Shown here piece after piece: positions 1 through 64,000 of a stretch of 64,000 nucleotides of DNA. The DNA is from Lactobacillus johnsonii ATCC 33200 (lineage in GTDB: Bacteria > Bacillota > Bacilli > Lactobacillales > Lactobacillaceae). The notes beneath the pieces are model-generated. The model did not search any database. It was not told where the DNA came from and worked only from the letters and a program-made list of their open reading frames with translations. Both the position numbers and the translations under genes were made by a program. The stretch's first letter is position 1, and the number at the start of each line of letters is the position of its first letter. The stretch is taken from assembly GCF_000159355.1 (NCBI RefSeq), contig NZ_GG670120.1:954349-1018348 (forward strand), given 5' to 3'.

Positions 1-1546
1 CTTTTAAGTCATGCTCTAAAGCTTCTTGAACTAATTTTTCAGACTTAGCATCTAAGGCTGAAGTAGAGTCATCTAAAATCAAAATCGGTGGTTGACCAAT
101 AACACCGCGAGCAAGTGATAAACGTTGCTTTTGACCACCAGAGAAGTTAGCTGATCTTTCTTCAACTTCATGGTCAAATTGATCCGGGTATTGACCGACA
201 AATTCCTGTGCTTGGGCAATTTCTGAAGCACGTTTCAATTCATAATCGGTCGCATCTTCTTTTCCTTGACGCAAGTTAGAGGCAATTGTTCCAGAGAATA
301 AAATTGCTTTTTGTAAAACCATGGAAACAGTATTACGCAGCGATTTTTCACCAATTGTCTTTAAGTCTTTTCCACCAATTTTTATTGTTCCTTTAGTCGG
401 ATCATAAAGACGCGGAATAAGTTGAGCCAGCGTACTTTTACCAGATCCTGTTGCTCCAACAATACCAACCATTTCACCTGGTTTCACCTTAAATGAAATA
501 TTCTTTAAAGTTGGCTTATCTCCATCAGGATAAGTGAAAGAAACATCGTCAAATTCAATACTTCCCTTTTCTGGTCCAGTTGGTGCATTAGGATCAAACT
601 TAACATCTGGTTCAGTATCAAGTACTTCTTTAATTCTTCGTAGAGAAACCATCCCACGAGTGAAGTTCATAATCACAAAACCACCAATTAAAATCGCAAA
701 AAGCAAAGTTAAAATATAAGAAACATATGGTGATACAACTACAACATCAGTTGTAGTTAAATTAGCACTGCGTCCTACTAAAAAGACAACCAAAGCAATT
801 ACTAAATAAGCAATTAACATGAAAGCTGGCATAATAGTAGAAATACAGTAACCAATCTTAATATTTAATTCGTTTAAATCATCAGAAGTTTCGTTAAATC
901 TCTTAATCTCATTTTCTCCCTGATTAAAAGATTTTACTACACGTACACCCTGTAAATTTTCTTTAACGCGAGTAGAAATTTTATCCATGTAGTGTTGGAA
1001 TTTAGCAAAAAGTTTATTCATATTTTGAATAACAATGTATCCAACCCCCATCATTAAAGCTAACATTAATACAGGAGCCCACCAATATTGAGGAATGGTA
1101 ATAATACTCAATACAAATGATCCAATTAAAATAATTGGCATTCTGAGTAATTGCATGAATAAGATCATCATCATATTCATAACTTGGTTCATATCATTAA
1201 TTAAACGAACAACTAATGAACCACTAGAAAATTTTTCAATATTTCCAAAAGAAAAACTTTGAATCTTGGCATAAGTTTCTTCACGTAAATCTGAAGTTAT
1301 TCCCTGGGCAATTTTTGCAGCATAATATACGTTAAAAATACCAGCAATAATTGCTAATAAACCGAGTACAACTAATCCAATTCCATCTCTTAAGACAACA
1401 CTCTGGTTATCCGCTAAAATTGCTTTTTGGATATTTTCTAATAATCTTGGCTGCCATAAGGTTGCAAAAGCAGAAATCAGAATTGTAATAATCGCTAAAA
1501 TTATTTCTTTACGATAATTTTTGAAGTGTGGCTTCAAAATTTGCAT
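1..1546 (-). CDS. ABC multidrug exporter half-transporter (TMD-NBD fusion), truncated by the window edge
   Basis: The reading frame starts at ATG 1546 behind an AGGGAG site and stays open to base 1, so about the last 50 residues are missing. The N-terminal ~300 residues carry several hydrophobic segments (exporter TMD) and are followed by an NBD with Walker A GATGSGKST, signature FSGGQKQRLSLARG and Walker B ILILDDSTSALD. The residue after the Walker B aspartate is Asp, not the catalytic Glu. That is known from the degenerate site of heterodimeric exporters (LmrC, BmrC type), so a partner half-transporter is expected just outside the window. It sits 3 bases after the marR stop, so the two form one transcript. 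The substrate is not readable from sequence. Confidence 0.9.
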   Translation of the reverse strand, partial: MQILKPHFKNYRKEIILAIITILISAFATLWQPRLLENIQKAILADNQSVVLRDGIGLVVLGLLAIIAGIFNVYYAAKIAQGITSDLREETYAKIQSFSFGNIEKFSSGSLVVRLINDMNQVMNMMMILFMQLLRMPIILIGSFVLSIITIPQYWWAPVLMLALMMGVGYIVIQNMNKLFAKFQHYMDKISTRVKENLQGVRVVKSFNQGENEIKRFNETSDDLNELNIKIGYCISTIMPAFMLIAYLVIALVVFLVGRSANLTTTDVVVVSPYVSYILTLLFAILIGGFVIMNFTRGMVSLRRIKEVLDTEPDVKFDPNAPTGPEKGSIEFDDVSFTYPDGDKPTLKNISFKVKPGEMVGIVGATGSGKSTLAQLIPRLYDPTKGTIKIGGKDLKTIGEKSLRNTVSMVLQKAILFSGTIASNLRQGKEDATDYELKRASEIAQAQEFVGQYPDQFDHEVEERSANFSGGQKQRLSLARGVIGQPPILILDDSTSALDAKSEKLVQEALEHDLK

Positions 1547-1549
1547 CTA

Positions 1550-1987
1550 TTATTCTCCCTTCTTTCTTAAAAGCTCCCAAAAGGTATCACTCCACTCTTC
1601 ATTTAGAGCTACTAACTGTTCCATCTTTTGTGCTCCCATTTTTTGTGCAATTTGCTTTTCAATTTCAAATAAAGGTGCCATTTTCTTTTTAGCGTATTTT
1701 TTCCCTGAAGCAGTTAACTGGCAATACTTAACCCGATTATCTTCTGGATCAATTGTAAGTTCTAGATAATCTTGTTCTAGTAAGCGGTGAATTCCTTTAT
1801 TAATAGATTGCTTCGGTAAGTCACTTAAGTTGACCAGATCTTTTTGCGTTAATCTTTGGCGCATTAATAGTTCATACAGAATAATGGTTAGATAACTTGG
1901 CATGCCATGTTGTCTATCCCACTCTGCATAAGCTTTTCCACCTCGGATAATTGCAAAATTCAATTTTTCGGTAGCAGTTAATTCCAT
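1550..1987 (-). CDS. MarR family transcriptional regulator
   Basis: A 145-residue winged-helix protein with MarR features: helix-turn-helix around residues 48-70 (RLTQKDLVNLSDLPKQSINK) and the wing segment DPEDNRVKYCQLTASGKKY. It is co-transcribed with the ABC half-exporter that starts 3 bases downstream. MarR proteins next to exporters usually repress the shared operon until a toxic ligand binds. An almost perfect inverted repeat overlies its own promoter, which supports autoregulation. The ligand is unknown. Confidence 0.9.
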   Translation of the reverse strand: MELTATEKLNFAIIRGGKAYAEWDRQHGMPSYLTIILYELLMRQRLTQKDLVNLSDLPKQSINKGIHRLLEQDYLELTIDPEDNRVKYCQLTASGKKYAKKKMAPLFEIEKQIAQKMGAQKMEQLVALNEEWSDTFWELLRKKGE

Positions 1988-2004
1988 ACTTCACCTCACA
2001 AAAA

Positions 2005-2062
2005 TAGTCTCTGTAGATACTAATTAATTAACCATATTAGTATCCACAGAGACTATTGTCAA
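2005..2062 (-). promoter_or_regulatory. marR-ABC promoter overlapped by a 20-bp inverted-repeat operator
   Basis: On the minus strand there is TTGACA (2057-2062), a 17-base spacer and TAATAT (2034-2039). Arms TAGTCTCTGTAGATACTAAT (2005-2024) and ATTAGTATCCACAGAGACTA (2036-2055) pair with one mismatch, so the palindrome covers the -10, the spacer and the transcription start. A MarR dimer bound here would exclude RNA polymerase. The promoter is read directly; the identity of the binding protein is inferred from position. Confidence 0.8.
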
Positions 2063-2071
2063 TAACTTTTA

Positions 2072-2928
2072 TTATTCTTTCCATAAAAAATCAATTAAAA
2101 GTTTATCAACTTCTTTATTTTCGTGTAATTTGCTATGCTGTGCATTCTTACCCTTAATTTCTACTTCACGGTATGATTTTGCACGCCCATTAATTAAATA
2201 CTTATAACTTTGTGCTGAGGCTACAGAAACTGATCCGTCAGAATTTGAACCATCCTCTTTATTACCATAGATATTTAAGACCTCAATTTGTCTTGGATAG
2301 TGTTTTCGTAAAGGTAATAATTGCTTAAAGCCATCACTATAAATATCCGGTTCACCTGTTTTCTTATCTTTAATCTTAGCCTTTTGGCCGGCTTCTTCAC
2401 CAAGATAGCCATCGTAATGCCCTGCAATTGAAACTACTTTATTAATCTTAGGCAATTTTTTATTGTCATAGTTTTCATTAATGTAATTAGCAATCTGTAA
2501 ATTTCCCATTGAATGACCAACTAAATTAATCCTTGCATAATGATATTTATTAGAGATTGCAGTTATTACATCTTTTACATATGACGTTTTTCCACTATGA
2601 TTATCTTCTAGATTAACTTTGATAATTGGATTTTTTGCATTTTTTGGAATCGTACCGTTAAGTTTAACAGTGCCATTTTTTACTTACATCTGCTTGAATA
2701 ATCGTATTACTTGCACCAGCCTTTTTTTGCGGCATTCGCCATTTGAGTCTCCGCATTCGCACTTGAGCCCCAGCCATGAAAGAAAAATGTTGGGATTGTT
2801 TTAGTATTGGTTAAAGATGCAGTAACCTTTTTATCGGAAACATTTTGAGCTTTTTGACCACATCCCGCTAACACAAATAAAAATAACGCAACAAAAAAAC
2901 TAGCAAGATAAATCTTTTTCTTCTTCAT
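2072..2928 (-). pseudogene. DUF915-type alpha/beta hydrolase lipoprotein, frameshifted
   Basis: The N-terminus has a lipoprotein signal (MKKKKIYLASFF then lipobox LAGC) and an FFFHGWGSS oxyanion segment. The C-terminal part has the nucleophile elbow GHSMGN (near 2500-2515), an Asp region NSDGS and a late His (AQHSKLHEN), as in cell-surface hydrolases of the DUF915 family. Reading frames change twice, at poly-A runs near 2728 (AAAAAAAGG) and near 2680 (AAAAAATGG). Removing one base at each restores a continuous protein of about 285 residues. The active-site residues survive but are not in one frame, so the gene should be dead unless these are sequencing errors in homopolymers. Confidence 0.8.
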
Positions 2929-3027
2929 AATTATTTCCTCTTACACTTACTTTTCTCTAGTATACAAGGACAATTATCAATTGAAAAATATTTATTCTTA
3001 CTAGTTTCCTATCGTTAAAAGCTATAT

Positions 3028-4266
3028 TTAGTTTCTTTTAGCTTCTTTTGTTAAAGTTTTTAAGCCTGGTAAAGTAATCATCACAGTAAAGCTAAGTAAG
3101 TATAAAGCTGATAAAAAGCCCATTACTACGCCTAAGTTATATTTATCCATTAAAATACCTATTACTACTGATGAAAATCCACCGATTGCCCTACCGACAT
3201 TAACAATAATATTATTGGCACTCGACCGAATTTCTGTTGGATATAATCTACTGATTACAGCGCCATAGCCACCAAACATCCCATTTGAGAAAAAGCCAAC
3301 TACAGCTCCAATAATCAAAAGCATGGTCATATTTTGGGCCAAACTTAATGTATAAACCATTAAAGCTGAACCAATCAAGAAAATCGCGAAGGCTCTTCTA
3401 GGACCAAAGTAGTCAAAAATTGAGCCAAATGTCATCATACCAATGCTCATTCCAATAATCGTAGAAATCATCCAAAGACTAGAATTTGAAACATTTAAAT
3501 TCAATTGCTTTTGCACAATTGTGGGAAGCCAGTTCATTAAACCAAAGTATCCAGCAATTTGAACTGTCATCATAATCATCAGACCCACGGTTTGCCAAGC
3601 AAGGTATGGCGTTGAAAACATTTTTTTAGCCACATCCGATAATAAGGAATTACTTTCACTAGCTTGAGCCTTAATAAATTGCTCACTTTCATGGACATGT
3701 TTTCTAATGAAGATGGTTAAAATTACTGGAAGAATCCCTACTAAAAATAGCATATGCCAACCTGCTGCTGGAATAATCCAAGCTGCAATTAAAGCCGCTA
3801 AAATTGCTCCAATTTGGCCACCAATCGCTGCTACTGAGGTCATTTTACCAATTTGTTCTTTATGAAAGTTCTCAGCAATTAAAGCAATTCCGACACCATA
3901 TTCTCCGCCTGCTCCAATTCCTGCTAAAAGCCGAAGGGCATAGATAAGATAAATATTATTGGCAAATGCCATCAAAGCTGTCGCAATTGCAAAAATAATT
4001 ACTGTATGGCTAAAAGTTTTAACTCGACCAATCTTATCACCTAAAATCCCAAAGGCGATTCCACCAACTAACATTCCTAAATTAGTAATCGTTGAAATAA
4101 AACCAGCCTCCCCACCTGACAAGTGAAGATCAGCGATCATCGAACTCATTGCAAACGATAAAAAAAGCACGTCCATATTCTCAAGCGCAAAACCTGATGA
4201 AGTAGATGCAATAACCCACTTCTGATTTTTGCTTAGAGTATGTCTGTGCTTAACCATTGTATCCAT
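3028..4266 (-). CDS. MFS metabolite:H+ symporter (AHS/sugar-porter-like)
   Basis: A 412-residue, 12-TM major facilitator protein. The first loop has the motif-A-like GILGDKIGRVKTF, and the TM4-TM5 region has RLLAGIGAGGEYGVG, typical of the aromatic acid/metabolite symporter branch. ATG 4266 is chosen because GGAGG lies 8 bases upstream; the earlier in-frame TTG at 4281 lies inside that ribosome binding site. The gene is intact and stands alone between two pseudogenes. The substrate cannot be deduced; NaiP-like vitamin or aromatic acid uptake is possible. Confidence 0.85.
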   Translation of the reverse strand: MDTMVKHRHTLSKNQKWVIASTSSGFALENMDVLFLSFAMSSMIADLHLSGGEAGFISTITNLGMLVGGIAFGILGDKIGRVKTFSHTVIIFAIATALMAFANNIYLIYALRLLAGIGAGGEYGVGIALIAENFHKEQIGKMTSVAAIGGQIGAILAALIAAWIIPAAGWHMLFLVGILPVILTIFIRKHVHESEQFIKAQASESNSLLSDVAKKMFSTPYLAWQTVGLMIMMTVQIAGYFGLMNWLPTIVQKQLNLNVSNSSLWMISTIIGMSIGMMTFGSIFDYFGPRRAFAIFLIGSALMVYTLSLAQNMTMLLIIGAVVGFFSNGMFGGYGAVISRLYPTEIRSSANNIIVNVGRAIGGFSSVVIGILMDKYNLGVVMGFLSALYLLSFTVMITLPGLKTLTKEAKRN

Positions 4267-4356
4267 ATTAAATTCCTCCAAAACGAATGCTCTCTGTCAT
4301 TCAATTATTTCTTCAGAACTTATTCTACTCGTTTTTTTATGATTTACAATCCTAGA

Positions 4357-5750
4357 TTATAAGTCTGGGTCTCTTCTAAAGTGCAATGGTGATTTCTTTA
4401 TTTGCTTTGTGATTAACTTACCAATTAATTCTTGGTAGTCTTTAACTGCTGTATGAGCTAAGTCTTTGTTTGCTTTATTAATTAAGTCTAACTTCTTTGC
4501 AGGATCTTTTTCTTTATCAACTTAGACATCATATTCTGCCCGCATTTGACTTAATTTTTGTTGTGTAGCATTTCTAGCTTGATACAATTGCAAACCATAG
4601 TCTTTCCATGAACGATCAACTAAGACTTGTGCTTCCTTGTAAATCCAATAAGCTGAATTTGAAGCATACTTATCTTTGCCATGTCTATAGAAGCTTGGCA
4701 CTACACTACCTTGTGGATAGAATGGAACATATACATTTTGACAAGTAATGCCTAATGATAACCCAGTGAATCCAATCCTTAACTTTAAGTTGCAGTAAGT
4801 GTGACTCTTCAGTAAAGTCAACACTAATTGGACGATATACAGCTGTATCTTTATTAACAGGATTTGCTACATCATATTTAGTTCCATCATAGTGATCTCT
4901 TAATACTCTTTGAGCAGCAGTTATTGAAATTGGATGGTCTGCCTTTTGAATAAATGGAATATCAAAGCTGCTTGGTTCTTGCTTAATAGAAGGATTTAAG
5001 ATTCTTTGACCAGTCCAAACACGAGCAGTGTTATATGTTAAATCTAATAGGTTATGTGTACCAAAAATACGACGCCAATTAAATGGCTTATTATTCGGCC
5101 ATAAATTATGTTCTTCAACAAATTTTTGTAAACCAGGAGCAGTAATGAAGTTATCAGAGTCATTAAAGTCAATTTCTTGAATTGCTAATTCATTAGCAGC
5201 TACAGCATAGCAATCATCTGGAATACGTTGTGCTACTCAGTAGTGAGCAGTACCAATTTCGAAGTACCAAGCTTCTTTAGAATCGGCAAATAAAATACCA
5301 TCTGATTCACCTGCAGTATGATCTTTAATAATCTTAGCAAAACGAGCAATAGCTTCACGTGCTGTCTTTACATAGGGCAATATACAAGTTACCATTGCTT
5401 CTTCAATGATACCGGTCTTATTGAATGGATCAAAAGATTGAACTTGATCATTAGCATAGGTTGTTTCAGTAGCACTCATTGCTACTACCGGATTCCTCAT
5501 AAACACCCTTCTTGTCACTCCAATTTGGAGTTGAAGAATAAGCATATCTATGAGTTGGTAAATCCATTTCAAACTTATTCAAGTTAGACTTAAAGTGATT
5601 ATTTGGAATATCCTTTTCTTCATGAAAAGCTAAATGCTTAGCACAGTTTGACTTATCATCTTCATTACGTCCAATGATAATACTGCCATCTGTAGTAGCA
5701 TTTTTCCCAATTAAAATTGATGTACATGCACTGTGATTACTTTCAATCAT
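4357..5750 (-). pseudogene. C69 family dipeptidase (PepD-like), multiply disrupted
   Basis: The N-terminus MIESNHSACTSILIGK carries the Cys (residue 9) that becomes the Ntn nucleophile in C69 dipeptidases. Later segments (SATETTYAND, YFEIGTAH, VAQRIPDDCYAV, VYVPFYPQGS) are also family-specific. At least four lesions are seen. A short deletion/frameshift lies near 5490 after EESG. TGA (5237-5239) stands in the family position W of WVAQR, implying TGG to TGA. The frame changes between about 4740 and 4800. TAA at 4522-4524 is followed by an open tail to 4357. The enzyme would have hydrolysed dipeptides in the cytosol. No functional product is expected. Confidence 0.85.
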
Positions 5751-5882
5751 TATATATCAAACTTTCATTTAAATAACCTTTCTTATTCATTTTTCATTGT
5801 ATTACCTTAGGCGCAAAAATTTTACTAAAACGCATTTTTTAAAAGTGTGAGCTAATGCTTTCCTTATTAAATTATGTTTGTT

Positions 5883-7376
5883 TTATTCAGCATCTGCCAT
5901 TAAGTTATGAATTTTCTTAGTAAAGAAAAACATTACTACACCAAACAATACACTAACAATTCCAACTGCTAAGAAGTATGCCACTTCAGTTTTACTTGAG
6001 TAGTATTTAACAATTTGGGAGTTAATAGCTTGACCAGTGGCATCTGCTAAGAACCAAAGACTCATCATCTGTGAACGGAAAGCTTTTGGTGCTAAACGTG
6101 TAGTTACAGATAAGCCAATTGGAGAAATAAGCATTTCGGCAATTTCAACAATAAACCAAGAGCCAACTAACCAAAATGGGCTAACTCGTCCGTTTGTTCC
6201 ATAAAGCATTCCTGGAAGGGCCATCCACATATATGAAAGACCAGCAAAGACCAAACCAGCAGCAAATTTACCAGCAGCACTTGGTTGTTTCTTCCAGTTA
6301 TCCCATAACCATACAAAGAACGGAGTCAAAATCATTATAAATACTGGGTTCAAAGTTTGGAAGTTAGCTGCAGTAAAGTGCCATCCTCCGATGTGAAGTA
6401 CTGTTCTTTGAGCAGCAAATAGAGCTAAAACAACAGAACCGGATTCTTCAATTCCCCAGAAGATAGAAGCTGCAATAAATAATGGAATGTAAGCCCAAAC
6501 TTTTGAGCGTTCCTCTTTTGTAACTTTAGGGCTTCTAAGCATTAAAACAAAGTAATAAATTGGTAAGGCAATAGCAACAATAGTAATTAAAGTAATAATA
6601 TTGTCAATATTTAATTGACTAAAAGCAGCCATTAAACCTAATACTACTGTTAAAGCTAAAACTCCTAAACCAATTCTCTTTAAGACTTTGTTACGAGTTT
6701 CTGGATCGATTGGATCTGTTGGGTGCATTCCATCCTCAGAGAGATACTTTCTACCACCCCAAACATACTGTACTAAACCAAAGAACATTCCAACTGCTGC
6801 CAAAGAGAAACCAGCATGGAAGTTAAAATGATTTCCAAATAAATTAAGGCCAAAACCTTCACTTGCCCAAGGAACTAACCATGGAGCAAGTGCTGATCCT
6901 AAGTTAATACCAAACACAAAGATACTGAAACCAGCATCACGTCTGCGATCATCTAATGAGTATAAGCCACCAACCATATCAGAAACATTAGGCTTAAGTA
7001 AACCTGTTCCGACCACAATAAATGCAATCGAAATATATAAACCTAGCTCTGCCATTGGTAGGGCTAAAATAATGTGTCCAATCATAATGAGGACACCACC
7101 AAAGAAGACAGTACTGCGTGCTCCCCAGATTCTGTCTGCTAACCATCCACCAGCTACCGTAGAAAGATAAACAAGTGAACCGTAGATAGACATGATTGAA
7201 GCAGCCGTGGTTTCATTCATTCCTAGTCCGCCACGTTCTACAGCATAATACATGTAGAAGAGCAAAATAGCACGCATACCGTAGTAACTAAATCTCTCCC
7301 ACATTTCGGTGAAGAACAAGGTGGACAAACCACGAGGTTGTCCAAAGAAAGTCTTCTCTGTTGTTGAATTATTCAT
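5883..7376 (-). CDS. dtpT: Di-/tripeptide:H+ symporter of the POT/PTR2 family
   Basis: A 497-residue membrane protein. Its N-terminal TEMWERFSYYGMRAILLFYM contains the ExxERFxYYG proton-coupling motif of POT carriers. The length and helix pattern fit DtpT of lactic acid bacteria, which imports di- and tripeptides with protons. It is intact although the neighbouring dipeptidase is destroyed, so peptide import is apparently still needed. It has its own promoter upstream (7426-7453). Confidence 0.93.
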   Translation of the reverse strand: MNNSTTEKTFFGQPRGLSTLFFTEMWERFSYYGMRAILLFYMYYAVERGGLGMNETTAASIMSIYGSLVYLSTVAGGWLADRIWGARSTVFFGGVLIMIGHIILALPMAELGLYISIAFIVVGTGLLKPNVSDMVGGLYSLDDRRRDAGFSIFVFGINLGSALAPWLVPWASEGFGLNLFGNHFNFHAGFSLAAVGMFFGLVQYVWGGRKYLSEDGMHPTDPIDPETRNKVLKRIGLGVLALTVVLGLMAAFSQLNIDNIITLITIVAIALPIYYFVLMLRSPKVTKEERSKVWAYIPLFIAASIFWGIEESGSVVLALFAAQRTVLHIGGWHFTAANFQTLNPVFIMILTPFFVWLWDNWKKQPSAAGKFAAGLVFAGLSYMWMALPGMLYGTNGRVSPFWLVGSWFIVEIAEMLISPIGLSVTTRLAPKAFRSQMMSLWFLADATGQAINSQIVKYYSSKTEVAYFLAVGIVSVLFGVVMFFFTKKIHNLMADAE

Positions 7377-7425
7377 TAAAAACTATCCTTTCTGTTCACT
7401 GTGTTTGTTACACAGAAAGGTTTAT

Positions 7426-7453
7426 TTTATACCTATTTATAATAAGTAGTCAA
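7426..7453 (-). promoter_or_regulatory. Probable dtpT promoter
   Basis: Minus-strand TTGACT (7448-7453), a 16-base spacer and TATAAA (7426-7431) lie about 50 bases before the dtpT start. A small CTGTGT/ACACAG inverted repeat follows in the leader. Assignment is from consensus match and position only. Confidence 0.6.
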
Positions 7454-7484
7454 ATTAGTATAGAACTATATAAAGAAAATAAAC

Positions 7485-7526
7485 ATAAAAAAATAAAAGT
7501 CAAATACTGCATGGTACTTGACTTTA
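7485..7526 (-). terminator. Intrinsic terminator of the PTS/alpha-glucosidase/lacI operon
   Basis: Arms AGTCAAATAC (7498-7507) and GTACTTGACT (7514-7523) form a hairpin with one mismatch, followed on the minus strand by TTTTATTTTTTT. A second perfect 9-bp inverted repeat GAATCATGA/TCATGATTC lies at 7536-7560, just upstream in transcription order. Confidence 0.75.
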
Positions 7527-7598
7527 CGTAGAAAAGAATCATGAATTCTACTCATGATTCTAACAAATGACTATTTGATATTTAGAGAATTATTTTTA

Positions 7599-8579
7599 TT
7601 AATTTAGGGTTGTCTCTCCTGCTCGAAAAGTAACAGGAATCATTAAACGTGAAATCTCCTTATGATCTGTATTTTGCATCTCTTTATGTAACTGTTCAAC
7701 AGCAGTTTTAGCAATTGCTTCAATATTTTGTCTAATTGAAGAAATAGTCAACGGTGTATCAGGAGTAAGTTGCCAGCCGTCAAAACCAATTATCTGAACA
7801 TGTTCAGGGACTGCGATCTCTGCTTTTTGAAATTCTTCAGTTAATACAAGAGCCAATTCATCAGTATGAGCAAAAATACCATAATTTGTGCTATCGTTTT
7901 TTATCTTTTGGATTAAATGTTCAATTACATGTTTATCATCTTTCCGGGAATCAATTTCAGTCAATTCGAATTTAATTCCATGATTATTACAATAATCTAT
8001 AAATCCCGCTTTTCTTGCATTCATTTCAACAGAATTATGATTAGCTGAACCAATAAATATTAAATTACTCAGTTTTCTTTTGCTCAATTCTCTAGCAGCT
8101 ATCTTTCCACCTTCATAATTATCTGAAGATACTAGTGAAAATTGACCTGTACTTTCTTTTTCAATAGAAACAAGGGGGATGTCAGAATGTACATGACTAG
8201 TTAAATCGGAATAAGAGATTGAAAGAATTCCAGCTACACGTTGCTCTTCAGCCATCGTGACATAACTTTTTTCTTTTTGATAATCATTCTCTGATACACA
8301 TAGAACCATTTTATATCCAAGTTCATCTAAGTATTTTTGAACCCAAAAAGTTAATTCAGAAAAGAATGGAGACCATACACTTGGGACAACAAAAACTACA
8401 AAAGCTGATTGTTGCGTTTTCAAAAAACGTGCAGCATTATTTCTTACATAATTTAGTTTTTTTATTGCAGAATCAATTTCTTTTGCAGCTGTTGGGCGCA
8501 CTTTCTTTCCATTTAAGAAATTTGAAACTGTTGCTACTGAAACATTAGCTTCACGCGCTACATCCTTCATGCTACTCAC
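7599..8579 (-). CDS. LacI family transcriptional regulator of the adjacent PTS operon
   Basis: A 326-residue LacI/GalR protein: N-terminal helix-turn-helix (MKDVAREANVSVATVSNFLN), hinge, then a periplasmic-binding-protein-like sensor domain (VPSVWSPFF to IIGFDGWQLTP). The start is GTG 8579 with AAGGAG 12 bases upstream; ATG 8570 is an alternative. It overlaps the glucosidase stop by 8 bases and is last in the operon, so it is probably an autoregulated local repressor. The ACGTTT palindromes before the operon (12818-13078) look like its operators. The effector is probably a sugar of the pathway (inference). Confidence 0.88.
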   Translation of the reverse strand: MSSMKDVAREANVSVATVSNFLNGKKVRPTAAKEIDSAIKKLNYVRNNAARFLKTQQSAFVVFVVPSVWSPFFSELTFWVQKYLDELGYKMVLCVSENDYQKEKSYVTMAEEQRVAGILSISYSDLTSHVHSDIPLVSIEKESTGQFSLVSSDNYEGGKIAARELSKRKLSNLIFIGSANHNSVEMNARKAGFIDYCNNHGIKFELTEIDSRKDDKHVIEHLIQKIKNDSTNYGIFAHTDELALVLTEEFQKAEIAVPEHVQIIGFDGWQLTPDTPLTISSIRQNIEAIAKTAVEQLHKEMQNTDHKEISRLMIPVTFRAGETTLN

Positions 8580-10239
8580 GTTTAATCACAACTCCTTCGT
8601 AAGGTCTTAGATAGATTACATTTGAGGCTTTAGAATTACTATGGCTATAGTTCGATAAAAGTACTTGATTCTTATTTACAAAATCAGTCGGCAAATTATA
8701 TTTAACCTTATATGGTACAAAAGAACAAATAACCGCCAATTTTTCTTTCTCTGTACTTCTAGTGTAAGCAAAAATTGCAGAATCATCAGAAGTAAGCAAA
8801 TCATATTTACCATCTAATAATACTTGATTATCATTTCTTAATTTCAAAAGTTTTTGATAAAAATGATAAATTGAATCTGGATCATTCAGATCTTTTTTCA
8901 CATTAATTTCTTTATAATTTGGATTAACTTCGATCCATGGCTTTCCACTTGAAAAACCCGCCTGCTCTGATTCATCCCATTGAATTGGTGTACGTGCATT
9001 ATCCCTAGTTTTCCTATTGACCATGTTTAATGCATCCCTATTACTAATACCTTTTGATTTTAAAAAATTATATATATTATGCGCTTCAAGATCCTTTAGC
9101 TCATCGATTTGCTTAATATGCAAATTGGTCATTCCAATTTCTTCGCCTTGAAAAATAAAAGGAGTACCTTTTTGTAATAAAGATGCCATAGCTAACATTT
9201 TAGCTGATTCTTTGCGATACTGAGAATCATTTCCAAATCTAGAAACAATTCTCGGTTGATCATGATTTCCAAGATAATTTGAATTCCAAGAAAGATTATT
9301 TTGCCAACTTGACATGGAATTACGCAAATCGCTCATCTTAAAACTTACATCGGAATATCTTCCATATTCTCCATAATCAACATGCATATGTTCAAATTGA
9401 AACACCATATCTAATTCATGTCGTTCAGGTTCAACAAATAATCTTGCTTCTTTAGCACTTGTATGTGGAGTTTCCCCAATAGAAATTACATCATACTTAC
9501 TTAGTACTTCTCTATTCATCTCTTGCAGATATTCATGAATATGGGGGCCATTAGCTGACCCATAATAATAAGCTCCATACTCTTTACTATCTTCTAGAGG
9601 TGTATCTTCAAATTTCCTTGGTTTCGATATGAAGCTAATAGAATCCATTCTAAAGCCATCAACTCCCATATCTAACCAAAACTTCATTATCTTATATACA
9701 TCATTTCTTACTTCTGGATTATCCCAATTTAAATCTGGCTGTTGTTTTGCAAAAAGATGCAGATAGTATTGATTTCTTTCTGGAACATAAGTCCACGCTG
9801 ATCCTCCAAAGGCTGAACCTAAATTAGTTGGAGCACTTCCATCTTCTTTGGGATCACGCCAAATATAATAATCAGAATATTTATTATCTTTATTTTTTTT
9901 TGACTCTTTAAACCACTCATGTTGATCAGAAGTATGGTTAACAACTAGATCCATAACAATTCTTAAGCCTTTTTCATGAGCTTTACTCAATAGCTCTTTA
10001 AAATCATTCATTGAGCCATAGATGGGATTAATAGCTTTATAGTCCGCAATATCATAACCATTATCTACTAAAGGCGATTTAAAAATCGGAGTTAACCAAA
10101 TAGTATTTGCACCGAGATTTTTAATGTAGTCTAGTTTTTCTATTAATCCACGGATATCTCCAATACCGTCTCCATTTGAATCTTTAAAGCTTTGTACGTA
10201 CGCTTCATATACTATAGCTTTCTTCTTCCAATCATTCAT
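8572..10239 (-). CDS. GH13 alpha-glucosidase (oligo-1,6-glucosidase / dextran glucosidase type)
   Basis: A 555-residue GH13 enzyme with all catalytic regions: DLVVNH (region I), GFRMDS (nucleophile Asp199), SIGETP (acid/base Glu) and LGNHDQPR (region IV). It would hydrolyse alpha-glucosides in the cytosol after uptake by the upstream PTS. ATG 10239 is chosen because GAGG lies 9 bases before it; three earlier in-frame ATGs fall inside the EIIA gene. It overlaps the EIIA stop by 8 bases, so translation is coupled. Residue 200, which follows the nucleophile, is Ser; oligo-1,6-glucosidases usually have Val there and that position influences linkage choice, so specificity is uncertain. Confidence 0.9.
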   Translation of the reverse strand: MNDWKKKAIVYEAYVQSFKDSNGDGIGDIRGLIEKLDYIKNLGANTIWLTPIFKSPLVDNGYDIADYKAINPIYGSMNDFKELLSKAHEKGLRIVMDLVVNHTSDQHEWFKESKKNKDNKYSDYYIWRDPKEDGSAPTNLGSAFGGSAWTYVPERNQYYLHLFAKQQPDLNWDNPEVRNDVYKIMKFWLDMGVDGFRMDSISFISKPRKFEDTPLEDSKEYGAYYYGSANGPHIHEYLQEMNREVLSKYDVISIGETPHTSAKEARLFVEPERHELDMVFQFEHMHVDYGEYGRYSDVSFKMSDLRNSMSSWQNNLSWNSNYLGNHDQPRIVSRFGNDSQYRKESAKMLAMASLLQKGTPFIFQGEEIGMTNLHIKQIDELKDLEAHNIYNFLKSKGISNRDALNMVNRKTRDNARTPIQWDESEQAGFSSGKPWIEVNPNYKEINVKKDLNDPDSIYHFYQKLLKLRNDNQVLLDGKYDLLTSDDSAIFAYTRSTEKEKLAVICSFVPYKVKYNLPTDFVNKNQVLLSNYSHSNSKASNVIYLRPYEGVVIKRE

Positions 10240-10663
10240 CTTCATCGTCCTCATCTGCATTCTTTGCTAATTCATTTACATATTTAACTTGGTTTTTGGC
10301 TTCCGAGATAATAGATTGGATCTTTTCAGGCATTAAATAGCCTTCAATCGGTTCCATAGTAATTGCCATCGCTAATGACAAATTCATTCCGGTTATCAAA
10401 TGAGTATGCGGCCGGTCAATATATGGGAAAAATTTTTGATTAACTGATCCGCCTAATAAATCAGTTAATACAATAACTTCATCCTCTTTATCAAATTGAC
10501 TAAAAATTTCTTCAATCTGTCCTTTAATGGGCCTATTATCAACATAAGCCGATAAAACATTTAATTTTAAATTATCTCCTTCGAAAAATTTTAAAGCACT
10601 TGCCATTCCTTGGGCTAATGTTGAATGTGAAGCAATAACAATATGACGTTTAATACTATTCAT
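10232..10663 (-). CDS. PTS EIIA, mannose/fructose/sorbose class
   Basis: A 143-residue ManX-type EIIA. The phosphorylated His lies in IVIASHSTLAQGM (His13), and the VLTDLLGGSVNQKF segment is typical of the fold. It accepts phosphate from HPr and passes it to EIIB. The C-terminus is highly acidic (DEDDEDE). It follows EIID by 13 bases and overlaps the glucosidase start. Confidence 0.93.
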   Translation of the reverse strand: MNSIKRHIVIASHSTLAQGMASALKFFEGDNLKLNVLSAYVDNRPIKGQIEEIFSQFDKEDEVIVLTDLLGGSVNQKFFPYIDRPHTHLITGMNLSLAMAITMEPIEGYLMPEKIQSIISEAKNQVKYVNELAKNADEDDEDE

Positions 10664-10676
10664 TTTTCAACCTATT

Positions 10677-11510
10677 CTATTTCGCAATTCCTAATACGCC
10701 TGAAGCAGCCCCAGCTAAACAAATAACAATAATTAATAAGATAATTTTAGTTGGAGTCCACTTTTTCTTTCCAAGTAACCAATAAACTAGTCCAGTAACA
10801 GCAACCGGAAGTAATGCTGGCATAATCTTATCTAAAACTCCACTTTGAATGGAAAGCATAACTTTTCCTGTTCTAAATTTTAATGGGGTATATACTTTAA
10901 CAACTGTAGGAATTAATGAACCAACTACCATTAACCCCATTACTGATATTGCATCAGTAAAAATATTTATTTTTTCACCTAATGAAGTTATTAACTTTGT
11001 ACCAGAATCATATCCCGTCTTAAAGAACCACATCTTTAGCCAATAAAATGAAAGTTGTAGTGCCATCCATAAAATTGCTCCGACTGCATTTCCTTGTAGG
11101 GCCATGTAACCAGAAATTGATCCCATAATTGTGGGAATTAAAATCCAGAATACTGAATCACCTACTCCAGAAAATGGTCCCATCAAAGATGTTTTTAAAG
11201 ATTGAACTGCATCTTTAGCCTTAATTCCATCTTTTTCTTCCATTGCAAGAGTAGCACCAAGAATAATATTAGCCATCAAGGGATTAGCATTGAAGTATTT
11301 ATAGTGGTTATCCATAGCTTCAATATATTCATCATCATTGGGATAAATTTTTCTTAAAGCTTTTCTCATTGAAAATGCTACTGCTGGCGCTTGTTGAGTT
11401 TCAAAGTTATAACCTAATCCAGCATTAAAAATCCAACGTCTAAACATATTTTTTCGTTCGTGGATAGTTAATTTTTTACCATTTTCAGGTTGATTCATTT
11501 CTTTACTCAT
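10677..11510 (-). CDS. PTS EIID, mannose class
   Basis: About 277 residues with the EIID signature N-terminus (hydrophilic, NMFRRWIFNAGLGYNFE-like; here RKNMFRRWIF) and membrane segments at the C-terminal end. It forms the sugar-translocating membrane complex with EIIC. ATG 11510 is supported by GGAG 9 bases upstream; the longer frame would begin inside the EIIC gene. It overlaps the EIIC stop by 8 bases. Confidence 0.9.
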   Translation of the reverse strand: MSKEMNQPENGKKLTIHERKNMFRRWIFNAGLGYNFETQQAPAVAFSMRKALRKIYPNDDEYIEAMDNHYKYFNANPLMANIILGATLAMEEKDGIKAKDAVQSLKTSLMGPFSGVGDSVFWILIPTIMGSISGYMALQGNAVGAILWMALQLSFYWLKMWFFKTGYDSGTKLITSLGEKINIFTDAISVMGLMVVGSLIPTVVKVYTPLKFRTGKVMLSIQSGVLDKIMPALLPVAVTGLVYWLLGKKKWTPTKIILLIIVICLAGAASGVLGIAK

Positions 11511-12300
11511 CAAAGTCGTCTCCTTCATCTTCTACTGCACCAGCTGTTTGCGCTGCTTCTGTATCCTTTTTATCTGAATTAATACGATAAATTTCGTAAG
11601 TTGCAGCTAAACCTAAAATTGCAATTCCTAAAATTGGAACTTTTAAATATCCGGCTAATACAAAACCAGCTAATAAATAAGCTAAATATTTTTTAACAGG
11701 CATAAATCTCAATAACATTCCAATACCAACAACTGGTAACATTCCTCCTGCAATAGTTAAACCATCCGTAATCCATGTTGGAATAACATGAAGAATAAGC
11801 TTAACAATAGGGGTACCAAACATTACAACTAAAGCGATTGGAATAATATACTTAAGCATCCAAACAAAAATGGTCAAATAAAATACTCCATCCATTTTGT
11901 TAAACTTCTTTTCATGAAGTAGTCTTTGAGACCAGTGAGCAAAGAAGTTGTTGATGATTTTAATAACAACATCAAGTTGTAATGTTAACATTCCCACAGG
12001 TAAGCCAACTGCAATTGCAGTTCCTGTAGAAGCTCCGGTTCTAATAGCTATAAAAACACCCACGATTGTGGCAACACCATATTCCGGAATTGAAGATCCA
12101 CCGATAGCAGCAACTCCTAAAGACATAAGTTGCAAAGTACCACCGATAACTAAGCCGACGTTTAAATTGCCCATAATCAAACCAACTAACATACCGATGA
12201 TAACTGGCCAATTACCTGTAATTTGGTTTCCCGTACCATTATCCCAAGCCATATAGGCTGCTAGCAAAATGATCAGAATATTTTGTAATATGATAGGCAT
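11503..12300 (-). CDS. PTS EIIC, mannose class
   Basis: A 265-residue polytopic membrane protein of the EIIC-Man family (GGTLQLMSLGVAAIGGSSIP, a typical loop, then several hydrophobic helices). The C-terminus is acidic (DEGDDFDE). It is two bases downstream of the EIIB gene and overlaps EIID, so the four PTS genes are tightly coupled. Confidence 0.92.
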   Translation of the reverse strand: MPIILQNILIILLAAYMAWDNGTGNQITGNWPVIIGMLVGLIMGNLNVGLVIGGTLQLMSLGVAAIGGSSIPEYGVATIVGVFIAIRTGASTGTAIAVGLPVGMLTLQLDVVIKIINNFFAHWSQRLLHEKKFNKMDGVFYLTIFVWMLKYIIPIALVVMFGTPIVKLILHVIPTWITDGLTIAGGMLPVVGIGMLLRFMPVKKYLAYLLAGFVLAGYLKVPILGIAILGLAATYEIYRINSDKKDTEAAQTAGAVEDEGDDFDE

Positions 12301-12302
12301 AA

Positions 12303-12797
12303 TTAATTTTCCCCTTTGCTCTTTAGAACCTCTTCAAGTGAAACTTCATTTTCATCATCTGGAGTATATTCAAAAAATACTGGAATACCCTTATCAGCAA
12401 TCACCTTTAAATCAGATAATTCTTTTTCATCTAAAGCAACGCGCTTAGTATATGGTTTTCTATTTCCTTCTTCGAATAAAGCTCCTACATTTACTTTTGG
12501 AATTTCTATTCCAGCATTAATTAAGTCCAAAATATAATGAGGTTCTTTTACTATTAAGAAAACTGAATGGGAATCATATTTTCCATTCTTAAAATTAGTT
12601 ATGGCTTTTTCTTCATTTATAATTGACATCCCCGTACCAGTCGGCTTACTCATTCTCATACTGGCTTTTACCATTTCATTTTGACTGACCTCATCATCAA
12701 TCACCATGAATCTCTTAGGATGTAATACTTTATTCCATTGATTAACAGTAATTCCGTGGATAAGTCTTTGATCAATTCTTGCTAAAATAACTGGCAT
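12303..12797 (-). CDS. PTS EIIB, mannose class; first gene of the operon
   Basis: A 164-residue EIIB with the phosphorylation site ARIDQRLIHG (His14/15 region) and the VIDDEVSQNEMVK segment. It transfers phosphate to the incoming sugar. As first gene it follows a leader with a cre box and operator palindromes. The pairing with a cytosolic alpha-glucosidase suggests that the PTS imports an alpha-glucoside such as isomaltose or a sucrose isomer (inference). Confidence 0.93.
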   Translation of the reverse strand: MPVILARIDQRLIHGITVNQWNKVLHPKRFMVIDDEVSQNEMVKASMRMSKPTGTGMSIINEEKAITNFKNGKYDSHSVFLIVKEPHYILDLINAGIEIPKVNVGALFEEGNRKPYTKRVALDEKELSDLKVIADKGIPVFFEYTPDDENEVSLEEVLKSKGEN

Positions 12798-12817
12798 TTT
12801 AAATCTCCTCTACGAAT

Positions 12818-12944
12818 CTAAACGTTTTAAATAAACTAATACATATACACTATAATCCCTTTAATTAAAGAATTTGAAAAAAATGAAACGTTTTAAGTTA
12901 CAATTTAAATATACTATGTTTTTTCAATAATGCAAGCGCTTTCT
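12818..12944 (-). promoter_or_regulatory. PTS operon promoter with cre box and two LacI-type operators
   Basis: Minus-strand TTGCAT (12930-12935) and TATATT (12908-12913) are 16 bases apart. A cre-like box TGCAAGCGCTTTCT (12931-12944) overlaps the -35, which fits CcpA repression. Palindrome TGAAACGTTTTAAG (12884-12897) lies just downstream of the start site and CTAAACGTTTTAAA (12818-12831) lies in the leader. Both share the AAACGTTT core and are the likely targets of the LacI protein encoded at the operon end. Confidence 0.72.
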
Positions 12945-13002
12945 AATAAAATAATAAAAAATACTGATTATCAGCATTAAGAAATGTTGATAGATCAGTA
13001 TT
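12945..13002 (-). terminator. Intrinsic terminator after the GH42 gene
   Basis: A long hairpin (outer arms AATACTGAT 12960-12968 and ATCAGTATT 12994-13002, inner pairs TATCA/TGATA and CATT/AATG) is followed on the minus strand by a T-rich stretch. It separates the GH42 transcript from the PTS operon promoter. Confidence 0.75.
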
Positions 13003-13064
13003 CTACATAAATAAAATTATCTATAAATTTAATCCTTATCAATTTCAATATTTGATTTAATATC

Positions 13065-13078
13065 CTAAAACGTTTCAA
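13065..13078. promoter_or_regulatory. Upstream LacI-type operator (third ACGTTT site)
   Basis: CTAAAACGTTTCAA shares AAAACGTTTCA with the complement of the operator at 12884-12897. It lies about 170 bases upstream of the PTS operon start and just past the GH42 stop. Two or three spaced sites would suit LacI looping; this is inferred. Confidence 0.5.
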
Positions 13079-13089
13079 ATAAATTGGAA

Positions 13090-14994
13090 TTAATTATTTT
13101 TATAAACTTTACTTTCAAATGGCTTTAAGCTAACAGTTCTCTTATCTTTCACATCTTCAAGTAAATTAACTAATTCACTAGCTATTTTTTCATAAAACTT
13201 TTCTAAGAAAGAATAATCAGTACGACAAGCAAGGTAATAGCCTTTGCCAGCTCCGTAGGAATGCTCAACAATAGCAGGTGTATTTCGATAAAAATCTTTA
13301 CTGTATGTAGCCAGAACTTTTCCCGTGCAGTTAATTAGCGTTTCGCAATAATCATACATCGGATATTCTTTTCCTTCAAAGTTAATTAAATTCGATTGCC
13401 CAGGATATAAAACATCAGTTTCAAGAGGCTCAAGTACGTAAATTTCTTATAGTTCTTTTGGCCATTCATTCATATAGGCAAGATCATTTTCATCAACAAC
13501 TCCGCTAATATAAGTGCCGACTAGCTTACCATCATTCTTAACATAGTTATCTATTTTTTCTAAATAAGACTTGCTCATTAAAAAGTGCATTGGAACAATC
13601 AATAAGTCGTATTGTGAAAACTCATCTTCAGGACTAACAAAATCAACTGGAATATCATGGTCATAAAAATATCGATAATGCTTTTGAATTGTTTGCCAGA
13701 CCTTTTTATTCTCACTATAACTTTCTGCTTCTTGCAGTGCCCAGTAACTATCGTAGCTAAAGACAATTGCGACTTTTGCTTTTGCATAATTTGTTGCTAC
13801 AATTGGGCTAATTTTTTCCAAGTCTTTACCAACCTTAGTTACGTCTTTAAATGCACGCGTTTTTTCAGGATGACGATTCTCAATTACAGCTCCATGAAAC
13901 ATTTCTGATGATCCTCGTGAAGCTCTAAGTTGGAAATACAATACGCCTTGGCTACCATGCGCAACATCCTGCAGGCTAGCCAATTCATGCATTCCGGATC
14001 TTTTTGCACGATCAAAGTTATGCCAATTAACACGTGATGGAGTATTTTCCATTACTAAAAAGTTCTGATGCTTCAAACTTCTAAAGAAATCATGAATTAA
14101 TCCAACATTTCGTCCAAGTTCTTCAGTACTTTGAACGTCGTTACCCCAAGCAGGATAAGAATCCCAAGAGATAAAATCCAAATGACGCGCTACCTTTTGA
14201 TAATCAAAACCAACAAATGGATCCATCAACGGATTTCCAGCCATCATATTCGTAGTTACAAGAATATTAGGAGTGATCTTTTTTAAGGGGTGCTGTTTCA
14301 TTATCAATAAATGAAATTGTCTGGTCAGTAATAAATCTCTTCCAGTCTAAGCTCATCCCTTTATTACTCATTTCACTTAAAGGACTAGGCGGATTAACTT
14401 GATCCCAGTCATTATAAGTATGACTCCAAAAAGTGTTCCACCAGGAATGATTTAAAGTAGCTAGATCGCCATACTTATTTTTCAGCCATTTTCTAAAAGC
14501 ATCTTTACATAAATCGCAGTAGCATTCACCTGAATATTCATTAGAAATATGCCAAAGTACCAAACTTTTCCTTTGACCAAAATGTTCTGCCAGTTTTGTG
14601 TTAATCTCATAAACTTTTTTCGATAAATAGGTGAAGTTAAACAATGATTATGTCGTCCACCAAAGCCGCGTTTATTTCCCCGGTTATCTGTTCTAAGGAC
14701 TTCTGGATACTTTTGAGCAAGCCACGCTGGTCGTGCTCCACTTGGCGTAGCTAAAATTACATGACCATTCATTTCCTCTACTAGATCAAAAATCTCATCT
14801 AACCACGAAAAATCATAATTTTCTTCTTGCGGTTCTAATTTGGGCCACGAAAAAATCCCAACAGTCACGGTATTAATTTTAGCCTGCTTAAAGAGAGCAA
14901 AATCTTGATTAATTACATCGGGCTCATCCCACCATTGTTCTGGATTATAATCGCCACCATGCAAAAATTGGTTAATATCTAAGATACGCTTCAT
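13090..14994 (-). pseudogene. GH42 beta-galactosidase, disrupted
   Basis: A typical GH42 start (FLHGGDYNPEQWWDEP), the acid/base region LVLWHISNEYSGECYC with a zinc Cys cluster, the nucleophile region FLVMENTPSRVNW and the trimerisation/C-terminal domains can all be followed. Three lesions interrupt it. A poly-A run near 14622 is one A short (TAT CGA AAA AAG TTT), a poly-A run near 14280 has one A too many, and TAA at 13447-13449 replaces a probable CAA before EIYVLEPLETD. Repaired, it would be about 635 residues. The native role would be hydrolysis of galactosides in the cytosol; lactose use now presumably relies on lacTFEG. Confidence 0.88.
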
Positions 14995-15257
14995 GATTCT
15001 ATTCCTTGTTTCTTTCTATATTTGTAATTCAGAAAACGTAGCTCTCCTTTAAAATAATTATATTGCTTTTTAAACTTCAATTCGTCCACTTTAGTGAGAT
15101 TGTATCAAAGTCAGCTGTTTTTTATTATTACTTATATATGATATTGGAATAAAAGTACTAGATATTTGGTCGATTTCTCTTCTTAGTGTTATTTTTAACA
15201 TGAAAGTGCACTTTTATATATTATTAACTGTTTTTCATAAATATTGAGGTAGAAATT

Positions 15258-16532
15258 ATGAAAAAGAATATTCAATATAATGTAGGTCAATGGTTACCCA
15301 GTGATCAAGAATTCTACAATAAATGGCTAAAAAAATTTTAAAAGAAGCGGAAAGTGAAGAAAATCAAAAATTACTTCCTTCAGTTCAAGCTTTAAAGAAT
15401 TTAATTGAATCTGATCGGTATTTATACAATGTTACGCAGATGATGTTTGATGAAATTCCTGAAAAGTATGTTGATACTCCAATGGGAACCCCACAAGTTC
15501 GAAATTATAAACAAATGTTATTAATGCTCAACCGAATTATTCAAAGAGCTCCGGAATTCAACACAACTGGATTAGTCGGTACACCAATTAATGAAATTTT
15601 AGACTATCCTATGGCCACTAAAGCGGGTTATGTATTCTTTATAAATCCAAAAATCAATGAAAAGCTTAGAGATATTTTGAATTATTGGGGCAAATTTCTA
15701 CAAACGCCAGACTCAACATATGTTCTTAACACATCTAAAAATGGTTGGTTAAGTGACTATGCATTAAATGAAATGGCTAAAGTAGCAGATGGTGACAAAT
15801 TTACGACTATTTTCAAATGTACTTCTGAAGATCGTGAAAAGCATCTAGGTTTTACCTCTTGGGACAATTTCTTCACTCGTTTATTTAATCCTGGTATTCG
15901 TCCTGTTCAAGATCCTGATGACCCTGATTCAATTGCTAATGCTTGTGAATCAGCACCATATCGAATCGCCCATAATCTCTAAATTCTGGATTAAAGGACA
16001 ACCATATTCATTAATTGATCTAATCCATAACGATCCATTAACATCAAAATTTGTTGGTGGTACACTTTACCAGGCCTTCCTTAGTGCATTGAGTTATCAC
16101 AGATGGAACAGTCCAGTTAGCGGAACAGTAGTTAAAGCTTATAACTTATACGGTTCTTACTACTCTGAAACTTTGCCACAAGGATTTGAAAATCCTAATG
16201 GCCCTGATCCAGCTGCTCCTAATGATCCTCAAGCTTATATTACCTAAACTGCATCACGTGCAGTCATCTTCATTAAAGCAGACAATCCTAAGATTGGCTT
16301 AATGTGCTTTGTAGCTGTAGGTATGGCAGAAGTTTCAGGCAACGAAATTACTGTTAAAGTTGGTCAGCATATTAATAAAGATGGTCAACTTGATATTTTC
16401 CACTTTGGTGGCTCAACTCATGTTCTTTTGTTTAGACCAGGAGTTAATGTTAAATTTAATCTTCATGGTCAAGAGCCAAGTTTAGGTTCTCATAATATTA
16501 AAGTTCATGATGAAATCGCTAGAGTGGAATAA
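15258..16532 (+). pseudogene. Phosphatidylserine-decarboxylase-like pyruvoyl enzyme (PSDC + PSD domains), disrupted
   Basis: The protein starts MKKNIQYNVGQWLPSDQEFY behind GAGGT. It has an N-terminal PSD-associated domain and a C-terminal PSD domain ending with FHFGGSTHVLLF, whose GST motif is where PSD family proenzymes self-cleave to make the pyruvoyl group. Lesions are a missing A in the A-run near 15335, a small indel near 15978 (after IAHN), and TAA at 16245-16247 in YIT-stop-TASRA, probably from CAA. The divergent GH42 gene lies 263 bases away. The real substrate of this lactobacillus branch is uncertain (phospholipid or amino acid). Confidence 0.75.
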
Positions 16533-16562
16533 AATACATTAAATTTTAGTTTCATATAATTC

Positions 16563-16600
16563 AAAAGACTGTTCTGAAATAATACCAGAACAGTCTTTTT
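16563..16600. terminator. Bidirectional terminator between convergent psd-like and fetB genes
   Basis: AAAAGACTGTTCTG and CAGAACAGTCTTTT form a perfect stem with a short loop. T-runs occur on both strands, and the hairpin lies between two converging genes. Confidence 0.9.
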
Positions 16601-16601
16601 G

Positions 16602-17363
16602 TTAGAGCGTTAATTGCATCTGATCATTAAAATAATTTTTATAGGCAAGATAAACCGAAATAATCGCTCCTAAACTTGTAGCAGATAAAAGCATAAAAGT
16701 TACCATAATCTGATACTTAATTGCATAAATTGGGTTTACTCCAGCAAAGATCAATCCTGACATCATCCCCGGCAAATTAACTAAACCTACTGTCTTAGCT
16801 GAATCAATCGTTGGCTGCATAGCAGTCTTAATACTACGCCGAATAATTGGCATCGACGCCGTTTTAATATCACTACCTAAAGCTAACCTTTCTAAAACAG
16901 GCTGTCTTAAATCATGAAAACTTTCATTTAAAGATTTATAGCAAAGACCTATTGCAACCATTTCATTACCTGCAATCATTCCTGTAATTGGAATTACTTG
17001 CATAGGTATCGGTTTAATGACGCCAGAAAGAAGTAATATAGCCAATGTAATGTAGGTTCCTACGGCCTCAGCTACAATTGAATTCCATAATTTTCGATTA
17101 GTATTTGGATCTCTACCATTCGCATTCCATGAAGCATTAAAAATAATAACAAGTGTAGAAACAAAGGTTAGCCAAAAAGTATTTACATTGAAAATTACTT
17201 TTAAAATATATCCAATAATGACTAGCTGAATAATGGCTCGCACAACACTAACCAAAATATCTTTAGTAAGGCCTAGCTTTTCTTTAACAGAAATTCCAAT
17301 TGATACTAAAACTAATAAGAATGCAAAAACTAGAGACCAGTTACTGACAACTACGTTTTTCAT
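16602..17363 (-). CDS. fetB: ABC transporter permease, UPF0014/FetB family
   Basis: A 253-residue protein with about seven hydrophobic segments and UPF0014 hallmarks (NANGRDPNTNRKLW, TGMIAGNEMVAIGL, NLPGMMSGLIFAG). In E. coli FetAB is implicated in iron export and oxidative-stress resistance. It overlaps the ATPase gene by 23 bases, with GAAGG 9 bases before its ATG, so the two are translated together. Confidence 0.88.
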   Translation of the reverse strand: MKNVVVSNWSLVFAFLLVLVSIGISVKEKLGLTKDILVSVVRAIIQLVIIGYILKVIFNVNTFWLTFVSTLVIIFNASWNANGRDPNTNRKLWNSIVAEAVGTYITLAILLLSGVIKPIPMQVIPITGMIAGNEMVAIGLCYKSLNESFHDLRQPVLERLALGSDIKTASMPIIRRSIKTAMQPTIDSAKTVGLVNLPGMMSGLIFAGVNPIYAIKYQIMVTFMLLSATSLGAIISVYLAYKNYFNDQMQLTL

Positions 17364-17994
17364 CGAGAAATGCCTTCTTCACTTCAAAAATTTTATTGGC
17401 TTTTTCAATTTCACTTTTATCATGAGTTACTTGTAAGATCGTAACATGCTTCTTGCGCACATCATCAAATAAATGATGAACAATTTCTTTACTATTTTCA
17501 TCAAGTCCTGTGGTTACCTCATCCAATAGTAAAATTCGTGGTAAAAAGACTAAATTTCTAATTAAGGCAACTCGTTGCTTTTCTCCACCAGATAAAGAAT
17601 TAATATTTTTCTTCAAAAAATTCTGATTTAGACTTACTTTATCTAATAATTCAGTTAGATGCTCTTCATTGACTTCCTCTCTTCGAATTTGGTAAGGAAA
17701 AATCAGATTATCTCTTACCATTTTTCCAAAAAGAGACGGTTGCTGGAAGCAATAGGAAACTTGCCGACGATATTCAAGCGGAGAATATTGACTAATATCT
17801 TTTCCCTCATATTCGATTGAGCCAGAAGTAGGTGTAAGTAAGCTAGCAATAATTTTTAAAAGTGTACTTTTTCCTGCACCAGAAGGCCCTATAATTGTTA
17901 AAAAGTCTCCTGAATTTACACTTAGATTAATATTTTTCAGAACGGTATTTCCATCAACAGAATAATTTAAATTTTTAATTTCTAAAAGATGCAT
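17341..17994 (-). CDS. fetA: ABC transporter ATP-binding protein, FetA-like
   Basis: A 217-residue NBD: Walker A GPSGAGKST (about residues 38-46), signature LSGGEKQRVALIR, Walker B RILLLDEVTTGLD and the switch His in VTHDKSEI. It partners with the overlapping permease. The iron assignment rests on the permease family. Confidence 0.88.
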   Translation of the reverse strand: MHLLEIKNLNYSVDGNTVLKNINLSVNSGDFLTIIGPSGAGKSTLLKIIASLLTPTSGSIEYEGKDISQYSPLEYRRQVSYCFQQPSLFGKMVRDNLIFPYQIRREEVNEEHLTELLDKVSLNQNFLKKNINSLSGGEKQRVALIRNLVFLPRILLLDEVTTGLDENSKEIVHHLFDDVRKKHVTILQVTHDKSEIEKANKIFEVKKAFLDEKRSCQ

Positions 17995-18036
17995 AGCTAA
18001 CCTTCTATATAAATATTTATTTTTATTATAAACGAT

Positions 18037-18074
18037 ATGAACCCCGAAATTCTTATCTTAGTTTCGGGGTTCAT
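18037..18074 (-). terminator. Hairpin after the M42 peptidase/small membrane gene unit
   Basis: ATGAACCCCGAAA and TTTCGGGGTTCAT form a perfect 13-bp stem 17 bases after the small gene. The T-tract on the minus strand is weak (CGTTTATAATAAAAAT), so terminator efficiency is uncertain. Confidence 0.65.
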
Positions 18075-18090
18075 AACTATAATTTATATT

Positions 18091-18291
18091 CTATTTATTT
18101 TTCTTCGTCCCCAAAACCGATAAGAGACAAAAAACAAGTCCGAAAATTAGCTCCCAAATAAATGGCTGATTCCACATAAAAAGATTGCCAATTTCACTTG
18201 CTGTATAACGAACAATATAAATCAATACACTAATAATAGCCATACACCAACTAAAAATTGCTACTTTTTTAAAAAATACTTTCCAGTCCAT
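18091..18291 (-). CDS. Small two-helix membrane protein, function unknown
   Basis: 66 residues with two hydrophobic segments (about 9-27 and 43-62) and a basic end (GTKKNK). Its ATG overlaps the stop of the M42 peptidase gene (TAATG), a strong sign of coupled translation. I do not recognise the family; a membrane accessory of the peptidase operon is possible. Confidence 0.7.
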   Translation of the reverse strand: MDWKVFFKKVAIFSWCMAIISVLIYIVRYTASEIGNLFMWNQPFIWELIFGLVFCLLSVLGTKKNK

Positions 18292-19373
18292 TAGATCACC
18301 TTAAAACTATCTAGCTTTTCTTGTGTCATATCACGAATAATTGCAGTTGCTAAATCAACTGAAGCCTTAAAGTCTTTATATGCTGAGAAACAATATGGAG
18401 AGTGCTCATAACGAACCGGAATTCCAATAACAATTGTTGGAGCTCCATATTCATAATAAATTGCTGCCCCATCTTGCCCGCCACCAGTTCTAACAGATCG
18501 AGTATATGGAATATTATTCTTATCAGCTATATCGCAAGCATATTGTTGAAACTTAGGATTTGGTAAAAATGTAGTATCCATATCTCTAAGCATTGGACCG
18601 CGTTTTAAGCCTGTTTGAGATAACCATTCCGGCTCAAAAGTATCATCAGCTGGACAACTTTCTAAAACAATACATAAATCAGGCTTAATTTTTCGTCCAG
18701 TGACATATGCACCGCGAAGTCCTACTTCTTCTTGACTAGATAAGGCAGCTACTACATCAAAATTAGTCTCTTCACCCTTCAAATTATCTAAGATGTCTAC
18801 CATGGCTCCTGCACCAAAGCGATCATCAAAGTCTTTACCGAAGAATAAACCGGATTTTTCATGGTATTCGCACTTTACATCAACAAAAATTGGACAACCA
18901 GTGTCAATTTTATAATCTTTAATAGTTTCTTCCCTACTTGATGAACCTACATCAATAGACATATCTGCAACTTCCGGAATTGAATTTCTTTCAGCAGCAG
19001 TCATAAAGTGCGGAGGCTTTGTAGCCACTACACCAGGAATATATTCACCATCACGATTACGAATTTTCACTCTTAAAGCCGGAATATTATACTTTACCCA
19101 ACCCCCAAGTGGAACAAATTTAATTAATCCATTCGGACGAACTGCCTGGGTAATAAAACCAACTGCATCAGAGTGAGCATCCATTTGAATAACGGGCCGA
19201 TTACCTTTATTTTCCTTCTTAGCTGCATATACATTGAGCATCCCATCTACCGTAATATCAGCAGTATTTTTAGCATAAGTAGAAAACAATTTTACAAATT
19301 CTTCTTCAAAGCCAGATGTAGAATTTTCATCTGAAAATTCTTTTAACATTTGAATTTCTTGTTCTTTTTTCAT
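18291..19373 (-). CDS. M42 family glutamyl aminopeptidase-like metallopeptidase
   Basis: A 360-residue cytosolic di-metal peptidase: metal ligand region QMDAHSDAVGF, the shared Asp in FDDRFGAGA, catalytic Glu in SSQEEVGLRGA and the terminal His region RYEHSPYCF. ATG 19373 is preceded by GAGAGGA at the right distance; a longer in-frame start 93 bases upstream has no ribosome site. A cre-like sequence CGCAAACGCTTTTA (19386-19399) lies just before the ribosome site, so carbon control is possible. It is one of the few intact peptidases here. Confidence 0.9.
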   Translation of the reverse strand: MKKEQEIQMLKEFSDENSTSGFEEEFVKLFSTYAKNTADITVDGMLNVYAAKKENKGNRPVIQMDAHSDAVGFITQAVRPNGLIKFVPLGGWVKYNIPALRVKIRNRDGEYIPGVVATKPPHFMTAAERNSIPEVADMSIDVGSSSREETIKDYKIDTGCPIFVDVKCEYHEKSGLFFGKDFDDRFGAGAMVDILDNLKGEETNFDVVAALSSQEEVGLRGAYVTGRKIKPDLCIVLESCPADDTFEPEWLSQTGLKRGPMLRDMDTTFLPNPKFQQYACDIADKNNIPYTRSVRTGGGQDGAAIYYEYGAPTIVIGIPVRYEHSPYCFSAYKDFKASVDLATAIIRDMTQEKLDSFKVI

Positions 19374-19489
19374 AATTTTTCCTCTCGCAAACGCTTTTAT
19401 TTTAATTATATTTATGTCTTTAAACTTTTTAAAGAAATTCTTTGCAAATTTTAAATCTAATGCCAAATCTTCTTTAAAAAAAGAAAGGT

Positions 19490-19598
19490 ATTCTATTTAA
19501 CAAGTAAGGGAACTTCTACACCTTACTTATTCTCCCAAAATAATATACGACATTAAAAAGCAGACTTCTAATCCCCCAGAACGTCTGCTTTTTGTTTT
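19490..19598 (+). ncRNA. Candidate small RNA or orphan leader ending in a terminator
   Basis: There is no gene in this 300-base gap, yet it holds stem AAGTAAGG/CCTTACTT (19502-19528) and, 26 bases on, a strong intrinsic terminator AAAAAGCAGAC/GTCTGCTTTTTG (19555-19598). No upstream plus-strand gene needs that terminator. The lipoprotein gene begins 72 bases after it. The 5 prime end is uncertain and no known RNA family was recognised. Confidence 0.4.
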
Positions 19599-19670
19599 GC
19601 TCCAATTTTTTCTATACTAAACTTGCTTATGCTATGCTGAGTAAGATTTATATTACAAGGATTCAAAATC

Positions 19671-20249
19671 ATGAAAAAAGTAGCTCTAATTCTATTATCA
19701 ACCTTATTACTTACTGCTTGCAGTAATACCTCTAAAAATAATTAGTCTAAATCCTCTAACTCAGCATCTTCAACTACCACTTCAAAAACTACCACTAAAA
19801 CTTCCTCTAAACCTAATTTTAATAAAAAATACCCTGGTTTTAAATTAGCTATGATTCCTACTGTATTTCAAGGAACCTGGTATCAAACTGATCGCTACAG
19901 TAAAACAGCGCGAAAATTTATTATAACCAAACATACTATCATGGATTCTGTGGTCTATCAAAAAACATATCCAAACCTAAACCATCGCTCAGAAAAAAAT
20001 AATAAAGTTTATGCTGGGGATGCAAGCATGGTCTCTTTTGAAGATAAAAATGGTTCGCAGTGGCTCCGAGCACGTGGATTTTTAGATACTGTTGATATCA
20101 TCTATATCCCAGGTACTTTTAAAGGAAATCAGTGCCTTTATTTAGCTTATTCTTCCGGCGACATTCATAGTGCTATGTTTAAAGACAAAAAAGCAGCCTT
20201 GAAATATCGTAAGTATGATTTCTCTAAAATTACTAATCCTCTAGATTAA
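19671..20249 (+). pseudogene. Small lipoprotein with an early amber stop
   Basis: The signal MKKVALILLSTLLLTAC gives lipobox LTAC (Cys17). It is followed by a Ser/Thr/Lys-rich linker and a ~130-residue globular domain (FQGTWYQTDRYS to DFSKITNPLD). Codon 25 is TAG (19743-19745), probably from CAG; the frame is otherwise open. A restart at ATG 19851 would give only the soluble domain without export. Function is not recognised; the small secreted domain resembles lactobacillus proteins of unknown role. Confidence 0.75.
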
Positions 20250-20255
20250 AAAATA

Positions 20256-20314
20256 AGTTGTAATTACAATTAGTTGCATTATACTTATTTAAAGTATTAG
20301 TTGTAACTACAACT
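20256..20314 (+). promoter_or_regulatory. Promoter of the MarR/MFS unit with two MarR-type operators
   Basis: TTGTAA (20258-20263), a 16-base spacer and TATACT (20280-20285). Palindrome AGTTGTAATTACAATT (20256-20271) covers the -35 and AGTTGTAACTACAACT (20299-20314) covers the early transcribed region. Both share AGTTGTA/TACAACT half-sites. They are the expected binding sites of the MarR protein encoded 16 bases downstream. Confidence 0.75.
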
Positions 20315-20329
20315 TAGAAAGGTAAAATT

Positions 20330-20739
20330 ATGCTAAAAAGACCACTAGCAAATTTACTCTATCATATTGGTAAATTAGAAAACCTCCTGATCAATCAACG
20401 ATTGGCCTCTATTAATTTAAGAATGACGCATGCCCATGTTTTAAGATACATTCAAAAGCATCCCGGCTGCATTCAAAAGGAAGTTGCAGATTATCTTTTT
20501 TACCAACCTGCCAGTTTTACTAATGTAGTTAAACTATTAGAAAAAAGAAAAATGATTGAACGTCGAGCAGATCCAAACAATGGACTAAAAAAAAACTATT
20601 CTTACTTCCAGCTGGAGTTGAGGTTCTTAGACAAGTGAACGACGCCTTTGAAGAGGTAAATCAACTAGTTGGAACAGTAGATCCTGATACTTTAGCTAAA
20701 CTTGAAAAGATTTCAATCAATTTAGAAAAGCAGATTTAG
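20330..20739 (+). pseudogene. MarR family regulator, frameshifted in a nine-A run
   Basis: The N-terminal ~85 residues give a normal MarR winged helix (CIQKEVADYLFYQPASFTNV, RRADPNNG). In the run AAAAAAAAA after GGACT (about 20586-20596) the frame is lost; one more A restores LFLLPAGVEVLRQVNDAFEE and a terminal dimerisation helix ending KISINLEKQI. A protein truncated there lacks half of its dimer interface. If repression is lost, the downstream efflux pump would be constitutive; poly-A slippage could also give phase-variable switching. Confidence 0.78.
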
Positions 20740-20753
20740 AGAAAGAAAAACTA

Positions 20754-20984
20754 ATGAGCAAATTTTTACCATTGTGGCAATATATTAAAGATAATCATGA
20801 CCAAGACTTTCAATTATCTTTTAACCAAATTCAAAAGATTGTCGGCCTGCCAATTGATCATTCTTTTTTAACTTATAAAAAGGAATTGCTCGATTATGGT
20901 TTCAAAGTAGGAAAAATATCCCTTAAAAATAAAACGATATATTTTAAAAAATTGGAGGACGAGAATGACGATGAAATCAGATAA
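20754..20984 (+). CDS. Small conserved hypothetical protein in the MarR/MFS operon
   Basis: 76 residues, soluble, with pattern FLPLWQYIKDNHD and a segment IQKIVGLPIDHSFLTYKKEL suggesting a small DNA- or ligand-binding fold, but no family is identified. It starts 14 bases after the MarR stop and overlaps the pump gene by 20 bases, so it belongs to the same transcript. Confidence 0.65.
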   Translation: MSKFLPLWQYIKDNHDQDFQLSFNQIQKIVGLPIDHSFLTYKKELLDYGFKVGKISLKNKTIYFKKLEDENDDEIR

Positions 20985-22176
20985 GCCAATTTGGAAAAAG
21001 AATCTTTATGTTCTCTCTATCGCCGTATTTATCGCAGGAATCGCATTTTCAGAGATTATGCCCTTCCTACCTCTATATATCGATACCTTAGGACATTTTA
21101 CTCACCAAAAGTTAAACTTTTGGTCGGGATTTATTTTTTCCGGAGTATACTTCGTCTCAGCTATTATTTCACCATGGTGGGGTAAATTAGCTGATAAAAA
21201 AGGTAGAAAACTAATGATTCTCAGGGCTTCCCTTGGAATGGCCATTGTCCTTGGAAGTATGGGGTTAGTTACTAATGTCTGGCAACTATTTTTCTTAAGA
21301 ATGTTGCAAGGAGTCTTTGCAGGATTTGTTTCAAATTCAAATGCTTTAATCGCTACAGAAACACCTAAAGAAAAATCTGGTCAAGCGCTAGGAACAATGG
21401 CCTCTTCTTTTACTGCTGGGAACTTACTTGGGCCTTTCTTAGGTGGAGCACTTGCGTCTGCATTTAGTTACCGCGTTACTTTCTTTATCACAGGAGGATT
21501 ATTATTAATCTCCTTCCTTCTCTCACTTTTCTTTGTTCATGAAGAAGGATTCAAGCCGATTACAGAAAAGAAGCTCGATAAGGCAAGTGGCGTCATTGCT
21601 ACTCTACGCTCTCCAACCCTAGTATTTGGTTTACTGTTAACCACTTTAATTATTCAAGCAGCCAACAATTCAATTAACCCAATTGTTTCTCTATATGTTA
21701 AACAATTGCTGAATGGACATGGAAATGTTGTTTTTGTTTCTGGAATTATTGCAGCTTTACCCGGAATTGCAACATTTTTAGCTGCTTCACGCTTTGGAGC
21801 ATTAGGTGATAAAATTGGGACTCACAAAATTATTATCGGTGGTTTTATTGGTGCAACGATTCTATTCTTTTTAACTGCCTTTGTTCACAACACAGTACAA
21901 TTAGGTATTTTACGCTTTTTAGTTGGTTTTACTGACGCATGTCTTTTCCCACAAGTACAAACTTTACTAACCAAAAATTCACCTGCTGCTGTTACTGGTC
22001 GAATTTTTTCTTGGAATCAGAGTGCAATGTATATTGGAAATATTGCGGGGCCTCTTCTAGGATCTTTCATTGCTGGAGTTTCAAGTTATAGTATGGTATT
22101 CATTGTGACAGCAGGTATTGTTGTCATAAACTTAATTTTGTTTAACTTTAATGTTGTAAAAAATCTTTCAAAATAA
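20965..22176 (+). CDS. MFS multidrug efflux transporter (DHA1-like)
   Basis: A 403-residue, 12-TM carrier with motif A GKLADKKGRKLM in the first cytoplasmic loop and a second copy GALGDKIGTHKI between TM8 and TM9, as in PmrA/NorA-type drug/H+ antiporters. GGAGG lies 6 bases before ATG 20965. It is the last gene of the MarR unit and ends before a bidirectional terminator. The drug range is unknown. Confidence 0.88.
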   Translation: MTMKSDKPIWKKNLYVLSIAVFIAGIAFSEIMPFLPLYIDTLGHFTHQKLNFWSGFIFSGVYFVSAIISPWWGKLADKKGRKLMILRASLGMAIVLGSMGLVTNVWQLFFLRMLQGVFAGFVSNSNALIATETPKEKSGQALGTMASSFTAGNLLGPFLGGALASAFSYRVTFFITGGLLLISFLLSLFFVHEEGFKPITEKKLDKASGVIATLRSPTLVFGLLLTTLIIQAANNSINPIVSLYVKQLLNGHGNVVFVSGIIAALPGIATFLAASRFGALGDKIGTHKIIIGGFIGATILFFLTAFVHNTVQLGILRFLVGFTDACLFPQVQTLLTKNSPAAVTGRIFSWNQSAMYIGNIAGPLLGSFIAGVSSYSMVFIVTAGIVVINLILFNFNVVKNLSK

Positions 22177-22179
22177 CAT

Positions 22180-22220
22180 AAAAACAGCATTTCTCGTGTG
22201 TATTGAGAAATGCTGTTTTT
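22180..22220. terminator. Bidirectional terminator
   Basis: AAAAACAGCATTTCTC and GAGAAATGCTGTTTTT form a perfect 16-bp stem with T-runs on both strands, between convergent genes. Confidence 0.93.
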
Positions 22221-22271
22221 ATTTATACAAATTAATTTTTTATTCTAAATAAACGTAATTTAAATCAGCTT

Positions 22272-23620
22272 CTATATGATTCTTTTTCTCCTAACTTCAG
22301 TTGGAATTTCACCTATCTTAGCTAATCTCTTCTTTCCTAAGAACAGGTATAAAACAGCTGTTACAGCAGCTACAACTATTGAGAGTAAAATAGTTTCCCA
22401 AGTAAAGTTAAAGATTAAATAGCAAGCTACTAATAAAGCCAAAATTGGAATTGTGTAGCCGCCTGGAAGTTTAAAACCATGGTTTGGATATTGACCAGTA
22501 TGCTTAAATTTAATAACCGCAAAAATAGATGGTGCATATTGAACAAATGAACCTAAAACAATACATCCAACTAAGAACAAGTATGATTGAGTAATTAAAA
22601 GTAAGGTTACAGCATCAGTTAAAATAATACCTACCCATGGAGCATCAAATTTATTCTTTTTTCCTACCCAATTTGGTAATAATTGGTGTTCTAGAGCTAA
22701 GGAAGCAATCAAAGCTGGTGTATTAAACGAGAACGTAAATGCCACACCGAAAATACTTAACAAAACTCCAATGATAATAATCACATAACTCCATTCTCCC
22801 ACAGCAGACTTAAAGGCATTAGCAATAGGAATGGTGTACCATGACATCTTGTGACCCAAAATACCAATAGCAATTAATACCATCAAAGTATAAAGAATAG
22901 TTACCATAACCATAACAGCAACTACAGCAATTGGAATATTTTTAGCTGGATCTTTCATCTTAGAGGCAGCAATTGGAATAAAGGAGAAAACACTAAACAA
23001 ATAAAATACAACACTAAAGGCTGCACCAAAGTGATGGAAAAATGGTCCTACATCCTTTGCAGCTGCGGCTGGTAAAATGGGATGGAAGTTTGCAATATGC
23101 ATGAAGATCATACCAACAATAATAAACAAAATAATAGTTGATAGCTTAGCAATGTAGGAAGTGTTATCAATTATTTTAACTAAGGCACGACCAAAGAAAT
23201 TAATAATTGAGAACAATAAAACTAATCCTATCCCGACAGCAAAATAGACTGAGCTTTGATTGAATGCAGGTATAAAACTTTTAAGCGTTGTTAAAAATGC
23301 TACTACTTCAGCATCATAAGTACAACAGCCCAAAAACCATGTAAATACACCAAGCTCATAGCCTGCAAATCTACCAAATGCATTGTACGAATATAGCCAT
23401 GCAGCTCCGGAACCGGTAAAATGACTAGCCAAATCTGCATAACATAATGCGATTAACCCTACCGTTAATGTAGCAGAAAGTAAGACAACTACACTCAATA
23501 GATCCATATCTTTATAAATAGATTGCGGAAGTAAAAATCTCCTGATCCTATAACTCCGTTAATTCCTAAAAAGTAAATTGACATAAAAGTTAACTTTTTA
23601 GGAACAGTTTTTTTAACCAT
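22272..23620 (-). pseudogene. APC superfamily amino-acid permease, N-terminal frameshift
   Basis: From ATG 23620 the frame reads MVKKTVPKKLTFMSIYFLGI and GVIGSG, the TM1 signature of APC carriers, and then breaks at about 23543-23547. GGA GAT TTT should read GGA GCA TTT; restoring one C joins LLPQSIYKDM to the rest. The remaining ~411 residues hold TM2-TM12 with no other lesion. A product started internally at 23507 would lack TM1, which binds substrate in this family, so it is not expected to work. Confidence 0.82.
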
Positions 23621-24111
23621 AGTACTTACCACCTTTGAAACTGTTCATTTATATTTCTAAAACATTAACTCTCATCTCAGCCATAACGATTGTTATTTTT
23701 AAAAGTAAATAAAAGAAATCGAATTTAAAAAATAATTCATTTACCTACAAAATAATATATTTTTTAAGTATTTTTCGATTTATTATTTCATCAGCTTTTG
23801 TTTGAGTTATTTTATTTAAAATAATGCATTTTTCGTAAAAAAGCCTATGTATCACAATTGTTTTTATTTGTTTTTTTATTTTTAACTACTAATCTAATAG
23901 GCGAATAGATAATTATTATTTTAACTTTCAAGTCGTTATATAAATATCTATTTATTTTGTTAACTTTCTATTTTGATGAAAACTTATGTGAACTACTATC
24001 TTTTACTAACACTCTTTTTACCAATAACAGATGTTGCTAATAAAAGAAATTCACAAGCCAACCATCTTTTTAGTTAGTTTCTTTTGCCTTTTAGAAGGAG
24101 TGGGTATTTTC
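23621..24111. other. AT-rich divergent intergenic region between two permease genes
   Basis: Very AT-rich, with no coding pattern on either strand. A small palindrome ATAACGATTGTTAT (23683-23696) lies upstream of the minus-strand permease. I see no convincing paired -35/-10 or terminator. Confidence 0.5.
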
Positions 24112-25760
24112 ATGGAAGACGAAAAAACCAAAACGAAAAAGACCTATATATCTGTCCTTGCCCTAACAATGATGAATGTTTCCATAGTTGCTGGACTAGC
24201 AAATGATGTTCAGCAATCATTCTATGGACTTGCATCAGTAACGTACTTTGCAATCCAATCGGAGCTATTTGTTTCTTCATCCCAACTGCTCTAGTTGCGG
24301 CTTAATTAGCTTCTGTTTAGAATAACCGCGGAGGAATTTTCCGCTGGGTTGGTGTAGGTAAAGGCTGGGGACTAACCTGTTTACTTATCCTATGGTTCCA
24401 ATTAATTTTGAACTTTGTGATGGGGATGCCGAGCTTTACAGCAACCATCATGTTTTATACACCAAACTATGATGCCGCTGTAAAATTTGCTCAAGCACCA
24501 CAACATGAATTGCTGATTATGACAGGTTGGATCATCTTATATTGGGTCCTTACTTATTTAGCTACTAAAGGTGTTAAAGCCTTCTCTAACATCGCTAAAT
24601 ACGCTGTCATTATCGGGAGTTTAATTCCTTTAGCAGTCATGATTATTTTACCTATTGTTTGGGTAGCTCAAGGGCATCAACCTGTTATTCCAATGACACC
24701 TAAAGGATTAATTCCTAAGTGGAATGGAATGAGTACATTAGCATTAGCTGCCGGAGTATTCTTCTCATACACTGGTATCGATACTAACGCTGCTCACATT
24801 AAACAATTGAAGCACCCCGAAAAAGATTTCACTAAAGCAATGTTTATTTCAATTATTCTTACTTTCTTAATCTTTGTTGTTGGTACTGTAATCATTGCAA
24901 TGATTATTCCTGAGAAGCAAATTAACGTTTTATACACTCTCTACTCTGTATTCAGGATTTTAGGATCAACAATTGGAATGCCTTGGTTATACATGGTTCT
25001 TGTTTGGGCCTTACTATTCAATACCATTGCGATGGTCGTAACCAACATGGCTGGTCCATCATTTATGTTAGGTCAAGTTGGAGGTAGTGGATTTTTACCA
25101 CACTGGTTCCAACAAAACAATAAACATAACATGCCTGCACATTTAATGTATACACAAATCGCTGGAATGACTGTTGTAGCTTACTTAGTAAAATTGATTC
25201 CTAATGTTGAAGGTTTTGTGATTTTGCTAACTCAAACTATTACTGTTCTTTACATGATCTACTACATTTTAATGTTTACTGCTTTCCTACGTTTACGTTA
25301 TGACCAACCTAACCGTCCTCGTTCATTTAAAGTTCCTGGTGGTAAGTTCGGTGCTTGGCTTGTTGCAGGTCTAGGATTAATTTTCTCAGCCTTTGCCATT
25401 GTCCTTGCTATTTATCCACCAGCACAGGTTAAGTCAGAGGTTGGTTCACCAATAGTTTACATCTCAGTTATTTTAGCTTTAGTCGCTGTTGTTCTTATTG
25501 TTTGTTTCAGCTTATATCAACTTTCAAAGAAACACACTGATTGGGTAAATCCAAATAACAAGTTTGCCCCATTTACTTGGAAAATTGAAGGACTTAAGAA
25601 ACCTGGAAAGGCTTTATCAAATGTCCCAACAACTGTTATGTCTAAAGATCAAAACCCAATGGGTATGCCAATCAAGCGTCCTTATAAGCCAAACGAACAA
25701 GTATCCGACGACATTGTTAAAGCTGATGAAAACAACGAGATTTCAACTGATGAAAGTTAA
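24112..25760 (+). pseudogene. APC amino-acid antiporter (glutamate/GABA-type), three lesions
   Basis: ATG 24112 (AAGGAG upstream) begins MEDEKTKTKKTYISVLALTM, then a TM1 with MNVSIVAGL. A tandem 5-base duplication CAATC|CAATC (24251-24260) shifts the frame. In the restored frame TAA (24303-24305) and TAG (24318-24320) replace a probable Glu and Gln codon in ALVAAELASVQNN. From there a long intact part follows to 25760: about ten helices plus a hydrophilic C-terminal tail as in GadC-like antiporters. It is the first gene of a run with pepC and a C45-type hydrolase. Confidence 0.82.
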
Positions 25761-25793
25761 ATAGATTATCGATTTTAAAGAAAAGAGATTATT

Positions 25794-27119
25794 ATGGTAC
25801 AAATTGATAATGAAGATTTAAAACAAGTTAGATCAGAATTTTTAGATACACCAAAGTATCGTAACACTCAAAATGCCGTAATGAAGAACGGTATCAAGAA
25901 ATCAATTACAAATCAAAGTGAAATTAATTCTCACCCATTTGTATTCTCAATTGATGTTGATTCAAATAAAGTTTTAAACCAAAAACAATCTGGTCGTTGC
26001 TGGGACTTCTCAGGTTTAAACTTCATTCGTTACCACATTGAAAAAGAGCACCACATTAAGGACATGGAATTGTCACCTAGCTACGTTTACTTCTACGACA
26101 AGCTAGAAAAAGGTAACTACTTCTACCAAAACATTATTAACACAGCTGATCGTCCATTGTCTGACCGTCTAGTTAACTGGTTACTTACTACTCCACAACA
26201 AGATGGTGGTGATTGGCCACTATTGACCAATTTAATTGAAAAATATGGTCTAGTTCCAAACGAATTAATGCCTGAAACAAAGCCAGCCTGGAATACTACC
26301 GAAATTAATCGGATGTACAACAGAAAATTAGACAAAGACGCTATGAAATTACGTGATTTAGTTAACAACAATGCTTCCGATACAAAGATTAAAAGCGTTA
26401 TTCGTCAACTAAACCAAGAAAACTATCGTGTCTTAAGTATCTGCTTTGGTACTCCTCCAGAAAAATTCACTTATGAATATCGTGATAAGAATAAGAAGTA
26501 TCATACTACTGGTGAAGTTACACCATTAGAATTTTACAAGAAGTTTGCAGATATTAACTTAGATGACTACGTTGAACTAATGAACTTACCTGGTTGTGGA
26601 TATAAGTACAACCAAACCTATGGTATTGAACTATGTAATAACGTAGTCGGTGGTAGAAATATTCGCTACTTAAATGTTCCAATGCATGATATGAGACGTA
26701 TGGTCATAGATCAATTAAAGGATGATGAACCTGTATGGTTTGCCTGTGATGTCTTACAAGAATGGAATAATCCTGCTGGCTTACTTTCTTTAAAGGTTTA
26801 TGATTGAAAACGTTCATTTGGTATTAGCTTAGGCAAAGACAAGGCTACTCGTGTACAATACCGTGAAAGTATGCCAACTCACGCTATGTTAATTTGTGGT
26901 GTTGATTTACATGACAATGAACCAACTAAATGGAAGGTCCAAAATTCATGGGGTGATAAGCCTGGTCACAAAGGCTACTTTATCATGGACAATTCATGGA
27001 TGGATCAATACACTTATAACACTGTAGTTAACAAGAAGCATTTGACTGATACCGAACGTGTAGCTTATGAAAAAGCTGAGATCAATCTTCCATATTGGAC
27101 TGCAATGTTATCTGATTAG
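25794..27119 (+). pseudogene. pepC: Aminopeptidase C (C1B, bleomycin-hydrolase type) with in-frame TGA
   Basis: All catalytic residues are visible: Cys69 in QSGRCWDFSG, His in THAMLICGVD and Asn in VQNSWGDKPG. The frame is open except for TGA at 26805-26807 (codon 338), between LSLKVYD and KRSFGISLGKD, most simply a TGG to TGA change. The truncated product loses His and Asn and must be inactive. PepC normally releases N-terminal residues from peptides in the cytosol. The downstream hydrolase starts 33 bases later. Confidence 0.85.
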
Positions 27120-27152
27120 TCTTTAATTGATTTAAAAATGAAGGTGAATGTT

Positions 27153-28498
27153 ATGACATTGACAGATACGCAAAGTAAAATTGTCGCAAAAGCTACTAAA
27201 AAAGATGCTAATGGTTGGCATTATTTAACAGTTCAAGGTGACCCTTATGAAATTGGTTTCCAACATGGTTATCTTTTAACCGATGAATTTAGGGATGCAG
27301 TGCGTGTTTACACTCATATGACACTTGAACTATATGGAATGGACTATTCATTCTTTGTCAATCAAGTAGTTAAAATCCACAAAGACAAGATTCCAGAAGA
27401 ATATTTGGAAGAAATGCAAGGTATGGCTGATGGCTTTACTGCTAATGGATTTGAAACCAGTATTGACGACGTTATCGGCTAGAATGATTGGATGGAACTA
27501 ACTGGCTATTGGTGGCCACAAGTAGCTGCTAATTATTCTAACAATCCTCCTCAAGGACCACGCGGTTCTCACTGTTCCGGATTTGTTGCTACAGGATCTG
27601 CCACAAGAGACGGTAAACCAGTTATTGCTCATGAAAGTTTCGATGACTTCTGGAGCGGTCAATACTTTAATGTTTGTGAAGAAGTTCATCCAACTAATGG
27701 TCATGCATTTAAGATGCAAACCGTTCCTGGTTACATCGATTCAATGACTGACTTCTACGTTACTGATGCTGGTCTCGGTATTACTGAAACAACAATTGCT
27801 GGCTTTGTTGGCTATGATGTACACGGAATGCCTGAATTTATTCGTGCCCGGAAAGTTACCCAATACGCAAATAATATTGATCAATGGGTAAAATTAGTTA
27901 ACGAAGGTAACAATGGTGGTTATGCCAACATTTGGCTCCTTTGCAACATTAATACTGGTGAAATCGCACGCTTTGAACAAGAATTAAAACACCAAGAATT
28001 GTTAGAGTCAACTGATGGTTTCTACTATGGCTGTAATGCTTGTCACATCGTAACCTTGAGTATGTTGACAACGGCTATAATGATACTCATCAACAAACTG
28101 GTGCACGTAGAGCACGCTTTGAAGAATTATTACCAGAGGTATCTGGGACAATTGATGATGGCGTTGCTAAGAGAATCTTAGCCGATAAGTATGATCCATA
28201 CCTAGGTTATCAATGTGCTTCTTCACGTAATATTTGTGCTCACTATGATGTTGATCCACAATACTATGCTGACGATCCACATGGCGTTTGGAATGTACCT
28301 TTCTTCCCAGGTGGTTCATGTGATGGTAAATGTGCTGATGCCACCGATATTGAAAACTTGAATATGTGGGGCATTTTTGACAGAGCTGATGGTGAACCAT
28401 TTGACGCCAAAGACTTTATGCAGCAACATCCTGAATGGAACTGGCAAAAAGGTTATCTGTATGATAGACCAAGTCAACCTTGGACATTGTTTGACTAA
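27153..28498 (+). pseudogene. C45-type Ntn acyltransferase/hydrolase, stop and frameshift
   Basis: Start ATG 27153 has AAGGTG 6 bases before it. The N-terminal GDPYEIGFQHG motif and the nucleophile region RGSHCSGFVATGSATRDG (Cys exposed by self-cleavage), followed by PVIAHESFDDF, are typical of the C45/phospholipase B-like family. TAG at 27480-27482 stands in DDVIG-stop-NDWMEL (family W; TGG to TAG). One C is missing near 28048 (CACATCGTAAC for CACATCCGTAAC). The substrate is unknown; an N-acyl amino acid or amide is plausible next to a permease and PepC. Confidence 0.78.
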
Positions 28499-28548
28499 AT
28501 CAGTTCAATTAACTTAATCAAAAACAAAATCATAAAAACTACTCACAC

Positions 28549-28582
28549 AAATAGGGTTAAGCATAATGCTTAACCCTATTTT
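28549..28582. terminator. Bidirectional terminator
   Basis: AAATAGGGTTAAGC and GCTTAACCCTATTT form a perfect stem with a 5-base loop, between the C45 gene and the convergent PAP2 gene. Confidence 0.92.
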
Positions 28583-28587
28583 GTTAA

Positions 28588-29208
28588 CTATTTATTTACT
28601 ACTTGCTTAATCTTTTCAAAGACAAATTGCATTACTCCAACCCAAGTTAAAGCAATAGCAACTGAACCGCAAACATCAGATGGATAGTGAGCATAAACAT
28701 ATACTCTAGAGATCATTACGATAACTAGCCAAACGATTAATAGAAAATCAATCCAAAAACGTTTAGTTCTATCTTTCAATACTACTGGTAAAAGCACCAT
28801 GATGATCCAAATAACAATCATCCCCATGCCTAAAGTATGGCCACTAGGAAAACTAAATCCATCATCAACTGCTAGGTGCTGTACAGGACGAGCTCTTTGA
28901 ATCAAATGCTTAATTACCCAACCAACTGCATCCCCTGTAATCATTGTTAAAACTAAGTTGGTCGCAAGAGGACGTTGTTTTCTAAACCATAAGATTACTG
29001 CAATCAATACCATCCAGATCAAGTCAACCTTGGTATCTGCTAAAAATGTAATCTTTAGCATTAATCCCTTTAAATTAGGAACAATATGAACTAATCCTTC
29101 AAAGAAATTATCAAAGGCATTAATCCAACCTAAGTGTAAAACAATCGAAATGGCGAGAATCAAACTAATGGGTAAGCCCCAATATATCGCTTTTGAATAT
29201 CTTTTCAT
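28588..29208 (-). CDS. PAP2 family membrane phosphatase
   Basis: About 206 residues with the three PAP2 motifs: KHLIQRARP, SFPSGHT (catalytic His) and SRVYVYAHYPSDV. Several TM helices place the active site outside the membrane. Such enzymes dephosphorylate undecaprenyl pyrophosphate or phosphatidic acid-type lipids. ATG 29208 is chosen because GGAG lies 5 bases upstream; the longer frame would begin with TTG inside that site. Confidence 0.9.
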   Translation of the reverse strand: MKRYSKAIYWGLPISLILAISIVLHLGWINAFDNFFEGLVHIVPNLKGLMLKITFLADTKVDLIWMVLIAVILWFRKQRPLATNLVLTMITGDAVGWVIKHLIQRARPVQHLAVDDGFSFPSGHTLGMGMIVIWIIMVLLPVVLKDRTKRFWIDFLLIVWLVIVMISRVYVYAHYPSDVCGSVAIALTWVGVMQFVFEKIKQVVNK

Positions 29209-29287
29209 TTTTACTCCTGTTTTCAATAATGTTTTTTCTTATTTTACCACTTATCTAAAGAGCTCAACACAATCCGTTATAATTTAA

Positions 29288-29321
29288 CAAAAAAGCTAAG
29301 CACTTACCGCATGCTTAGCTT
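29288..29321 (-). terminator. Terminator after the glutaminase gene
   Basis: AAGCTAAGCA and TGCTTAGCTT pair around a 9-base loop, with TTTTTTGTT following on the minus strand. Confidence 0.85.
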
Positions 29322-29348
29322 CTAAAATATTAATTTTTTAATTCTTAC

Positions 29349-30235
29349 TTAATCAAATACATCTAGCTCTAATCCATCAAAAATATCTCTCAACAAATCT
29401 AAGCCTGCGATACTGTTCCCATCTTTATCTAAAGCCGGACTAAAGATCCCAATTCCATATTTGTGAGGTGCAGCGGACATAAGACCACCACCAACACCAC
29501 TCTTTGTTGGTACACCAATTAGTCGTGAATAAGTGCCTGATTGATTATACAGGCCAGTTGTCATCATTAATGACTTGATACAATAAGCTTCTTCATCAGG
29601 GATAATGCGTTTGTTGTCCCATGGTCTTACACCGCCATTAGCTAAAACAGCCCCTAAATTTGCTAAAGAACGTGCATTCACCATCATTGAACACTGCTTA
29701 AAGTAAGTATCAAGACTAGTCACTACATCCCCCAGCATCATGTTTTTAGATTCCATATAATATGCTAACGACCGGTCTAGATTGCCTGTTCTTTTTTCAG
29801 AATGATAAATTATTTGATCTAAATAAAGATCTGGGTCATTACAAATATCACGAGCAAAATCTAAGATTTCTTCAAATGCATCGTCACCCGTCTTACTTAC
29901 TACCATCGAAGTTGTAGCAATTGCTCCAGCGTTAATAAAAGGATTCAACGAATACTTAGCTCTTTCAATTTCCATATTTAGAATTGAATTGAAGGCAAAG
30001 CCTGTTTGACGGGACCCTACATGTTTAAATACTTCTTGTATGCCCATCTTTTTAGTAGCAAGCATTAAGGTAATTACCTTAGAAATACTTTCAATTGCAA
30101 ATCGTACTTCACTTTGGCCTGCTTCACCTACTTCACCATCTTCTAAATCATATAAGGCAACCCCGAGTTGCTAGCTATATTTCCTTCTTTTTCTTTAGGC
30201 AAATTCTTCTTAACTAATTTTTCTAATTGAATCAT
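29349..30235 (-). pseudogene. glsA: Glutaminase (serine-dependent, GlsA type), N-terminal deletion and frameshift
   Basis: The N-terminal frame from ATG 30235 (MIQLEKLVKKNLPKEKEGNI) runs into a deletion/frameshift near 30165. The family segment between GNIAS and LGVALYDLE is shortened by roughly a dozen residues and put out of frame. After it come the catalytic SxxK (ESISKVITL) and an intact body (NPFINAGAIATTS, PTKSGVGGGLMS). A product starting at the internal ATG 30065 lacks the catalytic Ser. Glutaminase would give glutamate and ammonia, a known acid-resistance source in lactobacilli. Confidence 0.82.
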
Positions 30236-30322
30236 AGCTATCTCTTTTCTATAGAAATACACTCTCACTTTAAGCATAGTCGATTCAATTGATTAGGTGA
30301 AATATTCGCATTTATTATTAAT

Positions 30323-30357
30323 AAAAAAGCTACGCACTTACTTAATACGTAACTTTT
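30323..30357 (-). terminator. Terminator of the lac operon
   Basis: AGTTACG and CGTAGCT (minus strand) pair with one G-T and are followed by TTTTTTA, 13 bases after lacG. Confidence 0.7.
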
Positions 30358-30369
30358 CACTAACTTACC

Positions 30370-31797
30370 TTAATCAATTGGAGGAATCTCTCTAGTTTCC
30401 GCTAGTTCTTTATACCAATATGCACTCTTTTTTGCATAGCGTTTCTGCGTCTTAAAATCGACATAGAATAAACCATATCGTTTTGAATAACCATTAGTCC
30501 AAGAGAACATATCTTGTAATGACCAGACAAAGTAACCATTAACTGGAATACCAGCTTTAATTGCCTTAGCTACTTGTTCCATATGATTTCTTAAATATTT
30601 AATTCTAGGTGTATCATCAACTATCTTGTCTTCACTTTCAAACTTATCCTTATAGCCCATACCATTTTCAGTAATATACATTGAATGAACTAAAGGATAA
30701 TCATCATAAATACGTTTTAATTGATCATACATCCCTTGCGGATAAATAATCCAATCCCAATCAGTTGCTGGCAAATCCTTTGGATGAATCTCCTCACCAA
30801 CACCTTTCATTCGATTGACATCTGTTCCTTTTTTACCAGTACCATTATGAACAATTTCTGTGTCGCCATGATATTCTTTCATAAATTTCGAGAAGTAATA
30901 GTTAACTCCCACAAAGTCTAATTGCTTAGCGGCCTTTAAGAGAACTTTTTCATCTTCTGGCTTAATCTCAATCATCTTCTGATCATTAGCTTCAATGATC
31001 TCTTTAACTAAAGCTAAAGTTTTTTTAGAATATTTACCAGCTAAAGTCCCATCTAGGTAAAACTTATTTTCCAGCACATCTTTTAATTCGGCAGCATGCT
31101 TGTCACCTTTACTATCAGTTGATGGATAGACTGTTTGAAGAGCATGAACGATACCAATTTGGCCTGTATATCCAGCTTCTTTATAGGCATTAACGATTCG
31201 TGCATGGACTAAGTTCTGGTTATATTCTGCTTCAAAACATTTATCAAACTGATCTTTATATGCTGGAGGAAAAGTTCCGCTAACATATTGCTGACCAGCC
31301 ATTGAAGTTGGCTCATTAATTGTAATCCAGTATCTAACCTCATCGGCATATTCTTTAAAGCAAAACTTAGCATATTCAACAAATGCATCCAGCATTTCTT
31401 GTGATAACCATCCACCTTTATCTTGCAGAGCTTGTGGAGTATCAAAGTGATGAAGGGTTACAAAAGGTTCAACACCGTTTTCGCGACATTTTTTGAATAA
31501 TTTATGATAGTATTCTACACCCCTTAGCTCAATTTTTCCTTCACCTGCTGGGAAAATTCTTGCCCAGTCAATTGAGACTCTGATTGCATTAATCTGGAAC
31601 TTTTTACATAGATCTAAATCTTCTGGATAACGATGATAAAAATCACAAGCTGGATCTGGATTGATGGTTCCCTGTTCACGCAAGTACTTATCCCAGATTA
31701 CTTCACCTTTACCGTCTTCTTTAGTTGCACCTTCACATTGGTAAGCAGCGGTTGCTCCACCAAAATAAAAATCTTTTGGAAATTTAAACTGTTGCAT
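30370..31797 (-). CDS. lacG: 6-phospho-beta-galactosidase (GH1)
   Basis: A 475-residue GH1 enzyme with acid/base Glu in WITINEPTSM and nucleophile Glu in YITENGMG. The phosphate-binding end SWTNGYSKRYGLFYVDF fits phospho-glycosidases, and the whole sequence reads like L. casei LacG. It splits lactose-6-phosphate into glucose and galactose-6-phosphate. ATG 31797 is chosen for its AGGAAG site; it overlaps the lacE stop by 14 bases. It is the last gene of lacTFEG. Confidence 0.93.
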   Translation of the reverse strand: MQQFKFPKDFYFGGATAAYQCEGATKEDGKGEVIWDKYLREQGTINPDPACDFYHRYPEDLDLCKKFQINAIRVSIDWARIFPAGEGKIELRGVEYYHKLFKKCRENGVEPFVTLHHFDTPQALQDKGGWLSQEMLDAFVEYAKFCFKEYADEVRYWITINEPTSMAGQQYVSGTFPPAYKDQFDKCFEAEYNQNLVHARIVNAYKEAGYTGQIGIVHALQTVYPSTDSKGDKHAAELKDVLENKFYLDGTLAGKYSKKTLALVKEIIEANDQKMIEIKPEDEKVLLKAAKQLDFVGVNYYFSKFMKEYHGDTEIVHNGTGKKGTDVNRMKGVGEEIHPKDLPATDWDWIIYPQGMYDQLKRIYDDYPLVHSMYITENGMGYKDKFESEDKIVDDTPRIKYLRNHMEQVAKAIKAGIPVNGYFVWSLQDMFSWTNGYSKRYGLFYVDFKTQKRYAKKSAYWYKELAETREIPPID

Positions 31798-33526
31798 TTG
31801 GTACACTTCCTGTCGTATCTTCATCTTTCTTTTCATCATTTTTACCAGCTAAGCTATCGACTACAAATTTAAACGCTTTATCAGGATTTTGCGTTAATTC
31901 AATATACTGACGTCCAGTAGTCGTAACTAGCTTAGATCCGTCATGGTCTGCAATTTCTTGCAAATTACCTTTCATACTATCCATTTGTGGAGCTAAGATA
32001 ATCAAATCCATGTCATTAATAATATCCATGTGCTGTCCATAAGCACGCGCGGCAGCATGAAGAGGTAAATTACGTTCTTTTGCCATCTTGTTTAATGCTT
32101 TAGCTAAAATTCCGGAAGTACCACCACCGGCACAGATAACCATAACGTTAGTATCTTTAGTGATACCATCCTTAGCTTCCTTATCAGTGGCTGCAAGGGT
32201 TGCTTCTGAATCAGCAGTAGAAGCTGTAGTTACGCCAGCAGCTTCTTCTTTAGCAAGCTTAGCTTGCTCTTGCTTGTACAAATCGTTGTCATAAAACTTA
32301 AAGAATGGAAGCCAAATTAAAGTATCAACAACTAAGGTCAAAATCACATAAACAAATGATAAGCCAGCAAAACCAGAGGATACGATAATACCAATTGGTG
32401 CAGGTACTGTCCAAGGAAGAGTGTTGTATAAGGCGTTCATATGAAGAACTTGAACGAAGAATTTATAAGCACAAACATTGAACATCGGTGTTATCAAGAA
32501 TGGAACGAAGAAGACTGGGTTCATGATGATTGGGGCACCAAACAAAATAGGCTCATTAACTCCAAAACATCCAGGAATAACTGCTGCCTTACCTGCTGCC
32601 TTGTTTTGAGCTGATTTTGCCAAAAGTAAGAAGATAAATGGAACTACAAAAGTTGACCCAGTACCACCCATATTCATAACGTAATCTTGAGCGTTAATAG
32701 TTAAAGCATGACTAGCTTGCATTCCGTCATGAACTAATTGTTGGTTCAAACCTACATTAGTCGTTTCAATTGCAGCTACAGCTGGAGCAACAATTGAAGG
32801 ACCTTGTACACCAACAAACCAGAAGAAAGCCATCGCACCAGCAACTAAAGCTAAACCACCATAAGTATCACTTGCGTGGAATAGTGGGGAAAGAACTTTT
32901 ACCACACCTTCAGATAAGTTAGCTCCAAATAATTGATTCAAGACAATTTGTACTAACCAGAATAATGTAACTGAAAATGTCATTGGAAAAATATCTTTAA
33001 AAGTCTGTGCAATATTTTGTGGTACTACATCTGGCATTTTAATAGTTACATTGTGCTTAACACATTGGTAATAAATATTTGGAACAATTAAACCAACAAT
33101 ATATGATGCAATTAATCCTTGCGTACCTAAATAAGTTAAATCTAACCCATCCTTGCCAACCTTAATCGCAATAATAATAAATGAGATTTCTGCAGCTAAG
33201 ATAACATTCATTGAATTGATTTGATTTGTCTTAGGTAACTTCAAGTTCTTATAATCAGTTAAATTCTTTGCACAGGTTGCAGTTACATATAAGGCAAGTA
33301 ACCCCATTGAATAGTTATAAGGTAAGACCAGTGCATTTTCGACTGATTTTGGCCAATAAAATCCCCACGCATTTGGTACATAGGCAATCAATGTAAACAA
33401 ACTTGAAAACAAAATAATTGGCATCGCGGCAATAAAACCGTCACGAATCGCAGAAACATATGGATTAGAAGCAATTTTTTCAAATTTTGGTTTCATCTTA
33501 TCCATTGTTTTGGTAAAACCATTCAT
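31784..33526 (-). CDS. lacE: Lactose-specific PTS EIICB
   Basis: 580 residues: a lactose/cellobiose-class EIIC membrane domain (~1-420, with GCFGVNEPILFGAPI), a Thr/Ala/Glu-rich linker and a cytosolic EIIB with phospho-Cys in VMVICAGGGTSGIL. It imports lactose as lactose-6-phosphate. It is 51 bases after lacF and overlaps lacG. Confidence 0.93.
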   Translation of the reverse strand: MNGFTKTMDKMKPKFEKIASNPYVSAIRDGFIAAMPIILFSSLFTLIAYVPNAWGFYWPKSVENALVLPYNYSMGLLALYVTATCAKNLTDYKNLKLPKTNQINSMNVILAAEISFIIIAIKVGKDGLDLTYLGTQGLIASYIVGLIVPNIYYQCVKHNVTIKMPDVVPQNIAQTFKDIFPMTFSVTLFWLVQIVLNQLFGANLSEGVVKVLSPLFHASDTYGGLALVAGAMAFFWFVGVQGPSIVAPAVAAIETTNVGLNQQLVHDGMQASHALTINAQDYVMNMGGTGSTFVVPFIFLLLAKSAQNKAAGKAAVIPGCFGVNEPILFGAPIIMNPVFFVPFLITPMFNVCAYKFFVQVLHMNALYNTLPWTVPAPIGIIVSSGFAGLSFVYVILTLVVDTLIWLPFFKFYDNDLYKQEQAKLAKEEAAGVTTASTADSEATLAATDKEAKDGITKDTNVMVICAGGGTSGILAKALNKMAKERNLPLHAAARAYGQHMDIINDMDLIILAPQMDSMKGNLQEIADHDGSKLVTTTGRQYIELTQNPDKAFKFVVDSLAGKNDEKKDEDTTGSVPNATV

Positions 33527-33577
33527 TTTTCTTCCTCTTCTTCATAAATTTTTTAACTACTTATTGTAAGTATTACT

Positions 33578-33934
33578 CTATTCAATATTTTTTCCTTCGA
33601 GTTTATTTACTCGCTCATAAAGATTAATAATTGTCTTCATCTGGTCCTTTAAGAGCATCGTTGTCATCAAGGTATCTTGACCATGAACCATAATGAAGGT
33701 TACATCTAAGTCATCTCCTCCGGCTTCCTTGCTTAAGAGCTTAGTTTGTTCATTATGAGCTAGGTTAATAGATTCTTCGGCTTTCTTAACAAGTTCTTTT
33801 GCCTCGGTGATCTTTCCCTCACTCGCCTTATCCATGGCTTGCATTAAATAAGTTCTTGCATCTCCTGAATAAGCAACAATTGAAAAACCTGTCATTGAAA
33901 TTTCTTCTTTAGTAATTTGATTTTCTGCATCCAT
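33578..33934 (-). CDS. lacF: Lactose-specific PTS EIIA
   Basis: A 118-residue helical EIIA of the lactose/cellobiose class. Phospho-His lies in FIMVHGQDTLM, and the Asp needed for the trimer metal site precedes it (GGDDLDVTF). A short N-terminal extension precedes MTGFSIVAYSGDAR. AAGGAG precedes ATG 33934. It hands phosphate from HPr to LacE. Confidence 0.93.
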   Translation of the reverse strand: MDAENQITKEEISMTGFSIVAYSGDARTYLMQAMDKASEGKITEAKELVKKAEESINLAHNEQTKLLSKEAGGDDLDVTFIMVHGQDTLMTTMLLKDQMKTIINLYERVNKLEGKNIE

Positions 33935-33946
33935 TTCTAATTCTCC

Positions 33947-34750
33947 TTAAATTAATCTTTGAATATGAATTGTTAAATACGTTTGTTCACTTAGTGATAA
34001 CTTTATTTGTAATTTTTCCTGCATTAATTCCTTAATTTGCTGGACGATTTGCCATGCTTGTGAATAATTGTTTTCTATTTCACTAATCATTCCTTCTAAG
34101 ATTGGCAAGCTATCTGGTTCATTATTATTAAGTCGATTAATAAAATATTTTAGGTGAACTAATAGTCTGTCATAATCATTCAGTTCATCTTGAACAACTT
34201 TGATAATTTCATCATTTTCTGTTTGATTCTTATCTTCATTAATGCTTTCACTAGTATGGGCATTAATGAAGTGAAGAGCGATACTCTTATGTTCTGATTC
34301 GGGAAAAGAAATATCTAAACTATTTCGAAAACCTGTAATTACATCATCTGCAATCTGATATGGAATAGGATAAGTATCACTTAAATCCGGCAAATAATTG
34401 ACATCTTCTTCATTCTTAATCAAACGTTGATATGCCCCAAATAGGTGCGTTGTTAAGGTCACATAAATATATGGCTCAACCGCAAATTTATATTTAGTTT
34501 GTACTTGATCAATCAAATCATAGCTCGTTGTTACAAAATCTAATGGCACATTTGCTAATAAAGTTGTTAGATCATTAACGGTATTTTTATCTTTTATTTC
34601 GAATACCTTATCAACATTTTCTTCCTGAATTAAATCTCCTTTTTGCTTATGAAAAGCAACACCCCTTCCCATAACAATATTTTGTTTATTATCCCTGGTA
34701 TGAACAATTGCAACATTATTGTTTAATATTTGGGCTATTCGATATTTCAT
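33947..34750 (-). CDS. lacT: BglG/LicT family transcriptional antiterminator of the lac operon
   Basis: 267 residues: an RNA-binding CAT domain (about 1-55, KYRIAQILNNNVAIV, MGRGVAFHKQKGD) followed by two PRD domains whose His residues are phosphorylated by the PTS. It would bind the RAT element in its own leader and prevent the terminator from forming when lactose is being taken up. It is first gene of lacTFEG, 12 bases before lacF. Confidence 0.93.
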   Translation of the reverse strand: MKYRIAQILNNNVAIVHTRDNKQNIVMGRGVAFHKQKGDLIQEENVDKVFEIKDKNTVNDLTTLLANVPLDFVTTSYDLIDQVQTKYKFAVEPYIYVTLTTHLFGAYQRLIKNEEDVNYLPDLSDTYPIPYQIADDVITGFRNSLDISFPESEHKSIALHFINAHTSESINEDKNQTENDEIIKVVQDELNDYDRLLVHLKYFINRLNNNEPDSLPILEGMISEIENNYSQAWQIVQQIKELMQEKLQIKLSLSEQTYLTIHIQRLI

Positions 34751-34762
34751 GTCTCACTCCTC

Positions 34763-34834
34763 TAGGAAAATAAAAAACCGTGAAATTTCAATACAGACTT
34801 ACAGGCAGTTGTTTGTATCAAAAGTTCGCGGTTT
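34763..34834 (-). terminator. lac leader terminator controlled by LacT
   Basis: On the minus strand AAAACCG starts one arm and CGGTTTT ends the other, with extended pairing through GATAC/GTATTG, followed by TTATTTT. Its first arm overlaps the RAT element by five bases, so antiterminator binding and the hairpin are mutually exclusive. Confidence 0.85.
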
Positions 34835-34859
34835 TGCCTAATCGTATTAGTTACAATCC
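34830..34859 (-). promoter_or_regulatory. Ribonucleic antiterminator (RAT) site
   Basis: The 30-base element on the minus strand begins GGATTGTAACTAATAC and ends GATTAGGCAAAACC, matching the BglG/LicT RAT consensus (GGATTGTTACTG... GGCAAAACC). It is the expected RNA target of LacT. Confidence 0.9.
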
Positions 34860-34883
34860 ACATTTATTTTTGCTTATATGTGT

Positions 34884-34920
34884 ATAATAGCATGTTATCT
34901 TTTTAATGTAAACGCTTTTA
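34884..34920 (-). promoter_or_regulatory. lac operon promoter with cre box
   Basis: TTTACA (34907-34912), a 17-base spacer and TATTAT (34884-34889) on the minus strand. The box TGTAAACGCTTTTA (34907-34920) matches cre and covers the -35, giving CcpA repression in addition to antitermination. Confidence 0.82.
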
Positions 34921-34958
34921 TTAGAATTATTTATTTATTGATCATCATGTAATTAAAT

Positions 34959-34989
34959 AAAGGAGACTGATTCTTAATCAATCTCCTTT
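34959..34989 (-). terminator. Terminator of the galactitol-type PTS operon
   Basis: AAAGGAGACTGATT and AATCAATCTCCTTT pair with few mismatches around a 3-base loop. The minus strand continues ATTTAATTAC, a weak T-tract. Confidence 0.65.
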
Positions 34990-35051
34990 ATGCGTGCGGT
35001 TTCTCTAAAAAATATAAATATTCAAATTCTTAATTAATTTTATAATAGTTT

Positions 35052-35300
35052 CTAATTTTTATTTTTTACTTCTAATGGTCTGCCCTTCCAATCATAGTAT
35101 TTACGGCTAAGACGATTCTTTTTGTTATCAAATACTACTAAGCGATAAAGTGCATAAATCGTACCTATCATTGCAAAGCCTTCAATAAAAATATTTTTAA
35201 AGAAAAGTTGGGGAATATTAATAGCAATTACAAATACTGTCCAATATAATACTCGCTTACGCCGTGCTTCTTCTTCGCGACTAACTTTCTTTGTTTTCAT
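35052..35300 (-). CDS. Small membrane protein at the end of the galactitol PTS operon
   Basis: About 82 residues: a basic N-terminus (KTKKVSREEEARRKRV), two hydrophobic stretches (VLYWTVFVIAINIPQLFF and the following IFIEGFAMIGTIYALYRL) and a basic tail (SRKYYDWKGRPLEVK). It follows the EIIC gene by about 37 bases. ATG 35300 has a better ribosome spacing than ATG 35309. The function is unknown. Confidence 0.65.
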   Translation of the reverse strand: MKTKKVSREEEARRKRVLYWTVFVIAINIPQLFFKNIFIEGFAMIGTIYALYRLVVFDNKKNRLSRKYYDWKGRPLEVKNKN

Positions 35301-35337
35301 AATAATCATCTCTACCGTTTCTAACTAATATTTTTTA

Positions 35338-36756
35338 TTATGCTTCTTTAGCAGCTGCTGCATATTTAGCATTCCGCTTCTTCATTTCTGTTGAATACCA
35401 CCAGAAAATTAAGATATACGCAGCAATTGCTAAGATTGCGTAAATAATAAACATTCCTTGATGCTTCCATGCATTACCTACTAAATAGCCCAAGAATTTT
35501 TCAATAGGACCTTCCATTGTAGTATCTGATACCAATGCGTGTGCAGGAATATTAGCACCAACTTGGTGAGCTACTTGAGTTACAAATGGAGCAACTAAGG
35601 TACCAGCCCACAAGAAGATTGGTAATTCGATTGTACCAATGACAATCATTCTGATAATCTTACCACGAGTTACGACTAATAAAGCTGGCGTAACCCCCAT
35701 AGCGATTATTCCACCTAAAGGCATCATTCTGTTGCCTGGGATAACCATAGCTTCAATCATCATAATTGGAGCTAAAACATTAGCAGCTGCCCAAATTTCA
35801 GCACGTCCAGCAATGAATGGCCAGTCAAGACCAACATTAAATGTACGTCCCTTAAATTTAGAAGTAGCAAAGTTTGAAATACCTTGTGATAAAGGCTCAA
35901 CAGAAGCAATAAACCAAGAACCAATAACTGAGAACAATTCAATACATGCACCGGCTGTAAAGGAAAGTGTAAACATTGTCTTCCAGCCTTGTTCGGTTGT
36001 AAAGTTGTAGCCAGCAAGTAATGAAACAAAGATACCTAAGTAAACACCAATTGCGAAACGACTACCCCAGAAACCAATCTTTTCGTTTAATTTAGCTGAG
36101 TCGAAATCATATTTATCAAGCCACGGTAAAAATTTATCAAAGAACTTATTGAAGACCATAATTACTGGATTCATCATATAGTTCATGTGAGTAGTTGTCA
36201 TTGGGTTACTTGATGGAGCATCTAGCAAATCATCAAAAGTTGGTTTCATCAAATCTGAGTTAACAATCTTCAAGTAACCAATAAGTAAAATTAATAAAGT
36301 GGCTAACCAAAGGGGCGCACCACAGAAGACTGCAAATAAGCCAACAAATGCTGAATGCCAAACATCAAAGATATCGACATCTAAAGTGTTAGTTCTCTTG
36401 AAAATTAACATTAAAACATTCAAGATAATTAAAACTAACAAGAAGTACAAAGTATATGGAGATCCCCAAGTAATAGTAGCAAGAGGTGCCCACCCCATAT
36501 CCATGATGTCTTTATGCATACCAGTGTTCTTAACGAATTGATTCATCGCTGGAGCAAAACTGGTAGTCAGCAAATTCATAATATCGCCAATTGCTGTCAA
36601 GGCAATCGCTAACTTCATACCACCTTCAAGAGCCTTACTAAATTTAACTTTGAAACACAAAGCAATAATTGTAAGAACAACCAACATAATTGTTGGAGCA
36701 CCCATATCAATTAAAGGCTTAAAGATAGCATTCGCAAAATCAATTATCGCATTCAT
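35338..36756 (-). CDS. gatC: PTS EIIC, galactitol class
   Basis: A 472-residue polytopic protein of the galactitol EIIC family. The N-terminus (NAIIDFANAIFKPLIDMG) and the segment NPMTTTHMNYMMNPV are typical. It forms the membrane channel for the EIIA and EIIB proteins encoded just upstream. The sugar could be galactitol or galactose; linkage to lacAB favours a substrate that enters as galactose-6-phosphate (inference). Confidence 0.9.
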   Translation of the reverse strand: MNAIIDFANAIFKPLIDMGAPTIMLVVLTIIALCFKVKFSKALEGGMKLAIALTAIGDIMNLLTTSFAPAMNQFVKNTGMHKDIMDMGWAPLATITWGSPYTLYFLLVLIILNVLMLIFKRTNTLDVDIFDVWHSAFVGLFAVFCGAPLWLATLLILLIGYLKIVNSDLMKPTFDDLLDAPSSNPMTTTHMNYMMNPVIMVFNKFFDKFLPWLDKYDFDSAKLNEKIGFWGSRFAIGVYLGIFVSLLAGYNFTTEQGWKTMFTLSFTAGACIELFSVIGSWFIASVEPLSQGISNFATSKFKGRTFNVGLDWPFIAGRAEIWAAANVLAPIMMIEAMVIPGNRMMPLGGIIAMGVTPALLVVTRGKIIRMIVIGTIELPIFLWAGTLVAPFVTQVAHQVGANIPAHALVSDTTMEGPIEKFLGYLVGNAWKHQGMFIIYAILAIAAYILIFWWYSTEMKKRNAKYAAAAKEA

Positions 36757-36785
36757 TTTCTATTCCCCCAGGAATAATAGCTATT

Positions 36786-37100
36786 CTATTCTGTTTCTAC
36801 CTTCTTAACTACCTCTTCAACTTTGTCATAGACTGGTTGAGCCATTGCTGGAATTCTATAAAGAATTGGTCCAGCTTCAATTAAAGGAATCTTAGGTTCA
36901 AAGGCTAAATCTGTCTTAGCAATAGTTAGGTATGCATCATAGTGATTAAGCATATCTTCATTTACATCTTTAATCATCACAGCATCTACATGAACATTGT
37001 GTCCGCGCTTTTTCATCTCTTCTTCAACAGCATCCTTAATTTGATGAGAAGAATTAACACCTGCACCACATGCAGCTAATAATTTAACTTCCTTTGCCAT
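36786..37100 (-). CDS. gatB: PTS EIIB, galactitol class
   Basis: A 104-residue EIIB with phospho-Cys in KLLAACGAGVNSSHQI. ATG 37100 is chosen because GGGAGG lies 8 bases upstream; a longer frame would run back into the EIIA gene. Confidence 0.9.
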   Translation of the reverse strand: MAKEVKLLAACGAGVNSSHQIKDAVEEEMKKRGHNVHVDAVMIKDVNEDMLNHYDAYLTIAKTDLAFEPKIPLIEAGPILYRIPAMAQPVYDKVEEVVKKVETE

Positions 37101-37125
37101 AATAAATACCTCCCAAAAACATATT

Positions 37126-37617
37126 TTATTCTTGCTTAAAATTCTCACTCATAAAATCAAATATTTGTTTAGTAGAAGTGAGATTAAACAGCCTTACTAA
37201 ATCTTTAACTGGCGTTGTAGATAAGAACCCCATAATCTGGGCTAATACATTGGCTTGTCCTTCGGGATCATTATTTAGAATCATAAATAAAAATTTAACT
37301 TCTAAACTTTTATCTGGTTCAATCATATTTTGAAACTTAATTGGATGTTTCAAAGCGATCGGAACAATCAACCGAGCATTTACAAATTCACCTTCTGTAT
37401 GAGGAATTGCGACATTTGGCAACTCTTTAGAAATTGGAGAAGTATCAATTCCAGTTGGATAATGCTCTTCTCTTTCAATAATATGTGAAAGAAAATCTCC
37501 CTTCACATAGCCAGCTTTTAATAACTTGCCATAGACTTCCTCTAGGACTTCTTCTTTACTTGTCTTGTCGCTGGTATAAACTGCGTCAGGAGCAAATAAA
37601 CTAGTTGCCACTGTCAT
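37126..37617 (-). CDS. gatA: PTS EIIA, fructose/galactitol class; first gene of the PTS operon
   Basis: A 163-residue EIIA of the fructose/mannitol/galactitol type with phospho-His in NVAIPHTEGEFV. ATG 37617 is supported by AAAGGTG 6 bases upstream, better than GTG 37626. It lies 25 bases before gatB. Its promoter region holds a cre box and LacR-type motifs. Confidence 0.9.
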   Translation of the reverse strand: MTVATSLFAPDAVYTSDKTSKEEVLEEVYGKLLKAGYVKGDFLSHIIEREEHYPTGIDTSPISKELPNVAIPHTEGEFVNARLIVPIALKHPIKFQNMIEPDKSLEVKFLFMILNNDPEGQANVLAQIMGFLSTTPVKDLVRLFNLTSTKQIFDFMSENFKQE

Positions 37618-37640
37618 ATGAATCACCTTTCCAGTATTTA

Positions 37641-37733
37641 TAAATGAACATGTTTTGTTTTTATATGTTAGATATTGTTCATTTACTACACCAATATAAT
37701 ATAATAATGTTCAATAAATTACAAGCGCTTTCA
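37641..37733 (-). promoter_or_regulatory. gatABC promoter, cre box and candidate LacR operators
   Basis: TTGTAA (37719-37724), a 17-base spacer and TATTAT (37696-37701) on the minus strand. A cre-like box TACAAGCGCTTTCA (37720-37733) covers the -35. The motif TGTTCATTTA occurs directly (37676-37685) and inverted (37641-37650), with a weaker copy TGTTCAATAA at 37708-37717. The same motif is found in the lacR promoter. Confidence 0.72.
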
Positions 37734-37766
37734 TTAATTAATTTGAACTTATTTTTTTATAAAGAA

Positions 37767-37792
37767 AATGGAGCATAATAGTATGCTCCATT
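37767..37792 (-). terminator. Terminator of lacRAB-DUF4867 operon
   Basis: AATGGAGCAT and ATGCTCCATT form a perfect 10-bp stem; the minus strand continues TTCTTTATAAAAAAAT. Confidence 0.82.
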
Positions 37793-37854
37793 AGTTTTTA
37801 TTAATAAAACTTGAGGGAAATTTATAAATTATAGGTTAATAGTTCTACAATATT

Positions 37855-38535
37855 TTATTGATCAAGAGGCGTAGTTTTAATTACGTCACCACGTAGTCCA
37901 ACTAGGTATCCTTGAGCTATTTTATCTTTACGGGATGGATGTACAACCTGGAATTTTCCACGTTTCACTACTCGAGGATTTAGACTTTTAACACCAGATG
38001 GAAGAACAGCATTTGTGCCATGAATTACAGCTACAATTACCTTATAACCTTTTTTAGTTATTTGAATAGGTGCATAGTGCAGAGTATCATTATATAATTC
38101 GACAATTGTACCTTTAGGCATATAAAACATTCTCGCTTCTGTATTAGGATCCACGAAATGTTCTTCTTCAAGTGTTTCGCGCTTCCCTAATACCATTAAT
38201 ACATCATCAAGCATAATGTTCACTTCTGAACATTGATGATATTCAAAAGCAGTAAAAGTATCTGAATGCCCTAAAGTAACACCAGCATCAATAGGAATTT
38301 CACCAAAAATATCACGCTTCACTGCTAACATGGTATAGGTATCCGCTAATTCAGGAATGTTAGGAATATACTTCATGCCAGTTTTAGGTATCTGGACTTT
38401 TTCCATTACCTCATAAACATCATCCAAATTAAAATCATTAGTGTATAAAACACCGTATTCTTTAAAAGAGGGATCATCTAATGTCAAAATTTTATATTGG
38501 GGATTTAATTTTCTAAATTCTTCTAATTTACTCAT
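37855..38535 (-). CDS. DUF4867 family protein
   Basis: 226 residues, soluble, cupin-like composition with His/Glu-rich central strands (GHSDTFTAFEYHQCSEVN, LEEEHFVDPNTEA, LHYAPIQITKKG). This family often sits in galactose/tagatose operons next to lacAB and PTS genes. A sugar-phosphate binding or isomerising role is plausible but not shown. It is the last gene of the lacR operon, 18 bases after lacB. Confidence 0.8.
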   Translation of the reverse strand: MSKLEEFRKLNPQYKILTLDDPSFKEYGVLYTNDFNLDDVYEVMEKVQIPKTGMKYIPNIPELADTYTMLAVKRDIFGEIPIDAGVTLGHSDTFTAFEYHQCSEVNIMLDDVLMVLGKRETLEEEHFVDPNTEARMFYMPKGTIVELYNDTLHYAPIQITKKGYKVIVAVIHGTNAVLPSGVKSLNPRVVKRGKFQVVHPSRKDKIAQGYLVGLRGDVIKTTPLDQ

Positions 38536-38553
38536 CTTGTTACCCCACTCTAT

Positions 38554-39129
38554 CTAATCGTGATATACTCCTTCAGCCCACTTCTTGTTTTCTTCATCAA
38601 AGAAGTGTTCGTTATCCTTTTGATCAGGATTTGGTTTAGCAATATTATCAATTTTTTCAATTAGCTTCTTATTTTCTTCAGTTGGTTGATACTTTTCATT
38701 CAAAAATGCATCCGCAATATAGAAAATAAAGTCTCTCCCTAAGACAATACCACCCATCCCTAAAACGTTAGCATTTAATTCACGCTTAGCATATTTAGCT
38801 TGAACAACATCACCAACCATGGCTGCTCGAATTCCTTCATTCTTATCAGCCGCCGTTGAAATACCAATACCAGTACCACACATTACAATACCAACATCAG
38901 CTCTACCATCGGCAACGGCTTCGGCAACACGTTTTCCATACATTGGATAGTGTGTTCTAGTATTATCATAGGTACCAAAATCTAATACTTGATAACCTTC
39001 CTCTTTCAAGTGATCGGATAATGCCATCTTAATTGGAGTGACAATATGGTCATTTCCTAAAGCAACAACAGTATGCTTATCAATCTTTGGATCTACAAAT
39101 TCTGGTTGTGGTCTATCATTATCAAACAT
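38554..39129 (-). CDS. lacB: Galactose-6-phosphate isomerase subunit LacB
   Basis: A 191-residue RpiB/LacAB protein: catalytic Cys in [12 protein letters not shown] and the conserved [12 protein letters not shown]. It is about 20 residues longer than usual LacB, at both ends. With LacA it converts galactose-6-phosphate to tagatose-6-phosphate. It lies 13 bases after lacA. No lacC or lacD is present in the window. Confidence 0.9.
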
Positions 39130-39142
39130 TTCAAAACCTCCT

Positions 39143-39571
39143 CTAAATCATTTTTTCAAGCATATCTAAACGAACTTGATGACGTCCAGCCGCATACTCA
39201 GTATGTAGATAATAGTCAATGATTGATTCAGCAAGCTTTTCACCAACAATACCACTACCAATTGCTAATGCCTTTGCGCCGTTATGCATAGCAGTCATAT
39301 GGCCGGTTCTTTCTTCATTAACGTCTGCAGTTACCATCCCTTTAACCTTATTTGAAGCCATAGCAGACCCTACACCGTATTCATCAAACATAATAGCTTT
39401 TTTAATACCGTGCTCTAATACTTCGTGAGTTACTTTTAAGCTAGATTCCACAAAATCTTCTGCAGGTTCTGGCGTTACATCTAGCACCTCATAGCCTCCA
39501 TCTTCTAAGTATTTTTTTACTTTTTCTTTTAGTTCAAAACCATTCTTGTCACTACCAATAACAACTTTCAT
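39143..39571 (-). CDS. lacA: Galactose-6-phosphate isomerase subunit LacA
   Basis: A 142-residue RpiB-fold subunit ([50 protein letters not shown]). LacA lacks the catalytic Cys of LacB and works with it. It lies 15 bases after the DeoR-type regulator gene. Confidence 0.9.
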
Positions 39572-39586
39572 GTTGTTCTCCTTTCA

Positions 39587-40351
39587 CTATTCACTATCCT
39601 GATACAAAGTCGTAATTTGGCTGTAATGTTTTACGATATCAGTATCAAGCCCAGGACTTGTAATTAACCCATCTACATCATACAAATGGTAAAATTCATA
39701 AAAATCATTGCGGTTAATTTTATGATAATCAGCTACAACATACTTTTTACGTGAGCGATTCAATCCTAGTCCTTGCGTTTGTCCCTCTTCTAAATTAGCT
39801 GTCATCATCGAGGTGTCTTTAATTCCGTTTACGCCAACAAAGCCCCGATCAAAAGATATTCCTCTTAACTGATTGTTTGCTAATGCTCCAATAAAAGCCC
39901 CACTAACTCTACGATATGAACCCCCAATTAAAATCAGTTCATAATTATTCGCATTCTTTTTAGCAGCCTCAAAAACAGGTAAAGAATTAGTAACAATTCG
40001 CAAGTTTTTTTGATTCAATTTTGCAACCATAAATTCTAAAGTTGTTCCTGGTCCAACATAAATTGTTTCATCATCTTGAACAATTTTACTTGCAACTTCA
40101 GCTGCCGCTTGTTTTTCAGAGATGTTAATTTCTCGTTTCTGGATATAATTTTTTTCAACAGAATCTTGTTGAGAAATTACCTGCGCCCCGCCATGAATTC
40201 TCATTACTTTACCAGTAGTATTTAATTCATTAAGGTCCCGTCTAATCGTCATGTCTGAAACTTGCAATGTTTTAGCCAATTCATCAACGGTTACAAACTT
40301 TCTATCAGTTACAATTTCTAAAATATTTCTTAATCGTTCTCTTTTAAGCAT
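39587..40351 (-). CDS. lacR: DeoR family regulator of the galactose-6-phosphate/PTS genes
   Basis: A 254-residue DeoR protein: N-terminal helix-turn-helix (VDELAKTLQVSDMTIRRDLN) and a sugar-phosphate sensing C-terminal domain (ETIYVGPGTTLEFM). It is first gene of its operon. LacR-type repressors are released by tagatose-6-phosphate in lactococci (family knowledge). The TGTTCATTTA motif inside its own promoter spacer and in front of gatA is its likely operator. Confidence 0.9.
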   Translation of the reverse strand: MLKRERLRNILEIVTDRKFVTVDELAKTLQVSDMTIRRDLNELNTTGKVMRIHGGAQVISQQDSVEKNYIQKREINISEKQAAAEVASKIVQDDETIYVGPGTTLEFMVAKLNQKNLRIVTNSLPVFEAAKKNANNYELILIGGSYRRVSGAFIGALANNQLRGISFDRGFVGVNGIKDTSMMTANLEEGQTQGLGLNRSRKKYVVADYHKINRNDFYEFYHLYDVDGLITSPGLDTDIVKHYSQITTLYQDSE

Positions 40352-40395
40352 TATTCACCTTAATTCTATTTGGCTAACTAACTCATTACATCTTT

Positions 40396-40440
40396 ATTAT
40401 ATATGTTCATTTATGTTTGTCAAAGTTAATTTATGTTCAC
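40396..40440 (-). promoter_or_regulatory. lacR operon promoter with TGTTCATTTA operator in the spacer
   Basis: TTGACA (40418-40423), a 16-base spacer and TATAAT (40396-40401) on the minus strand. TGTTCATTTA (40404-40413) lies exactly between them and a partial copy TGTTCAC lies at 40434-40440. Binding here would block polymerase. Confidence 0.8.
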
Positions 40441-40566
40441 TATTTATTTAAAAAGCCAAATAGTCCTCCTTAGCCGTATTATAGCAAGGATATCGCTTAC
40501 ACAAAAATATTTTTTTATGTTTACAAACTTTAAAACCAACAACTTAGAACAGAGCTAATTTTATGC

Positions 40567-40595
40567 TTGACTTTTTTCTTATATCTTAGTTAAAT
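40567..40595 (+). promoter_or_regulatory. Probable uracil permease promoter
   Basis: TTGACT (40567-40572), a 17-base spacer and TTAAAT (40590-40595), upstream of the PyrR attenuator. The -10 is poor. Confidence 0.5.
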
Positions 40596-40623
40596 TAAGA
40601 AAGAGATAATGTGATGACCTTTA

Positions 40624-40734
40624 ATATAGTCCCGTGAGGCTATCAAGGAAATCTGCGCGTAAACTATTTTTTGACATAGTTTTAAACAGAAACGGCTATC
40701 TTAAAGGGATCTTCTTTAGATAGTCGTTTTTTCT
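40624..40734 (+). promoter_or_regulatory. PyrR-dependent attenuator
   Basis: The leader contains ATAGTCCCGTGAGGCTATCA (about 40625-40644), matching the PyrR-binding loop consensus (TCC-GAGAGGCT type). It is followed by terminator arms ACGGCTATCT and AGATAGTCGTTTTTT (40692-40734). With UMP, PyrR binding lets the terminator form. The placement 37 bases before the permease fits uracil-responsive control. Confidence 0.85.
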
Positions 40735-40770
40735 TTAGGTCATCAAGATTTTCATTTCAAGGAGGAAATT

Positions 40771-42105
40771 ATGAAAAAGATGCCTAAAGACACATTTCAT
40801 AATGATGATGCGATCTTAGACGTTTATGAGAAGCCAGAATTAGGACAAGGAATTCTCCTTTCCATGCAACACTTGTTTGCCATGTTTGGCTCAACGGTTC
40901 TGGTTCCAATCTTAGTCGGAATCAATCCAAGTATTGCTCTTCTTTCATCTGGTGTTGGTACTTTAGTCCATATGCTACTAACCCGTTTCAAGATTCCAGC
41001 ATACTTAGGATCAAGTTTTGCTTTCGTTGCAACAATGCAAGCTTTAATGAAGCAAGACGGTTATCCAGCAATTGCTCAAGGTGCAATTGCGGCTGGGTTA
41101 GTATATGTTATCGTTGCCTTAGTTATCGCAAAAGTTGGGTCTGATTGGGTAAACAAAGTCTTACCACCAATTGTTGTAGGACCAATCATTATCGTAATTG
41201 GACTATCTCTTGCAACTACTGCTGCCAACGATGCCATGATGAAAGGTACCAAGTACAACCTAACTTACTTTGGTGTTGCCATCTTTACCTTAGTGATGAC
41301 CTTAATTTTTCAAATGTGTTTTAAAGGTTTCACTAGTCTGGTCTCAATTATGCTTGGAATCGTTTGTGGCTACGCTCTATCTTGCGTTCTAGGAATAGTT
41401 GATTTTTCAGGAGTAGCAAAGGCTGCTTGGTTCTCGATGCCCGCTTTAGATGTACCTGGAATTAGCTACCACTTCAAATGGTATCCAGCAGCCATCTTAA
41501 CAATGGCCCCAATCGCCTTTGTTACAATGACTGAACACATGGGACATATTATGGTTCTTAACTCTCTAACTAAGAGAAACTTCTTTAAGAATCCAGGTTT
41601 GCACCGTACTATGATGGGTGACGGTCTTTCAACAATTATTGCCGGTTTTATCGGTGGTCCTCCGACTACTTCTTACGGTGAAAATATCGGTGTTTTAGCT
41701 ATGACCAAAGTTCATTCAGTTTGGGTATTAGCAGGAGCTGCAGTATTTGCAATTGTCTTTAGTTTTGTTGGTAAAGTTGCTGCAGTTATCGAATCAATTC
41801 CAATGCCAGTTATCGGTGGTATTTCATTCTTACTATTCGGAACGATTGCATCTAATGGTCTAAAAATTTTAGTTGATGATAAAATCGACTTTGGCGAAAA
41901 ACGTAATATGTTAATCGCTTCCGTTATCTTAGTTATTGGTATCGGTGGAGCTTACTTACAACTTGGTAACTTCCAATTAACTTCAGTTGCTTTATGTACC
42001 ATCTTTGGTATGTTAATGAACTGGATCTTACCTAAACAAGCAGCCAGTGAAAAGGCACTTGAAGCTGAAAAGAAAGAAAAATCTGAGCAAAAATATTTTA
42101 ATTAA
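40771..42105 (+). CDS. pyrP: Uracil permease (NCS2/UraA family)
   Basis: A 444-residue carrier with 14-TM UraA architecture: QHLFAMFGSTVLVP in TM1, FVTMTEHMGHI (conserved Glu) and GGPPTTSYGENIGV. It imports uracil with protons. GGAGG precedes the ATG. The PyrR attenuator directly upstream supports uracil as substrate. Confidence 0.93.
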   Translation: MKKMPKDTFHNDDAILDVYEKPELGQGILLSMQHLFAMFGSTVLVPILVGINPSIALLSSGVGTLVHMLLTRFKIPAYLGSSFAFVATMQALMKQDGYPAIAQGAIAAGLVYVIVALVIAKVGSDWVNKVLPPIVVGPIIIVIGLSLATTAANDAMMKGTKYNLTYFGVAIFTLVMTLIFQMCFKGFTSLVSIMLGIVCGYALSCVLGIVDFSGVAKAAWFSMPALDVPGISYHFKWYPAAILTMAPIAFVTMTEHMGHIMVLNSLTKRNFFKNPGLHRTMMGDGLSTIIAGFIGGPPTTSYGENIGVLAMTKVHSVWVLAGAAVFAIVFSFVGKVAAVIESIPMPVIGGISFLLFGTIASNGLKILVDDKIDFGEKRNMLIASVILVIGIGGAYLQLGNFQLTSVALCTIFGMLMNWILPKQAASEKALEAEKKEKSEQKYFN

Positions 42106-42116
42106 TTGAATATTTC

Positions 42117-42155
42117 AAAAAACTAGAGCTGCAAGTAATGTAGCTCTAGTTTTTT
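42117..42155 (+). terminator. Terminator of the uracil permease gene
   Basis: AAAAAACTAGAGCT and AGCTCTAGTTTTTT form a perfect stem 12 bases after the stop. Confidence 0.93.
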
Positions 42156-42241
42156 ATTTGCTAAAAATATTAAAAAAATATTGTTTTTTAAATAAAATTA
42201 ATGATATATTTTTTTAAAAATAAAAAGGGACTTTTTACCAA

Positions 42242-43247
42242 ATGCAAGCCTTAGCTTTTAAAGAAAACCATACAAATTTTTATATCGGCAATTTATTATC
42301 AAAAATTGGTAATTGGACTGTATTTCAAGCAGTAGATAGTAATGGCTTTTTAAGAAGTATTCATATTTAAAAAAATGAAGCCATTAATAATAAAAATAAT
42401 TTATCGCAAGAAGAAGACTTCTATAATTACTTAGACACTTCCAATCAAATCATTGATCCATTTAATTTTAATAAGGAAAATTTAAAAATTACTAAGATTA
42501 AACGGGCTTCACTTGCTGATTTACTAATTCAAATCCAATCTTTCAATTCCATAATTAGTATTGAGAGTATTGGTAACAAAACATATACAGGACGCATTAA
42601 CATGATTACCTCTACTTCAGTTTATTTATATGAACAAACTGAAGAATACAACTTAACAGAAATTCCGTTAAAGATTGATTACACTAAAATAGTTGGAGTT
42701 TCTGCTAATTCAATCGAAAATAAACTTTTTAACAATTGACTATTAATGGAAAATCATCGTAATAGTCGAGTTGCATTTCGACTATTACGATGATTCGCGC
42801 TTTAAAAAGATTATCAAAGAAGATGAGAATCATTTATTATTTGAAAGTTTAAATAATTTAGGTCAACTTGATGGAATACTCTTAATCAATAAGAAGCATT
42901 TAATCCATACTGTACATCAAAGCACTTAATTAGATTACTACCAATACTTAGTAAATTATCATCACAAGCAAAGTACTTTTAATCCCCGTAATTTGAAAAT
43001 AGATTATCCTCAATCGGAATTAAAATCCGCTATTAAGAAGCAGGAACTAGTAGGTATTGATAACTATGCATTTGACAATACGAATATTGGAGTAGTTACT
43101 GCAACTTTCGAAGATTATTTTCTTCTGCAGAATCTCAATGATTATTCTCTCTCTGATAGTATCCAAAAAATACACTTTGATGATTTAATCGCCGTAAAAT
43201 TGACAAGTAATACTCAAGTCCTCTTAACTAATTACTTAAATCGTTAA
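42242..43247 (+). pseudogene. Unknown two-repeat protein, multiply disrupted
   Basis: The frame from ATG 42242 (MQALAFKENHTNFYIGNLLS) is cut by TAA 42368-42370 and TGA 42737-42739. It then changes register at a palindrome (42752-42795) and meets TAA near 42928. The restored protein of about 335 residues has two similar halves. In each, a segment with Tyr-rich YYQYL/FYNYL and NLKI is followed by a beta-rich module (TGRINMITSTSVYLYEQ and GVVTATFEDYFLLQN). I recognise no family. The last ~85 residues are open from ATG 42993. Confidence 0.65.
42752..42795. repeat. Perfect 18-bp inverted repeat inside the pseudogene
   Basis: AATCATCGTAATAGTCGA (42752-42769) and TCGACTATTACGATGATT (42778-42795) are exact complements around an 8-base loop. 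There is no T-run, so it is not a terminator. The right arm encodes natural-looking protein (DYYDD), whereas the left arm looks like an inverse copy of it. Confidence 0.9.
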
Positions 43248-43257
43248 TACTATGATC

Positions 43258-43285
43258 AAGAAAGCTACAAGTAGCTTTCTTTTTT
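43258..43285. terminator. Bidirectional terminator
   Basis: AAGAAAGCTA and TAGCTTTCTT form a perfect stem with a 4-base loop and a T-run, between convergent genes; it overlaps the AraC stop. Confidence 0.88.
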
Positions 43286-44117
43286 AACTAAAATATTTGC
43301 TAAATTCATTACGATACTCTGTAGGGGTCTTGTATTTCCAGGACTTAAAATTTCTATTTAAAACTCTAGTGTTAGAAAAGCCACTCTCATAAGCAACTAA
43401 TTCAATTGATTTATTTGTATTTAAAAGTAGTTCTCTAGCATGCATTAAACGAACCAATTTTAGATATTTACCCATGCTTAAGTTATTAGTCTGCTTCAAT
43501 TGCCGGTTTAATGTCACATGAGAAATATTAAACTTCTGTGCAATATCACCAACTTGAATATCCTCTTGAAAATGCTCGTTAATATACTTAATTATCTCAT
43601 CCCCTAAAGCTAGATTGGGGCTTTGAACAATTTGCTCTTTATTATTAAAGTTTTGATCAAGTAAAACGATAATTTTCATCAGATGACTTAATACTATAAA
43701 ACGACGAGCATCAGTTAATGGTTTTCGGCATAACCGACCAAGTGCTACTATCTCTTTTAATAATTCATTATATGCCCGCTGCTTTTTTGTACTCTTCTGC
43801 CCTAATAAATTGAGATTCCAGTTAATACTTGATGGATACTGACTTAATAAAAAATCATCATCAATGATTAACCCCTCATATTCCCATTCGCCTGCTTCAC
43901 CTGATGCACTATGAATTTGACGCCGATTAACTAACCAAATATCTCCACTATTGAAATGATAAGTCTGTCCTTCAAGAGCAAAACGAAGATCTTTTCCCTT
44001 AATTAAATAGTTCAGCTCAATTCCCTGATGCCAATGTTCCGGCTGCATAGCTTGATTATCATAATAAAAATAAAATGGTAGTCGCTGATTATTTTGAACC
44101 TCTTCATGTCCAATCAT
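43284..44117 (-). CDS. AraC family transcriptional regulator with cupin sensor
   Basis: 277 residues: an N-terminal cupin-like sensing domain (EHWHQGIELNYLIKGK) and a C-terminal double helix-turn-helix (IAQKFNISHVTLNRQLKQ; ELVAYESGFSNTRVLNRNF). ATG 44117 is preceded by AAAGGG at 5-6 bases; the longer frame would start with TTG. No adjacent sugar operon shows what it controls; the HAD phosphatase gene is divergent. Confidence 0.88.
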   Translation of the reverse strand: MIGHEEVQNNQRLPFYFYYDNQAMQPEHWHQGIELNYLIKGKDLRFALEGQTYHFNSGDIWLVNRRQIHSASGEAGEWEYEGLIIDDDFLLSQYPSSINWNLNLLGQKSTKKQRAYNELLKEIVALGRLCRKPLTDARRFIVLSHLMKIIVLLDQNFNNKEQIVQSPNLALGDEIIKYINEHFQEDIQVGDIAQKFNISHVTLNRQLKQTNNLSMGKYLKLVRLMHARELLLNTNKSIELVAYESGFSNTRVLNRNFKSWKYKTPTEYRNEFSKYFS

Positions 44118-44221
44118 TGTAATCCCTTTCAAAATAATTACTTCTTAGTTACGAAAATGACACTTAGTCTCTATTTATAAATGATATATTAATCATATAT
44201 AAAATACGAGGAGGAATTAAA

Positions 44222-45029
44222 TTGATTAAACTAATTGCCTTAGACACAGACGGTACACTCTTAAGCTCAAAAAAATAAAATCTTACCTTCAACCAAGAGA
44301 GCTATAAAAAAAGCCTTAGACCTAGGAATTAAAGTTGTACTTTGTTCTGGTCGCCCAATTGCCGGTTTAGAGCATTTCATGAAAGAACTAGGTATTGAAA
44401 GCAGTGATCAATATGCAGTTACTTTAAATGGCGCAATCACTAGAACTGCTGATGGCAAAATAATGACTCAAGATTTAGTTAACAATGCGCTTTATCGTGC
44501 TTTAACTAAATTTGCCAAAGAACAAAAAGTCCCTTTCAATATTGTTGATCCTGATTCAAGAATTATTACTGCTGATCATGATGTAGACTATTTTGAATTG
44601 CTTCAGGCCTGGGAAAATACAGCCCCTATGTTCATTCGAATCCCTGATGAAATGCCAGACAATTTTGAAATTTCAAAGGGATGTTTTGTTGGTTCAAAGA
44701 AAATCCTCGATCAAGTTGAACCTACTCTAAGAGAAAAATTTAGAAAGGATCTTTATATTGTTCGAGCTGATGATCATTTCTTAGAATGTCTCCATCCCAA
44801 TGTTAATAAAGGAAATGGCTTAAAAGAGTTGGGTGAAAAGATAGGCATTACTCCAGATGAAATGATTGCTTTTGGCGATGAAAAGAACGATATTTCAATG
44901 TTTGATATTGTTGGTACTGCAGTTGCTATGGGCAATGGAAGCCAAGAAGCAAAGGATCATGCAGACTATATTACTGATTCAAATGATAATGATGGGATTG
45001 CTAAAGCACTAGATAAATTTGTTTTTTAA
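44222..45029 (+). pseudogene. HAD Cof-type sugar phosphatase, early frameshift
   Basis: The start is TTG 44222 after GAGGAGG. The first motif IALDTDGTLL is intact, but the run AAAAAAA after CTC (about 44268-44276) has one A too many and TAA follows. Removing one A continues as NKILPSTKRAIKKALDLG with SGRP (motif II), NKGNGLKELG (motif III Lys) and FGDEKNDISM (motif IV). A restart at ATG 44379 lacks the nucleophile Asp, so no phosphatase activity is expected. Confidence 0.85.
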
Positions 45030-45030
45030 C

Positions 45031-45062
45031 AAAAAATCGACCTTCCTAATGAAAGATCGATT
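45031..45062. terminator. Probable bidirectional terminator
   Basis: AATCGACCTT and AAGATCGATT pair with one mismatch. T-runs follow on the minus strand (TTTTTTGTT) and, after a gap, on the plus strand. Confidence 0.65.
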
Positions 45063-45069
45063 GATGTTT

Positions 45070-45609
45070 TTACCAATATTGATTTGTTAAAGTCTTAACC
45101 TTTTGTTTAGCAATTAAGTAGTAGCCTACTGCAGCAATTGACCAACCCCAAACAATATGGCCAAAGAATTCTGAGAAGTGTTCCGCAGATGGCATTTGCC
45201 AAGGTGCTGGTGTTGTACCAAGAACTGGCATAATAATTAAATGCCATGCGACCCAAATAATGATTCCATACAAAGCACCTTCCCATAGGCCAGCCCAAGC
45301 AGTTTTCTTGAATTGGACCATATAAATCAAAAGCCATGCAAAGAAAATTGAGAAGCTAAAGTGCAAAATTAAGGCAACCCAGAAAACTTTTTGATCAGTA
45401 TTATAAATTACATAAGCATGAGTAAATTTATACGATGCACCCATTTGTTGCAACATGTGTTGGGGTGGATTAACAACATCACGTGCTAAGGTTCTCGGTG
45501 GTAAGATTTTCTCCCAACCAATCTTAACCATTCCAGAGATCATCCCTGCAATAATACCAAACCAAACGCTCTTTAAAAAGACGCGCCAACCATTTGAACT
45601 CTTATTCAT
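45070..45609 (-). CDS. YagU family inner-membrane protein (DUF1440)
   Basis: 179 residues with four hydrophobic segments and YagU features: VKIGWEKILPPRT near the N-terminus, LHFSFSIFFA, and the C-terminal EFFGHIVWGWSI. E. coli YagU contributes to acid survival (family knowledge); the molecular activity is unknown. It is a single gene with its own terminator. Confidence 0.82.
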   Translation of the reverse strand: MNKSSNGWRVFLKSVWFGIIAGMISGMVKIGWEKILPPRTLARDVVNPPQHMLQQMGASYKFTHAYVIYNTDQKVFWVALILHFSFSIFFAWLLIYMVQFKKTAWAGLWEGALYGIIIWVAWHLIIMPVLGTTPAPWQMPSAEHFSEFFGHIVWGWSIAAVGYYLIAKQKVKTLTNQYW

Positions 45610-45725
45610 AGTTTTCCCCTCTTTATATCAATTACATAACTAATTATAGAAAATGAGTTCAATTTATCAATACATATTTTGATATCTTATACCCTACTAA
45701 CACCTAATTAAAGGAGAAATATTAA

Positions 45726-46514
45726 ATGACAAAACTAATTGCAGTTGATATGGATGGTACTTTTTTAAATGATAATAAAACTTATGATAAAGAAAAATTC
45801 ACTAAAATTTATCAAGAATTAGAAAGAAAGAATATTAAATTCACTGTTGCTAGTGGTAATCAATATTACAAACTTGTTTCTTTCTTTAAAGATTTTCCTG
45901 ATATAATCTATGTCGCAGAAAATGGTGCAATTGTTAGAAATCAAAAAAAAATTTTAAAGCTGAGTTATTTTTCAGATGAATCAAGTAAAGTAATTTACAA
46001 CTTTTTATTAAAACAACCAGAACTAGAATTTTTAGTTTCTGGAGTCGAAAGTGCGTATTTTCCAATTAGCTATTCAGTCCGCTACTATGATGTATCAACT
46101 CACTACTATTATCATCTTAAAAAAATTAATGAGCTAGCAGACATTAAGGACCATATTGTTAAATTTACTATTTCTTGTCCTGATGATAAAACTGCTTATT
46201 ATGTAAATTTCTTAAAAGAAAACCTATCTGATTATTGCGATGTTACAAGTAGTGGTCATGGTGATATCGACATCATTCAGCCTGGAATCCATAAAGCTCA
46301 CGGCTTACAGGAGCTTGGCACACTACTTAATATTCCTTTATCTGAAATGACTGCTTTTGGTGATGGTGGAAATGATCTAGAAATGATTAAGGAAGTTGGA
46401 GATGGGGTTGCCATGGCAAATGCAGCTCCGGCGCTTTTACAGATTGCAAATCATACAACTACATCAAATAATGAACAAGGCGTTCTTACTTACATTACAG
46501 ATAATATTCTTTAG
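45726..46514 (+). CDS. HAD Cof-type phosphatase, intact
   Basis: 262 residues with nucleophile motif AVDMDGTFL (Asp8/Asp10), Lys in GIHKAHGLQELG and metal motif FGDGGNDLEM; the cap domain is of type C2. Such enzymes hydrolyse sugar phosphates, FMN or pyridoxal phosphate. AAGGAG precedes the ATG. This is the working relative of the broken HAD gene 0.7 kb upstream. Confidence 0.9.
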   Translation: MTKLIAVDMDGTFLNDNKTYDKEKFTKIYQELERKNIKFTVASGNQYYKLVSFFKDFPDIIYVAENGAIVRNQKKILKLSYFSDESSKVIYNFLLKQPELEFLVSGVESAYFPISYSVRYYDVSTHYYYHLKKINELADIKDHIVKFTISCPDDKTAYYVNFLKENLSDYCDVTSSGHGDIDIIQPGIHKAHGLQELGTLLNIPLSEMTAFGDGGNDLEMIKEVGDGVAMANAAPALLQIANHTTTSNNEQGVLTYITDNIL

Positions 46515-46515
46515 T

Positions 46516-46555
46516 AAAAAGGCATGAAACAATCCCCCAGTTTCATGCCTTTTTA
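46516..46555 (+). terminator. Terminator of the HAD phosphatase gene
   Basis: AAAAAGGCATGAAAC and GTTTCATGCCTTTTT form a perfect 15-bp stem directly after the stop. Confidence 0.93.
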
Positions 46556-46673
46556 CTTTTTGATGCATATCACCAAATATAGAATTAAATGGGTTTATGT
46601 ATCTCAGCTCGTATTATCATTTTTATACTTTTTCATAAAAAATAGTCACTCAACTATTGAGTGACTAAAAATA

Positions 46674-47102
46674 TTATTTTTCAATTCTAAAACGATAAAA
46701 ACCTAAACTCATTTGTTTCAATGTTTTGGCAAAATCTTTTTTATCAAAATGGTTTTGATCTACTAGTGCTTCAAATTCACCATCTGCATCAATTAACATC
46801 TGGTGAGTTCTACGCCAACCATTCTTTTGATAAAACCGCAATCGACTAACACGTTGATGATAATTCTCTGCATCAGGATCAAGTGGTTCAATATCTAATA
46901 CAATTTGATGCTTTGGATATTTTTCTTCAAGCATATGTAAAATTTTGCTTCCATATCCATTGCTACGCAATTCTGCAGTGACAGCCAAATAGGCTAAGTA
47001 TACAGTAGAATCACTAATGTAGTAACAAATCATCCCACAAAATGTTTCTCCATCATAGACAGCATTCAACTTTAGTTTTCTTCGAAAACTCATTAATATC
47101 AT
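46674..47102 (-). CDS. GNAT family N-acetyltransferase, real start probably lost
   Basis: The acetyl-CoA binding motif LAVTAELRSNGYGSKIL and the following beta-strand VLDIEPLD are clear GNAT features, and C-terminal helices follow. The conventional start ATG 47102 cuts off natural-looking protein. In the same frame KVKDLYYSAFPEWERF extends upstream to about 47217 with no ATG, GTG or TTG. There a good GAGAAGG site is followed after 6 bases by ATT (47215-47217), suggesting that an ATG became ATT. Expression is therefore doubtful. The substrate is unknown. Confidence 0.7.
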   Translation of the reverse strand: MILMSFRRKLKLNAVYDGETFCGMICYYISDSTVYLAYLAVTAELRSNGYGSKILHMLEEKYPKHQIVLDIEPLDPDAENYHQRVSRLRFYQKNGWRRTHQMLIDADGEFEALVDQNHFDKKDFAKTLKQMSLGFYRFRIEK

Positions 47103-47330
47103 TGAGAACCAAGAAAACCTTTCCCATTCCGGAAAAGCACTATAATATAAATCTTTAACTTTATAATAATTTTTAGAGCCCCATCGGGCGGGTTGTTCGT
47201 CTAAAATAAGAATCCTTCTCTTTTCTAAATTATAATTTACTTCTCTAATTAAAAGATATTTTTAATAAAAAATCAAATTATTAAGAATATCTAAATTTTC
47301 TGTAACTATTTTATATTTGATCTTAAATCC

Positions 47331-48782
47331 TTACTTATCGCTTTTATTAAAAACAAAGTTTAATAAAAGTGCTGCCACCAAGAGAGCAGTTGCACACCAC
47401 ATAATTTCTTGAAGTCCTAAATGAAAAATATTTCTCATCGTTGGCAGCAAGTGTTGCGGCAAACTTTTTGCGGAAGATGCATCACTTAATTTATTAAGCA
47501 TACTCATTGTTATTCCATGATTCTCTCTTACACCCCGCGCTAACTCCATATTCATAATTACACCATAAACAGCTGCCATTATCGTTTGAGCAAGAATACG
47601 AATTAAATACGAGAGTGAAGTTGCTGGAGCCATATTTTTTTCACTAGCGTCAACTTGAACTTTTATTTGAAGTAAAACAAAAATAAAACCAACACCAAAT
47701 CCAGAAAAAGTTCCAATAATTGAAAGCCACCAGATATTAGTATTTTTTGGAGCAATGGCCAAACCTAGTGAAGAAATGAGAATACATATTAACCCCATTG
47801 ACAGTAAACTGCGATTACTAAAGCGTGCCTTTAAGGGGTTAACTATTAAAGTCCCTACAACATCAACTAAAGAATTAGGAATTAGCGTCATTCCACCAAT
47901 TAATGCAGTTGTTCCAAGTAATCCCTGCGCCCACATTGGTAAGTAAGTATTTACAGCTAAAAAAGCTCCCCAGCTAAAAATAAAAAGTAAAAAATCTCCA
48001 ACTAAAGCACGATTTTTAAACATGCTAATCGGTACAACTGGATTGGTATGATTTTTCTCATGCATAAAAAATAAGACCAGTAAAACTATACCAGCAATAA
48101 CTAAACTGATCACAATCCAGCTACTAGTCAACCCGAGTAGTTGGATTCCTAATAAAAGTAAAGTTAAACCAACAATAATTAGGAAAGAGCCCAATACATC
48201 AAATTTTGGAGTCTCTTTAATTGTACCTTCACGATAGTAGAGCAATGAAAGAAAAATTGCTAAAAGTCCAATCGGAATATTGATATAAAAGACCCAATGC
48301 CAAGAAAGTGAATCAACCAAATAACCACCTACTAGCGGTCCGATAATAGCTGCTACACTAAAGGCAGCCCCTAAATAACCTAAAATTTTTGTTCTTGCTT
48401 TAATATTATCAAAGATAAAACCAGCCATTATATAGGGTAGCGAACCCATTCCTCCAGCCCCTACTCCCATTAAAGCTCGAGCTAAAAGGAAAAAATACAT
48501 ATTATTTGCCAGTCCCTGAAAAAGTGACCCTAGTACAAAAAAGAGTAACGATAATTCAAAAGACGCCTTATTACCAATCTTTTCCCCAACTTTAGTCCAA
48601 ATTGGGGTTGAAACAGACATTCCTAAGAGCATAATGGCAATTATCCACCCCATGAATTGAATTCCATGCAAGTCTGCAATAATAGCTGGAATCGCTGTAT
48701 TAATAATCGTACTATCTAATCCCGCCATTACATTAGCCAAAACCATAGCAAATGTGACCATCGTTACTTGCTTTTTTGTCAT
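47331..48782 (-). CDS. MFS drug:H+ antiporter, DHA2 family (14 TM), copy 1
   Basis: A 483-residue EmrB/QacA-like carrier with TM1 motif GLDSTIINTAIPAI, motif A TKVGEKIGNKASF and motif C GAAFSVAAIIGPLVGG. ATG 48782 is chosen since AGG lies 7 bases upstream. It is a close relative of the neighbouring gene 48889-50367, so the pair arose by tandem duplication. Its own promoter and a terminator-like leader hairpin precede it. Confidence 0.9.
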   Translation of the reverse strand: MTKKQVTMVTFAMVLANVMAGLDSTIINTAIPAIIADLHGIQFMGWIIAIMLLGMSVSTPIWTKVGEKIGNKASFELSLLFFVLGSLFQGLANNMYFFLLARALMGVGAGGMGSLPYIMAGFIFDNIKARTKILGYLGAAFSVAAIIGPLVGGYLVDSLSWHWVFYINIPIGLLAIFLSLLYYREGTIKETPKFDVLGSFLIIVGLTLLLLGIQLLGLTSSWIVISLVIAGIVLLVLFFMHEKNHTNPVVPISMFKNRALVGDFLLFIFSWGAFLAVNTYLPMWAQGLLGTTALIGGMTLIPNSLVDVVGTLIVNPLKARFSNRSLLSMGLICILISSLGLAIAPKNTNIWWLSIIGTFSGFGVGFIFVLLQIKVQVDASEKNMAPATSLSYLIRILAQTIMAAVYGVIMNMELARGVRENHGITMSMLNKLSDASSAKSLPQHLLPTMRNIFHLGLQEIMWCATALLVAALLLNFVFNKSDK

Positions 48783-48803
48783 CAGTACACCTACTTTTCT
48801 ATG

Positions 48804-48841
48804 AAATAAAAAGCCCCAATTATTTTGCAATAATCAAGGCT
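48804..48841 (-). terminator. Hairpin with T-run in the leader of MFS copy 1 (possible attenuator)
   Basis: AGCCTTGATTATT and AATAATTGGGGCT pair over 13 positions (three G-T) around a GCAA loop, followed by TTTTTATTT. It lies between the promoter and the ribosome site of the 48782 start, after the stop of the upstream MFS gene. Confidence 0.7.
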
Positions 48842-48856
48842 AATAATCTTATCTAA

Positions 48857-48885
48857 AATATACTTGCTTAATTCCTTAAACACAA
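48857..48885 (-). promoter_or_regulatory. Promoter of MFS copy 1
   Basis: TTGTGT (48880-48885), a 17-base spacer and TATATT (48857-48862) on the minus strand, beginning 4 bases after the stop of MFS copy 2. The terminator-like hairpin lies downstream of it, so this hairpin is in the leader of copy 1. Confidence 0.6.
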
Positions 48886-48888
48886 GCT

Positions 48889-50367
48889 TTATTTTGATGA
48901 TCTATTAATTTTCTTATTCGGTTGCTTAAAATTAAAATAAAAATTAAAGATGGTTGCAATTAATAATAAAATGAATGAAACAGCCATAATTTCGTGTATA
49001 CCACTATGAAAAATTTTACGCATTTCTGGCAATAAGTATTGCGGCAATAGCTTAGCTGATTTTGCGTCACTTAGTTCATTCATCATATGCATCGTAATAT
49101 TTGAATGCGTATTAATTCCAATAGCTAACGCTAAATTCATGATGACCCCGTATACCGCTGCCATAACAGTTTGAGCTAAAATTCTAATTAAATAAGAAGT
49201 TGAGGTCGCAGTTGCCATATCTTCCATTCCAGCATCGATTTGTACTTTTACTTGAAGTGCAACAAAAATAAATCCTACTCCAATGCCGGAAAATGCCCCA
49301 ATCAAAATTAATATCCAGAGAGGAGTTTGATCATTAGCTAAGAAAAGACCACCAGATGAAATCATCATTGTAACAATTCCAATCATTACTAGCGTAAAAG
49401 TTCTAATTTTTTCTTGAATTGTAGCAACTGTTTGGGATGCAATAATTTCAACGATTGAGTTAGGAATTAACGTCATCCCACCCATTAAAGCTGACATTCC
49501 TAAAAGCGCTTGAGCCCACATTGGTAAATATGTATTTACAGCAATAAAAGCACCCCACGTAGTCGCAAATAAAATCAAATCACCATTTAGATCATGATTG
49601 CTAAAAATAGATAAAGGAATAATTGGATTTTCTGCCTTAGCTTCATGCAAAAAGAAAAAGATCAGTAAAACTAAGCTAAATAGGATTAACCCTACTACAA
49701 TCCAAGTTGCAGTTAATCCCAATAGTTGGATTCCCATTAAAAACATAATTAAACCACTCACTAGCAAAAATGCTCCTTGTAAATCAAAAACTGGAGCAGT
49801 TTTTGGTGTAACTGGCTTGTAATAGATCAAGGAAATTAACAAAGCAACTAAACCAATTGGAATATTAATATAAAATACCCAGTGCCATGATAAAGCATCA
49901 ATTAGCCACCCTCCTACTAAAGGTCCTAAAATTGCTGCTCCATTGAAACTAGCTGTCAAATATCCCAAAACTTGGGTTCTTTTCTTAATATTTGGAAAGA
50001 CGTATCCTGCAATAATATAAGGCAAGGACCCCATTCCTCCACCACCAATTCCCATAATCATTCGAGCAACTAAGAAAAAGTAGATATTAGGTGCTAGTCC
50101 TTCAAGTGTTGAACCTAAAACAAACAGCACTAGTGCAATCTCAAAAGCTAATTTATTAGTAATTTTTTCTCCAATTTTTGTCCAAATTGGTATTGAAACA
50201 GACATTCCTAAGAGGTAGACTGCCACAATCCACCCCATAAATTGGATCCCATGTAACGCTGAAACGATGGCAGGAATAGCCGTATTAGTAATAGTTCCAT
50301 CCAACCCTGCCATAACGTTCCCGAGCATCAACGCTACAGTCACCATCGTAATCTGTTTTTTATTCAT
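48889..50367 (-). CDS. MFS drug:H+ antiporter, DHA2 family (14 TM), copy 2
   Basis: 492 residues, closely similar to copy 1 along its length (MNKKQITMVTVALMLGNVMA; GLDGTITNTAIPAI; SHWALSWHWVFYINIPIGL-like segment ALSWHWVFYINIP). Motif A TKIGEKITNKLAF is present. GGGAAG precedes the ATG. Copy 1 has Ser where copy 2 has Gly in the TM1 motif, so the pumps may differ in substrates. It also has a leader hairpin and a tiny upstream frame. Confidence 0.9.
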   Translation of the reverse strand: MNKKQITMVTVALMLGNVMAGLDGTITNTAIPAIVSALHGIQFMGWIVAVYLLGMSVSIPIWTKIGEKITNKLAFEIALVLFVLGSTLEGLAPNIYFFLVARMIMGIGGGGMGSLPYIIAGYVFPNIKKRTQVLGYLTASFNGAAILGPLVGGWLIDALSWHWVFYINIPIGLVALLISLIYYKPVTPKTAPVFDLQGAFLLVSGLIMFLMGIQLLGLTATWIVVGLILFSLVLLIFFFLHEAKAENPIIPLSIFSNHDLNGDLILFATTWGAFIAVNTYLPMWAQALLGMSALMGGMTLIPNSIVEIIASQTVATIQEKIRTFTLVMIGIVTMMISSGGLFLANDQTPLWILILIGAFSGIGVGFIFVALQVKVQIDAGMEDMATATSTSYLIRILAQTVMAAVYGVIMNLALAIGINTHSNITMHMMNELSDAKSAKLLPQYLLPEMRKIFHSGIHEIMAVSFILLLIATIFNFYFNFKQPNKKINRSSK

Positions 50368-50388
50368 TAAAGCACTTCCCTCAATAAC

Positions 50389-50424
50389 AAAAAGAGCCCT
50401 TATTACATTTGGTAATTAGAGCTT
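50389..50424 (-). terminator. Hairpin with T-run in the leader of MFS copy 2 (possible attenuator)
   Basis: On the minus strand AAGCTCTAATTAC and GTAATAAGGGCTC pair with few mismatches around a 5-base loop and are followed by TTTTTG. It lies between promoter and ribosome site of an efflux gene, as at copy 1. The left arm overlaps a five-codon upstream frame. Confidence 0.65.
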
Positions 50425-50430
50425 GGACAT
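50416..50430 (-). CDS. Putative four-residue leader peptide MSKL
   Basis: ATG TCC AAG CTC TAA on the minus strand, with AAGAAG 5 bases before the ATG. Its last codons lie in the left arm of the leader hairpin. Stalling or slow termination of a ribosome here would melt the hairpin, as in known translational attenuators of resistance genes. It is so short that chance is possible. Confidence 0.35.
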   Translation of the reverse strand: MSKL

Positions 50431-50440
50431 TTATCTTCTT

Positions 50441-50470
50441 ATTATGCAAACTTTTTGCTTAAAATTGCAA
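50441..50470 (-). promoter_or_regulatory. Probable promoter of MFS copy 2
   Basis: TTGCAA (50465-50470), an 18-base spacer and CATAAT (50441-50446) on the minus strand; the leader peptide frame begins about 10 bases after the -10. Confidence 0.5.
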
Positions 50471-50570
50471 GATTCTTTAAAAAATATCTATTCTTTTTTT
50501 GTAAACTTAGGTATAATCAGTATTTGTGTTTATTTTTCACTTATTTTTTCGAGAAAGGAAAAAGTATCTT

Positions 50571-51323
50571 ATGGAACATAGTTGGATGCTTAAGTATTTT
50601 GCCGAATTTTTCGGTACGCTAATCATGGTTATGTTTGGTAACGGTGCCGTTGCCAACTCATTTTTAAAAGGAACTACTGGTAATGCTCATGATGGCAAAG
50701 CCAATGGGGGTTGGATTTTAATTGCCTTCAGTTTTGGTTTTGGTGTTATGCTTCCAGCAATGCTTTTTGGATCAATTTCTGGTAACCACCTTAATCCAGC
50801 CGTTACACTTGCTCAAGCTAGTGCTGGTGTCTTCCCTTGGGCACAAGTAACACCTTACATTATTTCACAAGTTCTTGGTGCAATTTGTGGTCAACTTCTT
50901 ATTATCACTATTTACTGGCCATACATTAAAAAATCTACCGACTCTAACATTGTTTTTGCATGTTTTGCTACTAGTGACTGTGTTAACAGTAAATGGAATG
51001 GTTTCATTTCTGAGCTTGTCGGTACTGGTGTCTTGATGTTTGTTGCAATCGGTTTATACAAGGGTATGTTCTTCAAACAAGCAGTTGACATTGCCAATAT
51101 TGGTGTAGGTTTCTTAATCACTGCTTTAGTTATGGCACTTGGTGGTCCAACTGGTCCAGCCCTTAACCCAGCACGTGACTTCGGTCCAAGACTTGTTTAC
51201 TCAATTTTACCAATTCCTAATAAAAAGGATGCTCACTGGAGCTATGGATGGGTTCCTGTAGTTGCTCCTATCTTAGGTGCAATCATCGGAATTTTCCTTT
51301 ACAAGATTCCATTTGGACTTTAA
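50571..51323 (+). CDS. glpF: Glycerol uptake facilitator / aquaglyceroporin
   Basis: A 250-residue MIP protein with both pore motifs, GNHLNPAVTL and ALNPARDFGP; the Asp after the second NPAR is typical of glycerol facilitators. Six TM helices. ATG 50571 follows GAAAGGAA at 10 bases; an earlier in-frame ATG at 50526 has no ribosome site. It stands alone, with no glycerol kinase nearby, so water, glycerol, lactic acid or dihydroxyacetone are all possible substrates. Confidence 0.92.
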   Translation: MEHSWMLKYFAEFFGTLIMVMFGNGAVANSFLKGTTGNAHDGKANGGWILIAFSFGFGVMLPAMLFGSISGNHLNPAVTLAQASAGVFPWAQVTPYIISQVLGAICGQLLIITIYWPYIKKSTDSNIVFACFATSDCVNSKWNGFISELVGTGVLMFVAIGLYKGMFFKQAVDIANIGVGFLITALVMALGGPTGPALNPARDFGPRLVYSILPIPNKKDAHWSYGWVPVVAPILGAIIGIFLYKIPFGL

Positions 51324-51333
51324 TTATTCAGAC

Positions 51334-51365
51334 AAAAAAGGCAGATCAGTCGATCTGCCTTTTTT
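51334..51365. terminator. Bidirectional terminator after glpF
   Basis: AAAAAAGGCAGATC and GATCTGCCTTTTTT form a perfect 14-bp stem. It overlaps the 3 prime end of the opposing CPBP pseudogene. Confidence 0.93.
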
Positions 51366-52149
51366 CATTTTCAATTTTATTAATTCTTTTATTAAAAGTA
51401 TAAATACAAATTATCGAAACAATTATCACAATTCCAAAAATAATTAATATTGGGCCCCACGGTGAAGCCTCAGCATTCATATTTGCAATATTGGGTTGTA
51501 AATCTAATAAAAAATGCATTAGAATACATCGCCAGATTCGATTAGTAAAAATATGCAGATAGGAGAAGGCTAACCCGATAGCAGTTGCATAATAAACTTA
51601 TTGGAAAGTTGCATCTATCGCTGCCCCATGTCCTAAGTTAATCAAATGAAATAATCCAAATAAAACTGAAGAAAAAATGCTCGACCAAAGCAAAACATAC
51701 TGTTTATTTTCAAAAATCTTGGTAAATAAATTAAACAAAGTTACACGACAAAGAAATTCCTCTCCGATTCCAGCAGCTAAAGCAACACAAATAGAAGACC
51801 ACATCATTTCAGGCATTAAATTAAAGACCTGGACCCAACTTGTAATCAGATTCATTAAAAAGTATAAAGCCATTAACATAATACAAAAGATAATGGTTAA
51901 GATCTTAACTTTACCCTCTTTAGGTAACTTAATAAAAACACGATCTGTTTTATAAAATATTTTTGCTCCCAGTGCTAAAAAGCAAACAATCACTAAATAT
52001 AATATTGGAGCCCAAAGTTCAGAAAATGCTGTTACTATCTGACCAGCTTCAGTATAGATTAGCAGATAGACTAGTGATGCTATTGTGAGTCACTTAATTG
52101 ATAGACCAGTTTTATTGATTGCTAAATAGTTATTCTTCTTTTCTTTCAT
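51346..52149 (-). pseudogene. CPBP family intramembrane protease-like protein, two nonsense mutations
   Basis: From ATG 52149 the frame reads MKEKKNNYLAINKTGLSIK, then TGA (52090-52092), then a long membrane protein with the CPBP motif GEEFLCR (EExxxR) and FGLFHL (His). TAA at 51598-51600 interrupts ATFQ-stop-VYYATAIGL before the last helices and the end at 51346. Both stops are single-base changes of TGG and CAA in the natural reading. CPBP proteins act in prenyl-protein-like processing or bacteriocin immunity. Confidence 0.82.
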
Positions 52150-52164
52150 TTTTCCATTTTCCCC

Positions 52165-53103
52165 CTATATTCCCATTAAATTAGCCAAACTAATTATGAC
52201 TGGAATGGTAATAATGGCTACTAAAGTAGATAAACACATTAATTTAGTAGGAAATTTTACTTCAAAATTACTGATTAAACTAAAAAGCACTACTACTCCT
52301 GCTACTGGACAAGCGGCCATAATTAAAGTTGTCATTTTAGCAATTGATGGAAGCGGTAAAATTAGTAAGAAGCCTAAAATTATTAATGGGAAAAACAGGT
52401 TTCTAACTAATACTCCACTCCAAACTAATTTATCATGCCAGTCTTCTTTTAAATTAATGGCTCCAAGATTTGTACCAATAACAATCATACTTAGAGGAGT
52501 ATTCAAATTAGCAATATAATTCATAGGGTCAGAAACTATATCAGGTAATTTAATTTGAATTACAAATAATATCATCCCTACAATCGCTGCAATAATATTA
52601 GGATTAACGATAGCTTGACGAACACTCTCTTTAAATGACTGCTTCTTCCTAGTAAACATCCTAATCCCATGCGTCCACATAAAGATGTTATAAATAATCA
52701 AATATGGTACTGCAAAAAACACACCATTATTTCCTAAAAGCGCTTGTACTAAAGGAATTCCCATAAAACCTGCATTAGTGTAAGTTCCAGCATATCGGAG
52801 AATTGTTCTTTTTTGCTCGTCTTTAATTATTCTTTTGTTAAAGAGAACTGAGCTTACAATAATTTTAAATACAAATAAAACTAGTACTAGTAAAAAAATC
52901 AAACTAAATTGTACTAATCTAGTAACTGAAAAAGTTTGGCGAAAAGAATTAATAATTAAGCATGGCGATACCACGTAAAGAAGGATTTTAGTTAAATCTT
53001 TTACTGTTTGTTCATGGAGAAATTTCACCTGATAGCAGATCCAGCCAACAAACATTAAAATAAACATAATCACTACTTGTTTTGTCGGTAGTAGTAAAGG
53101 CAT
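52165..53103 (-). CDS. AEC family transporter (auxin efflux carrier/malate permease type)
   Basis: 312 residues with ten predicted TM helices and the AEC motif TYTNAGFMGIPLVQALLG. In lactobacilli such carriers move malate or other organic acids. Its ATG overlaps the tag stop (TAATG), so the two genes are translationally coupled although functionally unrelated. Confidence 0.88.
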   Translation of the reverse strand: MPLLLPTKQVVIMFILMFVGWICYQVKFLHEQTVKDLTKILLYVVSPCLIINSFRQTFSVTRLVQFSLIFLLVLVLFVFKIIVSSVLFNKRIIKDEQKRTILRYAGTYTNAGFMGIPLVQALLGNNGVFFAVPYLIIYNIFMWTHGIRMFTRKKQSFKESVRQAIVNPNIIAAIVGMILFVIQIKLPDIVSDPMNYIANLNTPLSMIVIGTNLGAINLKEDWHDKLVWSGVLVRNLFFPLIILGFLLILPLPSIAKMTTLIMAACPVAGVVVLFSLISNFEVKFPTKLMCLSTLVAIITIPVIISLANLMGI

Positions 53104-53669
53104 TACAGTTCTCCATTCTTAAAACTACAATTTTCTATATGATCATTTATTAATCCAACTGCCTGTAAAAATGAATATATTGTTATTGGACCAACAAATT
53201 TAAATCCGAGATTTTTCATTTCTTTTGAAATTTGGTTAGATAATTCATTTGAAGCAGGAACATCTTCAATTTTTTTAGGATGGTGATTTATTGGTTCAGA
53301 GATAAACTTAGTTAGAATTTGTTTGAAAGTTTGATTGTTGTTTTCTAGTTTAACTAAAACTTTCGCATTATTAATTGCAGCACTAACCTTTAGTCGATTT
53401 CGGATAATTCCTTTGTCTTGCATTAATCTTTCAAAATCGGCTTCATTAAATTTAGCCACTTTATGATAGTCAAAATTCGCAAACGCTTTTCGAAAATTTT
53501 CACGTTTATTTAAAATTGTTTCCCAGGATAATCCCGATTGAAAACTTTCTAATACAAGCATTTCATATAAGTAGGTTGAATCTAGATTTAACTTACCCCA
53601 CTCTTCATCGTGGTATTTTCGGTAGAGTAAATTCTTACTATTTCCCCAACTACAACGCATTTTTTCCAT
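53103..53669 (-). CDS. tag: DNA-3-methyladenine glycosylase I
   Basis: 188 residues. The Tag zinc site is visible: Cys in MRCSWG, His in YHDEEWG, and the C-terminal His and Cys in NDHIENCSF; the substrate loop segment ESFQSGLSWETILNKR is conserved. It removes 3-methyladenine from alkylated DNA. GAGGTG precedes the ATG. It is intact in a window full of mutations. Confidence 0.93.
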   Translation of the reverse strand: MEKMRCSWGNSKNLLYRKYHDEEWGKLNLDSTYLYEMLVLESFQSGLSWETILNKRENFRKAFANFDYHKVAKFNEADFERLMQDKGIIRNRLKVSAAINNAKVLVKLENNNQTFKQILTKFISEPINHHPKKIEDVPASNELSNQISKEMKNLGFKFVGPITIYSFLQAVGLINDHIENCSFKNGEL

Positions 53670-53698
53670 TTCTTACACCTCATTTTTATCAATTATAG

Positions 53699-53732
53699 CA
53701 AAATAGACAGACTTAAAAGTCTGCCTATTTTT
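53699..53732 (-). terminator. Terminator of the helveticin J-like gene
   Basis: AAATAGACAGACTT and AAGTCTGCCTATTT pair with one mismatch; the minus strand continues TTTTGCTATAATT. Confidence 0.75.
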
Positions 53733-53736
53733 CATT

Positions 53737-54732
53737 CTAAAATTTTTCAACTTGGTAAATACGATTCATTAGAGTTGTTAAGTCGCTACTTCGCTGATGA
53801 TAAGCTACTGTTAAGTAAAGACAGTCGCTAGTTACTTGAATTCCTTCAAATTCAGTACAAAAATCTAAAGCATCAAGTTTCAAGCTGTTATCTAAATTAA
53901 CTACAGACCATTTATCTGGATCAACCATCCCCCACGGAATTTTAATAATTTCACGAGGCTTTCCCTGTCTTGGAAAACCCAAAAAAGTTGTATGAGGACT
54001 TGGTTGACTTGAAATATAGATATCCTTATTATCATCTATTCCGTATCCCTGAATAGAGACAATCTTTTGATCATTAAAATGAGGAACCTTAAATGCTCCT
54101 AAGCATGTTAAGTTTTCAATATTAATATCTTCAGCTTTTTCTTCTGCCGCATCTAATTTGTTATTTACTTCGTTAAGGTCATAAAGCGCAAAATAGCCCG
54201 TATGAGTTATATCAATACTTGCAATCAAGAAATAATGACCATTTGGTGAAACAGTGGCCTCTACTCTTACTAAATCTTTTCCTGGATAAACTGTACCTCC
54301 ATCCCCATAACCAGCTCCTGCTCGGTTAAGATAGGAAAGACGTGGTAAATCAGTATTATTAGCAAATACCTGTGTTTGATACCCCGGTACTGTTACTCTT
54401 GCAATTTGTGTGGTCCAATATGTATTTCCATGTCTTTTGGGTTTAGTACCAACAAACCATTTATTATTTTCTCCACTTTGTATCCAAGTCTGGGTATGTC
54501 CACCAGCAGTTCCAGCTGAATTTGGACCTTTTAAGTATAAAATAGGATGGTCTTCATCAAATGTAACAGTTTCGCTATCATTTGGAGTTTGATAAACAAC
54601 AACGTCACTTTGTTTATGAAGAAGCTGCAAGGCAAAGACGTTACTTCCATCAATTGCGGAAGCTTGAACTACAACATGATGAATATTTTCTAATTTATTT
54701 ACTAAGCGTATTTGAGTTTCTCTTCCAATCAT
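53737..54732 (-). CDS. Helveticin J family class III bacteriocin-like protein
   Basis: 331 residues, close to helveticin J (333) in length and reading through the same landmarks: AGGHTQTW, KWFVGTKPK, LPRLSYLNRAG, EATVSPNGHYFLIAS, SIQGYGIDDNKDIYISSQ and YLTVAYHQRSSDLTT. There is no signal peptide, as in helveticin J. ATG 54732 is chosen because AGG lies 7 bases upstream; an earlier frame of 21 residues has no ribosome site. No immunity or transport gene is adjacent. Bacteriocin activity is inferred; such homologues may also be structural or housekeeping. Confidence 0.85.
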   Translation of the reverse strand: MIGRETQIRLVNKLENIHHVVVQASAIDGSNVFALQLLHKQSDVVVYQTPNDSETVTFDEDHPILYLKGPNSAGTAGGHTQTWIQSGENNKWFVGTKPKRHGNTYWTTQIARVTVPGYQTQVFANNTDLPRLSYLNRAGAGYGDGGTVYPGKDLVRVEATVSPNGHYFLIASIDITHTGYFALYDLNEVNNKLDAAEEKAEDINIENLTCLGAFKVPHFNDQKIVSIQGYGIDDNKDIYISSQPSPHTTFLGFPRQGKPREIIKIPWGMVDPDKWSVVNLDNSLKLDALDFCTEFEGIQVTSDCLYLTVAYHQRSSDLTTLMNRIYQVEKF

Positions 54733-54858
54733 AACTGGACCTATCCTTTCTTTATTTATTCTGCTCTCAAATTTATTATGAGCGATTTGAATCAAGACAA
54801 CAAATAAAGTACACTGCTATCATGAATCTAAATTGCATAAAGGAATTGATAGAAAATA

Positions 54859-56069
54859 ATGTCTAAAAAAAGCATAAATATTCTAATTTTTAGTGGCATA
54901 TGGAGTTTTATTATTGGTATTTTAACTGCTTTATACCTCAACCTAATCAATTATGTTATTGACTTTATTTGGGGTTACTTTAATCATCATAATAATTTTT
55001 CTTTGCGTCCCGCTTATCCCTTTCTTATTTGTATACCATTTGGAATAACTATTGGTTTCTTAGTAAAGAAATTAGGTTCCTATCCTTTAACGATTGAAGA
55101 AGTATTACATGATATTCGGAAAAGTGGAAAACTTGATTATCATTCTTGGTGGAAATCTTTTACTTTAGGGCTTTTATCATTTGGAGCTGGCGGAAGTATT
55201 GGGCCAGAAGCTTCCACCACTGTTCTTACTTCGGGGATGATAAATTGGCTCGGAGATAAAATTAGATTGATGACTATTCATTACAAAAGCTGGGTTCATT
55301 TTTGGCAAATAGGCATTGATAAAGATACTCTATTGCAATCCCCAAAGTTTAGTGAGCTTTTTAGAACTAAAAATCAAAAAAATGGTTCATCACCTTTAAT
55401 ATTTTAATTGGATTAATTGGAACAATTTTGATCTTTAAACTTTTTCCTGAAGAAGGGGCATTCGGAATTCATGAACGTCCAATTCACTGGTCATGGACTA
55501 TTCTCTGGTATAGTCTAATTCCTCTTATAGGTGGGATACTTTTTGCATATTTCTTCTTATATTTAGAAAAAATATTTACTAGAGTAGAAACTTGGGCCTT
55601 ACCAGCACTTTTAAAAGCAACCTTATGGGGCATTGTACTAAGTGTTTTAACTTTAGTAACTGATTACGCACTCTTTTCAGGCGAATTTCATATTGTTCCA
55701 TTTTCTAAAACTGCTCTTTCCTATTCGCCATTATTTTTACTATTAATTGCTCTAATAAAAACAATTTCTACCCATGCTGGATTTGCAATGGGATGGCGTG
55801 GGGGTAAAATTTTTCCAGCAATTTTTGCTAGTGTCGCGGTTGGTGCTGCAATTTCTCAATTCATCCCTATTCAGCCCGCAATTACTGTCTCCTTAGCAGT
55901 AGTAGCTAGCATTACTATTATTTTAGAAAAGCCACTCCTTACCGTTGTCTTGTTAATTTTTTTATTACCAATTTCTTTAGCTCCACTTATTTTTATTACT
56001 GCCTATATAGTTATGTTGATACATAAGTTTCTTCTGAAGAAAATTGGCTTAAAATCCTTAATTTACTAA
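54859..56069 (+). pseudogene. ClC family chloride channel/antiporter, frameshifted
   Basis: The N-terminal half has the selectivity motif GAGGSIGPEAS and the C-terminal half TMHs including HAGFAMGWRGGKIFPA. At about 55377-55384 the run CAAAAAAATGG is one A short. Adding one A joins TKNQKKWFITFNILIG to the second half, giving about 403 residues. Both halves are open, so the break is a single poly-A event. Confidence 0.85.
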
Positions 56070-56116
56070 ATTAATGTTAGAATTAGAACAATTTAACAGA
56101 AAGAAGGTATTCAATT

Positions 56117-56575
56117 ATGACTGCCACTACAGAAGACAATTATCAATTATTATTAAAACAAGCCCAAGCCTTAGTCGAAGGCGAAACCGATTGGATTGCA
56201 ACTACAGCAAATATTTCAGCTTTATTATTTAATTCACTTAATAATGTTAACTTTGCTGGTGTATATCGTTATGAGAATCAAGAATTAATTCTTGGTCCCT
56301 TCCAAGGAAAACCAGCTTGTGTTCATATTCCAATTGGTAAAGGCGTATGCGGAACAGTCGCAAAAGAAAAACAAACTCAAATTGTAAAAAATGTACATGA
56401 ATTTGTTGGACATATTGCTTGCGATAGTGAATCAAATTCTGAAATTGTTGTCCCTATCTTTAAGACAAACGGCGATTTATGGGGAGTTTTTGATTTTGAT
56501 TCAACTAAATTAGCTAACTTCGATGAGTTAGATCAAAAATATTTAGAAGAAATTTCTAAGGTATTTAAATTCTGA
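56117..56575 (+). CDS. msrC: Free methionine-(R)-sulfoxide reductase (GAF domain)
   Basis: A 152-residue GAF protein with the fRMsr cysteines: KPACVHIPIGKGVCGTVA and GHIACDSESNSEIVVP, and LGPFQGKP before them. It reduces free methionine R-sulfoxide, repairing oxidised methionine pools in the cytosol. AGAAGG lies before the ATG. It follows the ClC pseudogene by 47 bases and may share its promoter. Confidence 0.9.
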   Translation: MTATTEDNYQLLLKQAQALVEGETDWIATTANISALLFNSLNNVNFAGVYRYENQELILGPFQGKPACVHIPIGKGVCGTVAKEKQTQIVKNVHEFVGHIACDSESNSEIVVPIFKTNGDLWGVFDFDSTKLANFDELDQKYLEEISKVFKF

Positions 56576-56604
56576 AAATCAATTTTTTAACACTATAAAC
56601 ACAA

Positions 56605-56629
56605 AAAAAGCTCCATAATGGAGCTTTTT
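56605..56629. terminator. Bidirectional terminator
   Basis: AAAAAGCTCCA and TGGAGCTTTTT form a perfect stem with a 3-base loop between convergent genes. Confidence 0.93.
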
Positions 56630-56636
56630 CTTATAG

Positions 56637-57269
56637 TTAAATTTCTTTCAATGCTTGATCAATTGGTGTGTTTCCACTACTCATTGGAATAACCTTATCA
56701 ATAGTATTTGGATATTTTAGAATTTCAGCCAATGTTTTAGCAACATCAGGAATTGGATTTGAGTCAGTTGGACCAGCATCAAGTTTGATTTTGCCTGTTC
56801 CGGTTTCTTCAGTGAGATTCGTAGGCTGCAAAATCGTATATTCAAGATTAGTCGAATCCATTAAATAAGTATCAGCAAAGAATTTAGCAGCTAGATAGTC
56901 CTCAAGACCTGGAATCTTCTTCCATGAGTCTACATCTAAACTAAGCATTGAACTGAGCATAATATAGCGTTTAACACCTGCTTTTTCAGCAGCCATCATA
57001 GTTTTTATTGCTCCCATAGCATCAGTTTGGATAAGGTCCTTACCACGAAATCCAGCCGTAAAGTAAATAGCATCAAAACCTTTTACTTGTTTAGTAATAT
57101 CTTCTACATCAGCATGTAAATCAAGCTTATCAGATATTACACCATCAAGTTTAATAATATTTTCTGGATGACGAGCTGCTGCTGTCACTGTATTACCATC
57201 AGCTACTAAATCTTTAATTAAATCTATAGCTACTCTTCCAGAGCCACCAAAAATAAATATTTTAGCTAT
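56637..57269 (-). pseudogene. NAD(P)-binding SDR-like oxidoreductase with start codon ATG changed to ATA
   Basis: The Rossmann start AKIFIFGGSGRVAIDLIKDL is in frame with the body (FDAIYFTAGF, MLSSMLSLDV, NLEYTILQPTNL), so the protein is a complete ~210-residue NAD(P)H-binding reductase. A very strong GAGGAGG site sits 7 bases before codon ATA (57267-57269), where ATG is expected. The only usual start, GTG 57188, would remove the nucleotide-binding loop. The gene therefore looks silenced by one G to A change. Confidence 0.8.
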
Positions 57270-57340
57270 AATTTTTCCTCCTCGAAAAAACTTACAGCTT
57301 TATAATAGCTTACTTTTTATTAGTAGTCCAAAATTTACAC

Positions 57341-58012
57341 TCATTTTTTAGTAATAAAATCGAGTAATTTAAACATTACCTCTTTATTTTTTTTTGGCAC
57401 ATCATGAGCTATAATTTCTTCAGCAGTCTGATTTAAATCATTATTTTCAAGTGGATACGCACTATCGTTAATGGCAATTTCTCGAACATTATCTTCTTCA
57501 GGCTCAAAATGAAATTGTAAGCCGATAACATTATCTCCTAATAAAAAGCCCTGATTTTCTACTAAGTCACTCGAAAATAAAAGTTTTGCACCTACAGGAA
57601 TTTCAAACATTTGTTGGTGCCAATGAAGGGCCGTTAGTTCTTTAGGAATACCTGGTATTGTTGTATCTTTTAAGTAAACTGGAGCCCAGCCTACTTCCTT
57701 ATGAGGAGCATCTGAAATTTTAGCTCCCATAGTCATCGCAATTTGTTGTGCACCAAAACAAGCCCCAAACATCGGCTTACCGGCATCAAGCATTCTTTTA
57801 ATTAGAACTCTCTCTTGCTTAATCCACTCTAGATTATCATTTGGACTCATGGGGCCACCTAGAATTACAAGTAGATCTGTTTCATTAGCAGTTGGCAATT
57901 TACCAAAAGTTTCAGGATGATACACATATAATTCATGATGATGACTATCTGCCCAGGTTTTAATTGCTCCTGGCCCCTCGTTTGGAGTATGTTGCAATAC
58001 ATTAACGCGCAT
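57341..58012 (-). CDS. Class I glutamine amidotransferase (GMP synthase-like)
   Basis: 223 residues: catalytic Cys in GACFGAQQIA, His and Glu in LQFHFEPEE, oxyanion segment ILGGPMSPND. A free-standing amidotransferase of the GuaA-GATase-like group; the acceptor is unknown. It lies 11 bases after hpt and is co-transcribed with it, hinting at purine metabolism. Confidence 0.88.
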   Translation of the reverse strand: MRVNVLQHTPNEGPGAIKTWADSHHHELYVYHPETFGKLPTANETDLLVILGGPMSPNDNLEWIKQERVLIKRMLDAGKPMFGACFGAQQIAMTMGAKISDAPHKEVGWAPVYLKDTTIPGIPKELTALHWHQQMFEIPVGAKLLFSSDLVENQGFLLGDNVIGLQFHFEPEEDNVREIAINDSAYPLENNDLNQTAEEIIAHDVPKKNKEVMFKLLDFITKK

Positions 58013-58023
58013 TATTTATCCCT

Positions 58024-58560
58024 TTAACTAGCATAAACTTCATGCTTTAAAATTCCTACATAAGGTAAATTTCTATACAAGCCATTGTAATCTAATCCAT
58101 AACCAACTAAAAACTCATTAGGGGCCTTAAAACCATAATAATCTGCATGAAAATCTACGACACGGGTTTCAGGCTTATCAAGCATAGATACAACTTCTAC
58201 GCTTTTAGCCCCACGTTCTTTCATTATTTCACTAAGTGCTTGCAAAGTACGTCCCGTATCAATAATATCTTCCATAAAAATTACTGGACGATTTGTTACA
58301 TCTGACTTAATATCTTGCGTAATCTTTACTTTTCCTGTGGATTGGCTTCCTTCATAACTAGATGCCTTAATAGGCTCAATAGTTAGCTTAAAACTTAATC
58401 TCTTAATCATATCACTAGCAAAAATCATTGCTCCATTTAAGACTGGAACAATAATTGGCTCTTCATTTTTATATTTTTTATTTAATTCAGCAGCCATTTC
58501 ATCCATACGATTGTTTAAATCATTTTGAGTATACAATACACTTTCGATATCGTTATTCAT
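58024..58560 (-). CDS. hpt: Hypoxanthine phosphoribosyltransferase
   Basis: 178 residues with the PRPP-binding motif VIFMEDIIDTGRTL and the PNEFLVGYGLDYNGLYRNLP C-terminal segment of HPRTs. It makes IMP/GMP from hypoxanthine/guanine and PRPP (purine salvage). GAGG precedes ATG 58560. First gene of a two-gene unit with the amidotransferase. Confidence 0.93.
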   Translation of the reverse strand: MNNDIESVLYTQNDLNNRMDEMAAELNKKYKNEEPIIVPVLNGAMIFASDMIKRLSFKLTIEPIKASSYEGSQSTGKVKITQDIKSDVTNRPVIFMEDIIDTGRTLQALSEIMKERGAKSVEVVSMLDKPETRVVDFHADYYGFKAPNEFLVGYGLDYNGLYRNLPYVGILKHEVYAS

Positions 58561-58802
58561 TCTTTAATTCCTCTTTATTAAAATCGTCAATGATGAAATT
58601 TTAACATAAATTCGATGATTTTTTTAGTATTTTTACACTTATTTATTAATTATTTTTACTACCAATAATTATATTGTTCGTATTCTATAAATAAAGAAAA
58701 ATTATTTATATTTTTTTAGATTTTATCTTAAATATAAGTCACAAAAAATTCACAAATTACTCTTAATATTGATATCAATCAAGTAAGAAAGGAATGGTTT
58801 AA

Positions 58803-58910
58803 ATGACATTATTATTAATTTTAGGTATTAGTGCTGTAGCATTACTTGCTACTAACGCAGTAATTATAAATAAACCAGTTCCAGTTCCTGTAAAGGTTCG
58901 TAGGAAATAA
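58803..58910 (+). CDS. 35-residue single-helix membrane peptide
   Basis: ATG 58803 follows AAAGGA at 9 bases. The product has a hydrophobic helix (residues 2-23, LLLILGISAVALLATNAVII) and a basic tail with a PVPVPV repeat ending KVRRK. It ends at TAA and is followed 41 bases later by a strong terminator, so it is an independent gene. The function is unknown; a holin-like or membrane-stress micropeptide is possible. Confidence 0.6.
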   Translation: MTLLLILGISAVALLATNAVIINKPVPVPVKVRRK

Positions 58911-58951
58911 ATCCATAATCCATTCTTCATTTTCCTCTACAATTTAGTATT

Positions 58952-58987
58952 AAAAACCCTCGTTGATCTAAGTCAACGAGGGTTTTT
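58952..58987. terminator. Bidirectional terminator
   Basis: AAAAACCCTCGTTGA and TCAACGAGGGTTTTT form a perfect 15-bp stem, serving the micropeptide gene and the opposing rpoN relict. Confidence 0.93.
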
Positions 58988-58990
58988 GCT

Positions 58991-59498
58991 TTATTTTTGA
59001 TTTCTTTGATAACTATTTTTAATTCCTAGTTTCTTTCGATATTTAGAAATTATTCTACGACTAATTGAAATTTCTTTTTCTTTAAATTTATTTACCAGTT
59101 TCTCATCACTTAATGGTTTTTGGGGATCTTCTAACTTAATAAAATCCTTCAATATTCTTTCAAGTTGATTTGAGTTAAATTACTAATACTTTTTCGTGGA
59201 AACAAGAGCTTTAGACTAAAGACCTTACCTTGGCACTTCTACATATTTATCTTTAATTGCTCTACTTATAGTACTTATTGCTAAATTTAATTCTGTAGCT
59301 GCATCTTCTAATTTTATACTTACTAAATCTTGCTCATTCAGAGAGGACAAATATTTTTCTTGTCGTCTTCCCAAAAATTTCCCTAGATTTAGTAGCGTCT
59401 CTTCACGTTGTTGAATTGCATAATGTAAGTCAGTAAAATCCTTCTTTTGTTTTATAAAATAATCCTTATCTTTTATTTCGCTATCTTTTTGTAGCTCA
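58991..59498 (-). pseudogene. rpoN: C-terminal relict of RNA polymerase sigma-54
   Basis: In two registers the minus strand encodes VELQKDSEIKDKDYF, a segment QQREETLLNLGKFLGRRQEK, the HTH region AISTISRAIKDKYVEVPR, then LEDPQKPLSDEKLVNKF and the RpoN box SRRIISKYRKKLGI (consensus ARRTVAKYRE). These are landmarks of the last half of sigma-54. Stop codons and frame changes lie at about 59140-59235. The N-terminal activator- and core-binding regions are absent: the frame joins a LevR-like activator at about 59498. Confidence 0.78.
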
Positions 59499-60543
59499 AC
59501 AAACTTTTCTTAATTAAACTGTTACCTGAACGTTCAAGCACTGTATTCGGATCAATTAACAAGTTTCCATATTCCGCAAATGTTGGGAGTTCTTCGACCA
59601 TAATATTATTTAAATATAGCTTGATTACGTCACTATTTTCTTGGTCACGGTAAGCAGCTGCACAGGAAACCTTAATGATATTTTTTAAATACCCAATATT
59701 TCCGGGATGCTTAATTTTTAATAAAGTAGATACTACATATTTATCTACTTCAATTTTTCGATTAATTCGACGTGCCTCTTGATAGAAAATATACCGTAGC
59801 AGTTCTAGTCTTTCATCAATTGGACGACTAGCAAAATCGGGCAATTTAACATGTACAGGTACACGCCGTAGAAAAGTAGTTAGAAGAACTTTCTCTGGAT
59901 TTTCAGTGGTTGCCATTACTAGAATTGTCCCTAATCCATAAATGAAAATAGTTTTTCTTGATTTTCACTACTTAAGCGATGTACTTCGTCTAAAAATAAG
60001 TATCCTCCATTTGCCTGCTTAAGAAGTCCATCTTTTGCTTCGTCAGCCCCTGTATAGGCACCTTTTACATAACCAAATAACATACTGGAGACAAGTTCAG
60101 GATTATTCGCATAATCAGCACAATTCAAAACAATATATGGAGCCTCATTACTAATAATTCCTTTGCTCTTAGCTAATTGAGCAATTTTGCTTGCTAAATA
60201 ACTTTTTCCTACCCCCCGAATGACCCGTAATCAAAATGTTTAAACCATCCGGTGGATACATAATTGCTGCTGAGATTTGATCAATAGCATATCTCATTGA
60301 ACCACGATAGCCAATAAAGTCATCAAAATTATGATTCAAATTAGGCATACTACCTTTTTTAGTCCATTTTACTGGTCGCCCAGCAATTTTTTGAATTTTT
60401 TCTTCTCTAAATAATTCATTTAAATAATGACTAACTACCGATCTGGATAAATTTAAGCTATCAGCTAATTGTGCCGTTGTTAGTGCATGATATCATGGCC
60501 AAGCATATTTAAATAAGTTAAGACATTTTTTTCCTTTATCCAT
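59499..60543 (-). pseudogene. LevR/ManR-like sigma-54-dependent activator, N-terminal half only, disrupted
   Basis: An N-terminal HTH (TAQLADSLNLSRSVVSHYL) is followed by an AAA+ domain: Walker A around ITGHSG (60200-60235, one extra G in GGGGGG), the sigma-54 contact loop FGYVKGAYTGAD (GAFTGA-type), Walker B GGYLFLDEVHRL and the sensor region ATTENPEKVLL. Frames break in the A-run near 60523-60530, near 60490, at the G-run, and near 59934 with loss of 10-15 residues. The PRD and EIIA/EIIB domains of LevR are missing; the frame then meets the rpoN tail. Such activators drive mannose-class PTS operons. Confidence 0.75.
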
Positions 60544-60634
60544 GATTCGTTCTCCATAAATTTAATATTATAATTATATCAGATTTTTGAAAACGATATC
60601 ATTTACTATACTTATATATCATGGTTACCCTGTA

Positions 60635-60946
60635 TTATCTCAAAATTTTTTCAAATGCCTTACTAAAAGATGCTTTTTCCATATCCTTACTAATGAAATA
60701 AATAATGGCTTTTTCTTTAAAAACTGAAAAGGCAATTCGAGCCGATCCAATAGTACCAAGATTTAATCGAAATTCATAAATTTTTTGTCCATTAATTCTT
60801 TTTCTACTAGCCAATTTAATCTTTGTCATCCCAGTGGTAACTTCTTTAACAAGGGCTTTTTCAATTAAATTCTTGATTATCTTTTTTTGCCTATTATATT
60901 TTTTAAAAAAGCTTTTACATCCATGATCATCAAATATTATTCGCAT
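60635..60946 (-). CDS. RelE/ParE-like toxin-fold protein without visible antitoxin
   Basis: 103 residues, strongly basic. The pattern KIYEFRLNLGTIGSARIAFSVF followed by KAIIYFISKDMEKA resembles the beta-sheet core of RelE/HigB-type toxins. No small antitoxin gene is adjacent on either side: upstream is the fba terminator, downstream the activator relict. It may be an orphan toxin or a phage-type (DUF891-like) protein. No terminator follows. Confidence 0.55.
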   Translation of the reverse strand: MRIIFDDHGCKSFFKKYNRQKKIIKNLIEKALVKEVTTGMTKIKLASRKRINGQKIYEFRLNLGTIGSARIAFSVFKEKAIIYFISKDMEKASFSKAFEKILR

Positions 60947-60966
60947 TTTTCCACACTTAAGCCAAT

Positions 60967-60998
60967 AAAAAAAGACCTCAGAAAATGAGGTCTTTTTT
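60967..60998 (-). terminator. Terminator of fba
   Basis: AAAAAAGACCTCA and TGAGGTCTTTTTT form a perfect 13-bp stem with a 5-base loop, 14 bases after the fba stop. Confidence 0.93.
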
Positions 60999-61012
60999 AA
61001 TATAGTTTTTGA

Positions 61013-61930
61013 TTATTCTTCGTTTAATGAAGCTTCATCAAATTGAACTGATGATTCCTTTGTGTCGATTGGTGCAGTACCCATCCATGAAATCATTTCT
61101 TTCATAGAATCAGTAATTGCGTCAGTACCGGCTCTCAAAAGCTTACGTGGGTCATAACCCTTGTTGCCCTTGTCTAAGTCCATCTTGTCTTCGATGTACT
61201 TACGAGTTGCAGCTTGGAATGCTAATTGGAATTCAGTGTTAATGTTAATCTTAGCAATACCTAATTGAATTGCCTTTTCGATTTGGTCTTGAGGAATTCC
61301 TGAACCACCGTGAAGAACAAGCGGTTCGTTTGGAACTGCTTCTGCAATTTCCTTCAAACGATCGAAGTTTAAGCCAGTCCAGCCTTCTGGGTAAACACCG
61401 TGGATGTTACCAATACCACAAGCAAGCTTGTCAACACCAGCAGCAACGAAAGTCTTAGCGTCTTCAACTGATGCTAATTCACCACCATCGGCACCTTGGT
61501 TTTCACCAATTTTACCGATTTCAGCTTCAACAGAGATACCTCTTTCGTGAGCTAACTTAACGATTTCCTTAGTCTTTGCTAAGTTTTCGTCAGTTGGTAA
61601 GTTGTGACCATCAAACATAACTGATGAGTAACCAAGTGCAATACATTCCTTAGCTGATTCAAAGTCACCGTGGTCCAAGTTCAAAATAACTGGAACATCG
61701 ATATCCATGTTGTCCATTTCGTTAAGAACTAAGTCCTTAACAGTCTTGTAACCACCCATGTACTTAGCAGCACCAGTAGAAACTTGAATCAATAAAGGAG
61801 TTCTAGTTTCCTTAGCACCTCTTAAAAGTGCGCGAGTCCATTCAAGGTTGTTAGTGTTGTATGCACCTACAGCGTAGTGGTTTTCACGAGCAGCTTTGAA
61901 AATGTCATTACCATTTACTAAATAAGCCAT
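61013..61930 (-). CDS. fba: Class II fructose-1,6-bisphosphate aldolase
   Basis: A 305-residue zinc aldolase: zinc ligands in LNLDHGD and LVLHGGSG, catalytic Asp in the same loop, and GNIHGVYPEG. It splits fructose-1,6-bisphosphate in glycolysis. AGGAGG precedes ATG 61930. As no lacD is present, this enzyme or a homologue elsewhere might also act on tagatose-1,6-bisphosphate (inference). Codon use is that of a highly expressed gene. Confidence 0.95.
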   Translation of the reverse strand: MAYLVNGNDIFKAARENHYAVGAYNTNNLEWTRALLRGAKETRTPLLIQVSTGAAKYMGGYKTVKDLVLNEMDNMDIDVPVILNLDHGDFESAKECIALGYSSVMFDGHNLPTDENLAKTKEIVKLAHERGISVEAEIGKIGENQGADGGELASVEDAKTFVAAGVDKLACGIGNIHGVYPEGWTGLNFDRLKEIAEAVPNEPLVLHGGSGIPQDQIEKAIQLGIAKININTEFQLAFQAATRKYIEDKMDLDKGNKGYDPRKLLRAGTDAITDSMKEMISWMGTAPIDTKESSVQFDEASLNEE

Positions 61931-62041
61931 TAAAAAAATACCTCCTAAATTTTTAACACATCACTAGTTTAACCCATTAGTGCAAAAATTAACATACTTT
62001 AGCTCAAAAAAATTCAGTGAATATTTTTATTTAAAGAAATA

Positions 62042-63718
62042 TTACATTTCTTTAGGTGCATTTACACCCAAAAGTCTTAAAGCTTCTGTTAAAACAATTG
62101 AAGTTGCTTGAACTAATGCAAGACGAGCGTTTAGTTGATCATCTTCATCTAAAATTCTAACATTTGCATAATACTTATTAAATTTCTTACTTAAATCTAA
62201 GGCATATTTTGCAATAATTGATGGTTCAAATTTTTCTGAAGCTTTTTCTACAATAGCAGGGAAATCAGCTAATGCTTTTGCAACTGCAAAGGACCAATCA
62301 TCATTTAAGCTTAAATTATCCATTGAGATCTCTTTATTAGCTTTGCGTAAAATACTTTGAGCTCTAGCATTAGTGTATTGAACGTATGGACCAGTATCCC
62401 CTTCAAAACGAACAACTTCTTCCAAATCAAAATCAAAGTTATCCATTCTATCATTCTTTAGGTCATGAAATACAACGGCGCCCACACCAACATCATGAGC
62501 AACCTGCTTCTTATTAGATAGATTTGGATTCTTTTCTTCAATTTGTTGTTCTGCTAAAGAAACTGCATCTTTTAGGACTTGGTCTAAGAAAACAACGTTT
62601 CCTTTTCTAGTAGATAATTTCTTTCCACCTTGAGTAATCAAACCAAATGGAATGTGGTGAATGTTATCTGACCAGTCATACCCCATCTTCTTCAAAACTT
62701 GTTTTAATTGCTTAAAGTGACCAGTTTGTTCGCCACCAGCAACATATAATGACATAACAAAGTCATATTCTTTTTTACGATATAAGGCAGCAGCCAAATC
62801 ACGAGTCATATAAAGGCTAGAGCCATCAGATTTTAAGATTAAAGCTGGGTTTTCATCTTCTCCCAAGTTAACAACTTGAGCTCCACGAGATTCTTCAAGT
62901 AAGCCCTTTTCTCTTAATTCATCAACTACTGGCTGCATCTTATCATTGAAAAATGCTTCTCCGTTATATGAATCAAAAGTTACCCCTAATTCTTTATAGA
63001 TACGGTTAAATTCTTGTAAGGAAACTTCACGAAACCATTTCCATAATTTAATTTCTTCTTCATCACCGTTTTCTAGTTTCTTAAAGGCAGCACGTCCTTC
63101 ATCTTCTAACTTAGGATCTTTTTCAGCTTCTTCATGGAACTTAACATAGTAATGGAAAAGATTTGTGATTGGATCTTTCTTCACATCTTCCTCATTACCC
63201 CATAAACGGTAAGCAGTAATTAATTTACCAAATTGGGTACCATAGTCCCCAAGATAATTAATTTTAATTGGAGTATAACCAACTTTTTCTAAAGTCTTAG
63301 CAATTGAATTACCAATCACCGTGGAACGTAGGTGTCCCATTGACATTGGCTTAGCAATATTAGGAGAAGACATGTCAATTGGTACATTTCCTTCACCAAG
63401 TTTCTGATCACCAAAATGTTCTTTTTCAGTTAGAACATCGTTTAAAGTTGCATTGACTAATTTTGCATGGTCAATTGCGAAGTTTACATATGGTCCAACT
63501 GCTTGAATACTGGCGAAATTATCATCACTAATTTTTTCTGCAATATTCTTAGCAATTAAAGCAGGATTTTTATGTTCAATTTTAGCCAAAGCAAATGCTG
63601 GAAAAGCATAATCACCCATCTTAGGATTCTTTGGTCTTTCAATTAACATAGAAATTTTTTCTTTAGGTAAATCTACCTGTTCACTAACTAAATCAACGAC
63701 TTTTTGTTTAAAATCCAC
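62042..63718 (-). CDS. argS: Arginyl-tRNA synthetase
   Basis: A 558-residue class I synthetase: N-terminal Add-1 domain, HIGH-type motif SPNIAKPMSMGHLRST, KMSKS-type motif KLSTRKGNVV and a C-terminal DALR anticodon-binding domain (VQYTNARAQSILRKA onwards). It charges tRNA-Arg. A T-box leader with terminator precedes it, giving arginine-responsive control. Intact. Confidence 0.96.
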   Translation of the reverse strand: MDFKQKVVDLVSEQVDLPKEKISMLIERPKNPKMGDYAFPAFALAKIEHKNPALIAKNIAEKISDDNFASIQAVGPYVNFAIDHAKLVNATLNDVLTEKEHFGDQKLGEGNVPIDMSSPNIAKPMSMGHLRSTVIGNSIAKTLEKVGYTPIKINYLGDYGTQFGKLITAYRLWGNEEDVKKDPITNLFHYYVKFHEEAEKDPKLEDEGRAAFKKLENGDEEEIKLWKWFREVSLQEFNRIYKELGVTFDSYNGEAFFNDKMQPVVDELREKGLLEESRGAQVVNLGEDENPALILKSDGSSLYMTRDLAAALYRKKEYDFVMSLYVAGGEQTGHFKQLKQVLKKMGYDWSDNIHHIPFGLITQGGKKLSTRKGNVVFLDQVLKDAVSLAEQQIEEKNPNLSNKKQVAHDVGVGAVVFHDLKNDRMDNFDFDLEEVVRFEGDTGPYVQYTNARAQSILRKANKEISMDNLSLNDDWSFAVAKALADFPAIVEKASEKFEPSIIAKYALDLSKKFNKYYANVRILDEDDQLNARLALVQATSIVLTEALRLLGVNAPKEM

Positions 63719-63743
63719 TTATAACACCTCTTGCATAAAAAAA

Positions 63744-63935
63744 GTCTCTTCCTAGTAAACTAGAAAGAGACGAGAAAGTTCCCGCGGTACCACTCTACTT
63801 GATACAAAGTATCCGCTTATTAATTGATTTTAAAGTTAAAGTTAAACACGCCTTCATATTGCCCCATTGTCTAACTCCCACCAACCATAGACTCGCTGAA
63901 AACAAATGCAATACTACTACTTTTAACCTTTTGTC
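63744..63935 (-). promoter_or_regulatory. T-box riboswitch of argS
   Basis: The minus-strand leader carries the T-box AGTGGTACCGCGGG (63781-63794). It is followed by a terminator AGTCTCTTCCTAGT / ACTAGAAAGAGAC (63742-63771) with a T-run at 63737-63743. Longer structured sequence up to the promoter contains Stem I. Uncharged tRNA-Arg pairing would form the antiterminator. The arginine specifier is inferred from the gene; I could not fix its codon. Confidence 0.92.
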
Positions 63936-63941
63936 ATGAAG

Positions 63942-63971
63942 ATTATATCAGCAAACTTAGGGAAAGTGCAA
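63942..63971 (-). promoter_or_regulatory. argS promoter
   Basis: TTGCAC (63966-63971), an 18-base spacer and TATAAT (63942-63947) on the minus strand, just before the T-box leader. Confidence 0.75.
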
Positions 63972-64000
63972 TATTAAATCGAATGCATAGTAAAATTTTA

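Follow-up and report, generated by a model that had tools for sequence, protein, structure and literature searches.

A locus in Lactobacillus johnsonii that is very probably the fossil of a sigma-54 module

When part of a sigma-54-dependent activator gene is found running into the end of rpoN, is the arrangement a working regulator or the remains of one, and if the latter, what has been lost? We address this question for a locus in the window, which here means the whole 64,000-nucleotide stretch of Lactobacillus johnsonii ATCC 33200 that was analysed (contig NZ_GG670120.1, positions 954,349 to 1,018,348). Its minus strand from 60543 to 58991 consists of codons 1-362 of a gene for a LevR-type sigma-54 activator, followed by the last ~170 codons of rpoN. 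From sequence comparisons, we conclude that the locus is almost certainly a non-functional fossil of a complete sigma-54 module, made up of LevR, a mannose-class PTS, an MgtC-family protein and RpoN, which was gutted by a 5,730-bp deletion. Literature searches for a report of this locus found none.

The closest relative that keeps the locus among 75 genomes of the genus is G059, with 97.5% nucleotide identity over the flanking genes. Its gene order is fba-orf103-levR(855 aa)-EIIA-EIIB-EIIC-EIID-mgtC-rpoN(422 aa)-hpt, and all of these genes are intact. LevR of G059 has a sigma-54 interaction domain (residues 77-241), an EIIA-man-like domain (506-582) and a PRD (766-850), and its RpoN has an activator-interacting domain (AID, 14-55), a core-binding domain (72-247) and a DNA-binding domain (267-420). 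Alignment to G059, together with Pfam for the two remnants and translation for the 2-bp insertion, gave the following features in the window.

61013..61930, minus strand: fba (fructose-bisphosphate aldolase), flanking gene
60635..60946, minus strand: orf103, flanking gene kept in G059, G023 and G058
59501..60543, minus strand: levR remnant, codons 1-362 of 855 (HTH, AAA+ with GAYTGA loop, lid)
60526..60527, minus strand: 2-bp deletion near the levR start (frameshift)
60492..60493, minus strand: 2-bp insertion (AT) in levR, which gives an in-frame TGA
60212..60217, minus strand: 1-bp insertion (G5 to G6) in the Walker A (P-loop) codons
59931..59933, minus strand: nonsense TAG (TCG in G059, Ser204)
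59922..59923, minus strand: position of a 46-bp deletion that shifts the frame within the AAA+ domain
59501..59509, minus strand: deletion junction, one copy of the 9-bp repeat GAAAAGTTT retained
58991..59509, minus strand: rpoN remnant, ~residues 251-422 of 422 (DNA-binding domain with RpoN box)
59237..59237, minus strand: 1-bp insertion (A) in the rpoN remnant
59168..59171, minus strand: 1-bp deletion (A run) in the rpoN remnant
58952..58987, no strand assigned: terminator-like palindrome 3′ of rpoN, loop inverted relative to G059
58024..58560, minus strand: hpt (phosphoribosyltransferase), flanking gene

Translation of 60543-58991 in all frames of the minus strand yielded, in order, the N-terminal HTH, the AAA+ module, the lid and then the DNA-binding domain of RpoN. 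The AAA+ fragment at 60128-59931 matches Pfam Sigma54_activat (E 1.3e-21) and carries the sigma-54 contact loop; the initial annotation had called this loop GAFTGA-type, and it is present but reads GAYTGA. The remainder of the AAA+ module and the lid lie at 59916-59473. Past the junction, two fragments match Sigma54_DBD (E 1.7e-13 and 1.3e-15), the second of which contains the RpoN-box stretch SRRIISKYRKKLGI. Both parts are ~94-97% identical at the nucleotide level to the real genes of G059, with the same order and the same flanking genes, which judged by alignment is a match far beyond chance. The activator had also been described as running directly into the C-terminal half of RpoN. The order and the RpoN box agree with that description, but the rpoN part covers ~170 of 422 residues, slightly under half, and the levR frame enters rpoN out of frame at the junction and meets a stop after ~10 codons. 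Because the two coding parts are in different frames there, no fusion exists at the protein level, and a LevR-RpoN fusion protein was rejected. The largest open piece is 147 aa, and a further piece of 53 aa carries the RpoN box.

What the locus has lost can be read from the nucleotide alignment. The deletion corresponds to L064 1929-7658 in G059, and both of its ends share the 9-bp direct repeat, one copy of which lies in levR and the other in rpoN. It took five genes and parts of two more, namely the mannose-class PTS with its -24/-12 promoter, the MgtC-family gene, the PTS-sensing EIIA-like and PRD domains of LevR, and the activator-interacting and core-binding domains of RpoN. The alignment thus bears out a large deletion and the absence of both the PRD/EII domains and the rpoN N-terminus, as first proposed. 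The accompanying idea that levR and rpoN had been neighbours does not hold, since EIIA, EIIB, EIIC, EIID and the MgtC-family gene stand between them in G059 and in the more distant relative G021, and all five were removed. The rest of the remnant has decayed as well: it contains 6 indels in ~1.56 kb versus 5 in ~12 kb of flanking DNA, a density ~9 times higher (Fisher p = 6e-4), and argS, orf103, hpt and gat have zero indels relative to G059.

The promoter that was lost is recognizable in the relatives. A -24/-12 site, TGGCACGCTTTTTGCT, lies upstream of EIIA in G059, and a perfect match to TGGCAC-N5-TTGCT is found ~40-45 bp before the EIIA start in G059, G021, G018 and G034. On its 5′ side, G059 has a palindrome with 14-nt arms (AAATAAAGTGTTTA/TAAACACTTTATTT) that is visible too in G021 and G018, and from its position upstream of the -24/-12 site this would be the expected place of the predicted LevR binding site. 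A search of the window's whole genome for the exact motif returned no match. Exact counts per genome are at background (0-6 versus 0-3 in the reversed control) and are not evidence, so that only the site upstream of EIIA is meaningful.

Could another copy of the system still operate in this strain? The genome is 99.99% complete in 32 contigs, and the locus lies inside a 1.03-Mb contig. A whole-genome search gave one Sigma54_DBD match (E 3.2e-32, four in-frame stops) and one strong Sigma54_activat match (E 4e-27, two stops), both at this locus; the other hits to the activator domain have E-values of 5e-10 or worse, too weak to reach the 1e-20 level seen for true activators in the genus. No second rpoN, full-length or otherwise, no RpoN N-terminus and no intact sigma-54 activator was found across the whole genome. 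EIID genes number 4 in the genome, none at this locus, versus 5 in G059. A functional RpoN should have PF00309, PF04963 and PF04552 in one open frame, as the intact G059 protein has all three domains; only PF04552 is left here, in two frames with stops. Despite its GAYTGA loop, LevR lacks what a functional protein should have (an intact AAA+ module, Walker A, GAFTGA, EIIA-like domain and PRD): Walker A is frameshifted, the AAA+ module carries the TAG and the 46-bp deletion, and the PRD and EIIA-like domains are deleted. The locus has the marks of a pseudogene, with homology and synteny to an intact locus in a relative, several disabling lesions and no intact paralogue elsewhere in the genome. 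With neither another rpoN nor an intact enhancer-binding protein present, this genome is not expected to support sigma-54 transcription, and the view of the locus as a relict of a sigma-54 system stands. The effect of the loss on the strain was probably small, as four other mannose-class EIID genes are kept.

The relatives show several outcomes at this site. On the flanking-gene tree G021 clusters with G014 and G033, and it carries this module in the identical position, between orf103 and hpt, so that presence of the module is ancestral in the group. G023, G058 and contig C69 of G070 are missing ~7.34 kb, a stretch that starts upstream of levR and ends at the final nine codons of rpoN. Those nine codons and the terminator are kept as a scar (L153:7095-7606, L154:380-883 and L155:2024-2529), with one junction in the three genomes or bins. 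In G014 and G033 the gap is filled by two unrelated genes, of which G071 has decayed relatives. By these comparisons, one locus presents intact (G059, G021), gutted (the window), short rpoN scar (G023, G058) and gone (G014, G033, G071) states, and the module was lost repeatedly at this site. In the G070 bin the fba-hpt region is present twice, as the divergent copies C9 and C69 (L155, L159), and the bin looks like a mixture of two species.

Elsewhere in the genus rpoN adjoins an aldo/keto-reductase-like gene, and other fossils occur at that site in G019, G050 and G026. G019 (L166:2782-3051) has a mini-RpoN open frame of ~93 aa, in which residues 1-45, the activator-interacting part, are joined in frame to residues 377-422 with the RpoN box. 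Only the last 31 RpoN residues remain in G050, and G026 retains the first 50 together with EIIC-EIID-MgtC. In G073 (L. xujianguonis; L052:11959-14520), levR is split into frames of 100 aa and 703 aa, while rpoN has an open frame of 406 aa; this may be another module at the start of its decay.

Several differences from G059 near the locus are recorded here as separate observations. The terminator hairpins at 58952-58987 and ~60965-61001 align to G059 in inverted orientation (36/36 and 34/37 identical to the G059 reverse complement, respectively), which on the alignment is loop inversion between close relatives. The membrane-channel gene at 54859-56069, which by eye looks chloride-channel-like and encodes 403 aa in G059, is broken in two by a single-nucleotide change within a run of T at 55378, and represents either a pseudogene or a sequencing error. 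An NAD(P)-binding-like gene ending at 56637 has ATA at its start codon (57268-57270) versus ATG in G059.

The remnant might have a new role as a working chimeric regulator, either as a shortened LevR AAA+ protein or as a small DNA-binding peptide with the RpoN box. In favor of this, its 147-aa and 53-aa pieces show low pN/pS against G059, the total divergence between the window and G059 in the remnant still looks constrained (pN/pS 0.07 and 0.13), and the RpoN box is largely kept. However, the low total pN/pS is explained by a recent death of the remnant. Polarised with G021, the window branch alone has 7 non-synonymous (including a stop) to 8 synonymous changes, whereas the G059 branch has 4 to 17 in the same region, though the 15 changes of the window branch are weak evidence for relaxed selection. 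No frame crosses the junction, stops or frameshifts fall in the start/HTH region, in Walker A, in the AAA+ core and twice in rpoN, and the genome offers neither the core-binding domain nor a partner. Nor does any other sampled genome share the gutted arrangement, let alone as a conserved open frame. We consider a working chimera extremely unlikely.

The alternative that the strain has an intact module and that the contig was misjoined at a short repeat draws on the position of the junction at a 9-bp repeat and on the small lesions, up to three of which sit in short homopolymers where sequencing errors are possible. Yet the deleted parts occur nowhere else in the 32 contigs, whether counted by the rpoN N-terminus, the activator or the number of EIID genes, the locus is inside its large contig, and levR has in addition suffered a 46-bp deletion, unrelated to the junction, and a nonsense substitution. 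Neither the stop codon nor either of the two deletions is of the homopolymer-error kind, and the nearby argS, orf103, hpt and gat are free of indels. An artefact therefore has next to no chance of being the explanation. The window might instead reflect a failed or partial acquisition, with G059 having gained the module recently by horizontal transfer, given that the close relatives G023 and G058 have no module at the site. This is highly improbable, since the module occupies this very site in G021 as well, a genome on the opposite side of the group's tree, and the empty sites of G023, G058 and G070:C69 keep the scar of last rpoN codons and terminator, pointing to deletion. On the scar in G023 and G058 and the same-site copy in G021, we also rejected insertion of the cluster into G059.

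Loss of an ancestral module is thus the reading we favor. We hypothesize that before the loss LevR, under control of PTS phosphorylation, would have bound the upstream palindrome and driven RpoN-dependent expression of EIIABCD, most likely as in other Firmicutes, an argument that draws on the known LevR family. In the window's lineage the deletion between the repeats, probably through slippage or short-repeat recombination, removed the 5,730 bp; the leftover ends also bear the frameshifts, the stop codon and the 46-bp deletion. One genome of the window's species was compared.

The initial annotation had placed this fossil in a lineage in which an active sigma-54 is not expected. A 2011 survey fits that view: the lactobacilli it recorded with sigma-54 were limited to L. 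plantarum, P. pentosaceus and L. casei BL23 (PMC3162934). Our counts contradict that expectation: rpoN is intact in 25 of the 75 sampled Lactobacillus genomes, is cut by a contig end in two more, and is over the cut-off in 102 of 301 sampled genomes of the family, about a third. The survey's picture is out of date, and the present result corrects the impression that sigma-54 is nearly absent from Lactobacillus. Within the genus, rpoN and a sigma-54 activator co-occur, with at least one activator in 25 of 27 rpoN-bearing genomes (completeness is only 54% and 68% for the two exceptions). Among 48 rpoN-less genomes, an activator was found only in that of the window, where it is broken, and in G007.

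The G007 protein is the most interesting by-product of this work. This Lactobacillus has no rpoN but encodes an intact 848-aa LevR homologue (L149:6151-8697) where rpoN usually lies, next to the aldo/keto-reductase-like gene. In place of the GAFTGA loop the protein has FGSTKASATQA, 4 residues shorter, and the Walker B DE has become DQ, whereas ten other aligned LevR-type proteins all keep DE and a GA[FY]TGA-type loop (one DAFTGA). The protein is probably a descendant that no longer depends on sigma-54, as with TyrR, DhaR or HupR (PMC3162934).

The window by itself is a well-resolved case of ordinary gene decay, with nothing mechanistically new. What is worth keeping is the repeated loss of a self-contained sigma-54 cassette, together with a LevR lacking GAFTGA in an rpoN-less genome. 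We tentatively speculate that in this one small clade short-repeat deletions at a single locus repeatedly removed activator, promoter, operon and sigma factor as one cassette, in which the sigma factor served little beyond the operon, such that loss of the operon lets the whole sigma-54 system vanish. If so, the clade would document sigma-factor extinction as a natural time series, including a leftover activator re-purposed without sigma-54 in G007. The window is a half-way stage in the loss of a whole transcription system.

In the known LevR/ManR-RpoN systems that control mannose-class PTS genes (the lev operon of B. subtilis, and L. plantarum and L. casei as cited in PMC3162934), the gene set is the same as in the intact relatives: a LevR-type activator with HTH, AAA+, EIIA-like and PRD domains, mannose-class EIIABCD, RpoN, and a -24/-12 promoter before the PTS genes. 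The intact relatives differ in that rpoN ends the PTS gene cluster and is preceded by the MgtC-family gene. The window differs in that the system is broken, its PTS genes, promoter, PRD/EIIA domains and RpoN AID and core-binding domains having been deleted. Loss of rpoN by deletion was also described for Campylobacter jejuni during laboratory evolution (PMC7677240). There too, a sigma-54 gene was deleted in a host-associated lineage; unlike that case, the loss in the window occurred naturally, extends to the activator and the PTS operon as well as rpoN, and leaves an identifiable scar.
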